Under the pieces are notes generated by a model. It made no database searches, was not told the origin of the DNA, and worked only from the letters and a program-made list of their open reading frames with translations. From Marchantia polymorpha subsp. ruderalis (Eukaryota > Streptophyta > Marchantiopsida > Marchantiales > Marchantiaceae), in NCBI GenBank assembly GCA_037833965.1, contig AP031351.1, positions 25,866,501 to 25,930,500 on the forward strand: a stretch of 64,000 nt of DNA, in the 5' to 3' direction. The position numbers and the translations under genes are program-made. Numbering within the stretch: position 1 is the stretch's first letter; each line of letters starts with the position of its first letter. Below are positions 1-64,000 of this stretch, piece by piece.

Positions 1-1321
1 CGCAACTATCTACTTCTGCTTCAAGAGTAGCAGCATCGTCCAGCATTTCCGCACAGCACAAGAAGATGAAGACAACATGTCCGCAACCATTCCGACTCAG
101 AACTGAGGTAACATATTTTGTGCGGTTCACGATGAGAGCTCAGGCTTGTCTTTCACACATGCTGTGCATATATCATCGGCGCATCGCAGTCTAAACGAAA
201 TGCTAGAACTGCGTGGGAATTGTTCTTTCGACCCTTACAAACAGTTGTAATATATTTTGGCAGGAAAGAGGAGCTTTGAAGGAAGTTGAGTTTAACAAAA
301 AAATAGAGCTATATTTGTCAGCCAAGGAGAAAATGCAAAACGCTACCTTCCAGTTCACAACCAGCAAGGATGTCCGGGTCAGTTGCACAATGCATTTGGA
401 ACGTCTTTGGTTGTTGCTTGCAAATCCTTCCAATGTTTCTTTGTGACAAGTATTGATCCCAGCGACTGCTTCATGCTGTCCTCTGCATCGATTCCAAGGA
501 GCTAACTTTCTTTCCATGTCTATCCTTTTCCCCCAAATTCCGAAGCAGAGCACGGTGAAGCCTCCAAGAGTACCGTGTAAGGATACAAAAACGTCGGTGA
601 AGCAAGTTCAGCAGCACACTCAGGCCCGAGCAGCGGAACGTGCCCTGTTTAACATGCAGGTGTGCTTTCTACGGTCTCCACCTAGTTTCAGTTCCCTCTT
701 TCACAGTACTCTTAAAGTGTGGTTATTAGTCAGATCTTAAATCTTCTGGAATTTTAAGTAGACCTCTAAATGCTCCTCATTCTCTGTTAGGTGACTGAGA
801 AATCGATTCGGACAGATGAGGAAAGGCAAGAAAAAGAAAAGCGAATGCAGGTGCGAAATATATAACGTAAATCACCGCATCGTTCTGTATCGCCCTCTCG
901 TTCTGATCAAATGCTAGACATAGTTGGATACGTTTGTATGGTCTGCACTCTGGCTTGCCTGCTCAAGTCTTGCGCACTGTTAAATGCAGCAGGATGCAGA
1001 CGAAGAGATCAAAAGAATGAGAAAGCAGATGGTGCCACATGCACAGAAGATGCCCTTTTTCGACAGACCTTTCAAGCCTCACCGGTAAGTGTTTTCAATC
1101 GTTGCTGCTCTTTTCATTGTCGCGACGAGAGTTGTGCAGTTCAGCTTGCTTGGCAGTTTTTTACCTTGCTGAATCGTGTTGGCTTTTATAATGGAGGACT
1201 GAAGCGTCGTCGTGATCTGTCTCCTGCTCCTAGGTCCACGAAGACACTCACAGTACCTAGTTCGCCTAAATTTCACTTGAAGGCAAAGAAGACCTGTGCG
1301 CGTACTGGTACTCAAGAATGA
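1..1321 (+). CDS. TPX2: TPX2-family spindle/microtubule protein, C-terminal part (5' end outside window)
   Basis: This is the 3' part of a split gene entering from the left edge. I read exons 3-107 (open to the edge), 264-377, 549-659, 791-850, 990-1084 and 1234-1321 (TGA at 1319-1321), all with GT-AG introns and matching phases. The encoded tail contains PQPFRLRTEERGALKE, then AERALFNMQVTEKS, a charged helix (EERQEKEKRMQ, EEIKRMRKQMVPHAQ), FFDRPFKPHRSTKTLTVP and PKFHLKAKK. This order matches the C-terminal TPX2 domain of plant TPX2. Such proteins bind microtubules and nucleate spindle microtubules, and full TPX2 activates Aurora kinase. The Aurora- and importin-binding N-terminus lies outside the window, so a shorter TPX2-like/WVD2-like protein is possible. 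The 3' end of the 264-377 exon and the start of the 549-659 exon are the least certain boundaries. Confidence 0.83.
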
Positions 1322-2097
1322 AACGCGTGCTCTTAGCTCTAATTCATAACAACATCAGTATTGACAGATATGACGGGTAATCTGTTGGGGTTTTTTCCGA
1401 GCCTTGAGCTCTCTTGTAACTGAAACAGACTTGTATACACATTTTGTACATAGCATTGCAATCACTGCAGGTAGTAGACCAGATGAGAAAATTTTCTCTC
1501 GAAAATGCGCTGGTTGCACCGTGAGGAGCTGGTAGTTACAATTTTTCCCACAACGAACAAATTGGAGTTGGTTGTCGCATTGTCTTACATGGCTCAGAGG
1601 AGAGATTTAGGAGTTAGATTAGAGCAGACAGCTGTTGAATATGAACAGGCTATGTCGTATTGGACTATACCATGTTCTTACGATTAGTTTGGGTTAATAG
1701 CATCTCCGCCCTGTTGCGTGAGTCCTTGCAAGCTCAGGCTTTCAGATGGGAAAAATAAGAAATTTACTCGCCCTTCTCCTTGGTTTGTAATTCCATGGTG
1801 CAGATCTGAGCTACAAATACTAACACCAACTGAAAAGAACTTGTGCTAGCCCTGTCACTCTCGAAATCAATGCGAAAGCTATCCAGTGGTTGAGATGCGG
1901 AAGCCCTTTTAGCTTTCTTCACAGTTTGGAACGGATTTTTAGTAATACTAGCATCACTAGCAACGTCTTCTCATAAAAGGCTAGAACCAGGCGCCAAAAC
2001 AGCCAAAGAATCGTCCTGCAAAGATGGCAGCGAGGCGGGAGTCACATCGAAGAATCAACGAGCAGTTACCCTCATCTTATGATTCCTCTAAATGTCA

Positions 2098-2162
2098 TGC
2101 CGACAATGCCAAAGAGTGCTCACTTGGCATTGTTGGCACTAGTGCCATGCCTCCGCATGGCA
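2098..2162. repeat. Two adjacent short hairpins
   Basis: TGCCGACAATGCCAA at 2098-2112 pairs with TTGGCATTGTTGGCA at 2124-2138 (15 bp, one non-Watson-Crick position, 11-nt loop). It is followed at once by TGCCATGC/GCATGGCA at 2143-2162 (8-bp perfect stem, 4-nt loop). The role is unknown. They could be the core of a small foldback element or part of a transcript structure. Confidence 0.6.
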
Positions 2163-5100
2163 TGAGGTCCCACGGTTCTCTTCTGCAAAATCAGATTCTG
2201 CACCTTAGAATCTTTGGCAGCCAAACACACGCAAAATGTACAATCCCATGGGTAGAGCAGGGCCTTGGTGTTCCAATAAAGGCCCACACTCCACGAGAGA
2301 AAAATCAGACCCGCCGAACCGCGGTTGTAGGGTAAAGTTCAGACCTCAAAGTGGCATTTGCCACTTTTGCCACCTTTTCGGCACCCAATATTCTTGTGAT
2401 ATTTGTACTGAATTTTTTTGTCACAGTCTTCAAGAGATTGAGCTTATTTCACGAGAGGGTTGTGTCTCCGTTGTGACTAACTTAGAGTCCGCGCTCATGT
2501 TATATCACCCAACACCTAAAGCCATTTTTATCTAACAAGAATTTAGAAGAGTCCATGACGGGTCGCATTATTATCCACCGTGAATATACTCAGAGCTCTA
2601 GTCCTAAATGGGTCCAAGGTTCTTAATCCTAACGATGAGGATATTAGATATCAACTGATAGTGATCACTTTCAAAATCCACTAGTCCTTAATGAGTTCAA
2701 GGATATTAGATTTCAATTGATAGTGACCATCTCCAAAATCCACGAGACCTGAACTGTAGTACTATTCAAAACCTGTCATCAATCCTAGTACGGGAGAGAA
2801 ACTAGGTTTCATAACCAAAATATTTTGGCATTAGTGTTAAAAATCTTAGCGGTATATGTAATACTTTTTTATTCCAAAAATTAAAATCGTCAGTTATCAT
2901 GCTTTACTTCGATTTCTGTACACAATGGGATCTAGGGATTCTCTTTCCAGTCACTTATAGCATACTTAACGCAATGCGGTGCAATGTTTGCTTGGTTGAG
3001 AGAATGACATTCTTTGTAAAGCCGAATTAAGTCTAAGCCCAAAATTGCAACCAAAGAGTGCTGGTACGAGAGAGTTTAATTGTGGCATCGGCTCAATATA
3101 GATTGTGACAAAGGTGGCATTCAATAATAAAGTGCCACTTTTAATGAGTTCTGGTCTAGATCGAACAAGGAAAGGTGCCCACGATGGCTACGTATCAAGG
3201 ACTTCTGGGAATTGGAAATGTCCTTCCGGTCATGTAAATTGCGCATTGGACAAATTTCCAGAGGAGGAAGAACGGAAGTCAACCACGTACCAGAAGAGCA
3301 GAGCTGAAGCTCGTATGCACACACCTGGACCTAAAGTGAAGACCATGATTGCCTTGTGCGAATGGATTCATGTGGAAGGAGCGATCAAAACACATGTTAT
3401 GTTGATTTGAATATGTTTTCAGTTCGCTTACGTGCTGTTCGGCGGCCCATGCCTTCGCTTTGTGCGGGACTTTCGAGTGAAAGGGCTACAAATTGGATGC
3501 GTCCAGAACAATCAATCAATCAATCTCCAATCAGTCAACCTTTGCTCTGCTTGTGCGTGCATGGCTAGGTTCTAAAGCAAACATGTACATGAACCTATTC
3601 TATGCAGATGGACAGAATGTGGCCTCTCGGCAGAAGGAAAATCGGCTCGAGTCGGGCCTACCATCGAAAAACAACAATGGGCCCATGTTTGCAAACTCGA
3701 ACATTGTTGTTGGTTGGAATTCGAGAACACGTGACAGACAGCTTATCCTAAGCTGCCGTCGATAGCGCTAATTTGGTGGAGCCTCCAGCTATACAGTGAA
3801 AAATGTCGGGGTTCATCTGATGCTCAAACCACTTCATAGCAATTTCACCTCGTAGCATGTTGAATGAAACTTGCACGCTTCAACACTACAACCTGTGCAC
3901 AATAATGCATCCTTCTGGGGGCATGATTCGAGGGAAGTAGGCCTTTCGAGATGCGACTTTCCGACCAGCCGATCCCGAACAATGGCCATAGTGCAAAGGA
4001 ATATCTCTTTTACGATTTGGTGACAGCCCTCAGCACAATTCTCGTGGATCACAAACAGTGAAGAACACAAACGCTGAAGCATCTCGCCTTGAAACACGTG
4101 ACACTGCCACTCACCTGTCCATGTTTGTATTGTATATTGTATTCTTTTCTATTGAGGTTCAGAATGTTTGACCATCGATATTATTGTTGCTTTGTTTGTC
4201 TACTTGCACGGACTGGGACCCGAATGCATCGATCCATCGTCCGTCTTGCAATTGTCAACTGGCAGCTTGAGAAGAGAACCATAATTTGTTATCTCTTGTC
4301 GTTGAACACGAAGAGTTGGACCACCAAATAAGTTCCACCATATATCCTCAGGTTCACGGTTACCTCTAGCGTGTTTCGTACTGCTGTGGACAGTAGATTT
4401 TCTGTGAGAGCCGCTAGTTATCACTCAATTTATGTTAATTATCTTTCACTACTCGAGGCTTCAACTCGCTGTCTCCTACCATATGTGCTCTGCTGCCTCT
4501 TCGCCTCAACTTGAAATCCATCAAATGTGATGCCCTCCGATGGGATTTATTAAACTTCAGGAGGATGAGATGGACGAACTCTCCCCGAATTTTCGAAAGT
4601 TTATCGAAAGCATTATTGTTTCCCTCCGACCAAGCACAGACCTCTAAAGGAACTCTGGGTGCTTCAGGAGTCGGTAGGGTGAGGGATACTTCGAGGGATA
4701 ACTAGCTGCTCTCTCTCTCTCTTTTTATCTGAGTACGTCCACATATGTATATTTCTTGTATTTACATGAATAGTCAAATTCTCGCGTAACACATAATATT
4801 ATGCGTAAATGGGACATGATTTCCAAGATACCAGTGAACCAGTGGTAAAATAATCACCAAAATCTCTTATTAATAAGTTTATATCATCTCGTCAGTAGAT
4901 GTATGTGAACTTATTTTTTTACTATTTCACAAGCAGCAAGTAATAGAATTTTAAATTCATGAGCGTATGCTTAAAATTGTTGATGCTACTATTTATTTAT
5001 TTTATTATGTTTTCACCCATATTTCAAAGAATAAAGGTGAAGACAATCACCCCTAGAGTGAAAAACACTACTCGATTACAGTTTCAGATGGTCATTCACA

Positions 5101-5287
5101 TCACTCTCCTCCGTATTAGACAAACAAACAGGTGAGAAATTTAAGATTTCCCGTTAGTGACAAGAATGAATTAACAGTGTCAGGACTACTGCTGCCTTCG
5201 ATAATGATGAAATTGGAACTCTGCTTTTATAGTAAAAAGAGAGTAGAACTCACTTTTAATGGTGTGAAGTTACATTGTGCAAAGAAT

Positions 5288-5320
5288 TTTGATTCCACCA
5301 AGTGGGCTGGTGGAATCAAA
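5288..5320. repeat. Perfect 13-bp hairpin
   Basis: TTTGATTCCACCA (5288-5300) is followed after 7 nt by its exact reverse complement (5308-5320). It lies in non-coding A+T-rich DNA and I see no associated gene. Confidence 0.6.
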
Positions 5321-6400
5321 TGTTACGTAATTGGAACCTGATTTTAATCAACATCATGAATATTTCCGATGACAGACCGATATTTTTGACTGCTCTTATG
5401 TAATCTAAACATTGCATCACTTTATAAGTGAGCGCAAGAACTTGGGCACATTACAAAGACGATATGCAACTCCTTGCACCGTACAGAAGTTGTTTCCATA
5501 ATTATAAGAGGGCAAACCCTTGTGGATCTTTTGTTGTGACAATGTTAGAAGTGAAAGAAAGTTTACAGCTGGATAGAAAGTCAGCGAAGTCACACCTGAT
5601 TTTTATATACATTAATACATTTCTTCGCAGTATGACCTCTCAGACAGTATTTGATGGGGATTGGATTCGATGCAACATGCTCACTTGCGAATGAAGTCAA
5701 AATGTGCACCGAGTTGATTTGACAATTGTCCTTTTAGAGTTACTACACACTCGATGTCGTTTGTGCCTCAGAGAATAGACTTGAAGTGCGGTGGGAGCGA
5801 TAGTATATACTCTCATTTGTCTTGTTGATATGTATTGAAATTAAATCTATGGTAACTGCCTACTGCTAGTTCTGCCATTGGTCACACAACTTCACACAAA
5901 TCAGTGACGCGTACATCGATGCAAGTATATGATTTGGAGAAAATATATGGCTAATCTGCACTCGCATGAGAGATATTTTTTTCTTGGTTTCAACGACTCG
6001 ATTTTAATTTTTTTTTCCTGTTTACATGTATCTTATGTTCACATATAATTTTTATTCTCCAAAACATATTCTCACATATTTATTTTCCTTCAATTTTAAA
6101 CAATATAACTTCAACTCAAAAGTTACAATGCTCTATTAAAATATCTTTGAAGTATTCTCACAGATTTATCTAGTATTTAAGTCTCAGTAAAAAACATCCA
6201 AACATATAACAAATTCCCTATGTTTTCTAATCATAACAATAAAATCATGCAACTCAAGTATAAAACCATACCTAAGTTTTCAAGTGTTTAAAATTTTTAT
6301 CAATCAGATTCTAATAGAATTGACACAAGTCATGAATTGTAAATGTAATGATATAGATTCTCTGAAAGTGGCGAAAACTATAGTTTCTAATCTTATATAG

Positions 6401-9328
6401 TTAGAACAACTATTTGCCCAATCACTGATCCAGATTGGGGTGTCTCCTGTGGACACAAGAGCAGGGTCACCATCAAGTTCAGCCGACGTGTCAGCGTCGG
6501 GCCAGAGGTCCAGTCGCGCGACGTGGTCTCTCTTCTTAGCAATCGCAGCGGAAATTGCCGCGCCTTCTCTTGTGATGGATCAGGATGAGAAGCACGATCC
6601 GGGTCCACGTGAGCAGAGTATGTGATCGGTCGTCGACGTGGTAGAGTCCCCAGTGCTGCAGTGAGTTCGCCGTCGATGTATACCTCGCGACCTTCGATAC
6701 GATGCAGCACCAGTCAAACCTACGAATTATCGTCCATCGTATTAAACCGTAACGCAAAGTAACCACGTACCACAAGGCCAAGAGCCCAACCGAAGGCAAG
6801 AATATCGAGATAATAAAAGAGAAATGAAATACAAAAGGAAAATCGGCTGGACCTCCATCGCGTCTGTATCTAACGTACATGATATTATACGCCCCGTCGT
6901 ATTTTCGCAGAATGAATGTCTTCGAGGCTGCAACACCCCAATCGGGTTACGAGGGAGGTCCCGGACTTACCTCGGGAAGGGAATCCCGGCTCCGAGGGTT
7001 CGACTTTAGGCGGACAGTAACGTAGTTGGTTTTACAGAGGTGGATTCGTGTTACGAGGTTGATAGGGAGACGACAGCGTAATAGCGCTGGGGAGGTGTCG
7101 TAAGGTAGACAAATGGTGGCGTCAGAGGAGTTCAATGGAGGGAGGGACACAGAAAGACGGTCGAGGGGCAACCACCGCGAACATTCGCGCGGCCACCACC
7201 ACAAGCAATCGAGCGAGGGATCGAGGGAGCGAGCGAGTCCTCGTCTTCGTCCTCGTCCTCTTCTGCTTCGCCTCGCGCTTCATCATCGTTCGCTCCAGTT
7301 GTAAAGGGTGGTCATTAAAGTATGCCATCGCAGCATTATTGCGGCCAGCCTGTGCGCCCACCCTCGCCTCCACAATTAGCCAAACAGCCGGCCATGTTTC
7401 TTACGTTTCTTAGCCCGGCTTTCTCATTTCCCCTCTCGACCATGGTGGCGAGTTCTAGCTATGTGAGCAGAAGTTACCATTGTGATTTTTTTTTTGGGGG
7501 CATCACTACCAGAGCATAAAGATAGAACAGTATGATTTTTAAAGTCATTTGTTAGTTCGATCGAGCAGTTTGAAGTTAGGGTGCTGCTGTAATTGGGTGT
7601 CACCCAGGTTGGCGATACCTTCATGCGACGGAGCTCTTTTGTTCCATCCCCCTTGCACACAAAAGTCGACCAAAGGCCGGATCCAAGTTGGTGGCGAGTT
7701 CTAGCTATTTGAGCAGAAGTTACCATTGTGATTTTTCTTGGGATCGAAACGCGAACATAAAGATAGATCACGGATGATTTTTGAAGTCAATTTCAAGTTC
7801 GATCGAGCAGTTTGAAGTTAGGGTGCTGTAATTGGGTGGCACCCTCGTTGGCGATGTGGGGACGGTCTAAAGATCAAGATGGTTGTTGGGTCGTCTAATG
7901 GACTTCCTTTGTAAAACAGTGTGGAGATATGGAGATAACCCGATAGGCGTGGTGGGCAGAAAAGAAGAGTAGAATAATAAAGAGGCTGCGGGACATAAAA
8001 TGGAGAATAGAATTAGAATGATCTTTCCCGACAAAGGAAGGATCGTGCGGGACGGAAGGGAGGGCAGTTCGCATGAAGTAATATCATAATCGCTTCGATC
8101 GAGACATCTTCGCTTTGCCATGGCGTCGAAACCTACCGCAATCTGACAGCTGGACGGACGAACGACGACGAGAATGGCACCCGAATAGCCAGCGGCAGCC
8201 GAGCCGCGTAGCAGCAGGAGGAGGACGGTACACCGGACGGAAAGAGGAGCTGGTCCCCACAGCCGGAAGATTCCGGGCCCAAGGGAGGCGAGCCCAGCCC
8301 ACAGAAGGGAGGCGGACGAGGAGAGGTCTTGCGAGGCAAAGGGTGCGCTCCTGTACAATCAGTGAGTGCGAGCATGCAAAGCGTTGAAACTGACAGCGAC
8401 TTTTGTTGGTGCACCGTAATTTTCTGCCGCGGCTTTTTCTTTGGTCTCATGACTTTTAAGCTACTACAGTTTAGCTGATGATGGTAGAGCTGTGGGATCT
8501 TGGAGGCGAGTGTAGGCGTGGTGGTGGTAACACTTCCAGCGTAACTTGGTTTTTACTTCATCCGAGTGAGCAATGAAGGCCTGCGATTGGCTCGCGGTGT
8601 CTGCGGTGGTGAGTGGGGTGCGGTGTTCTCGTCTTCCCTGCCATCTACTGATGCCTCTGCGTTTACTTACTTACTGTCGGACTGCCGATGCAGAATGCAA
8701 CGCCCTTCTTCTAGGCCCTCTCGGACTCGCAATGTCTTTCTCGTGAGGAGCAGTCGAAAGGTGCTCTCTCAAGGAAGCAAGAGCAGCTCCTCGGAGCCCG
8801 TCGCACAGAGCGAGGCAGGTGCGAATTCCGCAGCGGAGACAGCAAGTTCTGGTCAGTAGTTCATTAGCCTCACTCGATTCTTCTGTTTCTCGGCCTCGTA
8901 AGTCCATTGCAGACTGTAGGAGTGAAGTGGGCTCTGTAACGAGCCACTGCTGGTGAGAGCATCTCGCGGATCCCATTGTAGGCTGGTGTGACTGCCACTG
9001 TCCGAATCGTGCTGTTGGCTAAGGAGTGTTTGAATTCTGCATTCTAACGCGATTTTGGCGTTGTCGACCGTTTGCTGTCCAACCTGCAGCCTGACGAAAT
9101 CAACGCCTTGAAAACCGAATACTGTCGAGAGTCGATGATGAGACACGACAGATATTGGCACAGAGTGTGATCCTCCGTGCGGCCATTCCTTTCACCAGCA
9201 TGCGATACCTCGCCATCGCTCAGCATCGGGAGATAGTGCTCTTGACTCGACTCCGGTGTTAGATACAAGCTGGCCTCTTCTTCTCTTATCGGTTAAGCCA
9301 ACAGGCGGAGACCGAGGCAGGCTCCAAC
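6401..9328. other. Upstream region of the cellulase gene; no supported ORF
   Basis: This stretch is more GC-rich than the DNA before it and has overlapping open frames on both strands, none with a recognisable domain. It holds a 246-bp-period duplication (listed separately) and CGAG/CCTCGT-type simple repeats near 7,205-7,262. The last several hundred bases probably form the promoter and 5' UTR of the KORRIGAN-like gene, possibly with a leader intron. I cannot place the transcription start. Confidence 0.45.
7444..7857. repeat. Direct duplication, period about 246 bp
   Basis: A segment starting GGTGGCGAGTTCTAGCTAT at 7444 recurs at 7690. The shared blocks include GAGCAGAAGTTACCATTGTG, a GAACATAAAGATAGA block, GTTCGATCGAGCAGTTTG and a GGTTGGCGAT-like end near 7,612 and 7,852. 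The copies differ by small indels and substitutions, so the duplication is not very recent. Confidence 0.8.
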
Positions 9329-12300
9329 ATGTATAACAAGTGGGGAGGATCAGTGGTTCAGGTAGATGGCACCGTTTCTGATGATGACATTCGAAGTAAC
9401 GCGGACATGGACAGGGCTTCAGTTAAAAGCTTGGAAGAAACGCAACAAAGCTGGCTACTTGGAGCTGGGGAGCCAAAGAAGAAGAAAGGGATCGATTTGG
9501 GATGCATGATCATCAGTCGCAGAGCTTGTTGCGTGCTAGTGTGTTTGTTTGTGTTCTGTGGTTTCGTGGCTGGTCTCACTGTCCTTCTCGTCAAGACGTT
9601 ACCGAAGAAGGACAACCATGGACCTGTCGCCGATAACTACACCCAGGCGCTACATCTAGCTCTCCGGTTCTTCAATGCTCAAAAATGTAAGTTGGCATCA
9701 AAAATGTAAGTTGGCATGAACTTTCCATTCGTGTTGGCCGAGTTCAGTTTATGTGGGGGATGGAGGGGCAAGGTTTCCGTTTGACATTCCTGGCGGACGC
9801 ATCGTCCTTACGATCGTTACCTTCAGGCGCTTGATACCTGGCGGACGCATCGTCCTTACGATCATTACCTTCAGGCGTTTGATGGTGCGCACAGCCTCCG
9901 AAACGGCTTGAAGGCTATATACTGGGGTCGTGAATGTTGTCTACAATACTTTCGTCTGTACTTGTTATTCCTGAAGTTGAGCATGTTGTATGTGTTGTGG
10001 AACCAACGATTATATCAGAGTCATCTTCACCCACGATTAGTTTGAGGTCAAGTGGATCCTACCCAGAGTATTGTGAGCCTTCCGCTTTGAAAGGATAGCC
10101 AACACTGCCGGCCCTGAGACTGATAGCACTTTGCTCAGACCGTCCATGTTATTCTTTGTGGAGGGGCAAACGTCATTTTCCATGCTAGGAGGTTCCACAT
10201 TGACACTCGTCTGTTCACCCCTCTTACTAAGTGGTTCTGTCTTTTATTCCTTTCAGCCGGGAAATTACCGAAATCTAACAACATATCTTGGAGAGGCGAT
10301 TCCGGCTTGAAAGATGGCCAAGGACAGATTATCGGCCCAGGGCAAAAGCGCGATCTGTCAGGAGGATACTACGACGCCGGCGATAACATCAAGTTCACCT
10401 ATCCGACGGCGTACACCTTGACAGTGCTCAGCTGGAGTGTTATAGAATACCGTGCAAAGTACCAGGCTATCAAGGAATATGACCACGTAAGGGAACTCAT
10501 CAAATGGGGCACAGACTACCTTTTCAAGACATTCAATTACACTGTGAACACCACCGACGTTGAATACATATTCGCCCAGGTACACAGTTCTCCAGTGCCC
10601 TCGCGAATTGGCCGTCTACTGCTTCTTGTTTGAGCTCAAGGAGCAGAACGTATCTTCGGAGGCTTTTTGCGTATACGTTGTGCAAGCCAGTCTCAGGCTG
10701 CTAGAGTGTGTAACGTCCATAACTTCGTGTCTGTAATCCTTTGAAGTCGCTGTAGATCTCCTATTTCACTAGTCATAGAATCTTACTCAATCTTGTCATG
10801 TGAAGGTGGGCACTGGTGGTTCAAATGGCACTGCACAACAACCAAATGATCACTACTGTTGGGAGAGACCGGAAACCATGGACTATCCACGACCTGCATA
10901 CGCCGTAGACAGGGGATCTGATCTGGGTGCAGAAATGGCAGCCGCTATGGCAGCTGCCTCCATAGTTTTCAGGGATGACCAAGCTTATTCGGAAAAGCTT
11001 GTTGCAGCTTCTAGGAATCTTTTGAAGTTTGCTGAAGACAATGGCAAGCGAGGACGTTATGTTAAATCACTTCCAGATCAGGCCGCACTGTACAACACGT
11101 CAGCATATTACGATGATTTCTTGTGGGCTGGATCATGGGTGTACTTTGCCACTGGGAATTGGACGTATCTCACGCGAGTAACGAACGCAGAGCTTGCCAG
11201 AAACGCTGGTGCAGACGGTGGAGGACCGTTCTATGGAGTTTTCAGCTGGGACAGCAAACTTCTCGGTGCTCAGGTGAATTTCTATGATAGTTGACACTGG
11301 GTGCCTGTTAACTGCTCTTATGCGTTTCGTGGCTGGGCTGTCTTCTCGTTTCTGACAAAATTCTCATTTCATTTCAGCTGCTCATGACTCGACTGCGTCT
11401 CATGCACACTCCGCCATACCCCTATGAGGATCTGCTGAAGCAGTACAACAACCAAACCAACTACGTCATGTGTTCCTACTTACCGATGTATAAGAAATTC
11501 AAGAGAACGCCAGGTGAAATTAGAGCTCTTGCGCGTTAAGTTGAGTGGTTTTCTCGAGTGTCTTCATTGTGAATTATTCAGTTCCCTGTCATATCTGACC
11601 TCATTATTAGCTGTGGCTACTTAATGGTGTTGCCGTTGACATAAACAGTCAAAATGGTGTCCTAGTGCCGCACGATGAACTTCAGCTGGTAGCTGCTGTA
11701 GGCTGGATAAGTCGGATGTACGCTAAATACCCTATTGTTGTCGAACTTTCGTGTGACAGGTGGTTTGACTTTATTCAACAATGGAAAGCCCGCGCCCCTC
11801 CAGTACACGGCGAACGCTGCATTCTTAGCTGCATTGTATGCTGACTACATGACCACTGCCGACATACCCGGATGGCCATGTGATACTCGATGGATCGAAT
11901 CTGAGGCCTTGCGGAATTTCTCGCGATCACAGGTTGGAGAAAGCATAGTCTTGTGCCTAGCTTTTTCACTTTCTCTCTTAGTCCGTGTTAAGCTCTAGCG
12001 TCTGCGAGTCGTTTCTATGTACTCAGATCTTTGTCGCACCTGGTACCCACCAAGATGTTTCTCTGACATGCCCTCGACACCTTGCTCGCAGATTGACTAC
12101 ATCTTGGGAAACAACCCTGCTCGAATGAGCTACGTGGTTGGATTTGGCACGAGGTATCCTACACAAGTACACCACAGAGCTGCGTCCATCCCTCTGGATA
12201 AGAATAAGTACACTTGCAAAGGTGGTTATAAGTTCAGGGATTCGAAAAGCCCCAACAAGTACGTTATCAATGGAGCTATGGTGGGAGGTCCAAACAAGAA

Positions 12301-12496
12301 TGACAAGTTTTATGACCTGCGAAACAATTATACTTACACGGAACCCACGATTTCTGGAAACGCGGGTTTGGTAGGGGCACTTGTCGCCTTGTCAGAGGCC
12401 ATACCAGACAGTGGTGTGGATAGAAATAGCCTCTTCACCAATCTTCCTCCCATGTATATTCCCTCTCCTCCCCCTCCTGCACCATACTTCCCGTAA
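9329..12496 (+). CDS. KOR: KORRIGAN-type membrane-anchored endo-1,4-beta-glucanase (GH9)
   Basis: Exons 9329-9686, 10257-10579, 10806-11273, 11378-11513, 11760-11932 and 12092-12496 join in frame to 620 codons plus TAA, the usual KORRIGAN length (about 620 aa). The protein is a type II membrane protein: an N-terminal cytosolic tail with the conserved QQSWLLG, a basic KKKK stretch, one membrane segment at about residues 67-88, then the GH9 domain. The domain shows GGYYDAGDNIKF with the catalytic DAGD, GFGTRYPTQVHHR (GH9 signature 1) and FYDLRNNYTYTEPTISGNAG (signature 2 with the catalytic Glu), plus several N-glycosylation sequons. The C-terminus is proline-rich (PSPPPPAPYFP), as in KORRIGAN. 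Family members act with cellulose synthase at the plasma membrane and Golgi. The start ATG gives MYNKWGG, which resembles the known N-termini. The first donor site is tandemly duplicated (see findings). Confidence 0.95.
9680..9717 (+). repeat. 19-bp tandem duplication carrying the exon-1 donor site of the cellulase gene
   Basis: The 19-mer CAAAAATGTAAGTTGGCAT occurs twice in succession (9680-9698, 9699-9717), so two identical TGTAAGT donor sites lie 19 nt apart. Only the first keeps the reading frame into exon 2 (9686 to 10257, giving Gln-Lys-Ser-Gly-Lys). Use of the second adds 19 nt and shifts the frame. Confidence 0.9.
9789..9884 (+). repeat. 48-bp tandem duplication in intron 1 of the cellulase gene
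   Basis: CCTGGCGGACGCATCGTCC begins at 9789 and again at 9837. The two 48-bp units differ at only about two positions. Both lie inside the intron at 9687-10256 and do not affect coding. Confidence 0.85.
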
Positions 12497-13952
12497 GTGC
12501 ATACTATGAACTCGGTCTCCGGCGAGAGAACATATGTTTTGCAGTGAACACAAGGTTGTCACTTTTCTTCTTCACATGGTTGCCGTTGTGAGCTGTGTTT
12601 TCTGGTCAAGAAGACATGTTCTGTGGTCTGAACAGACAAAAAAGGAGTCTCCCAATTTTTGGAGGTATCTGGCCTTGTAACATACAGTTGAGCTGCTATA
12701 ATCCTTATTTTTATCCACCTCATTCTGTTTGGATTTAGTCATTCCTGTGGATCCACTATCTGAGGAATTCTCTTAGTGTAGGTACTCTGGTCTTCCCGGG
12801 ATGTGGATTGCCACCCGATTTGTTACGGATGCACCGATAGAAGTACACGAGTATCATATCTCGGTGGAGGTATTGATATTGCCGAACTTGCACGTGCTGG
12901 TAACCGTCAACATTGTAAAGAGCATTTGGGCATCTGGTGAGCTACTAGAGCGGTGTTGTTGTCTCACGTCGTAGCTCAAGCTAGGAATGTACAGTACTCC
13001 ACGCGCATTATGTCAACCATGTAGCAGTAGTGTTTGAGCGGGCCGTTGAAAATTATGTCGCGAATCACGCCACTGAAAGGGGTGGACATTCAGTTACGGG
13101 ACGATCTTTCCGATTAATTTGGAATTCAAAAAAAATATTAGCCGATATTTACAGACATTCACCAATTTCCAAGTAAGTGTCTATGCTGTAGGCATCCTCA
13201 TCTTTGCCTGTACTGTATGCCTAATGCTGGAAAGATTCACAAGGAGTGAGTTCATTTCTGTAGATTCTGACGAATTTTTTTCCGAGCGCCTATTTCGCTA
13301 CACTCAACCGCGCCCATGATAGGGATGAACTACTATTCTACAAAGTATGCCAGATTCTTCGGACGAAAGTGTCCGGCTCCGTGTGGAAACAGATTCCTTA
13401 GCAAATTAGTTATTGAAAAAAAGCTCGAGTAACGTGACGACACGAGTGTCCGAACACAAAACTATAGAAACCCACACGGTAGACTTGCGATTAATTTTCT
13501 CGCGATATAGCCTTGCAAGTGAGATTTATATTCGCTGATGTGCACACATTGTGCATTTGGGGAGGTTGTCAGAGCCCCGAAACACCTTTCATCATTCACA
13601 TCGAAGTTATCGGTTCTCTTTCGATTGCTTGTGGTGTAACAAAGGAAAAATGTAAGTGGTACAGACTACCTTACATCAGAAATATGCACGTAGAGAATGT
13701 TGCTGAATAGCTCCGACTGACTTTCTTTAACACGACTGGTTCACTAGCAAAATCAGCAAAGATGTCGGATACTCAAGTTCTTAGATGGATAAGTTTTTTT
13801 GTTCATTCGTCATAATAAGTATCGTTATTATGCGTGTTGTGTCTATCATGAATGAGTATTTATGCTTTTTTATCACTTGAATTGTAAATTCTCAACTTGG
13901 GATAGGGCCACATTCCGCGAATGCAATACGTGGGTAACATATATTACGAGTC
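12497..13952. other. 3' flank of the cellulase gene and intergenic DNA
   Basis: There is no recognisable gene. The first few hundred bases are probably 3' UTR. The small open frames (for example near 13,119-13,319 and 13,513-13,710) have no family features. The DNA becomes A+T-rich towards 13,950. Confidence 0.5.
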
Positions 13953-14743
13953 AAGTCGTTTGCATGATACACAATCGATCGGGACTTTCAAATTTATGAC
14001 CTTGGGGCATGTTTAGGGATTAGAGCACACTTGCATGAACCATTCATCTTTGTATATTTTTCAAAAATGTAGATGTAGTGTATTATATTCATCTTTTGTA
14101 TACTTTTGCATGCTCCTTATGCAATTCACATCCACATTTGTTTGATGTTTTTTTAGTACATTTTATGTATTTCTAAGAGATTGCTGTCAGGATTTGATAT
14201 TTAAATGTGCATCACGAAATTGTTCATATGACTATTATTGTTTTTCCAATTAGATGTTAGCTCCTAGTATGCTTTTCTTCGAATAGCATGACATTCAGTA
14301 TAGAGTGTTAGGGTTACAATGGTGACTTGTTTCTCGCATTTTGATACTTCATCGTTTTCTCTTCCAACATCATCTTTGATCACATAAGTTGAGAATCGAC
14401 ACATCATAAAATTGAACAGTAGTATCATTGATATAATCTTACATATTGATCTAAATTAGTATTGTGTGGTAGAACCTTTCGTGATGCACATTTAAATATC
14501 AAATCCTGACAGCAATCTCTTAGAAATACATAAAATGTACTAAAAAAACATCAAACAAATGTGGATGGGAATTGCATAAGGAGCATGCAAAAGTATACAA
14601 AAGATGAATATAATACACTACATCTACATTTTTGAAAAATATACAAAGATGAATGGTTCATGCAAGTGTGCTCTAATCCCTAAACATGCCCCAAGGTCAT
14701 AAATTTGAAAGTCCCGATCGATTGTCTATCATGCAAACGACTT
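13953..14743. repeat. Long inverted repeat (two 267-bp arms, 257-bp spacer)
   Basis: The left arm 13953-14219 (from AAGTCGTTTGCATGATA to GTGCATCACGAAA) is the near-perfect reverse complement of the right arm 14477-14743. I see only a few substitutions and small indels. Transcribed, it would fold into a hairpin about 267 bp long. I found no ORF in it. The right arm ends where the 3' LTR of the decayed copia element seems to begin. It could be a foldback transposon, a non-autonomous element with long terminal inverted repeats, or an inverted duplication. Confidence 0.9.
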
Positions 14744-14747
14744 ATCT

Positions 14748-14971
14748 CACAAACAAGCAAAAGTAAACAAGTTAAGATACCGATGTAACATGCTTCATCC
14801 TTTTGAGGTCTACTTCCACGGCCAAGTAAACTCTATGTATGTATTGATGATTAGAAATTTTGTTGTCATGTGGTGAAGAAGTTCATGGTTAAGTACTAGG
14901 TTCAAATGAGGGTTTCCGGCTAAACTTAGCTAGATCGAGTTTAATCCAAAACACACGAGTTAACCTCAACA
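14748..14971 (-). repeat. 3' LTR of the degenerate copia element
   Basis: On the minus strand it begins TGTTGAGGTTAACTCGTGTG at 14,971 and aligns in patches with the copy at 21,708-21,948. The low-coordinate end is inferred from loss of similarity next to the inverted-repeat arm. Confidence 0.65.
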
Positions 14972-15479
14972 ATCTTCCCTTTAATTCATGTTGAGTGATC
15001 ACTATGTATCCTATACTAATACTCCGCAAAAAGTTATAGAATGAAACCTAACACAAGACTTCTCTTGTTAACGAAAGTTAACTTAAACTAAGTTGTAGCC
15101 ATAGCAGAATAGATAATAATATAAAGAGGTACCTTGAAAAAACTGCTAGCATAAAGGATAGAGTAACCTCCGTAATCTGTGTAATTATTCTGTGATAAAT
15201 TGTAGAAAAAAAATCTAACTAGAATTAATTAGAACTATATCGTAGTCATAACATGATCGAGATATTATATAAAGAGTTAACTGAAGTAACTATGCTAGTA
15301 AACTCTACCTATGTTCCCCATGCATAATTTGTATAGTAGCACAATGGATCCTGAAACTCTCCAGAGGAATAATTTTGATCAACGCATCATTTGGATTGAG
15401 TTTATCTTCTATCTTGACTAGCTCAATTGTTTAATTAGACAATGCTTGTTTGATAATATAAAACCTAATATGTATGTGC

Positions 15480-16790
15480 TTCATTATGCTGTCCATAATC
15501 TGCTTTGCAATTTAACGTAGAGTACTCTAGCTATCATAATGAACATTGATCAGGCCTTGTGTCAATCCCATCTTCATGATCAATTTATCCAATCCAATAG
15601 CTTTTTTGTCGCTTCTGGTGCCGCTACATACTTAGCTTCCGTGGTAGACTAGCCATTTACTACTACAAGGTAGATCTCCAACTAATGTTTTCACCACCAA
15701 GTGTAAACACATACACACATGTAGATTATCTCTTATCTAAGTGTATTTGTAATCAACATCAATATAGCTCAACAAGGATTTGACATTGTCTAACAAACTA
15801 TCAAACAGTAATTCATAATTCATAGAACTCTTCAAATATCTCAGAACCCATTTCACTGTTCCAAATGAATTTTTCTTGGATTCGACATGTACTTGCTCAT
15901 TTTGTTTATTGCTAGAGCAATACCAGGCCTAAAACATCATCAAATACAGGAGGCTAACAACAGCTTGTTCATAGGAAACACAAGATATCATTTCTTTCTC
16001 AACAATATTGCTAGGAGATTGAGCTGCAAAAAGTTTGAAATATGCTACAAAAGGAGTCTACACTCTTGTAAAATTGACCATATTGAACTTGTCAAGTATA
16101 TAAAAAATATATTTGCCTTCACTCAATCATATTATTTCTTCTCAAAATTCATATGAATACCTATGTCTAATGTTTATTTTTACTCATATATATTCTTCAT
16201 CTTAAATGCATATTTCAATTCACTCTTGCATTCAACAATGTCAATTGGTTCTTTGCCAAAATGAACATGTCATCAACACAGAGTACAATAATGAGATTGA
16301 AAATCTAATCATTCAACTTTTTCATGTAGATATAGAAATCATGCATACTCCATAAAAAAATCTTGTGCCTTCATGAACTCATCAAATTGCATGCTCTATT
16401 ACTTATGAGCTTGCTTCAGTCCATGCATTGATTTCTTCAGCAATTTCCAAACCAACCTCTTTTGGCCTTTGACCTCATACCCAAGCGGTTGTCTCATTAA
16501 GATCTTCTCTAAATACTCATAGATAAAATTTGTATATCCACTTAGAGTCAATCAGTGATGGATTTTTAGAAAGCTCAACCAGCTGTCAAGTCTTATTGTC
16601 AATCATCTACTACATCTTCCGCTCCATAACAACATTGCATTCAAGCTTATTGATAAAAGCTTGAGCTTTCTTGTACAAAGAAGATTCACCTTTTCCCAAA
16701 ATCAATGCAATATCATTCCATACTCTTTGTCAAAATCACAATGTATGAATTTGACCATACATTAAATCTTTGAAGATGCAATTTGATGAT
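15480..16790 (-). pseudogene. copia reverse transcriptase-RNase H remnant
   Basis: Reading the minus strand with frame changes I see MRQPLGYEVKGQKRLVWKL, KKSMHGLKQAHK (the copia SLYGLKQAPR block, 16,405-16,442), IVLCVDDMFILAKNQ (the YVDD catalytic block with Cys in place of Tyr, about 16,250-16,290) and STTEAKYVAAPEATKKA (RNase H, about 15,607-15,655). Stops and shifts between these blocks rule out an active enzyme. The 5' part of RT is missing or unrecognisable. Confidence 0.85.
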
Positions 16791-16996
16791 ATCCTAGTAG
16801 ACCTTTCCGGTTTATGTCTATAGTATGGTGTTATTACAAGAGTCTCATGAACAATAACTACTACTCTAGTTTTTATTCCTTAGGAACTTGCTCCACATGT
16901 ACCAATGCTACTTCTTGTGATAGATAATGAGTCGCATAATGATCAAACTTCCTCAAAATAACATCAATAAGTGGAGATTTTACCTTGTCAATACTA

Positions 16997-17765
16997 TGCA
17001 ATCTATTTTTTGTACGTGTGAAGTAAAATTAGAAATAGCCAAGGAGTTGATCATGGTTTGCTTAAGTATAACTAATTTTATTTAGTTATAACTAACTTTA
17101 TCTAGTTATGACTATTTTTAGCTATGATATTTATATTTGGAAAATTAATTAAAAGAATTTAGAAGGTTTGAGTCAACACAACTATTTTTGTTTCTATCAA
17201 AGTCTAAATTCTAAGGAAGTTAGACTTTGTCTACATGATTAATTTTGATTTTTCTGACTAAATAATGAAAACTTCATTAATTAGACTAAGTCTAAAGTTG
17301 ATTTAGTGACAAGTGGAGGTTCTAGAAGTTTGAAATTCTTGAATATCATGTCGTCATCTCAATCTAGGGATTAAAATTTTTTTAGAGAATCTACGTAGAT
17401 CAATGACATGTTGCCACGTATTGGAAACTAGTCATACCTACTATGATTTATCTTAATAAAAGTAAATTAGGAGTTAAGTACCATGAATTACTATGATAAT
17501 TTATTAAATATGATACATAGAGAGGTAGAAAAGAGACTCTCAAGCAAGTATTGAGAATTCAATATATGAGTACTTGTTTCATTAATATGAGTTTGAGTTT
17601 CACTATCCTTTTGAATATGTTTGCAATTGAATGATGAGTGGAGAGTTTATGTGAGAATGAATTTGAAACACAGTCACATTCAAGAATCCTAGTTTTTAAA
17701 TAAATGATGAGCTACCTAAAAGTCATCTGTTATGAACCTAGTGAGAGTTAGTTTAGAGATCACAA
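16997..17765 (+). repeat. Direct repeat copy 1 (about 770 bp, LTR-like)
   Basis: This stretch aligns along its length with 19,681-20,450. Shared blocks include GTGTGAAGTAAAATTAGAA-type starts, TTGATCATGGTT, CTAGTTATGACTA, AATGAAAACTTCATT, GACATGTTG and GCCACGTATTGG-like strings, GTTTGCAATT and AGAGATCACA. It begins TG and ends CA, like an LTR, and is A+T-rich without coding capacity. It could be an LTR pair with the copy at 19,681, or one of two solo insertions. Confidence 0.8.
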
Positions 17766-17872
17766 AATCTTTCTATCAACCTTCTTCAAGTCATTGTAGA
17801 TAGTTGAAGAATTCTACCGCGCTTGACAACTCTAAGATGAACAACAATCGAATTAAAGATGTTTCCAACGTC

Positions 17873-18121
17873 ATGAACAATGTCATCACGTTAAATTTGG
17901 TAGATTTGAATTTCAACAACCTTAGTGATTTGTTATGGGAAGATATCAAATGAATATCAAAATTAGAATTCTTGAATCTTTATCACAATCAGCTGGAAGG
18001 ACGTATTCCATCCTCGCTATTTGAATTGCGTAGTGGTCATCTTTATTGCACAAGATGGAACTGTAAGCAATTTGATCTCGATCTCTCCACAAATTTCTTC
18101 AAAATTTTTGTTCCAAAGTGA
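17873..18121 (+). pseudogene. Leucine-rich-repeat protein fragment
   Basis: Read with one in-frame stop, the plus strand encodes VITLNLVDLNFNNLSDLLW, then LEFLNLYHNQLEGRIPSSL, the plant extracellular LRR pattern of receptor-like proteins. Nothing else of such a gene (signal peptide, membrane segment, kinase) is present. It lies between the two ~770-bp direct repeats, which suggests a captured host fragment. Confidence 0.7.
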
Positions 18122-18299
18122 TTATGCTTAAATGACAGGAAATTTTATAAATCAGTGTCAATGGTTCTTGGATGAAAAAGAATGCAAACAACTGAAGTAC
18201 TCTGTCAAGCAAATTTCATTGATGTTGTCTTCATCACTGTATCAATATACGAGCACACACAGACCAAATGTTTCATATAAAAATTCCATCAACTGATTG

Positions 18300-18405
18300 G
18301 TGCTCAATTTGACATAAGAGAGAATTGAAGTATTACATAGAATTGTGAATATGGTGTCATTGAACTTATTGAAAGACAAATCAAGTACTTAGAGCTGACT
18401 ATTGA
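18300..18405 (-). pseudogene. Second LRR fragment, opposite strand
   Basis: The minus strand reads VLDLSFNKFNDTIFTIL, again a plant LRR unit, after an in-frame stop. It lies about 200 bp from the plus-strand LRR fragment, so two pieces of one LRR gene family appear in inverted orientation. Confidence 0.55.
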
Positions 18406-18689
18406 CAAAATCATGAGATGAAATAACTTCTTACAAGTTGTGGTATAGACTGACGGTTTGATGGTCGACACAATACAATCAAACAAATTGTCACATTGTC
18501 AAACATCTGCTCTTAAACCAATTTATTAGTCTGACACACGCAAGTTTGCCACAATTAGTTGTCAATTACACAGATAGTAAATTCAATGACACAAAGATAA
18601 TGTGATTCACTCAAGTGTAGGGCTACGTTCACGGCTGAAACATGAGAGTAAACATATTGCAATGGTAAAAAGCTCAGTGTAGTCTAAAG

Positions 18690-19350
18690 TCATTGGGATC
18701 AAATACCCCCGTCTTCGCGACTGAGCAACCTTTTGTAGCTAAATATAGCTAGGATCAAGGTTACTTCTTAATTTGAGTTAGCTTCAACAAGTATAAACCG
18801 TGGTGAGATGACGAGTAATCCTTCCTCTTTGCAATAACTCTAAAATTTCCTAAAAGTGTACTCCTTAGCATTATCTGTGCGCAGATATCTCATATTGTGT
18901 TTAGTTTGAGTCTCAACTTGGATCCGCCAACTTTTGAAAGTTAGAAACACCTTAGACTTGTGGATACAAAATTACATCCACACATATATAAATTAATCAT
19001 TTGTAAATGATATTTATTATGTTTTTTCAAAGAGTGAGTCAACATGAGATTTACTTCACATGTCACTATGTGTATACTCAAGTATCTTCTTAGAACTATG
19101 TCTTCCAACTTCAAAACAATTATGTGTTGTTTGCCCATGAAATCATATTTGCCAAGTTAACTTTACCCAAACACGGTAACACTTCCTTTTCATCAATAAG
19201 TAAGATGTATCTATCAATCATATGGCCTAGTCTGGAATGTAATACATGAGATATAATAAAATGAACTTTCTCATAGATATAACTGCACTCTAACAAATAT
19301 CTATCATTTTTCTTGTACTCAAAGTAAAATTCTATCAAATGATCTAACAT
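18690..19350 (-). pseudogene. copia gag-pre-integrase and integrase core remnant
   Basis: Minus-strand reading gives HSRLGHMIDRYILLIDEKEV and LPCLGKVNL (the GAG-pre-integrase His region), GKQHIIVLKLED, and further on VETQTKHNMRYLRTDNAKEY followed by YCKEEGLL, which is the integrase core around its second Asp. The third catalytic region is not recognisable and the frame shifts several times. Confidence 0.85.
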
Positions 19351-19680
19351 CTAACACGTCTTTCCAAGAGCTCAACTCTATGTCTTGGAAGTTTAACATC
19401 CCAAGTGAGATCAAGTTTTTTTTTTCATGTTAGATATAAATCTAACGTGAGTAAGTGCAGGTTTGATCCTATCAAACATGCAAATTTCACGGATCAAATA
19501 TACTCAATCCTACAGGGATGATCATTTTCCATAAGAACTGAGCCGTTTGATTCTTAGAAAGTACAAAAAAAACTCTCTAATGTAACAAACGGTTTAGAAC
19601 AAGCACTTTCCAAAATCCATACATCAACAACAATCTTTGCTGTACTGCAAAGTACACATCTTTGTTATCATAGGTCTAAC

Positions 19681-20450
19681 TGTAGGATAGATTTTATTAT
19701 GTGTGAAATAGAATTAGAAGAAGCAAAGGAATTGATCATGGTTAGCTTAGGTATAACTAAGTCTAACTTGTTATGACTAAGTTCATCTAGTGATGACTAA
19801 ATTTAGCTATAATATCTATACTTGGCAAAATAATAAAGGTAGTTCTAGAAGATTTGAGTGAGCACAACTATTTTGTTTTCTATCAAATATAGATAACAAG
19901 GAAGTAATACTTTGACTACATCATTAGTTTTGATTGGTTTGAAAAAGTAATGAAAACTTCATTGGTTGAACTAAATCTAAAATTAACTTAGTGACAAGTG
20001 AAGATTCTAGAAGTTTGAAGGTTTTAAATGACATATCGCCACCTCAATTCAGGAATGAGTAAACTTCTAAATAATTTAGGAGACCATTGACATGTTGTCA
20101 CGTATTGAGAACTAGTCAAACCTATCATGTTGTATATTTGTAAAAGTAAGTTAGATTAAAAAAAATATTTGTTAGTATGATAATTTCTCAAGTAGTATGT
20201 ATATAGAGATAGAAAATAGTATTTCAAGCAAGTTTTGAGAGTTCATTGAGGACTTATTTCATCAAATGTGAGTTCATTATCTTTTGAGTATCAATGAATG
20301 TTTGCAATTATGTGATGAGTGAAGAGTTTGTGTGAGACGGTGTCTCATACACGGGCATGTTGGAAAAAATTTTACCTTCTAGAATCATGATGAGCTACCA
20401 AAACACCATTTCAGGTGAATTTGAGTGACAGTTAGCCTAAAGATCACAAT
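19681..20450 (+). repeat. Direct repeat copy 2 (about 770 bp, LTR-like)
   Basis: Partner of 16,997-17,765 in the same orientation. It starts TGTAGGATAGATTTTATTAT and ends near AAGATCACA. It sits between the copia gag and integrase remnants and so splits that element. Confidence 0.8.
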
Positions 20451-20919
20451 TCGCGAACATTTTGTCCTCCTTAGGGTTGAAGTGCTCCGTAACGTTGACC
20501 ATTGGAGGAGGTTCTGCACCTTTGATCTTCATTCAATCCTTCTTGATGCAACCAATCTTGCCACATCTTCAATATGTCATCGTCTTACTCTCAGGGAACT
20601 TATTTCTCAATTTGGAGTATATTTTTCTCAGGGGTCGTACTCTTGGATCTGAATTTTGTTTTCTTAGATTCCACACTCCATCAATCGTTAGCATCCCTTG
20701 AACATAATTGACCTCCGATCACAATTAGTATCGTCTTGGAAGTGGATGTACAATATTACGACATCATCTCCTATTTCACCTTGTCTGTCACATAAGCACT
20801 TACAATCTTGTTGTAAATGATAATTTTTATATCACAATGAAGAAGTATCTTTGATAGTGTTTGATAGGTTGATGCCAATGAGCTGAAAAGATGTAAAGCA
20901 TACTTCTCTCTCTCATACT

Positions 20920-21201
20920 TCAAAAATCTATTAGCAGATCATCGTGAATGTGTTCTTGGATTTTAGATCCAGGCTTTAGCTTGAACATTAGCAGCTTCAT
21001 GTATGTGTACAATATGTTTGACACGTCCTTATGATGGAACCGTTGTTGAAGGGCGTTAAAAAGTTGTGTGACATCAATATACTCTTTGATACGCTTCATA
21101 ACCAAAAGATCTAGATGCTCCATCATCATGTGCATGGTCTGCTCCTGTGAATTCCTCCAATCAATATCGCTAATGTTAAGAGACATTTTCCTCAACAACA
21201 T
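20920..21201 (-). pseudogene. copia gag remnant
   Basis: This 93-codon open stretch encodes a helical protein with VTQLFNALQQRFHHKDVSN and LMFKLKPGSKIQEHIHDDL, matching the LYxxKMxEGxSIQEHI region of copia Gag (UBN2-type). Its upstream and downstream parts are lost or frameshifted. Confidence 0.75.
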
Positions 21202-21404
21202 GACAAGTGGCCAAGTGACAAAGTGTCAAACGAGTGTCCTACATCTTTGTGGCTTGTATGCGCCAAGTATCTAACGAAGTCTGTTGGGGTATGTAGAATG
21301 ACATGTCGCCAATGAGTATGGCATGGCGCCGTGAGTGAAATTGACACGTTGGTGTTGAAAAACGACACGTGTTGCCGTGGGGTCAAAGAGTATAGCATGC
21401 GCAC

Positions 21405-21490
21405 TTGATTGCGTGTTCAATCCGCTTGATTGCGCGCTTGATTGCGTGTTCAATTCGCTTGAATTGTGCACTTGATTGCGTGCTCAGATC
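21405..21490. repeat. Short imperfect tandem repeats (ATTGCGTGTTCAATCCGCTTG-like)
   Basis: Units of about 15-25 bp built from TTGATTGCG, GTGTTCAAT and CGCTTGA recur four to five times within about 85 bp, next to the copia gag remnant. They have no coding sense. Confidence 0.6.
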
Positions 21491-21707
21491 ATGTTAGCGC
21501 AAATCGATCAAAAAAGATAAATCAAATCGTTCAAAATTTGATTAAATATGGTCATTTGTAGTATCATCATTTTTGACTTATTTGCATGCTTGCAATGTTG
21601 TTTTTGTCTTAGTCGACATTTTCATCTTAGATCTTTCAATGTATGGATGTCACATATCTTGCTTGTCAATCGAGGTGACTAATGGTATCATAGGCTGAAA
21701 TCAAAGA

Positions 21708-21948
21708 GTATTGATTCAACATGACAATAAACAAGTTAACACAACAAGTTCACACGAAGTACACAAAGATTTAATGTGGCTCATCATAAAGGACTACGTC
21801 CACATCTAGGAAATATAGCGCGTATTTCTACATGACAAAAAGAAGAAAATACATTGAAACTTTGAGGTTAAGTACCTCAAATCAAGTGGTGGCTAGATAA
21901 ATTTAGCTAACCCGAGCTTAACCCAAAACACACGAGTTAACCTCAACA
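21708..21948 (-). repeat. 5' LTR of the degenerate copia element
   Basis: On the minus strand it starts TGTTGAGGTTAACTCGTGTG at 21,948 and contains GTGGACGTAGTCC and CCACATTAAATCTTTGTG, blocks typical of the 3' half of plant copia LTRs. The inner end is approximate. Confidence 0.65.
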
Positions 21949-22257
21949 TTATTTTTTATTATAATGTTTTTCCATTTGTCATCTAATAAATTAATATAAT
22001 ATTTTTTTCAACAAATTGAAAAATATTTTTCTTTGTTTATGTAATTATTTTGTTGAAATGATATATCAAACTAAGAATGATGATTGATACTCTCACCAGA
22101 ATCACAATTTTTCATTCACTTTTTGTTTTAAAATTGAACTTGCAATATAAACATAAAAATTTTAATGGATAAGAAAAATTTCTTTTATAAAAGTAATGAT
22201 TTGACTAAACGTTAAGTACAAATCATGTTTTTGTGAGAATTTGAGTTATTTACTTGA

Positions 22258-22322
22258 TGGTACCATATCAGAACGTAAATTGCTTGATGGGATACATCAA
22301 GTTTTGTTTTATCCATTAGAAT
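22258..22322 (+). repeat. Dispersed boundary motif, copy 1
   Basis: AACGTAAATTGCTTGATGGG, then ATACATCAAGTTTTGTTTTA and TCC. The core CTTGATG-GGATA-CATCAAG is itself a small palindrome. Related copies lie at 34,539-34,581 (inverted), 48,127-48,168 (same strand) and 48,767-48,810 (inverted). This copy sits at the edge of the A+T-rich DNA left of the gypsy insertion. Confidence 0.75.
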
Positions 22323-22490
22323 TTCACTAACGAGTACACGTCACACCTGTTCTAGCATGAACAGACGGACGGTGTAGTGACTCTGTCACGAGAGTCAAGC
22401 GTCGAAGTAGGGAGGAGGAAATGTTGAGCGTGGCATGACTTGCAATTGATCTGTATTGTTACTATGGCTACCGCACATGGTCTACGGTAC

Positions 22491-22494
22491 ACCG
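22491..22494. repeat. Putative 4-bp target-site duplication (left)
   Basis: ACCG directly precedes the first element base (TGTCATG at 22,495) and recurs directly after the last element base (GACA ending at 33,924). Four bases can match by chance, but they sit exactly at TG...CA borders. Confidence 0.6.
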
Positions 22495-22788
22495 TGTCAT
22501 GTAGTTACGAGTCGGCTCACGAAAGTTTACACACTTACTATATTTAGCCGTGAAGTTAGGGTTCGGGTCTCGAGGGGTATACAGTCGGGGACGGCTCGAA
22601 GAACGTTAGTTCTGCGAGTTGAGCCTGGAAGCGTTGGGAGCGTAGAGTGACTTTCCCCTTTGCGTCGACCTGGATTCTCCGAGTGTGGAGTGGGTTGGGC
22701 TTGACTCATGTTTGTGACGGTGACGGTTTGTTGCCAGTAGGGTAATTGACCGACGGGAATTCCAGTGGGGAATCTCCCGTTTATTTCA
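22495..22788 (+). repeat. 5' LTR of the gypsy element (block B only, 294 bp)
   Basis: It begins TGTCATGTAG and ends CCCGTTTATTTCA. It matches 33,513-33,806 at 291 of 294 positions. Differences include the TATA box (TATACA here, TATAAA in the other copy) and the primer-complementary segment (AGTTCTGCGAG here, AGTTCTTCGAG there). The 116-bp block A that precedes B in the 3' LTR is absent upstream of this copy. Confidence 0.92.
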
Positions 22789-22799
22789 CTCGAAGAACT
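22789..22799 (+). other. Putative self-primer binding site
   Basis: CTCGAAGAACT follows directly after the LTR end TTTCA. It is the exact reverse complement of AGTTCTTCGAG at 33,626-33,636 in the LTR, whose first base lies 30 nt after the first T of TATAAA, where transcription is expected to start. No tRNA-type PBS starting TGG is present here. This is the Tf1-type arrangement, in which the first 11 nt of the RNA prime reverse transcription. Confidence 0.7.
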
Positions 22800-25700
22800 C
22801 GTTTTTGTGGCATTGTGCGATCGATGTCATAATTTCAGGTTTCGGTTCTTGTTGTGCGTTTTCTCCCTGTCCTTTGCGGTTGGGTTGATCCTTACACTCT
22901 AGAATTGATTCGCGTTCATTTTCAAATCCATCAGCGTGTTTGATTGGATTTTCGTTTGGATACATCCCCTTTGATCTGCGTCCATCGAGCTCGTTTTTAG
23001 CAGGCAAGGCAGAGCGACGGATTGTGTCACAAGTAGTGTTGCTTCGGAGCTCCATCCTGTGGTGGCGCAATGGGCCGTGGTTCGTTGAACACGTTGCTGG
23101 TGTTACTGCTTGGAATTGTGCAGGATCACAGGACTTGAAACTGTAAAAGAAGGCTAGTACAGTGAGTCAATATCTATTTTCGCTGGAATCAGGAAGGACA
23201 GATTTTGAAAGCAAATGAAAGTGACTCAGTGAAAGTCGAATTTGGAGGGGACTGAAAATCATCAAATTTCAGGTGCACAAGGAAGTATCGATCTAAGCTT
23301 TATGTGAAGAAGCACACGCTTGCACGCCTTCGTACAGGTTGGCCTGCCAATCCCCATCCTTGTCCATTCTTTTGACCTGTTAGATCCTGGGTGATGGGGA
23401 GCGCTGGTGTTATCGTTCGAAATTCTCACGAGTAAGTTAGCATCTTGAACAAGCTCGCGGAAGAAAGGAAGGAAGAACTTGCGGATTCAATCGGATTCAG
23501 GAAATTGGGCTCGAATGTGGGGAGTTGCTGTGCTGCACGTGTGAGAAAATGGCTGGAATTCGCATGTAGCTACCAGGCCCTCACTTCTCGCCAGAAATGT
23601 GTTATCTGCGAACAGCTGCACTCCGTGCTCCGTAAGGTAGAACAGGTCTTAAGCATTCAGACCTGAGCAATTTTCCTCTCGAGCCCGGAAGCAAAATGAT
23701 ACAGTGGTAATGAGAATTCTTTTAGGATGGATTACATGCGTACTTTAAAAATACTACGGGTAAGTCCGGTGCTTGTGTGGGGACAGTAGTGGCAGATTTG
23801 CACATGATCTCTAAGGGACAGAGGATTTGTTTTTCCCTTCTGAGAACGATATATTCGGATATTTAAATTGAGTTGAAGAACTTGCTCCAAGGGCCAACAG
23901 TGGACCAGTGTGACGCTGAAAATCTAGGTGAATGAGCCGATGGCTAAATCCGTATGTTTCTAGTGCTTATTCTCAGAGGCTAACAGCAAGATGTATTTCT
24001 GAACCTGCTGGCAAAGTAGAGCACCTCAAGACCTTTGGATTGCAAAGCTACGAACATTCTTCAAGTTTTCACCTTTCACCAGTGACAGTAATGTCAGCTC
24101 ATTCCTCTCCTCTGACGTTGTCTGATTCTTCCGCTGGAGGTTCGGAAAAGTAAATCCTCCTCCATTTCCAGCTATCTGAGTAAGGAATGAGCGTCTAGCT
24201 TATGTAAGGCAGACATTGGGGTTTTGCTGGAAACCAGTTCTGGATGGGAAGTGAAGATAGGAAGAGAGATTGAACAACTGCTGGTGGTTTGTTGAGTGTC
24301 AGCGACTGAATAGAGAAGACTATCTTTTGATAGTGTTATGAAGGTTGGCAACTAGAAGGCATTTAGAGCAAAGCTTTCGTCGTGGGGCAAGGTGATCAAG
24401 GTTCTACAAACCTTACGAAGCTGTACAGTGCACATCATTGACCAGGATCTACGTATTATCCCAAAAACAGATTGAAGGTTCTACTGTTGGAAATGTGCTA
24501 ATGCATTACACGTACTTTCAGGGTGTATCTGCAAGCCATGACAGATGGCAAATAGGTCTTAGGACCTAGGATCATAATTCTTTACAGTTGGAAATTGTGT
24601 ACCTGTGTGGATCTCGTATTTCCAGCCATCATCCCTGTACAAGTGGTCTTCGCAGTTTCAGTGATGGTGGGTTAAAGTCAACTCTGCATTTAACCTTTAA
24701 CAGCAGTTCTTTGGAGTTGGAGGGTTGACTCGGATTGCTTTTCAGGTTTCTCATTGAGGAGATAGCATGGTGGGGGTAGCTAGGCTTACCTCATCAGCGA
24801 ACAATTATAGGTTGCCAGGACTTAACATGGCAAGGTGATTCGCTGTATGCTACTAAATCAGAAGGAGTGTCTTGAATATCTATTGAAAGGCTTTTAGTTT
24901 CTAAGTACCTTTGAGATAGAATTCAAAACTAGAGGGTAGGTCTGCTGTTTTTCACAGGATTTCTACTTATGAGTGTTCATATTCAATGAATATGAATATT
25001 AGAGCCTTTGGATCTACCATATATTTATGGTAAATCGTAAATATTTTCAGTGATTCAGTTTACAGAAAAATTACTTCACTAGACTAGTTACTTGGGTTAG
25101 AGAATCCTACCATAAGTAAATTACTGTGAGTTCAGGTGTTACTGCAGTTACCAAGAGTAGTATTCTTAAGCGAAAACATCTTTCCTTGGTGGATGTTCAG
25201 TCAGATGTGAAAAAAAAAAAAAGAGAGAGAGAGAAAAAAATAATAATTATAAAAATATCCTGAAAAGATTGAAAATTTGCACTCAATCTTACCTATATGA
25301 GTTTTTCGGTTGTGAAGACATGTACTTCTATAGTTCTTAGTGTATATGTTTGTTGAGCTAGTGGAAGTATATGTTTTAGCTGTATCTCTTTTCTTATGTT
25401 GAACGATTAGAGTAAGTAACAGTTTTAGATTCCTTGCCCTAGTGGAAGGGGAGGTGTGATTTGCTGTTAAGACAGCTTGGTGGAGATATCTTCTGTTCGA
25501 TGAAGGAGATAGCGTTGGGGACGTGAAAGAAGCAGACACGGAGCATGACGAGTGGATGAACTTCTGCGCTAAATGGGCACTTGCAGACGGAAGATGGTAG
25601 GGGGCGATGGAGATCGAATCGGGATCGCGAAGCGATGCGATGTCTCGTGTGTGTTGTCTTGTTTTGTGCTGTGTTTCCTTTAGACTGGAGAGTCGTTGCT

Positions 25701-26018
25701 AGCTGGTTGCTTGTGTTTGGGTCCTCTCCAGTCTTGCTTCCTGGTGCGCGCCCGTGTAGGGATGACGCTGATTTCCGGAGTAGTTTTACTCCTGTGTGCT
25801 GGCGATAGGGGGCTGGACTTGATCACCGGCCGGTCTATCTATGTTTCTCTCACGGTGAGACTGGAGTGATGACCAGTAGACCGTGAGAGTCTTCTTGTTG
25901 TGATGACAGGTTAGGTTGCTCATACACCTTAGCTAGTAGGGCTAGAGTAGCTCCGTGCAGCACAGCATCAGAGGCAAATTGGGTTATTGGGTGGAGATCT
26001 GGCAGTGGTGCCAGTTGA
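22800..26018 (+). other. Long non-coding leader of the gypsy element
   Basis: Between primer site and Gag frame lie 3.2 kb without a recognisable protein. Only short unrelated open frames occur on either strand. A poly-A/GA stretch lies at about 25,210-25,245. The leader is long for a gypsy element and may hold packaging or regulatory RNA, introns, or captured sequence. Confidence 0.6.
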
Positions 26019-29000
26019 GGTCTCGCCATCACGGAGCAGTCTAGTGGTCCTGTTGAGGACCGCGGGGGATTTACGCGAAGTGGATTGAGGTATCAGCTAC
26101 CTTCACCTATTTCGCCAGTTGTTGCGGAGCAGGACCAGAGTGTTGCAGACACAGAGTCTTTGGTGGTGATATCGTCTAGTGTTCCAACCCCATTGATTTG
26201 GGACATGGACGGCATGTACGGGGCCGCGAAGGGCCCTCGACGTTACTCTGGTGCATTGGGCACCATCGAGCTTGATGATTTTATTCAGGAGTTCGACACG
26301 TGGTGTGATATGTAGTTTCTGCGTAACCCCACGTTGTTTACACCCTTCTTTGCATGGAAGGGGTTATTCCAGCATTTGGAGGGGCCTCCCATGGACGATT
26401 ATCATGAGTTTGGGAGAGAGTATGCTGCAGAGATTGATGCATGGAGACGGCATTGGTCTCCGAACTACTCATATATTACCCAGGGTGGTGTGGGTACCAG
26501 TGGAGGTGCGAGTATCGGCATCAGTGGAGGTGCGAGTAGTAGCATCAGCGAGGGTACCAGTGGAGCAGTTGGCGCAACTGGTACTAGTACCAGCAGCGGT
26601 ACTGTTAGCATTGCCGGTGGCAGCACGAGGGGAGATGCTAGTGTCGTACCTTCGTTTAGCCCCATTCCTGAGTTCTTCAAGAGATTGAGGAAGAATTATC
26701 AAGGGGTGAAAACGGAGAAGTTGAGGAGCCTCCAGGAGTTTGAGCGGAAGACTGGCGAGAGTCTTCGTGAGGCATACACTCGTATGCGACGGCTCATCTC
26801 AGTTACTCACGGTGTGACTGAGGCACAGGCTGTCCAGTACTGGTATCGGATCCTGGACAGAGAGTTGCGGAGAAGAGTGCGTGATGCTACTCTCATGAGC
26901 GACTCATCACCCACATTAGCCCATGTGTTTGCTCTTTCTGAGAAGATTGAGCTTAACATGGTGGAGGAGAGGGTGGTGACGTCTACATTTGCGAGGGACA
27001 CGACCACTACTTCGCGTGTCCCACATAGCCCAGCACAGTCTCGCCCCATAAGTGGGAGTCGCGGAGGTCATACACGACATCCTTCAGGTCACAGAGAGCC
27101 TAGTGCGCGGCCACCACTGCCTTCATTTTCGGGTCAGCCACAGGAACCGTCATGTTGGACATGCGGAGGTAGCCATATGAGGAAGGATTGTCCCCAGGAG
27201 CGGGAGGGACAAACTCCACAGGCTAGGCCACAGCCGGCACAGGTGACCTGTGATCATTATCATCGACCGGGTCACCCTCGAGAGCGTTGCTTTGACCTTC
27301 ATCCTGAGTTGAGATCTGGAGGTAGAGGTCGTGGAGGTGATGCTCCGCGAGGCCGAGGTGGTCGAGGTGGTCGAGGTGGCAGAGGTGGTAGAGGTACCGG
27401 GGCCATTGAGCGTACCGCAGCGAGTGCTACTTCTGCCACAGAGAGCGCTATGGCTGCTCGGATTGAGCAGTTGGAGCAGAGGCTTGCTGCTATGGCCGAT
27501 CTGGGGGCGAGCACTTCCACATCTTACGAGGGAGAGGATTTCTCCTATTTGGCCAGTGCAGCACAGGTTGAGGCATCAGTTGCAGTGACCAGAGGTGGTG
27601 CTTGCACTTCAGAGCCACGTGGTGCGACTGTGGAGTTGGACCCTCAGAGGGGTGAGGGTGGACGTCAGTCTAGACTTCCCCAGTCCTTTTTGTTGTCAGA
27701 GGTGGGTAGCAGTTCATCTATGAGACCTGCACCGCCTACTGACACTAGAGTGAGAACTGAGGTTCTTACATCATCTGTTGTGGGCGCAGACGTGCCATCT
27801 AGTGCAGTGATGCGGATGGCCACTTCAGTCTTGCGATCTCCATTGTTCTCAACCACGGAGTTGATAGACTCTGGTATTGATTTGGCTCGAGTATTTCGGG
27901 TAGCAGCCACGTCGTGTGAGCGTGGGAGAGTCGCTGCTACTAGTGCCGAGATAAGTGAGGATACAGTTGAGGACCCATCCTCAACGTCTACATTGTTCGA
28001 GGAGACGACTTGGCAGGCCGCAGCGGCGAGGATGGAGTCCTTACCAGCTCGCCCAGCCATTGATCGCGAGAGTATTGTCCCTGGTGTATGTATGGTGGAC
28101 AACCGAAGTGGTCTATTTCGGTTAGTGAGTTCTACTGGACAGGTGTATGTCCCAGCCAGAGTTTTGTTGGATTCTGGTGCACAGCCCTTGATGTTGGGCA
28201 AGGCTGCATGCATTAGTTTGGGCATTCGGAGGTCAGAGTTGGAACCTTGCCCATTCCAGATCCAGACATCCCTTGGTGGCGCCAGCAACAGGTCTTACTT
28301 TATGACCAGGGAGAGCATAGCGGTGCAGTTGAGGCATGATCACCCTCATGATAGCTCGCAGTTTGGAGTTCGTGCTGTGGTTACATCAGCAGAGTCATAT
28401 GATGTGCTTGTTGGTGGAGTGGTGTTATACCCGATGGGCTTTCGGATGGACTATTGGACGGAAACTGCCGCATATCGTCCTGGTTGGCAGTCCGGAGATG
28501 GACGTCTGAGCGAGCTGCCAGTGAGATTTATTTCTCGGGATCGACCTCTTGGATCTTCATCAGCGGTCTTGGCATCTGTTGCGGGTTTTAGCGGAGTGCT
28601 TACCTGGCCCGATGACTTGTTGGAGGGGAACATGTCTGCCGACGATACCTCACTCTACGAGGATGTGGAGGAGGTTGTGAGTTTCACAGCGGCGGTGACT
28701 TCACCCTTAGATGTTCCACTATGGAGTTCGTGTCAGGCACTACAGTTGGAGGCTGATAGGTTGGTGAGAACAGCTTGGAGTGAAGCCTCTTTACCAGTAG
28801 AGCCAGACATGGCTTCAGCTGATCGGCTCGTTAGTGGTTCTAGCGCATTGTCTCATTTGGTTACTACACCTATTGCATGGGAGTATTCCTCAGAGGGCGT
28901 TTGTTTGCTGGATCTTTTTGGTGGGATCAGCACCGGTTTGGCTGCGGTGTTGCAGTCAGGTATTCCCGTACGAAGATACTTGTATGTGGAGAAGGACGAG

Positions 29001-29882
29001 ACTGCACGTCGAGTCTCTTCACGACATGTTGCACAGTTGATGCGGCGTTTTCCTTCGTTGTTGCCGCGATCAGCTGTCCGAGGATTCCAGAAGGCGTTGC
29101 CTTCAGACATTTCGTTGCTGGGGGCGCCAGACCTTGACCGCGTTGGCCATATTGATATGGTGATTGCGGGCTGGCCATGTCAGGGACACACACGCGCTGG
29201 ACATGGGACAGGGTTGCATGATCCCAGATCTCGGATGTTTTGGGAGATGATGCGAGTGTTACGTCATCTCCAAGTGCAGCAGACACGTTCTCCAGCATAC
29301 ATTCTGGAGAACGTACCATTGTTGGGTGACACTCGGGCCCAGTTGATGGCGAGTGTCCATCAAGTCCGAGCATGGATTGGATCAGCAGTACTGTTGGATG
29401 CTGCGAGGGTTGGATCACGGGCGCATCGTGCACGTTTGTGGTGGACCAACCTTTTGCCACGTGAGATATTGCGTCATGCTTATGATTCGGTGAAGCGTGA
29501 TACTAAACTCACCGTTGACAGTATCTTGGATGTTTCCCGGCACTCTCAAGTAGTGAGAGTTGCTGACAGGTCACCTATGGCGTTGGTGAACCGCGTAGGT
29601 CAGCCTCGGATGGCTTTACCTACATTTGTCAGTTATCCGGCATCACACGCATATCGTGATGGAAGACCTGGACTACTATGAGACAGTACCCTACATCAGT
29701 TGGTGGAGCCCAACGCTGATGATAGAGAGCGTGCGATGGGGTTTCTTACTGGTGTGACCGCGGCTTCTTCAGTTTCAGAGGCGTCGCGTCGTCAGGTTTT
29801 GGGTCAGGCTATGGACCTGAACTGCTTGACGTGGATTGTGAGCTTGGGTTTGGCCGAGCAACGCGTTTGCGCGCAGATTTGA
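26019..29882 (+). CDS. Gag-protease-DNA methyltransferase polyprotein (broken by TAG 26,313 and TGA 29,679)
   Basis: One frame stays open for about 1,280 codons except for two stops. The order is: Gag capsid-like regions (IELDDFIQEFDTW; FFAWKGLFQHLEG; SLQEFERKTGESLREAYTRM), a Ser/Gly-rich spacer, a CCHC knuckle CWTCGGSHMRKDC and a second knuckle with Tyr replacing one Cys (CDHYHRPGHPRERC), an RGG box (about 27,310-27,405), a short coiled coil (RIEQLEQRLAAM), an aspartic protease with VLLDSGAQPLML (about 28,160-28,195), and a DNMT3/DRM-like methyltransferase (about 28,890-29,860). No clear ATG lies at the open start; an ATG at DMDGMYG is one candidate. The downstream pol frame is -1 relative to this one and overlaps it at 29,726-29,879, so -1 frameshifting is plausible, though I saw no textbook slippery heptamer. 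Confidence 0.9.
28888..29867 (+). other. C5-cytosine DNA methyltransferase domain inside the retrotransposon
   Basis: Motif I LLDLFGGISTGLAAV (AdoMet binding, from 28,906), YVEKDETA (motif II, from about 28,981), HIDMVIAGWPCQGHTRAGHG (motif IV with the catalytic Cys codon at 29,178-29,180), YILENVPLLG (motif VI, ENV at 29,307-29,315), GSRAHRARLWWTNL (motif VIII/IX, like HRARYFWGNL of DNMT3/DRM enzymes), and after the TGA at 29,679 ERAMGFLTG and QVLGQAMDLNCLTWIV (motif X). The order is canonical 1-to-10 as in DNMT3, not the permuted DRM order. All catalytic residues are present. The TGA would cut off motif X and probably inactivate this copy unless it is read through. Confidence 0.92.
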
Positions 29883-32800
29883 TGGTTGTAACACCACTTA
29901 TTAGCTCATTGCCTACCGGGACGGTAGTAGCAATGGCTGGGGGCGACAGGCGAGATATTCATTATCCTTGGAGTTTATGGGACGTGACGAAAGGACTTGC
30001 CAGAGTTGCAGCCCATGTAGTTGGAGAGGATTCTCACGTGGAGGTGGCTACGAAGGAGGGTATAGAGAACCCTTTTTTGCAGTGTGTAGCGTAGCAACCA
30101 TTGACAGTGTCGCCTCCCTCTAGCGTGCCTATGGAGGAGGAATGGGAGCCATTGATTGGTTCCCAGATCACAGGAGGAGAGAGGCGAAGATTGACACAAT
30201 TCCTACGAGACTATAGGAGTTGTTTTGCTTTCAGTATGAAGGAGTTGGGTGCGTTGATTGGACCCGGTATACGGATAGAATTGGCTAGTGATACGCCAAT
30301 CTTCCGTCGTCCTTATCGATACAGTGAGATGGAGAGAGATTTGATTCGGAGTAGGACGTTGGACCTACTTGAGGCTGGACTAGTGGAGTTATTGCACGGT
30401 GAGTATGCGTCAGCCACTGTCATGCCGGTGAAGAAGGATGTACATGGCAACTACACGGATATGCGCATGTGTGGAGACTACCGTCCTCTCAATCGGCAGA
30501 CGAAGTCCGATAAGTATGCCATGCCTACACCTTAGGAGATCTTCGATGTGGTGGGACATGCGAGGATTTTTAGTACTTTGGATCTTCGGGCAGGATACCA
30601 TCAATTGCCAATTCGGGAGGAGGACAAAACCAAGACAGCGTTTTGGGGCGTCAACTCCCACGGCAAGGATTGTTTGTATCAGTGGCGATTCTTACCCTTT
30701 GGGTTGAAGAATGCACCTGCCGAGTTTCAGAGGGTTATGGACAGAATCCTGGCGGGGCTGGATTTTGTCAGATGTTACATTGATGATATCTTGGTGTTTA
30801 GTGACACTGTGGAGCAACACCAGATACACTTGCAGATTGTGTTTGAGCGATTGAGGGCTCATGGTTTGAGGTTACATCCTGGGAAGTGTAAGTTCTTCCA
30901 GGAGAAGGTTGAGTACTTGGGTCATGTGATATACCCAGGTGGTTTAGGAGTTCAGCAAGCAAAGGTGGAGGCTATTGCACGCATCCCTCGTCCCACGGAT
31001 GTGAGTAGAGTTCGTGCATTTATGGGTTTAGCGAACTACTACCGGAGGTATGTGAAGGGGTTCAGTGCTATAGCCAAGCCTTTGAACCAGTTGCTGAAGT
31101 CAGATCAGGAGTGGCAATGGGGAGATGAGCAGGAGAGAGCTTTTGTTGAGCTCAAGGCCAGGTTGGTGGCCGCTCCCATCTTGAGGAGACCTATCAGAGG
31201 TCGTCCATACCAATTGCACACTGATTGGAGTATGTTGGGACTTGGAGCGGTGTTGACGCAGCGTGATGATGAGGGCAAGGAGTTTGTGGTTGCGTACGCT
31301 AGTCGTTCGAACAATGCAGCGGAGTCGCGGTATAGTTCGTACGAGGGAGAGTGCTTGGCAGCGGTGTGGGCTGTGGCGCACTTCAGGTGTTACTTGTTTG
31401 GTACGCAGTTCACCCTTGTTACTGATCATCAACCGCTCAAGTGGTTGATGGAGTCCGACAAGCTTACAGGGAAGCTTGCACGGTGGGCTCTCATCTTACA
31501 GAAGTACGACTTTCAGGTGGTGCATAGACCTGGAGTTGCGAACCTAGATGCTGATGGTTTGAGTCGAAACCCATGCACTAGCCAGGAGGATGACACTGGA
31601 GCTAGATGGCATGGTGAGGTTGACGAGGAGATGGTGCCTGGTTGGCATGCATCTGCCTTCATGTGTTGGTTACGTGGGAACTCCAGCAGAGAGGATCATC
31701 TGACATCTTACTCTAGTCAGAGAGTAGATGGTCGATCTCCAGATCCTGAGGTTGAGGATGGTGGTGTGGATCAGCGTGATGTACACGATGATGCATTGGT
31801 GTTGGAGTTCCTACGGACCAGCATGCTGCCAGGCACAGTGGGTGCCAAGGAGCGAGATCGTGTTCTCCAACGGGCCAAGAGGTACCGATTGGAGGGATCA
31901 CATGTTCTCCGAGTATGGGAGGACGGTAGGGTACGAGTAGTACCACATCCAGCCCAGAGAGCACGCATTGTGAGGCATGCTCATGAGGAGTTGGGACATT
32001 TTGGAGTGAAGCGTACATACAGCTTACTCCTTGGTCAGTATTGGTGGCGTGGTATGCATACTCAGGTACAGCAGTTGGTATCACGTTGTTTGGTTTGTGA
32101 TCGAGTGAGGGCATCATTCAATGCCCCGACACCAGTGTTACATCCATTACCCATCATGGGGTTGGGTTACCGTTGGAGTTTGGACTTTGCTGGACCACTA
32201 CCTTTGACTGTACGACATCATCGGTATGTGTTGGTGATGGTGGAGCATTTCTCCAAGTGGATTGAGTTGGTGGCATTACCTGACAAGGCAAGTGAGGGAG
32301 TAGCGTATGCTTTTCTTGACAAAGTGCTTAGTCACTATGGTGCACCAGCTGAGGTGTTGACCGATCAGGGAACGGAGTTTCAGGGTGAGTTTCAGGTCTT
32401 GTGCGACAAGGCACTGATTGATCATCGGACCACGTCGCGAGATCATCCAGAGGCGGATGGTTTAGCTGAACGTGTTGTACAGACGGTGAAGAGGGCGTTG
32501 CGGAAGTATGGCCTGCAGAAAGGTCATCTTGGGGACTGGGATATCCAGTTACCGTGGTTGGCCATGGGATATCGGTTCAGTCGGCAGGCATCCTTAGCTT
32601 CCTTCTCACCATATTTTCTATTGTACGGCCGAGATCCAGACTTGCCAACATCGATTCGTCGTGAGTCTAGCGAGGTGGTGAACCTTGATGACCCGAATAT
32701 GTGGGTGAGAGTATGTTCTCAACGTGCAGAGCTCTTTCGAAGAGTTATGCTTGCAGCGTTTGAGAATCTTGCGATTGCTCAACATAGAGATACGTTGCGG

Positions 32801-33223
32801 TATGCAACCATTCGGGGAGGAGGTTATCGACCATCAATTCGTAGATTCCATGTGGGAGACTACGTCTATCTACAGCAGACTGCACTGACGACATTGGATG
32901 TGACGGCGGGACGCACCATCTTGCGGGTGCGGGAGGTGTTACCTTCTGGAGTTCTCCTGTTGGAGGGTCGTGACGGCGTTGTTTGGAAGGATCATGTGCG
33001 CAATTGTGCGCCATGCCACCTTCCAAACGTAGATGGCACTATGGACCCAAGCTTAGCGATAGTACGTGCTAGCTTGAGGTGCATGCTGTGTGGGTCGGCT
33101 GGTCAGGCGGCCCGTATGTTGGTGTGTGATAGGTGCTCTAGGGGATGGCACATGTCGTGCCTAACTCCGCCTATCGATGTTATTCCGGCTGGACGATGGG
33201 TTTGTCCTCGATGTACTTCATAG
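29726..33223 (+). CDS. gypsy Pol polyprotein: RT-RNase H-integrase-PHD finger (stops at 30,092 and 30,533)
   Basis: The frame opens at 29,726 and ends at 33,223, interrupted by TAG at 30,092-30,094 and 30,533-30,535. RT shows DMRMCGDYRPLNRQT, TLDLRAGYHQLPI, FLPFGLKNAPAEFQR and CYIDDILVFSD (catalytic YIDD at 30,776-30,787). RNase H follows (HTDWSMLGLGAVL, SSYEGECLAAVWA, LVTDHQPLKWL). Integrase has the HHCC zinc region (HAHEELGHFGVKRT ... CLVCDR) and a DDE core (SLDFAG, LTDQGTEF, EADGLAERVVQ). After the core comes an SH3-like FHVGDYVYLQQ region, then a PHD finger instead of the chromodomain seen in many plant gypsy elements. From 30,548 onwards 891 codons are uninterrupted. Confidence 0.93.
33073..33223 (+). 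other. PHD finger at the C-terminus of the integrase
   Basis: CMLC, then LVCDRCSRGWHMSCLTPP, then GRWVCPRC give the complete C4-H-C3 zinc ligand set with the Trp before the last Cys pair, as in canonical PHD fingers. These modules read histone H3 tails (methylated or unmodified Lys4). It is the last domain before the stop. Targeting of integration to a chromatin state is an inference from its position. Confidence 0.9.
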
Positions 33224-33380
33224 GGGTAGATGACTTGATCTTCACATGTTATGAATTGCAGATAGGCGACTAACGATGGGGCGACATAGCACCCGGCCTA
33301 CTGGTTCGCGCACCCACGAAGGTGTATAGCATGTAGTTGTAGATGGGGCTACTTGGGAGTCAGAGGGACCTGACCACCAG

Positions 33381-33393
33381 CTAGGGGGGCGAG
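33381..33393 (+). other. Polypurine tract
   Basis: CTAGGGGGGCGAG lies directly before block A (TGTGACATTTG at 33,395). It is the expected plus-strand primer position and supports A-B as the functional LTR. Confidence 0.65.
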
Positions 33394-33394
33394 T

Positions 33395-33806
33395 TGTGAC
33401 ATTTGAGTGTGTACTCTCTCGCGCTTTATATGTGTGTATGTGTGTGCGTATGTGTATGTGAGTAGCATGTCAGCGATGTAGAGTGTATGGCGATATGTAT
33501 TCGCACGACAGCTGTCATGTAGTTACGAGTCGGCTCACGAAAGTTTACACACTTACTATATTTAGCCGTGAAGTTAGGGTTCGGGTCTCGAGGGGTATAA
33601 AGTCGGGGACGGCTCGAAGAACGTTAGTTCTTCGAGTTGAGCCTGGAAGCGTTGGGAGCGTAGAGTGACTTTCCCCTTTGCGTCGACCTGGATTCTCTGA
33701 GTGTGGAGTGGGTTGGGCTTGACTCATGTTTGTGACGGTGACGGTTTGTTGCCAGTAGGGTAATTGACCGACGGGAATTCCAGTGGGGAATCTCCCGTTT
33801 ATTTCA
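33395..33806 (+). repeat. 3' LTR of the gypsy element (blocks A+B, 412 bp)
   Basis: TGTGACATTTG ... GACA (block A, 33,395-33,510), GC, then TGTCATG ... TTTCA (block B, 33,513-33,806). Block B contains TATAAA (33,596-33,601) and AGTTCTTCGAG (33,626-33,636). The latter forms a 10-bp hairpin with CTCGAAGAAC at 33,613-33,622. A GT-rich microsatellite lies in block A. Confidence 0.85.
33596..33601 (+). promoter_or_regulatory. LTR TATA box
   Basis: TATAAA in a GC-rich context. Thirty nt downstream starts the 11-nt segment complementary to the primer site. In the 5' LTR the same position reads TATACA (22,578-22,583), a change that may weaken the promoter driving this copy. Confidence 0.65.
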
Positions 33807-33808
33807 GT

Positions 33809-33924
33809 TGTGACATTTGAGTGTGTACTCTCTCGCGCCTTATATGTGTGTATGTGTGTGCGTATGTGTATGTGAGTAGCATGTCAGCGATGTAGAGTGT
33901 ATGGCGATATGTATTCGCACGACA
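33809..33924 (+). repeat. Extra partial LTR (block A') downstream of the 3' LTR
   Basis: Copy of block A (33,395-33,510), TGTGACATTTG to GCACGACA, with one visible substitution (CGCGCC for CGCGCT). It is joined to the end of block B through the dinucleotide GT, as in an LTR-LTR junction. It is followed at once by ACCG, the putative target duplication. Confidence 0.9.
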
Positions 33925-33928
33925 ACCG

Positions 33929-34620
33929 TCCTCATTTGACTTATCGAATCCAGTTTGCCACCAAGTCCCGTAGAGCTCCGTCGGAGCAAGGCGGGCAAGC
34001 AAGCGAGCAAGCAAAGAAGGAAGTAGATGGAGGAAAGTTGGAAGAGGAGCGATTGATTTACTTATTGATTGATTGTTTGATCGATCGATCGTTTGACACA
34101 CTGACTAGCTCACTGTCGGATTGATTGACGAAGTAAATTTGCAAGGCTCACGCAAGCAGGGCTTTCATTTCGGAGACTTAGAGTAGGAAGGAAGTACCTG
34201 CGTAGTACGTCCTACGACATTGTGATCGGAAGGTGGAAGAATTTTGGATGTGGGTGATCATATTTGTCTTGATACTCTCTCCGCGCGGTGAAGAATCTAA
34301 TCAACGAAATTATCCATTCGATGGATGGAACATGATGGCTTCCACTAGCGCTGCCCCTTCCGGTTTTTTAGTAGCAGGTCAAGCAGTTCGCTGGTTCGTT
34401 CATATGAGGAGAGATTTTGTTTGCGAGGATGATATTTCTTGAATTCTAGAGGTCGAGACTGACTTTTTTGCAAGGAGTATCTTGTACAAGAACACGTATT
34501 AGAACTCACCGATGGTGTGCCATCGGTGGGATCCCAACGGATAAAACAAAACTTGATAGGTACCATCAAGCAGTTTACGTTCACCTGGGGTCCCATATAG
34601 TAAATTCATATGATGTTACA
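33929..34620. other. Right flank of the gypsy insertion; no gene recognised
   Basis: A GC-richer stretch with CAAG-type, ATTG-type and ATCG-type simple repeats (about 33,990-34,095), then a perfect hairpin CACCGATGG-TGTG-CCATCGGTG at 34,507-34,528 and the inverted boundary motif at 34,539-34,581. A small open frame at 34,233-34,442 has no recognised features. Confidence 0.5.
34539..34581 (-). repeat. Dispersed boundary motif, copy 2 (inverted)
   Basis: On the minus strand it reads AACGTAAACTGCTTGATGG, TACCTATCAAGTTTTGTTTT and ATCC, closely matching copy 1. It marks the start of the A+T-rich island to its right. Confidence 0.75.
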
Positions 34621-35519
34621 TCAAATACATTTTTTTAAGTCAATAAATTGATATTTCTCTAAATAATCATTAATTTTTTTACATTTTAAATTTTGGAATA
34701 ATTTTCAACTAATCCATAATCATTTTAAATCATCATGAAAAACAATTTTTTAAGTTTTGTTAAGCAAAAATTATTAATTTTTATTTTAAGACAATCAAGG
34801 TTGAAAATGATAAGTTTGAAAGTCTTATATTTTTGGTTTATTGAATTTCTTTAATAATTTTTACTTTTATGTAAATACAATCTTGTTGTACTCATAGTTT
34901 CTTTATCTTCAAGAACATTTCATCCATACTTTGCAGATATGGTTAAGTTTGTATTGAATATTTTTATCTTGAAGACGTCAAGTAAGATGTAATTCTTTTT
35001 ACCATATTTTTCACGAACATGTATATGTATGTCAAATATTCAGTGCTTTGAGAAACCGTACTTTATTTTTGATAATAAGAAAAATAAATTATTATAATGT
35101 ATCGATTAAATTTTTCCCATATTTATAATTTTCAGAATAAAAAAATAGTTGTAATATTTTGAATGAATTATTTTTCAATTTTTTTATTCTTATTGCTTGA
35201 TTTCAGTAAGATTAATAAATTAAATTTTTAGTATAGTGAGTTTAATTTTTTTAAGTAAAAAACTTAAGATATTTTCTATCTCTCTCCAAAAATGTGTTCA
35301 AAATAACAATGTATGTGAAGACATATTGTAAAAGTAATGAGAAGAAAAGTAATTGTAGAGATTTAATAAAAATTTGTGATGTATGGTTTAGCACTTATAA
35401 ATAATATTTTAAAATCTTAAAATCAATTACATCTACAGGTTTGTTATTTAAAGAATTATTCTGTTTCAAATACTATGAAGTTGGGACTCAAAATCGGCAT
35501 GGAAAATGTAGCAACGAAA

Positions 35520-35566
<47 letters not shown>

Positions 35567-37140
35567 TTATATATATATAATTTATATAAATATGTAATCT
35601 TTTCAAACAAGTTTAGAGAAGATTTTATACTTTTTTGATTTAGACTTGAATCATATTTTTTATGTAGATACTTTAAAAGCACCAACCAATGTATCTAATC
35701 TAAAAGTTTAAAATAATAATGCAGTAAGTCTTTGAGATGAAATACAAATCCAGTTTTCACTTTTGATGTTCTATATTAGATTCACGAATCTACACTAAAT
35801 TGAGGGTTGCTAAAATTAAAACTAATTTTTTTACACGTTAAGTTAACTAAAGATCTTCACACATATAATGTGGGGTTTGAGATAAATATAATCAACGTTA
35901 TATGATATACTAAGTTGTTATCAAATATTAATAGAAAATATCATTTTAATCCAAAACCTTTGAATCATGGGTAATTAATTCATTATATACATCTGTCGAT
36001 CTACGTTGTATTACACATAGATTTTTTAATCTGATCCATGATTGGATGATTTCTGAAACAAATCATCATAAAATTAGCATGTATAATGATATTTTAATGT
36101 ATGAAAAATACATTAGAGAATAAAACATAATCCACTTTCATGATAACGATCAAATTTTGAAGTATACTTGATTAGATTTATTTTACAAGGGAAAAATGTA
36201 TAATAAATGTTCTGGTATAATTTATTTACGTCCATTTTTCTAAATGGTATTTTTTTTATTGCGATATATCACTAAGAACTTACAAAATTTAGTTTTTGAA
36301 TAAATACTTATAAACGAATCACAAGTTTCTAATAATTGAGAAGATATAATATAGATTGTACATTCCATTCAATTCTCACTGTAAGAAAAAATGACACTTG
36401 AAGGTTCATAATTTTTCTGTAAAGTTTATATATGTTACATAAGTTAGTATACTTCTTTGAAATTTAAAGGTTTGACCATATCATGAAATCAGTAACATAT
36501 TTGAATCATTGCCAAAAAAAAATTAGTAAAAATGGGATTTTTTGGGTAAATTTCAGAAAACTTACTTCTTAGCTGAAAACACATATCTTCATCTTAATTT
36601 TTTATGAATTAACGAGTTAGTGCCTTTGAATAGCACTGAAAAAGACGTCAACAATAAGCTTGCAAGAATGAGGTGGTAAGTGACAGAGCCATGCTTTGTC
36701 TTTCTGTTTGACTATAGTACATCCAAAAGAAAAATGTTATGCCATTCTATCTCCCTATATTACATGCCACACCATCCTAATACCTCTATAAGGAGAAAAT
36801 TGATTTTGTTTGTAACTAGAGTATAATAAGATAAAACAATCAGAAAGAATTATTAATATGTAGTATATATAACTGTAATATCAGACAAGACGTCACTTGA
36901 CTAGGATTGAACGATTCAAATTCAGTCTTCATTTCCATTTAAGATATACATCTTCGCATTCAAGTTTATATCACTAATTAGAAGATTTGAGAACATAACT
37001 TTTGACAAAGATACGACGGAGAAATGATATGAAGGTTGGGTCTTCACGGCGGACGGACGACGGAGTCAATATGTGAGGGAATTTATAAACAAGTAGTTTA
37101 ATGCATGGCGAAAAATTGAATAGAAGGCCTTAATCTAAGC
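34620..37140. other. A+T-rich island without genes
   Basis: Very A+T-rich DNA with homopolymer runs and a TA microsatellite at about 35,522-35,561. The open frames here are short and composition-driven. I see no transposon protein motif. Confidence 0.6.
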
Positions 37141-38808
37141 GAAAAGGTGGTTAAGGCCTTAATAGTTTCCTCACTTAAATTAAGGACTTAACACAAAGAC
37201 CGTGAGCTCATCAATGTAAGACATACTCGCCGACGGAGAATGGCTGTCTTTCCAGAGTCGAGCCTCCATGGACGAACCCCATCGACGTTTTGGCCCAGAA
37301 GCTCCATTTTGCCGCTTCCGACTATAATCGAATTCTTCGGTTCTTTGCATCTCACTTCTTGCGGCTGGAACGTTACCCTCTTCTTCTTTGATGTCCACTT
37401 CTGTGCACCGTTCTATGACTTAGCAAATTTTTCGAGGATCTGCACTCAAGCTGATGTTATATACTTGAGACAAATCTGTCATCTGGAAGTGCCCACTAAT
37501 TTGATCATGTTTGGCGATTCTTGATATGGCTTCGGGGTTGAGTATGAACAAAATCTAGCGAAACGAGAATTGCCTTCGATGTCTCACGATATGATCTCTG
37601 TAATAGAATCTTTCATAAACGCAAATGAGGAGATCTTTCGAAGTTTGATCACGTCATCCACCGACTATTTACAACAAGAAACATCGCCAAATTCGTTCCT
37701 CGAGATGGTGAGGGAACCCAGTAATATAGAGAGAAGGATGGGAAGACCCACCCAATCAAGTCTTACAACAGGGTTGAAATCAAACAGGTGGTACGATTAG
37801 AAAAAAAGTCGGAGTCCCTAGACACAATGTGCTTATCTGCCTCGATATCTGAAGGCTTCTTTCCGGGGAAAAAAATGACGAAGCACCCTCCCCGAGCATG
37901 AGCATGAGGATCTATCGAGGTTCGAACTTGAACGAAGCTAAGAGGGTGGGTGGACCACACGTTAGCATGATGAACCTTTTGGTGGTGGTGCGCAAGAACT
38001 TTCGCCCTGGGAGCCACAGGAAGCTCAAGAACCTGCCAACTTGTCACAACGTGTTGTCCGGGGAGTGTAATAATCGCACGACTGTACGATGCAGTATAAA
38101 ATGTGGATGCCAAGTATGTTCCGAGCCACTTGTCTCTTTTGCGGCATGAAGAAGCAGAAGCAGGCCTGAAAAGCAAACGCAGGGCCGAGTTTCGTGAACT
38201 TTCGTCCGCAATTCGGTGCGCACGTGTATGCGAGTATGACGACGGTAAGGTCTGTGCAGCGGTCGGCCGATGACATCCCGGAGCCTTTGGAGCCGCCATC
38301 AAATCTTTTCATCATATTTGGAGGTTCGGTAGTAGGTATTGGTTATTTAAGGGCCAGAGCAGGGCACTTTGGAGGTGTCAGTCCCACATATGCAATGTGA
38401 CCAGCAGCGACTTGTGATTAGCGAGAGAAAATTTGCGAGCGTCGTCGTTCCGGACGGAGAGACGCCAGTTCGTGCCCTTTTTCTTGTTTACCTGGCGACG
38501 ATAGTGCTCGAGAGAGAAGGGCTTCCTCTGAGCTCGCGTGGGGAGAACGAATTGGACTCTGTTGTGCTGGGGCGGTGATTTCGGAGTGGGTGCCGGACGT
38601 TCACGGTGAAGAGATATCGGGGTTCTCGTTGCTGGATAGATTTGCGCACAATTGAGGAGCTTTTGCTGAGTTGAAAAATGTGGAAGCATCGAAGAGTGAT
38701 CGCTGGAGCGAAAGCATAGTGATGAGTTGTGGGAAGTGGAGTGATTTTGATTAGGGTTGAAGAGGGCAAGTGTGGGGGCTCGGGAACCCTAGTGGGCCTT
38801 TGGAAGGA
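37141..38808. other. Region upstream of the mitochondrial carrier; weak hypothetical ORFs only
   Basis: Base composition returns to gene-like values. Open frames exist on both strands (for example minus 37,180-37,398, plus 37,570-37,800 and minus 37,763-38,302) but none shows a family motif. The last ~400 bases, with GAG/GTG-rich composition, are probably the promoter and 5' UTR of the carrier gene. Confidence 0.4.
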
Positions 38809-41800
38809 ATGCAAACAGAAGCAGCAACATCAGGGGAAACCAGGATTCATGCGGAGGTTGGAGGATTGGTTGGGCAGAGAGTTGCGGCAACATTGGCATC
38901 CACCGTGGCGTCAGGAGAATCCTCGCGAGCTCCCGATGAAGGGGCAGTCGGAAGCAGCACTCCAACGATAGCTGAAGCCACAGCTTCTGCCCATCAGACC
39001 ATGCGCCAGACCCAGATAGGCACCGGGAGTCAGCTGTTAGCGGGGGGTGTCGCGGGCGCCGTCAGCAAAACTTGCACAGCCCCCCTAGCCCGTCTGACAA
39101 TCCTGTTTCAGGTATGGTTATCCATTTTGGATGTAATGTTACATCCGGTGTATGGGTGTGTGTGTGCCAGTCCGAACATTGTCCGTGTTCCTATCTCCAG
39201 AGCATCGCAACTGGGGTTCATCTGTTCCTTGTTTTCCTTCCTTGGACCGTATGTTTTTTTGTTCCTTCCCGCATTCGAATGTACACCTCTAGATGAGCTT
39301 CAGGTCCATCCATACTTCCGCGGTCAGATCTTCGCAACTTTTGATATTGGTCGTGCATATGCTAAGGGCTTGAAACTCAAGGTCAGGTCCGAGAAGGCTC
39401 GTGTTTCATACTGGCGTTATCATTTTTTGTCGAATAGGTTCTTTTGGACGTTGAAGTCTTTATAATGTTGTTTTGGCTTCGATTTCGCTTTCGTGTTCTG
39501 TAAGCTTACTGGGAGTTATGGACCCTATGTTTGATGGTTGCTCTGAACTTGTTTGATGGTTGGGATAAAGTAGATAAGGGTGGGAGGCATAACTGAAATA
39601 ACATAGTAACTTTTATGTACGTTGTTTGAATTCTCATAGAACGGGATGCTTTTTTTTCCAGTGTAAGCAATGACATTTTTTCGTCGCAGGTACAAGGCAT
39701 GAATGCGAATGGGGAAAAGTTAAGTCGTCCGCGGATTCTTAAAGAAGCTTCGAGGATAGTCCGCGAAGAAGGATTCAGAGCTTTTTGGAAAGGGAATGGA
39801 GTAACTATTGTTCATCGACTGCCATATTCATCTGTCAACTTTTTTGCGTATGAGAAATATAAGATGGTGAGTAAAGGTGGATTGGTAGACAATAATCATG
39901 AATTTCCCTTCTTATCGTCACGAGTTAGTTAAGCACGAGGGTCAGCTTCATTCTTTTCCCGTTTGTATATGTACTCGTTTTCAAGTTGCATACAGGAACA
40001 TGTTTCCAGTAGCAAAATTGTTATAAAGGGGTAAGTCAGGACTTCGACCAAAGTGTAATAACATTATAGAACTGATGCATTCTATGGTGTTAGAACTAAA
40101 TATGCCGGAGTTGTGTTTTAACGTTTGCACACGCTTTAGTTTAATCGCTTCGTATTTTTTACGCAGTCCATACTTTAGACCCTTACATGGTCATTCTCTC
40201 CTGGCGTGGTCAAGTTTCACGTACCTTGTAACCTTCTGTTTCCTCAGCCTCTTGTTTCCTTATTCATTAATGGCACTCTAGAACATTGTAGGGATTAAAA
40301 CCTCCCTGCATTCTGTATCGACCCGCTGGGTAAGGAGTATTAAAGACCTCCAGTACGAAACGGTCTCTGGCCGTGGCCACAACCTGCCCTAGTAGTTTGA
40401 TGGGTAGCAATTTATGGAAAAGAAATAGTGAAGTCAAGTACTTGTATCCTTATCCCTTACCCTTAGATTCAAGCTTACAGATCCCTTTCTGGATACCATC
40501 TTGGTGCCTGCTGTCACTTCTCTTCCCGTTCCACTGATTTTCATTCTGCATCTGGTCTTTCCCGGATTGTTATCTGCACGTGTTTCGCAATTTGTTCTCC
40601 TATACAAACATCGACATTCTATATTTCTTCAGACTACTTAAATTCAGCAGAAGACGATTTTTCTTCATGTTCCTAAACCATTGGCACCTCTTTAATTTTC
40701 TGTCATAGGCCCGCCGCTCGTAATGAGTTCTCGTATACGATCTTGCTACATATACATTCTCTCAAAGAAGAAATGCTCAAGATTCACTGCGTGCGTCATA
40801 CTCATTTCATTAACGGTGGGACCGAAAATAGCTTAGATGCTACGGATGAGAAAATGGTCACGTATGTTCAGTACCTAGTACTACTCTTTTGCTTGTAAGG
40901 CTTTAACTTCAGGAATTTGAGTATGTCTAAACAGATACGAACAGAAATAACAAGGCCGTGTAGGGCATGCTCCTGCTACCAAGGTGCCAGCCTTTGTAGC
41001 AGGAGCATATCTGCATCAATTCACATGAGAGGAGCGCTTGTCTTGGAGCTGCTTATTGAAGTAGGTCTGTTCAAAAATCTGAAGTCAATTGGATTTGCCA
41101 GCTGTCCACTAACCCTTAGCAGTGTGCTTTTACCCATTTCAGTACCTGAGAAGCATGCTTGGTATCGAAGGAAAACAAGAGAGCTTAGGAGTTGGTATGG
41201 GGACAAGGCTCGTAGCTGGCGGAGCAGCGGGTATAACTGCAGCATCTTTGACCTACCCCTTGGATCTAGTCCGAACGCGCTTGGCTGCTCAGGTAAGATG
41301 CATCCGCTGACCGAATGATCATTCTGCTATCAGTTTTTGTTATTTGTGCGTCGGGAGTAACGTGCGGGACTGCAGGAGGCTTTTATTTTTTGCTGCTAGA
41401 AACTTATGAATTTCACTGTAGTTGATTGTTTATGTAATTCTTAAGTCGTTGCTCCTCTTGATCTTTTCTTCCGTTCGTTTGTCAGTGTAGTCCCACCTGG
41501 GTGTTTGTTTTCACCTCGGGCCTCAAATCCTAGATCTCTTTACCAGGGATCCGTTTGTTGACAGACAAGAGTGTCTACTTTTAACATTAGTTGGCGGGTC
41601 TTGTACCTGTGAGCACGATCGAGCAGTGGTTGACCAGTTTGCAGTTAGTGTTACCTGTTCTCTATACTGCTGCCACCTGTAGCCTTTGCTTCTGGTGTAT
41701 CATAAAGTTAAAGATTAACCTCCAGCTAAAATTGATTGGGAAAGTGTATCTATCAATGAAGACGCTTACTTTCACGAAAAGTATGATTTTTTCTTTTTCT

Positions 41801-44381
41801 ACGTAACTTGCTACACCGTGGAACCTTTTTAGAAATTTATCTGGATAGGCTGCAGTTATTCCATGTATATTGTTTTCAAAATTAAGATTGCTGATTGTTT
41901 TCCTCAAAAGATCTCGCTTGTTTTACAGGAAGGTTTCGTTTCCAAATTGCAAGGGTACCAGTTCTTACATTATTGGGACAAGATGTACTTCCACATCAAT
42001 TGGGCTTCATTTGGATGCAAGGGTAGGGATCAACAGAGTAGAAAAGCTGATTAATCCCCCTCTTTTCATGGTACAAGCGAGCTAGACGTTTATGCAGATA
42101 GTTCACCTTCCCCATCTCACCTTTTCAAGAGATGCAACTGGTTTGCATGTCTTGGCGACGAACATTCCGTGCCGCAGCTTGAGGTTGTCGTACAATGTAT
42201 AGTGCATGTAGTCTTTCATGCTTTTAACGTCTGTATCTGTTGAACGGAATGGTCGTTCTAGAGATGGAGAATTTCAGATTGACACGGTTTAACTATGAGT
42301 AGTCAGTTCATGATGAGATAATAAGAAAAGAGCTAATGTCTATTATATTTCGTCATTTTGCTGACGGAGATGTCGCGCTCCGACTTGAATCTCTACTTTC
42401 AAGTAGCATCTTGGGTGGACTTGTTTTACATACATCCACTACTGTATTGCCTGAAACCGAAGTGGAGAATTGGAGTTCAGGTTAAACCTGGATTGTTCCT
42501 TTGCCCTTTTCTAGACGATAGGAGCTTTTGTTACCTGAATGCGGCTCTTCAAGTTCTTCTGTGTTGTACTTCTTGGAAAGGACGTTGTATGCAGCTCATA
42601 GGATTGAATACTGGAAATGTGTAGTCAGTTAGCAGACACAAGGCCAACATATGAGGAAAGTTAAAGTGTGTGTCTGCGCTGCCATAGGAGTGTTTTGGAA
42701 ACACGGATATGAAGCCTCCCATACGATCGTCTTTTGCGTTTCATCTCAAAAGAGTTGTGGGCCCAGCGTTCGCAGGGGACGAATACGTATAGAATTAAAT
42801 ATGTTACTAGCTGCATGTAGGACTAGAGACTCTTTTCGGGCATGACATGTTGCGAAGGTCGTCTGGCTTATATGCATAGATAACTTTGGATTTAACGTAT
42901 TTATTTTATTTTTTCTTTTGATAAAAGGGGACTTGCCATGACTCAGTTGAATTGTGCTAGTTGTGGTGTCAATATATATCTATTGAGACGATCTGACCTT
43001 GATTACAAGTTAGTAACCATGGATCCTGACATGGTAACCATTTTGTGTAATTATTGATTACCTCATAGTTATCTGCAAAAACATCAGCCAGATTAAAGTC
43101 ATTTAGCTTTGAGTTAATCGCGTTTATTTGTTACCTGTGGAGCTTTACCCGCTCTTGCAGATCTTTTCTCCTCGTTCACCAAGTCTTTACGATGAATTTT
43201 TTCTTAACATATGTTGATTTCTGTGAATTGCTCAAATCCAGTTCTAAAATGTTGACTGGTCACTGTGTAGACAAATTCGATGTATTATAAGGGCATCTCG
43301 CATGCTTTGACGACTATATATAAGGAGGAGGGCGTAAGGGGACTTTACAAAGGCCTTGGCCCTACTCTAATGGTAAGATGCCATGAATGATAATGCTTTC
43401 CCATTCTTGATTACATTCACTGGCTTATGGCTAGTAGTCTTCGTCCTAAGGTCGGTTGGTTTCGGTTTTTTGACATGGTATTTGGTAATATATTAGCACT
43501 AAACATGTGGTTTCTGCTTTTATGAACCTTACGTACTTCTTACCTTGTGAGTTTGTGGAACTTCAGGGTGTTGGTCCAAATATTGCGATCAACTTTTGTG
43601 TTTACGAGACCTTGAAATCTCTATGGCTCCAGAGGAGGTACAAATTCACACGCGGCAACAGGGCGTGCATGCATTCTTGGGTAGAACTCGATGGTAGAAA
43701 ATTTTGGTTGTAAGCTGCAATTTCTATCAAGTCAGTGTTTGTGTACCAAGTCAAATGGCAAAAATTATATTCAGCAATTTTAGACCTGAAATAAATGACC
43801 AGTTTGTTTGGGATTGCAGGCCAGAGTCGTCTCCAGTCATGGTCAGTCTAGGTTGTGGGAGCCTGGCAGGGATCTGCTCGTCAACAGGTACTTGTAGTAA
43901 CCAAGTAATTCCTGCTGTTTACTTGTGTTCTTACTTACACTGATTTCCCTGTCTTTTAAGCTTGGAACTTCAGATCTTCTCTATACAGTCCTTGTCGAAT
44001 TGCGATCGAATTTAGGCCTGTCCAATCATTTAGTACGGTTTGTCGCTTGATTATATGTTGCAATGTAGTAGATTGTAAATATGGGGATGAGCCCGGTGAT
44101 GTGGATTTGGCCATAACAGGTCGTGCTATCTTTCCCTCGCAGCAACTTTTCCTATCGACCTTGTAAGGAGAAGAATGCAACTTGAAGGTGCAGGCGGAAA
44201 AGCTCCTGTATATAAGGATGGGCTTCCTGGCACGTTCGGTCACATCGTCAGAGTTGAAGGGTGGTTCGGTCTCTACAGGGGTATTGTGCCGGAGTATTAC
44301 AAAGTTATCCCAAGCGTGGGGATCGTATTTATGACTTACGAGTTCATAAAGCGAATTTTGCACCCTGACTTTTGGGAATAA
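38809..44381 (+). CDS. Mitochondrial carrier family (SLC25) protein
   Basis: Exons 38809-39111, 39690-39866, 41143-41292, 43271-43372, 43567-43637, 43820-43887 and 44143-44381 join in frame to 369 codons plus TAA. After a ~75-residue N-terminal extension come three repeats, each with the carrier signature PxDxxRxR or variant: APLARLTILFQ, YPLDLVRTRLA and FPIDLVRRRMQ. Repeat ends are also typical (GFRAFWKGNGVTIVHRLPYS, GVRGLYKGLGPTLM, GWFGLYRGIVPEYY). QLLAGGVAGAVSKTCTAPLA and IVHRLPYSSVNFFAYEKYK place it with the plant adenine-nucleotide/CoA-type carriers. The substrate cannot be fixed from sequence. I chose the ATG at 38,809 because the same frame further upstream lacks an ATG. Intron 2 contains an 18-bp-stem hairpin. 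Confidence 0.92.
40967..41008. repeat. Hairpin in carrier intron 2 (18-bp stem)
   Basis: ATGCTCCTGCTACCAAGG pairs with CCTTTGTAGCAGGAGCAT across a 6-nt loop, with one mismatch. It lies in the intron at 39,867-41,142. It resembles a short foldback; the arm length is near that of a small-RNA duplex, but the loop is small for a plant miRNA precursor. Confidence 0.7.
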
Positions 44382-47300
44382 ATCTTAGCATAGGAGACCA
44401 ACTTTTGTAACCGACTACTGATATCAACATTTATACGCGATTTAGAGCATGTAGAATGAGATCAATATGCCTAAGTTCTCATGAAATACAGGTCTAGGCT
44501 TTGGTGACGCACTCAATTATGTGTTGCGTCTAGCACTCTCAGTCACGTCATTCACCCAAAATCCCTTTTTCAGTAGTGTTTGAAGAGGTAGTAGTGGACG
44601 CTTGTCAATCATCATCGTCCTTCAGATTACGTTAAGCATATCTACCTTAGGTAGTACCTTCATCGCACCCTTTTATAGTCATTCGATGGTTTCTATAGGA
44701 CTTGGTCAGCCTCCTAAGCAAGTTTGTTGCTACGAAAGTCGGCTACATTTTGGACGGTTACCAGGTGAATTTTTGTCTCCGTAGGAAAGTTTGAAGTGGT
44801 CAACCTTTACTTCTCGAGAGTCGGTCTTACTCTTCCTTTGTGTGGAAATCATGATGCGTACCGCTAATGTCTAATTTAGTTGTAACGTATGTGAGATTTT
44901 GGCACCGTGAACATTGATATATCGTTTGGAATCTTCCTGTATCCTTTGTTTCCACAATGTTCACAGGAATCATTCGTTAGACATTGTCAGTAGTAGAGTG
45001 TGTTTAACAACGAGCTCTCCACACTAGTGCATTCTGCATATGTTCGAGCAGTGTTTTAGATCCACGGCTTATGAGTCAACATAACGAAACTTGAAGCAAT
45101 ATGGAAGGAATAAGGAATCTTTCATCAAACTTGTGGGAAGTTGTATCTTATGTTTACTACATTAGATCGCATTTGGTAGCTGCTCAAGCTCTCTGATCTC
45201 ATCTGTGTTTTCGACATAATGTGTTTGTAATATTTGGATCCATATGAACAAAGATTGTATCAGTATGGTGACACCATAATCAACTCAGTGCTTATTGTAA
45301 TGGTCCGTAATATTCAGTCGTGCACACTTTTCTTTGTAGTCGTCACCCACCTGTGGAAGGACATTGTCGTGGTTAGTCACGAGTTGTTGCTACATAGGAG
45401 TGGAAGTAGGCGCGTCGAAGGCCCTTATTCTGGAATGTGGCAGTCAGTTTGACCGGGAAAGAGAGTCAGAGAGATTATGGTTGAGGTTATAGGAACCAAA
45501 AGGGGACTTGACTCCAGTTTTGAGTTCATCTCTCTAGGTGCTCAGGTAATTGAGTATCACCCAAGATTGTGTGTGTTAGAATGCTATTCTGCGTAATACT
45601 GTTAGAAGTCCACTTTCCGAGTTGGCTTTCGAAGTTATATCAAGGCAGCGATGCAGGAAAACTAAATGATTCTGTTAGAGTAACTTGTTACACATAATTG
45701 GACTGAGTGGATAGGTAAAACAAAAGCAGATTCGGCATCAGGACTCGTCTTCGGTTCCAGCGTCGATGAGAGTACGATCATGGAGTGTTGGCAGTTGCAA
45801 ACCGCTGCAATCCGGAAAGGCGTCCATTGTTTCGGCATGTTAAAATTAGCCTACTATCCAACTATCTGTTCCGATGCTCTTTGATCTTTACTACAGCCTG
45901 ACAGGTATTGGAACTTTTTAAATGGTTTTCGTAGTATGAATACTGAGTTTGTTCGGTCACAATGAATAAGTTGTCAGAGTTTTATCTCGCCATGCTTTGC
46001 ATGGATTGTGTCATGCATACGCGGTGTTTAGTTCTGTCAATTGCTGCAATGAGTTCGATGCAGACGTACATGTCTCCTCCCTTCAGTTACACATATCATA
46101 ATCTTCTTTCTCGGGTAATCTTGATTACCTTCATCACACTGTCTTAAAAATCCTAGAGTACTTGTTGTGACCAATACATTCATTTATGTGTATGATGAAG
46201 CTTTTCTGTTGAATTGATTTCAGCTCTCTGATGGAATGTTAAAGGATATTTTCTGAATGTGAAACAAACATTCAAACTTGACAACATCAATACATAGATC
46301 GACTATCATTATATGGTTATTGACAACACTGTGACTGTCACCATTCATTTCTATATCCGCCTTACTCATTCAGTATAAAAGATGTAATTCTTTATGTAAA
46401 CTCATTCAGAATAGTTTTATTAGTCATCAAGTTAAATGAATGCATGTTGTGACTCTATATCGATTGTTCACAGCTTTAAAATTGAAAGTTTAGCTGAAAT
46501 TTTAACCACATTCTTGAACAGCTCATCGACTCATTTACATCAATTCGAACATAAGTAAGGGGTCTAAGCATATGCTATCTTTTCAATTTCTACCGAGAAG
46601 ATTTGCGCACAAATAATGAGTGCAATACTTTTGATACTCAATTATATCAAGTTTCTAAATAATTGAAAAATTTAATTTGTTTAAGAGCTTTGGCTCTTAA
46701 ACAAAATAGAAATACACACTACACATTTTCTTTGAACGGTTGAATGATACAAAATAATGTATATATTTTGAAACAAGTCAAAATAAGTACAATCTAATCA
46801 CTAAAGAACTATCAGTTTTTTGATCGATTATGACATCAAAGAATAATGAATTTTCGTCCATAATGGATTTTAGAATCAGAATTCTTCAAAATCTTTTAAA
46901 AATTATTCGAATGCTATGAAAATGTGGAAAATTATTTAAATGATCTTTCTCCATGTAAAATTTTTTTGCTGGATTTTTTCTCAAATATCAAGTACCGAAA
47001 CACTCATGTGTAGTTTTTGTATAATACTATTTTGGAAAAAGACTTCAACTAGGGTTCAAAGAAATATTTTTTTAATCTTTTCTCATAAATCATTGAATAA
47101 GTTCAAATTTTCGAACAAATCCAAGCCCCTTATTATATATAGCCAACGCTTTATTATTAATGTGTACATAGATGTTTGAAATAACAAAACTTAGCTACTT
47201 GTTATATATTTAAATCTCAAATCCTTAATCTTGTGCATAATGATGTATGATCAACATGTTTTAAATTTAAATTTTCCATATTGAGTTTTCTCTTTTTAAA

Positions 47301-48126
47301 TTCATGATGATTCAAAGTTTTAATAGATTTTTTTTCAAGCAAATATCCAAATACATGAGCTTTCAAAAAATGAAAATTTCAGATTAAAATTGATTACAAT
47401 GTGAGAAATCTATGCTGGAATAATGCTAATGAGTATAATTTTTATATGTTTAGAAATTATTGCAATAAATTATTTTACAACTTTTTATCACATCAAGGTT
47501 CATATTTTATGATAGGTGATGTTAAGAAAAATTTGTTTGAGAAGTTTGTATAAACGGAAATTTAAAGAAATCAATCTGAGTTATTATACAGTTTTGAGCA
47601 AAAGCGAGTAAAATTATTTTATTATTAAGTAAAATTACGTATAATATAATCAAATTATTTTCACACCATTGAATTGAAATCATGAAAAAAAATTGAGTAT
47701 AAATTTTTAAAAGCAATTGGTTTCAAAATTATATTAATAATTCAAAAAATATCTTTCTGATGAAGATGTGAAAGATAATATACTAGGAAATACTTTTCAT
47801 TATAAATGAACATTTTTGCATCAATGAATTGAATGTATATCATTGAAAGAGATGAAAATAATTTAAATATTAAGATAACAAATTTTCATTCAAAATGTTG
47901 ATGAAAATTAAGAGCGATCATATTGGATTTAATGAGATGTCACAAGATATATTTAACTTATTAATATATCACGTTTTTTAGATAATTTTATATGTATGTA
48001 TGTATATATGTATACATATCACCATCAATAAGAAAACATTTATATATTCTACGTTTAAAATGAAAGAAGAATTGAAGCATAACTATATATATATATATAT
48101 ATTTTTTACCTGGTAGGATTTCATCA
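44382..48126. other. Intergenic: carrier 3' flank, then A+T-rich island
   Basis: 44,382-46,150 is ordinary intergenic or 3' UTR-like sequence without a recognised gene. 46,150-48,126 is strongly A+T-rich, with an AT microsatellite at about 48,084-48,105 and no protein motif. It ends at boundary motif copy 3. Confidence 0.55.
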
Positions 48127-48168
48127 GAATCTAAATTGTTGGATAGTACCCATCAAGATTCGTTTTAC
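48127..48168 (+). repeat. Dispersed boundary motif, copy 3
   Basis: AATCTAAATTGTTGGATAGT, then ACCCATCAAGATTCGTTTTA, a diverged copy of the motif at 22,272-22,314, again at the edge of an A+T-rich island. Confidence 0.6.
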
Positions 48169-49934
48169 ACGATGTGATTCCATCGATATTATACGTCGAA
48201 ATTCTAAAATGTATTCATGTACACATATGATGAGAGCTTTAGTGGAACTCTACGATAGCAAATCCTGAATTAAGCGATGGCCCAATCTTCTTGCTATCGG
48301 AGAATTGGTTCCAAACGAGTACCGTCTCGAAGTAAACTTTGAGAGATGAAGAGGGAACCATGACATCACCCATTCCACAACATTGTTATCAATTTGATCT
48401 CCGCATCATTCGCCATCTCAGATACTGCACAACTGCTGGGCATGAAATTCATCATCAATGTCATGATGGTAGTGCTAATTTCATAATATTTAAGATGATA
48501 ATCAATGTTGATTTTGATTGAATGATATTTCATATCATAATGTTACAAAAATTTGTATAATGAGTCTCGTAGATGTGGATTCGTCGTTATTGCTAAGTGC
48601 AATTAGTGGATGTTGATTGGATTTTGTGCAATGCTTTGTTCGCCTGCAATCAGAAAGGAAACTGCTAAATTCTTGTCCAGAATTATGAATGCTGCAACAA
48701 AGTTCCACTGTCACATGGTTTCTTGATACTAGAACATACATTATTTGTAACTTCGGTGCTGTCCTAGGGTAAAACGAAACTTAAAAGTTACCTTAATCAA
48801 TTTAGTTTCCTACAGGGTACATCAGATAAATAACTTTACATTATATATATCAATGAAGACTCTAATTATTTTCGAAATATTCGTCGGTCAAAGATATGGT
48901 ACATGTTGCATGAAGTGACGAATCGCTTGATTTCCGACGATAGGATACATTAAAAATACATGAAATTCTGAGGTCCTGCAGAACAGTAGTTATCAACTCG
49001 CGAGCAACTGCCTCGGATGCCACCGGGCAGCGCAAAAGGGTGGCAACTTGAAAGAGTGGCCGCTGCTTTCTCGGCGTCGTACTGTACAACGCGAACCTTC
49101 GGAGATTCACTTAGAGCACCTCAAGTCTCGCCACAAGTTCCGCGGATAGAACACTCGGTCACAGTCCACAATGTTCCACTGATCCAGATGCCAAATTGAC
49201 GCAAATCCGAGCTAATGCTCGTTTCCCCTACATTCTCCAGGAAACAGGCTCGCAGACAGACGAATCAGATTATGAAATTTACGTGATGGACCAAAGAGCA
49301 TGGGAATGGGGGAAGATCCGATACCATGGCAGGAGGAAACATGTCCCACTGCAACAGACATATGGAGAGTTGATCTGGAGCGACGAATATAACCTGAAAT
49401 CGAGTGACACGTGAGACGGGCTAGACGGCACGTGGCGGAGACGCACGCTGCTCAACAACTCACTCACCACCACCGGGCGACACGTCCACCTGACGGCGGC
49501 CACGGCGAATCTGCTCTTGTGTCGAAGCCCATACCCAGCCCTCGCAAAGCGCTCCACGTCCTGCGCGGGGATTGGATGCGAACCCCGCCGAAAAGCGTCA
49601 GAGAAGCTCTTCTCCCGACACGTGGGCGGAACTCGACACGTGGCGGGGTGCGCAGCAAGGAGGGGTGGAGAATGGAGAAGGGAGGAGAGACAGCCTTCGA
49701 TCGGTCGAGAGAAGCTCGCAGCTCGAAGCTCGAGCAGCATCGCGCTTTTGGCATCTATGGAGCTGTCGAGCTCGAACTGGCCACTGGCATAAAGATGAGC
49801 GCAAGCAGCAGTCGGTCACAGCGGACACATTCATTGATTGATTGATCTAGCGCCTCGCGGGGAGACGACGAAAGCGCAGGCAGCGTCGGAAGAGTGATTT
49901 ACAAATATCGGAGCGAGAGGCGTCGAAGGCCGCC
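48169..49934. other. Region upstream of the alpha-amylase gene; no recognised ORF
   Basis: 48,169-48,766 lies between inverted boundary motifs. From about 49,000 the DNA is GC-rich, with overlapping open frames in all directions that lack family motifs. ATTG repeats occur near 49,833-49,847. The last part is the likely promoter and 5' UTR of the amylase gene. Confidence 0.45.
48767..48810 (-). repeat. Dispersed boundary motif, copy 4 (inverted)
   Basis: On the minus strand it reads CTAAATTGATTAAGGTAACT, then TTTAAGTTTCGTTTTACCC, matching copies 1-3 in the ATTG...AAGTTTCGTTTTACCC core. It faces copy 3 across about 600 bp. Confidence 0.55.
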
Positions 49935-52169
<2,235 letters not shown>

Positions 52170-53494
52170 TCGTAGTTGCAGGGAATGGTAGACGATGTAA
52201 AAACACGAGGTGGATAGATTAGAACTCACAATATGCTAATCTATATTTGGTCATTAGTTTCCTTCCGCTTCACATAGTATTGCTCGGATGGAGAATTTGT
52301 AAAGAGAATGATAAATCTATCCAAATTTGTAAATCGAGTTATTTAGATAGTAGGAAAATATTTTTAAGCACAAAGACGGAAAGTAGTCTTACGCTCCGAA
52401 GAATGAATAGTAGCAAAATTATGGTTATAGGTCTAGCGAGTAAAGGATAGAAAGGAGAATTTTTCTTTTCATGTAAAAGGTGAAGACAATTTTGTACTGA
52501 ATATTTTGCACTAAATCTAATCTGCGAAGGCTTTGTTCTCAATTATGTGAAAGATTTCAAATCTAATGTATATTTGTTTAGAAATCTGTTGAACTTTCTT
52601 TAATCGTAATATGATAGGGAACCGTCACTTGCACGTATTTGCGAATGTGACAATTATCTGTTGTCGTCTGTGTGAAATGCTATCACTTGTACATGTACTG
52701 TACATAAATGTTGAATCTATTTTCATGCATTAAATACAGGATAACAACCAACGTCCGACCAGAGAAATTACAATCATAGTACTCGGTTCGCTGAAAGTGA
52801 AGCGTCTATCAAATCGAAAAAAAAATTTGAAAACTCTGTACATCAACGTACACCACCATCGTTAAAAATACACATCTGAAAATAGGAAAAACTCCTTTGA
52901 CCTTATATTCCCCTTTAATATTATTCTTTATGTTAAAACCATACTTTTAAATCTTTTAATCAATATTGTAAAAAATACACATAAGAAACAGAAAAAAAAA
53001 TATTAAAATTTGAAGAAAATTGTAAATATAAAATGATTGAAAAAATGAAGAAGAAAATCTACAAAATGCGTAAGTACACTCTACAAAGAAAAGGTAGGAC
53101 CAAAATAAAAATAAAACATTTCTTGCACATTCTCACTTTCAGTACCTATAACACAAATTCAAGGGAAACATGCAATTTCTCTCAATGGCAAAAAACAAAT
53201 TCAAAACCTATCAAAAACAATATCGTCTATGAAATAAATGTACAAAGTTAATCTATATTAAAAATAATATTACCATTTTGTAAGTATTGTAGATCAGTAC
53301 GTTTCGTAAAATGAAAAATAAATTTACTTGAAAGCCAAATAAAAAATTTGGATGTGTTACTAATTGAAATTTACAAAACAATGTTGTTTCTATCACAAAT
53401 TACTTGTGGTCTAACAAATGATTTATAAATAAGTCATATTTATGCTTCTGGGACGGATGGTTCCTCCCTATTTATAGTCGGTGAAAACCGTGGA

Positions 53495-53526
53495 GGTAAA
53501 ATCCTAGCTTCTAGGTGGATTTTACC
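53495..53526. repeat. Hairpin GGTAAAATCC/GGATTTTACC
   Basis: A 10-bp perfect stem (53,495-53,504 with 53,517-53,526) and a short TAG/CTA extension in the loop. Weaker pairing of AAAACC with GGTTTTT extends outward. It lies in A+T-rich DNA with no gene nearby. Confidence 0.55.
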
Positions 53527-54756
53527 AATGGTTTTTAAAAGGGGGCATAAAATCACAATGTGCTCATGATAGCTTCGCATCATTGATTCTTTAACCAAAC
53601 CTCCGTATATAAATTTTCAACAAAACGCTATTATGCAAATAATTCGTTCAAGTTGTACTAAATGTAATTAATATTGGAATGTTGAGTCATAAAAAGAGTA
53701 AAATTAATCTGCCTCGCGATTTTCTAAATCCAATTATTGTTTACTATTAGTAGATGATCAATTCAACGCTTGTTGAGATTTGTAAAAGAAAGAGTCTGAG
53801 CAGAAATGGAATGATATAACGCAGCTTCATTCTGAACGATTGACGGTCATAAACCAGTCGTTTATACCATAAGTTTTCTGACATCTCTAGATTCAAAATC
53901 CGAAATACTGAAATATCAATACGACATTCTCTTACAGTTTATATTGTACAAAAAATTAGAATCAAATGAATTTTTATACTTTTAGTGTATATTATTTATA
54001 TAAAATTAACTTTCAACTCATCTTTTAACAAATATGCCATCCCATCCAAACTCCCCACTTGACATGTGTTTCATAGTCTCATGCATGTGATATATCTAGA
54101 TACAATTCATGATTATTTTTGTAGATGCGTTTTTTATTTAAAAAATAATTTTAACATTGTTGTATGAAGTTATTGTTATCCCTATTAGAGTGATAATTTT
54201 ACCTAACTCTCATTAGTTTCTATGAAAAAAAATCGTTTTCATGACCATCGTTATCCAGTTTTGATAATTAATCCATAGATTGCCAACTTGATTGATGAAT
54301 TCTGATCCATTTAATTGCCATGTAACATAGATCAATGTTGAAAATTTTATTTCTTTTTAAAAACTTTGTTAAAGAAATATATTTTGTCGAACATAGATTT
54401 TAAGTTTTGAGCAAAAAAATATCAAATTTTTAAATATATAATAATAATATAATTCCAATTTGATTTTAAATATATATATATTTATTATTTTTAAATCATT
54501 TGATGTATAAACTATATCATTAACTAAAATAATGTAGTAAAAATATGAAAAACATTATAAGTTTTTAGAAAATGAAACAGATAAAGAAGTATATTACTTG
54601 AAGCTTGCATATCTTTTGCTTTCCAACATTCAAAATTCAAAACTTGTTGCAAACAAACAACATCAAGTATTATAATTACAATCAATTGATAAAAAATAAT
54701 TTGGTTTATTTAAAAATCACATGATTGATAGAAATAGATATAAATGTAATAATTGT

Positions 54757-55050
54757 TGAGGTTAATTGCTAATAAGTATCAACCTCAAGTCTTAGCTAAT
54801 AACAGCTATGAGGGTTATAGTTCTTGGGGTGTTTATACCTCAGGTTTGTGTATTACGAACACACTTTCTCAGTAAAATTCTAACGGGTGCGTTTCCGGTG
54901 GACATAACCCTAATCCCGAGGGTGGACCACGTTACATCTTGTTTCGACTATGAACTGGATTAGATTGAGTGTGTCAATGTGTTTTTTGAGTTGTAGGGTG
55001 TACAATAATGATATAAGAGTTCAAATAAAATCTATAATTCAAACATGCTT
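54757..55050 (+). repeat. Probable solo LTR or LTR fragment of a copia-like element
   Basis: It begins TGTTGAGGTTAATTGC, like the copia LTR start in this window (TGTTGAGGTTAACTCG), and carries GGTGGACATAACC and GGACCACGTTACATCTTGT, the pattern of the 3' half of plant copia LTRs. No second LTR or internal region was found. Confidence 0.55.
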
Positions 55051-57365
55051 ATAGATGAAAGTTTGATAAAAAAAAAAAAATGCATGTAACTTCTAATGTA
55101 TAAGACTCTTTCCAACTTTTTAAGCTTTCAGTGTACCATGATTACACTTGAGGTTAAACATTAAGAATGAACACCAAAGAAATTTTAATTTAACTTTTCT
55201 TTAAATATGCATACAAAATTTAACACAAATTTATTATCATTTATAGATCGTTCTGCTTGATCTTTAATGTCAAAATCTTTATATGTTTTATTATGACTTT
55301 CAATTTTATGGAAACGTATCTTCATTGCTAATCTTCAACAATCTCTTTTGTATTTATATGCATCATTCCATATCATCCACTTTCCACGACATGGAACATT
55401 AACTTCTCTTTTTACACTGAAGCAACAAGAGTGTTCACAGGTTAGAGCCATCCATGGATATTCTTTGACTTTTTTACAAATGTCAAAAGGTTCGCAAAGA
55501 CTTGCACAAAATATGATTAACATGTACTTTGTATAACTCTCATTTCAAATCATGAAATTATAATCGTCTCTTAATTTCTCTTTCAAATCTGATTTTTCTT
55601 CTTTTTATCTCACAATAATTATGAACTGGAATTTACTCTTGTGACTCTTCCTTCACTGCAGTGTAATCTCTCAAGCTCCCGAGTGGAGTATCGATTGTTG
55701 TCATAAGTTCAACAAGCTAGCACACAACTACTTGTTCTCTTGATGACACTTCATACCTTTCTTCCGACTATAATTTCGATTATACTACTTCCGCCAGTTT
55801 TATCTACTAACCTTTGCTTACGTCCACAGTGTATTTACAAGGCTCGTTGGTATTTATGAAACCACACCTTCTCTTTTTCTCATTTAATTATTCCTAAAAA
55901 AAACTTAAAACTTACAGTGCTTAACTAAGATCTCATATAAATGTTAACATGATTTTAATTTATCTCTAAAATTTAAATTTTGAATACTTCAAAATTTAAT
56001 ATTTGCCATAGTGAAATATACAAGTCTTGAATATATTTCCATCTTCCAAGATATTATTATAAGTTACAGTTACCAAACTACTAGATTCTGATTATAGAAA
56101 TGTAAGAGTTTCGTTAAAGAAGCCAGAATCATTCACACCACACACACAAGCATCTTACTCTCATGCTTCCAAATAGACAGCTCGGTAATGTTGTGAGTAT
56201 CACAAGGTCTGCTACTGATATCTCCTAGTTTTTCATAATTACCTTTGTCATTTGAACTTTTTTGAGCTCAGGTGTGTCTGCAGATATTTGTCGGCTATTG
56301 TTTTTGCTGCTCACGTTATTCGCTTTCACGACATCTTTGGGATTGAGGTGATGGTGAGGGACAGTTGCAGTCTCTGGCATGAAGGTGGATTCTGCGGCAG
56401 TATGTTGAAATCACTCGCAGGAGGCTGAGTGTGTGACACATACTTTGACGTAAAGTGCTTTACAATCTTCGCCAGAACGACCTGACGCAGAATTTCATGA
56501 TCTTGCCTGACGTCGATTGCTCGAGAATTTTTTGGATACGCCAGGATCGAATCGAATGGCACGCGAAATGTGGTAACACATGCTTTCTACATCAGCACAG
56601 CCCACCAGGTAATGCACAGGCTAGAGCGTAGGCCTTGGTGTACTACTTACTGCTGCCAACAAACGCGTCAGTCAGATCGAGAGTGAGATTTTTGGACTCA
56701 GCTGTGGCTCTGGGTCTCCTCCCTCGAGCCTCGTCTGTGCTTGAAGTGCGATGCCCTGCTTTGGTAAAGATAAAGAAATCACGGATTCGGAGAATCGGAC
56801 AATCCTAGAATGACAGCAACAATGGCAGCTTTGAGTGCTTCGACACAATTTTGGCACGAAGCTGGCTGACATGAACTGCTTTTGGCAGGGGAGGCTCATT
56901 CCACTCAGACAAACAAGGAAAATATGAGTGGCTCTGATTCTGCACCCGAAAGAGTTATTCCCTTTATGTACAGATGATTCCAGCTGTCGTTAACACAGCC
57001 AGTTGGGTAATCAGACCATCCACTCCACTAGCCTCTCGACAATCCATTTCCACCTCGGTTCTACAAGCTAAACTAAGCTTCCTGCAAAATTAATCATGGC
57101 TTTGGCCGTGACGGACCCGTAACTCATGAAAGTATACTGCACAAATGCCACACTCGCTGCTCTACTCTATGTGGGAGTTTAAGTCTCCCCATTAATAATT
57201 TCAAGACATTTCTCACTCAACAGCTGGCTACTTACAATCAAATGTATCGTTCACAAGGCCGTGCGCAGCAGTTGAAAATTACTCGCTCCTACAAATCCCC
57301 TACTAGAGAGCAATCTGATTCAACAATCCTCATGCGCGAGTTTCTCTATGGTGCGAGAAAGAGTT

Positions 57366-60300
57366 TTAAATTAGAACGACGGGGTTTTGATACTCTTTGG
57401 GGTTTAGCTCCATTTGCCGCACGAACATTTTCTCGAAAAGTGGTCCATCGTTCCGCTGCAGAGAGTCGGGATCTTCGGCAAACATCACATAGTACGTGGA
57501 AACCCCACTTTCGTAGACTGCCAGAGTCAGGTATGTCTGAAACGAGAACGAGAAGGAGAGGCCGAATCAAAACCCGATATCAACGCACTGCGCAAGAATG
57601 CATGCACGGAGGCCACAATTCACCAAGAATGAGTTGCTGATGGGACCACTTACAAATAAGAATCCAATGAAGAAAGACACCACTGCGATGGAGATGGTCA
57701 GATTTTTATGCGCGACAAAAGTCCAAGTTCCTCCGACAATGGCACTCAGGGACCCGCCCACACTACACGATATCAGCATGATTGAACCGATCAGATCGTC
57801 ATGGATCATGCAGTCTACATTTTGTGCTTTGAGCATATCCCATGTGTCCTTCGATGCTCTCACAAATGGTTTCCCGTACATAGCCACCTGCAGACACCTC
57901 ACCAGCGTCAGACGACATGCAACACCTTATAAGTCTCGTTGCGTGCTCCTTGAACGGACTATCTCGCTGGCTTTGGATAAACTAGAACGCCTGATTACAG
58001 CAGCTGGCGCTCTTACTAGTAGAAAAAATATGGATACCTCTATCCATATTTTTTCTTCTATGGAGGAATACTAAAAGGCAACCGATTCCGTGAACGTGAA
58101 TGGCTTTTTTTAATATAGATCCGACGAAGAGATTGACATCTATGCTATCATCGTGGAGCAACAACCTATCGATTCATTATAAATCGTGGAGCAATATGCT
58201 GGGATGGCCATCCCAGCAAACCATCTGTCCTAGCACTGCGATTCTTATGTACTGTACGTGATGGCTAGATCTGTGATTGAGTGGCAAACCTGAATGTAAG
58301 CCCACTTGTTGAAGTAACGGATGAGTTTCTCGAAACAGTGCAAGAAACAGGCCACGCAGGAAAACAGGAACTCGCTTGCTGATCCTTGTGCGCTGATTCG
58401 TCGTAGCTGGCTCACAGAAAAGACGTGTAACATGTCAGTGCACTGAGAGAATAGCATGAGCTCAGAGAGCGGCATCAGTGAAGGATGATAAGGAGGTTCA
58501 AGCTGTTCAACACTCACCACGTGACATGGGACCTCAACCAGAGGGACGATCATGGAACCGAAACATATGCTGCCCAGAGATATGGTGCAGGCTCGCAGAA
58601 GGGCGATGTACGTAGGCATCGAGGGCATGTTGGCGTGATCGTGAACATAGAAATGGGCCACGGTGCCTGCAACGGCGACTCGGATGAGATTACGCAGCAC
58701 CTGCATGGTCCAACATAGGCTCACGACGTATCCCACGATAATGAACGAGTGGTACTGCTTCTTGGCCACTCCAGATATGCCGAAAATCCACAGGCCCGTC
58801 CAACCACCGCCCATCAGCACCCAGAAGTAGGACACCAAGTACGTCGATGGATATCGATTCAAAATTGATATGACCTTCCTTAGCAGATCGCCGGCAAAGG
58901 GTATCCTGTGAAAGACAACAGCCTGGTTAGGATGGAATTGATCACTTTCTCAGAGTCTTCTGGAAAGAGGGCAGTGGACAGCGTTTCGTTGAAGGATTCT
59001 GCTGGACAAGAAGGACACAACGAGTTCACTTCTCGACGAAGTTCAGCATCGAATTCTTGAATTTGCCCATCACAAAGCGCTTGAGACGGATCGGAAATGT
59101 CTCACAATCAGAAATCCAGCATCTACAGAAGTGGCCTGATGAACTCACCGTTGTCGGACGACAAAAGCGTAGAGACACTGAGATAAGCCGGCGAAGAAGA
59201 AGACCAAGCCGATGAGTCCAGTGGTCTTCCCTGTGGCAATCAACACGATCCCGAAAATGCTCATGGCAAAAGCACCGGACCAGATGGTGAAAATGATCAT
59301 GCCCACAGGAGCGATCCTGAATGCCATCTGCCAGAGGCACGAGAAAATTGCCCCGGCAATGCCAGCCGCGCATAACTGAGGGAACCAATCGATGATTCGA
59401 AATGCACCGGGGGTGCCGAACTCCTCAATCGTGCTGGTCAGTGCTTTGAGGCCGAAAACCACGCTGATGGCGGCCACTCCTCCGAGATGCAGAAGAAAGA
59501 TGACAGCGGCCCACAAGTCTTTCCACCCACCACCGGTCGCACTCCCAGGATTCCCTTGGTGAGGAGTTTGTTCCTGCACACATTGAGATGATGCTCAGAT
59601 CTGAGGTCCCACTTCCTGACGGCGCAAAGCACATGGACACCACACAATGCACGCTGCGAGTCACTAGAGCGAGCGAGTTAGCCCATCCCCTCGGATCCTT
59701 CATGGATTCCCACCCAATGAAGGCTGCGCCCAGAGGCAGCTCAATCATCCTCCCAAAAGCTGGCTCCACAACATTCCCGTGGTGCTTCCTCTCCAAGACA
59801 ACAGCCCTCATGCACAATTCTGCTCGTTCGTTCATAATTCGCTCACATTCTTCCATTACAGATAATCCTCGTCATCCTCCCAAAAGCTGGCTCCACAACA
59901 TTCCCGTGGTGCATGCTCTCCCAGAAAACAGCCCTCATGCTCAATTTTGCTCGTTCGTTCATAATTCGCTCACATTCTTCCATTACAGATAATCCTCGTC
60001 ATCCTCCCAAAACCTGGCTCCACAACATTCCCGTGGTGCATGCTCTCCCAGAAAACAGCCCTCATGCTCGATTTCGCTAGTTCGTTCATAATTCGCTCAC
60101 ATTCTTCCATTACAGACAATCCTCGTCACCCTCGCAAAAGCTGGCTCGATAAAATACAATCCTGGTCAGTCTCTCTGCTCTCCTCTCGGCTTCTGTGCAT
60201 CACTCAGTGCGGACAAAAGCTGGACCGGGCGACAAGCCAAGGCCAATGCAGGATCAGGAGCAGGGAAAGGAGATCCTGGCGAACCAACCTTAAGCTTCTC

Positions 60301-61899
60301 GTCGATGCAAATGCGGGGAAGCTCGGAGGTGTAGATGGCGTCGTCCCCGGCCGGATCGCGCGTCGGATAGTTGAAGTCTTCTCGGGGGGGAGTGCTGATG
60401 GTGTAGCCGGTGGCGTGCCGACGGGGCAGGGGAAGATGGAACGAGTACTCCTCCTTGAGGTAGGGGTGCGCCACGTTGGCCACCGGCGGCGCCTGCGCCT
60501 GCGGCCTCAGCTTCTCGCGCAGCCCCCGCGTCGGCGACGGGTGCCAGGTACGCCGGTAGCCGGTGCGCGGGGGGCCGTAGAACTCGTCCGGCGGGGAGCC
60601 GTCGCCCCGGGGGGTGGGGGGCGACGGAACCCGGGCGAATTGCTCGGAATATGCAGCGGGGGCAGCGGCGACAGCGGCAGCGGCCTGGAAGGCCAGCGGC
60701 GGGGGCGAGGAGTGGCCGCGGGCGTCGCGCGGCGGCGTCGGGGGGCTGCTGCCGGCGGAGCTGGACCAGTTGCTGCCGCGGGGCGTGGCGAAGCCGTCGC
60801 GCTGCGGGGAGCCGTAGACGGAGCCGCCGTCGGCCACCGAGGAGCCGCCGAAGACGGAGGCGCGGGTGGGCGAGCCGTAGACGGACGAGCCGTCGAAGTG
60901 GGATCGCGGGGGGGTGCGCGGGGCACGGGCCTCGGCGTAGAAGCCCCCGCCGCCGGCGGCAGGCATCTGGGGGCTGGGCGAGTTGCTCCGGGAGAATTTC
61001 CGGGGCTCGGGCTCGTCCTCGTCCGCCACCCCGGCAGCGCGGGCCTGGGCGTACCGGGCGACGAGATCCGGCGAGTCGAAGTGCCGGGGGGGAGTGTTCT
61101 CGCCCGGGTACCGCGTCACGCCGTCCTCCAGCAGCCGGGGCGGGGTGGCTCCGCCACTGAACCGTCGGCCGCCGTCGTCGATGAAGCCGCCCGGGGGGCT
61201 GTCGCGCGCGGGCGGGCCTTCCAGGTAGCGCTGCGGCGAGCGCCGGGGGGTGCGCGAGGCGCCCTCGAGGTACTGCTGCGGCGACGCGCCCTCGAAGCCC
61301 TCGGGGCCTTCCAGATAATGGTGCGGCGACAGGCCCCCGGCGAATCTGCGTGGGCTCTCGTCCGTGTACCGGTGCGGGGGGCTCTGCGTCTCGAAGGTGC
61401 GCAGCGCGCCGTCGCGCGGCGACGGCGAGTAGCGCCCTGCGGCGCGCGGGATTCCGCCGAACCGGGCCAGCCCCTCGTCGGCGTAGCCCGGCGACGGCGG
61501 CGAGTGGTAGCGGTACGGGGGGCTGTCGTGATCGCGCTGGAAGCCGGGCGGGGGCGGGCCGTCGGGGTAGCGCTCGGCCGGGCTGCCTCCGAAGCGCCTG
61601 GGGCTCTCGTCGAAGAAGGCTGGCGGAGGCGGAGGGGGCGGAGGCACCTGATACGGCGACGGGGGACTCTCCCCGGCGAATCGCCGAGGCCCTTCGTCGT
61701 AATCGGGCGAATAACGACCATAGCCGGGACTGGCCGAGTACCTTGGTGGTGTGCTCTGCCACGGACTCGCCCCTCGAATCGTCGCCGGCGGCGTCCGCAC
61801 TCCTTGCCCCGTCCTCTCCATCATAGGCGGCGCTCGTATCATCGGCCCTCGCCGATCCGGCGAATCCCTGCTGTAATCCTGCCACACCACCCCACACAT
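57366..61899 (-). CDS. Choline transporter-like (CTL/PNS1) membrane protein with long proline-rich N-terminus
   Basis: Minus-strand exons 61899-60289, 59573-59149, 58905-58518, 58406-58290, 57887-57654 and 57536-57366 join in frame (TAA at 57,366-57,368) to about 981 aa. Residues 1-537 are hydrophilic and rich in Pro, Ser, Arg and Gly, with repeats of the type DESPRRF, GPRRFAGESPP, RYLEGP and VYGSP, predicted disordered. The remaining ~445 residues form the CTL transporter domain with about ten hydrophobic segments and family motifs: WKDLWAAVIFLLHLGGVAAI, SYFWVLMGGGWTGLWIFG, TISLGSICFGSMIVP, SASEFLFSCVACF, LIRYFNKWAYIQ, AMYGKPFVRASKDTW and GVSTYYVMFAEDPDSL. Plant relatives are plasma-membrane or trans-Golgi choline-type transporters. 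The true start could lie in an upstream exon; the ATG at 61,899 is the first in the open frame. Confidence 0.87.
58017..58060. repeat. Hairpin in CTL intron 4 (20-bp arms)
   Basis: TAGTAGAAAAAATATGGATA (58,017-58,036), a 4-nt loop, then its reverse complement with one mismatch (58,041-58,060). It lies in the intron at 57,888-58,289. Confidence 0.8.
58197..58218. repeat. Perfect 22-bp palindrome in CTL intron 4
   Basis: TGCTGGGATGG followed directly by its reverse complement CCATCCCAGCA, about 135 bp from the hairpin at 58,017 and in the same intron. Confidence 0.85.
59746..60145 (-). repeat. 127-bp tandem repeats (three copies plus a partial) in CTL intron 1
   Basis: The unit CATCCTCCCAAAAGCTGGCT... 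starts at 59,746, 59,873 and 60,000, with a short fourth start at 60,127. Copies are highly similar. They lie entirely within the intron at 59,574-60,288. Plus-strand open frames across them arise from the repeat and are not genes. Confidence 0.9.
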
Positions 61900-64000
61900 C
61901 CCATCTCATCACTTCGAGCCAGCACGTCAAATTCCCAGGTGCCTGAGCTGAGCTGAACTGCACTGTCCTCACAGCAGCTGCACAACAAAATTTACTGACT
62001 ACGAAATTCGACTGCGCCACATCAGAGCTGCAGCAGAGCGGGGGCCGAATTTGGTCCGAAATCTGCATTCCACGGTCACTGGAGGCTCTCTCACCGACCG
62101 GACCATTTTCTTCTCGACATCACACGACTCACAGAATGGGGCTTTGTTCGAAATGTCTACTGAGATGCGAATGAGAATCCCGAAATGAAAGCTACCTGCC
62201 GGAAATGCATTGCAAAGAGCTACGGAAATTGCGAAGTGACACTGGAGAGATCCCTGCATGCAAGATCGTTCCGGGAGTGAGAAGAAGGTACTGACCATGC
62301 TCTAGCCTCCGGCAGGATCCTGGCTCACGGAATCGACTGCTTGGCTGCTGCGGCTCGTCTCTTACATGGAAACACTCCCGACGCGTGCCTGCTTTGCAAA
62401 CGCCCCGCCCACCCACCGCTTGCAGGCCCAAGGCCAAAGCTGGCGACGAGCAGGCTGATCACAACAGAGATTGGTGCGAGTGCATTGGGGCGGGGGTCGT
62501 GGCACACGGGCCACCGAATGAGCACGAACGAATGGACGAAGCTTTCGTCGAGAGTTTCTCGTCTTCTTCTCTTGCCCTGTCCTGCTCTCTGCTCTGCTCT
62601 GCTCTGCTCTGCCTGTCCGGCTGCCAAGCCTTGCCTTGCCTTGCCCTGCCCTCTCGTTCTCTACCTTGCCTTGCCTGGCCTTGCCTTTCCCTGCAGCTGC
62701 TCTAGAACCTGCCCCTGACTCCTCGTGAGCGAGCGTGATAAAAATCTGCTCGTCTATGTCGTGCCACTCACTCACTCACTCACTTACTTCCGTTCGACAT
62801 CGCCAAAAAACCACCACTCGCCGAGCTGCATGAGAGCCAAACCTGGATGCCTAGAAAGAACGAGTGCGTCCTCAGGCATCGAAGCGCGCGGAGAGAAGTC
62901 GCATCCTGCAGTGACAGCGTCGCCGGAGCTCGGTCCAGCCATCTCCTCCTCCTCCTCCTCCTCCACCTCCTCCTCTGCTCGCTCGCCTCTGCTCACCTCT
63001 CTCGTCTCCTGCCGCTGCTTAAACGCCCTCTCGCCCACACCACCCTACCATCCCTTCATCCCTTGCGTGCCTGCCTCCTCCTCCTCCTCGTCCCCTCTTC
63101 TGCCTCCTCTCCTCTTCTTCTTCTTCTTCTCCCTCTTGTCCCTCGAGAGAGGGGGCCTGAGTATCGTCCCGCGAGCTCAGCGCTCGTCTGCGTGGTCTGC
63201 TCGCTCGCTGCTCGGTGGTGCTGGGCTCTGCTCGCGTCCCCTCGAGCTGAACTAGCCTCGACAGCAGGAATTTAGTACAGCTTTCATCCAGAGCAACAGC
63301 TCCACTCCACGAGGCACGCTTAATAGCGCTAAGTACAGATAATTACTGTCGATAAATACGCCCACCCTCTACAATATACCCCGAGCGAGGTGGCTCGCTC
63401 GTACCATCGCCATGGCAGGCAGGCAAGGCATCCCATGCCACCATCTCTCGACACCAGCCACAGCCCCAAGCCCCCAGCCCCAAGCCCCGAAGCCCCCGAG
63501 CCCCTCGCTTCCTTCCGTTGTCTGGTCGTGGACTCCCACCACTGCGGAAAGTGACGGCGCATGTTGTCTCCTCCATGGACCGTTTGACTGTGGCCGTCGT
63601 GCAACATCCATCGACATCCGGTGGGCCCCCATGGTCGCCCACCCGCCCAACGACCCTGCTGGCACCATCGGGGCTCGGTTGGCCCAACCCCAGCCCCCCC
63701 GGCAGCCCCTTCGGCAGCCCCAACCCCAGCCCCTCTTCCCATTGGCCCAGCCCCCCGGCCCCCTCTCCACGTTGCGCTCGGTCCCCATCTTTCCTCGTTC
63801 GAACCATTACCGGAATCGGGTGTCGCCATTTGGATAAACGAGCGCAAGCGACTCGGAGGAGACGAAGGATTGGAGCCAGGTGCTCGCTCGCTGGCTTGCT
63901 CTTCTCCTGGTCAACCAGAAGGTCAGTCAGGCCAGGTTGTCTAATTATGGCTTCCCCCGTGAAGGGGAAGGCGAGAAACTGAGCCTGGTGCCTCTGCCGG
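61900..64000. other. Upstream region of the CTL gene; GC-rich with microsatellites
   Basis: Probable promoter and 5' UTR of the minus-strand CTL gene (its 5' side is to the right). It holds TCTGC repeats (about 62,586-62,612), CTTGC-type repeats (about 62,627-62,690), ACTC repeats (about 62,765-62,784), CTC runs (about 62,944-62,975 and 63,077-63,135) and CCCCAAGC/CAGCCC runs (about 63,460-63,500 and 63,690-63,760). Long open frames on both strands over these runs are low-complexity and I do not call them. Confidence 0.5.

Follow-up and report, generated by a model that had tools for sequence, protein, structure and literature searches.

A DNMT3-type methyltransferase in the structural polyprotein of a Ty3/gypsy retrotransposon family of Marchantia polymorpha

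The reading that we favour, and consider probable, is that a large Ty3/gypsy retrotransposon family of Marchantia polymorpha carries, within its structural polyprotein, a DNMT3-type cytosine-5 DNA methyltransferase (DNMT) that selection maintains, and that this enzyme would be packaged at the Gag level and would methylate the element's cDNA. The family is a further DNMT3-bearing retrotransposon, of a kind already known from Klebsormidium, and it poses the puzzle of a transposon carrying the type of enzyme that hosts use for transposon silencing. In the published cases that were found, the hosts are dinoflagellates and a charophyte alga, and an earlier land-plant case was not found in the literature searched. 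Marchantia allows the question to be put in a land plant amenable to genetics, whose genome contains many near-intact copies that closely resemble one another, for which a methylome has been published (PMC5784723) and a CG-methylation mutant is named in the available text of PMC8594673.

The copy laid out in Table 1 lies in the window, the whole stretch of 64,000 nucleotides of contig AP031351.1 that was analysed. The initial annotation had placed DNMT motifs I, IV, VI, VIII and X in one frame with Gag and an aspartic protease, upstream of reverse transcriptase (RT), and this arrangement is borne out: the ORF at 26334-29681 matches Pfam DNA_methylase (E 1.1e-9, passing its cut-off), CCHC-type knuckles at 27153 and 27249 and a DSG motif at 28164 lie in the same frame, and downstream Pfam recognises RT and RNase H, then an integrase and a PHD finger. 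In the Pfam scan of this copy Gag is sub-threshold (17.7 bits against a cut-off of 24.1) and a protease match was not found; both are placed by motif. Tyr replaces one Cys in the second knuckle. The copy is itself broken. Stops interrupt ORF1 at 26313 and at 29679, the latter inside the DNMT and ahead of motif X, and the frame of Pol differs from that of ORF1, features that the initial annotation did not note; the RT frame is further interrupted upstream by a stop at 30533-30535, where the ORF ends.

Table 1. Features of the window copy (positions within the window; 1 is its first nucleotide)
Feature	Position	Strand	Remark
Ty3/gypsy element, whole	22495-33924		flanked by 4-bp target duplications
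5' target-site duplication ACCG	22491-22494	+	same letters as 33925-33928
Repeat A1, 5' terminal repeat	22495-22788	+	begins TGTC, finishes TTTCA
Predicted primer-binding site CTCGAAGAACT	22789-22799	+	reverse complement of AGTTCTTCGAG within repeat A
ORF1 Gag-PR-DNMT	26019-29681	+	stops at 26313 and 29679
Gag CCHC-type zinc knuckles	27153-27275	+	motif in translation
Aspartic protease motif LLDSGAQ (DSG)	28164-28184	+	motif in translation
DNMT3-type cytosine-5 DNA methyltransferase domain	28890-29867	+	contains TAG 29679-29681
DNMT motif I DLFGGISTG	28911-28937	+	same frame as other motifs
DNMT motif IV GWPCQG	29169-29186	+
DNMT motif VI ENVP	29307-29318	+
DNMT motif VIII HRARLWW	29424-29444	+
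DNMT motif X LGQAMDLN	29799-29822	+
Conserved UAG between ORF1 and Pol	30092-30094	+	then CAA CCA; predicted read-through stop
Reverse transcriptase + RNase H	30557-31507	+	Pfam RVT_1, RT_RNaseH
Integrase: zinc-binding domain + rve DDE core	31949-32449	+	Pfam PF17921, PF00665
PHD finger, C-terminus of Pol	33080-33214	+	Pfam PF00628, 42 bits
Purine-rich tract AGGGGGGCGAG, candidate polypurine tract	33383-33393	+	immediately 5' of B1
Repeat B1	33392-33510	+	boundaries +/-2 nt
Palindrome GACAGCTGTC	33507-33516	+	element 3' end (GACA) + 2 nt + 5' end (TGTC)
Repeat A2	33513-33806	+	holds TATAAAG (33596) and self-primer AGTTCTTCGAG (33626-33636)
Repeat B2, 3' end of element	33806-33924	+	ends CACGACA
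3' target-site duplication ACCG	33925-33928	+

Because motifs I, IV, VI and VIII are invariant in all 24 rows of an alignment of the window copy with 23 other copies, and X is kept in 22, their presence in the window copy is more than chance. Their order is unpermuted, I-IV-VI-VIII-X, and the best solved relative of the domain is DNMT3A, with DNMT3A/B/C among the solved-structure matches (best 5.6e-11). The enzyme had been described as 'DNMT3/DRM-like', of which the first half stands and the second does not: the motifs of the genome's two DRM genes are permuted (VI-X before I-IV), so the element enzyme, judged by its motif order and best match, is DNMT3-type and not DRM. The weaker match of DNMT2 (2.6e-5), a tRNA methyltransferase, might suggest that the domain methylates RNA, or serves in the particle as a non-catalytic nucleic-acid binder; we regard this as very improbable, given that the DNMT3 matches are better and that invariance of motifs I, IV, VI and VIII is expected of a catalyst. 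The host's own DNMT3 and DRM genes (loci L065-L068) belong to the same enzyme superfamily, but the element domain shares ~30% identity with the host DNMT3 and 26-28% with the two DRM genes, and reads AHRAR in motif VIII where host DNMT3 reads CKRRR. At ~30% identity, the domain was not recently captured from the DNMT3 gene identified in this genome. A search of IMG/VR returned one match, a phage-type methyltransferase at 28%, and a search of the genome-contigs collection none; a usable AlphaFold model of the domain was not obtained (pLDDT 29.7).

Copies are numerous. DNMT matches scored (145, from 571 candidates) are spread over all nine contigs, and 26 of them have an intact-length ORF1, which in such copies spans 1348-1365 codons. 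The intronless DNMT shares ORF1 with Gag and protease, giving the order Gag-PR-DNMT, a conserved UAG, and then RT-RNaseH-integrase-PHD in the same frame; many collected copies carry the DNMT between protease and RT. The DNMT is also inherited together with the polymerase region. Two subfamilies split, with support 1.0, in both the DNMT tree and the tree of RT, RNase H and integrase, and a DNMT-free lineage was not found among 96 scored RT matches (of 3821 candidates, a search that fills with the family's own copies). When these were paired, by a script that ignored strand, with the DNMT matches and 32 further rows, a DNMT row lay at most 1.6 kb from RT in 83 of the 96 and at 1.9-6.0 kb in four, one further distant match on the opposite strand being reassigned by eye to the unmatched. 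All nine unmatched copies were fetched and inspected: DNMT sequence is present in L072 and survives in part in L074, L078 and L080 (in L078, its last stretch only); L070 and L075 show a net loss of sequence at some place in the interval from ORF1 to RT, and the other three end at differing points, either beyond the DNMT or just short of RT. The possibility that close RT copies include a sister lineage lacking the DNMT is thus rejected within the 96 scored matches.

Between the two subfamilies, dN/dS is 0.118 for the DNMT, 0.058 for RT, 0.095 for integrase and 0.078 for the tail with the PHD finger, and reaches 0.21 and 0.69 in the linkers that flank the DNMT. Fixed differences in the DNMT number 9 nonsynonymous and 33 synonymous, and fixed and singleton changes differ (P 4e-4), with the reservation that these tests are not independent, the copies sharing ancestry and having been chosen through their DNMT. 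Three copies (L009, L010, L024) are absent from the 24-row alignment, L059 and L060 were excluded from dN/dS, and the protease-region value (dS 1.5) was set aside as resting on very little sequence. Since the DNMT ratio between subfamilies is 0.12, the domain is maintained by purifying selection. The initial annotation had taken a ratio near 1 as the sign of a one-off read-in; the values for DNMT and RT, 0.12 and 0.06, are far below it. That the DNMT is a one-off read-in, an assembly artefact or a decaying passenger might be supposed from a window copy broken in both ORF1 and Pol, but family size and dN/dS refute this supposition, which is exceedingly improbable.

The density of C-to-T singletons at CG and CHG is 1.6-1.8 times that at CHH, a pattern consistent with methylation of resident copies by the host and silent on the element's own enzyme. 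The same footprint, and the large number of resident copies, could be accommodated if the DNMT acted in trans to repress those copies, a self-limiting brake that would lessen harm to the host and let the family persist; copy-number brakes formed by Gag products are known from other elements. We think such a brake rather unlikely, because nothing about a position within the structural polyprotein requires one, and the host's own DNMT3 and DRM genes could make the footprint.

As to the element itself, the initial reading, that a Ty3/gypsy element of a plant genome has captured a DNMT of the de novo type, is upheld: the order RT-RNaseH-integrase is present by Pfam in the window copy and L011, and the best solved relative of RT from an intact copy is Ty3. 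A DIRS/PAT element is rejected, as the two ORFs of L011 gave in Pfam an rve DDE integrase and no recombinase match, and the copies bear 4-bp duplications. A chromovirus is likewise rejected, since at the integrase C-terminus, where a chromodomain was not found by Pfam in the window copy or L011, there is a PHD finger, whose Cys/His pattern is unbroken in 22 of the 24 aligned rows. The closest solved PHD fingers include those of CHD4, PHF12, PHF21A and KDM5, and both PHD-bearing tail and DNMT are maintained, which would suit a mechanism of chromatin reading and writing whereby the PHD finger picks histone tails at the insertion site and the DNMT methylates the flanks after integration; this seems distinctly unlikely, however, with the two domains in separate ORFs, one on each side of the stop.

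The replication anatomy of the element is unusual, and the combination of an integrase with split repeats presents a concrete replication puzzle. The window copy has the arrangement A-coding-B-A-B with TG...CA ends; A1 and A2 differ at 3 of 294 positions and B1 and B2 at 1 of 119, the TATA and self-primer stretches of A1 being among those that differ from A2. B-A-B was present in 15 of 20 fetched copies, one of which, L011, has a shortened B2. Both ends were located in eight of 14 copies tried, all eight with A1 at the 5' end and identical 4-bp target duplications; of the other six, one has an altered 3' end, and in five a 3' end was not found where it was predicted. Among ten fetched 5' pieces, three contain the start of A1 and two more a part of it. 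It is A1 and B2 that the duplications border, and not A2, and repeat A alone is therefore rejected as a conventional LTR. The palindromic B-A junction GACAGCTGTC occurs in 16 of the 20 fetched copies, and all 16 have the 11-nt self-primer AGTTCTTCGAG, which would lie at the predicted RNA start and is the complement of the primer-binding site adjoining the LTR (11/11 and 8/11 bases paired in two predicted folds). Tf1-like self-priming of reverse transcription is predicted, as is a joined-ends intermediate represented by the palindrome. TAG CAA separates ORF1 from Pol in all 24 aligned rows, and the UAG is predicted to be a leaky-type stop through which Pol is reached by read-through.

As the DNMT precedes this leaky-type stop, most product would be Gag-PR-DNMT, and the enzyme would be packed into particles at the Gag level. 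In the reading that we favour, reverse transcription would be self-primed, the integrase would make the element ends from the joined-ends intermediate at the B-A palindrome, and the packaged DNMT would methylate double-stranded cDNA before or at integration, such that new copies may arrive pre-methylated at CG and perhaps non-CG sites. Pre-methylation could hide the cDNA from foreign-DNA sensing or, alternatively, steer insertion into tolerated silent chromatin. A bolder and more tentative proposal is that two strategies have merged: Ty3 reverse transcription by self-priming would be combined with a DIRS-like joined-ends intermediate that is cut open at the internal palindrome and serves as substrate of the DDE integrase, and the Gag-level DNMT would methylate this DNA, perhaps as a self-mark or as a licence for its cutting and integration. 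We know of no integrase-bearing retrotransposon with such a cycle, and none was found in the literature on split direct repeats with Gypsy.

Among known systems, the Tf1/Sushi group and the Tcn1 chromoviruses of plants (Neumann et al. 2019, PMC6317226) have predicted self-priming in common with the Marchantia element, in which a chromodomain was not found; the words methyltransferase and PHD are absent from the available main text of that paper. SymbioDIRS-Dnmt3 of Symbiodinium, whose DNMTs methylated CG de novo in yeast, likewise combines A-coding-B-A-B repeats with a DNMT3 in the polyprotein, but is of the DIRS class with a tyrosine recombinase, whereas the Marchantia element has a Ty3 RT, a DDE integrase and target duplications (available text of PMC5890265). 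Closest of all is KnitGypsy-Dnmt3, from the charophyte alga Klebsormidium nitens, an LTR Gypsy with an intronless DNMT3 in its polyprotein, purifying selection on the DNMT (Ka/Ks < 0.2) and repeats arranged as in DIRS elements; its DNMT had no activity in yeast, a result that the authors called inconclusive (de Mendoza et al. 2018, PMC5890265, available text). The two elements share superfamily, DNMT3 in the polyprotein, purifying selection and A-coding-B-A-B repeats. They differ in host, alga as against land plant, and in the place of the DNMT, which in the available description of KnitGypsy lies in the Pol polyprotein ORF and in Marchantia in ORF1 with Gag and protease before the UAG; the PHD finger, self-priming, palindromic junction and 4-bp duplications of the Marchantia element go unmentioned in that description. 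The initial annotation had left a related or an independent capture open, and since KnitGypsy-Dnmt3, compared by its available description, has the same superfamily, DNMT class and repeat arrangement, the comparison leans towards related captures.

The methyltransferase segment noted in this Ty3/gypsy element is real: motifs I, IV, VI, VIII and X occur in canonical order in the frame of position 28890, and the Pfam DNA_methylase match lies above its cut-off. Gag and protease motifs do share the frame of the cytosine-5 methyltransferase (DNMT), with reverse transcriptase (RT) downstream, as the initial annotation had it; the zinc-knuckle and DSG protease motifs were found 5' of the DNMT, and on its 3' side Pfam identifies RT and RNase H, then a DDE integrase and, at the C-terminus, a PHD finger. 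The PHD finger ends Pol at the position of the chromodomain in chromoviruses, and the solved PHD fingers nearest to it include those of CHD4, PHF12, PHF21A and KDM5. The window copy itself is not intact, having stops in the ORF1 frame and in RT, and its Pol lies in a frame other than that of ORF1.

In copies of intact length, ORF1 (Gag, protease and DNMT) runs for 1348-1365 codons and terminates in UAG followed by CAA CCA or, in copy L062, by CAA CAA. ORF2, of 1042-1045 codons and encoding Pol, is in the same frame across the UAG. The leaky stop context of the tobamovirus type is UAG CAR YYA, and TAG CAA is conserved in 24 of 24 aligned rows from both subfamilies of the element. Because ORF1 ends in UAG with ORF2 continuing in frame, the stop leaves the DNMT together with Gag. 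In 9 of 20 fetched copies, by hand count, ORF1 has 1351 codons or more and ORF2 has 1042.

The genome (241,466,482 bases in nine contigs) contains at least 145 DNMT matches (145 scored among 571 candidates), at least 26 of which, by hand count, have an open frame of at least 1348 codons and a match without a stop. Conversely, a DNMT row lies upstream in 87 of 96 scored RT matches, the remaining nine being partial or broken copies whose breakpoints differ. Trees of the DNMT and of RT-RNase H-integrase each split the two subfamilies with support of 1.0; within subfamily 1 support is frequently low and the trees disagree. The initial annotation had proposed comparing dN/dS of the DNMT and RT across genomic copies; computed between subfamily 1 (18 rows, including the window copy) and subfamily 2 (four copies), it is 0.118 for the DNMT and 0.058 for RT-RNase H, not near 1; the integrase part gives 0.095, the tail that includes the PHD finger 0.078, and the linkers before and after the DNMT 0.211 and 0.685. 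In tests that are not independent, because the copies share ancestry and were chosen via their DNMT, the ratio of fixed differences in the DNMT (nine nonsynonymous, 33 synonymous) does not differ from that in RT (P 0.59) or integrase (P 1.0) and does differ from that in the flanking linkers (P 0.025), all from rounded counts. Constraint is weaker on singletons (21 to 13, P 4e-4 versus fixed differences), which reflect mostly post-insertion decay. C-to-T changes on either strand make up 247 of 427 singletons; normalised to sites and copies, their density is 0.0046 in CG, 0.0051 in CHG and 0.0028 in CHH, a footprint that fits host methylation of resident copies, though it is confounded by coding constraint.

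The label DNMT3/DRM-like held for DNMT3 and failed for DRM: a six-copy profile puts DNMT3A (5.6e-11) first among solved relatives, followed by 3C, 3B, DNMT2, DRM and bacterial enzymes, with DNMT1 and CMT chains unlisted at E up to 10, and the motif order of the element is canonical whereas that of the two host DRMs (loci L065 and L066) is permuted. Host locus L067 (C6:12459200-12460000) is an intron-bearing DNMT3 and L068 (C2:6442000-6443200) a fragment of a second; MET and CMT, though both published, were not recognised among the host loci (123 scored of 290 candidates, four fetched). The genome shows at least one DNMT3, unlike the set of five methyltransferases that a 2018 methylome paper gives for Marchantia polymorpha (MET, two CMT and two DRM; PMC5784723), in which DNMT3 is not listed. 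The element DNMT shares 30% identity with the L067 DNMT3, 33% with human DNMT3A and 26-28% with the two host DRMs, so its capture is, judged from sequence, old or foreign.

The replication anatomy may be the more novel aspect of the element. Its termini are TGTC...GACA, the 3' end reading ...CGCACGACA, and identical 4-bp target duplications flank all eight copies in which both ends were located, among 14 tried (ACCG in the window; AAGA, AAAG, AGTG, GCTT, ACGT, GATG and AAAG elsewhere). The arrangement B-A-B was seen in 15 of 20 fetched copies, one of them (L011) with a shortened B2 start, and 16 of the 20 carry the internal B1/A2 junction GACA-GC-TGTC, a perfect 10-base palindrome consisting of both element ends joined plus two extra bases. 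Because a purine tract precedes B1 and not A2, ordinary reverse transcription would yield a B-A repeat at each end, and relative to such a product the genomic form is rotated by one B. Cutting of a circle-like intermediate with joined ends at a single junction could give this rotation; the reading gives no account of why one of the two possible cuts alone is observed.

Features of the element and its surroundings (window positions)
Feature	Position	Remark
Element	22495-33924	A1 at 5' end; B1, A2, B2 after coding part
Repeat A1	22495-22788	
Leader	22789-26018	between A1 and ORF1
ORF1-frame stops	26313; 29679	
RT stop	30533-30535	
PHD finger	33080-33214	
Repeat B1	33392-33510	
Repeat A2	33513-33806	
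Repeat B2	33806-33924	
Flanking inverted repeat	22248-22327 / 34526-34605	80 nt, 78%
ORF	38770-39465	resembles a mitochondrial carrier exon, by eye
ORF	50727-51554	resembles an alpha-amylase exon, by eye

Among other copies, L014 has an additional A-B unit at its 3' end (B-A-B-A-B) and the palindromic junction twice, and L026 stops at B1, without A2 and B2, through B-repeat recombination or as a one-repeat product. The long leader differs among copies (the window copy, L013, L015, L019), falling into at least two types of sequence to the left of position 25602, and the distance from DNMT to A1 varies from about 5.2 to 7.3 kb. In the window copy the A1/A2 and B1/B2 pairs differ at 4 of 413 sites, a similarity that suggests a fairly young insertion. 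An imperfect inverted repeat flanks the element on both sides, and the site perhaps lies within an older inverted-repeat element; the two tabulated ORFs are likely host genes neighbouring the insertion.

Directly 3' of A1 lies CTCGAAGAACT, and repeat A contains its exact reverse complement, AGTTCTTCGAG, at position 113-114, which in the A2 of the window is some 30 bases downstream of TATAAAG; the A1 of the window has its TATA and its primer stretch altered. The primer stretch is present in A2 of all 16 copies with the junction, and the leader match in the window and in all five five-prime pieces reaching the A1 end, the chance frequency of a random 11-mer in A2 being 7.5e-5. In RNA folded from the predicted start, primer and leader pair completely in one copy (11 of 11 bases) and at 8 of 11 bases in a second, and the two folds have z-scores of -2.6 and -2.0. 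This predicted self-priming layout is of the Tf1 type; in a plant LTR element survey (PMC6317226), the Tcn1 clade is the only one of the plant chromoviruses for which self-priming is reported.

The most likely mechanism, in which several steps are inferential, would be methylation of cDNA inside particles. A literature search, with supplements and most subscription papers beyond its reach, recognised no earlier report of a land-plant retrotransposon with a DNMT. A 2025 paper (PMC12344493) again notes that retrotransposons of streptophytes and dinoflagellates carry DNMT3, and the main text of de Mendoza et al. 2018 (PMC5890265) names neither Marchantia nor liverworts. As described in that main text, KnitGypsy-Dnmt3 of Klebsormidium nitens holds Dnmt3 within an LTR Gypsy Pol ORF, with a Ka/Ks below 0.2, and its repeats are of the DIRS-like kind. 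No activity of the KnitGypsy DNMT was seen in yeast, a result called inconclusive by the authors, while the DNMTs of SymbioDIRS, the Symbiodinium DIRS elements, methylated CG. Because the Marchantia element shares every feature of KnitGypsy-Dnmt3, as there described, that is testable here, it is placed with that kind, and it differs in that its DNMT resides in ORF1 with Gag and protease, whereas that of KnitGypsy-Dnmt3 is said to reside in the Pol ORF.
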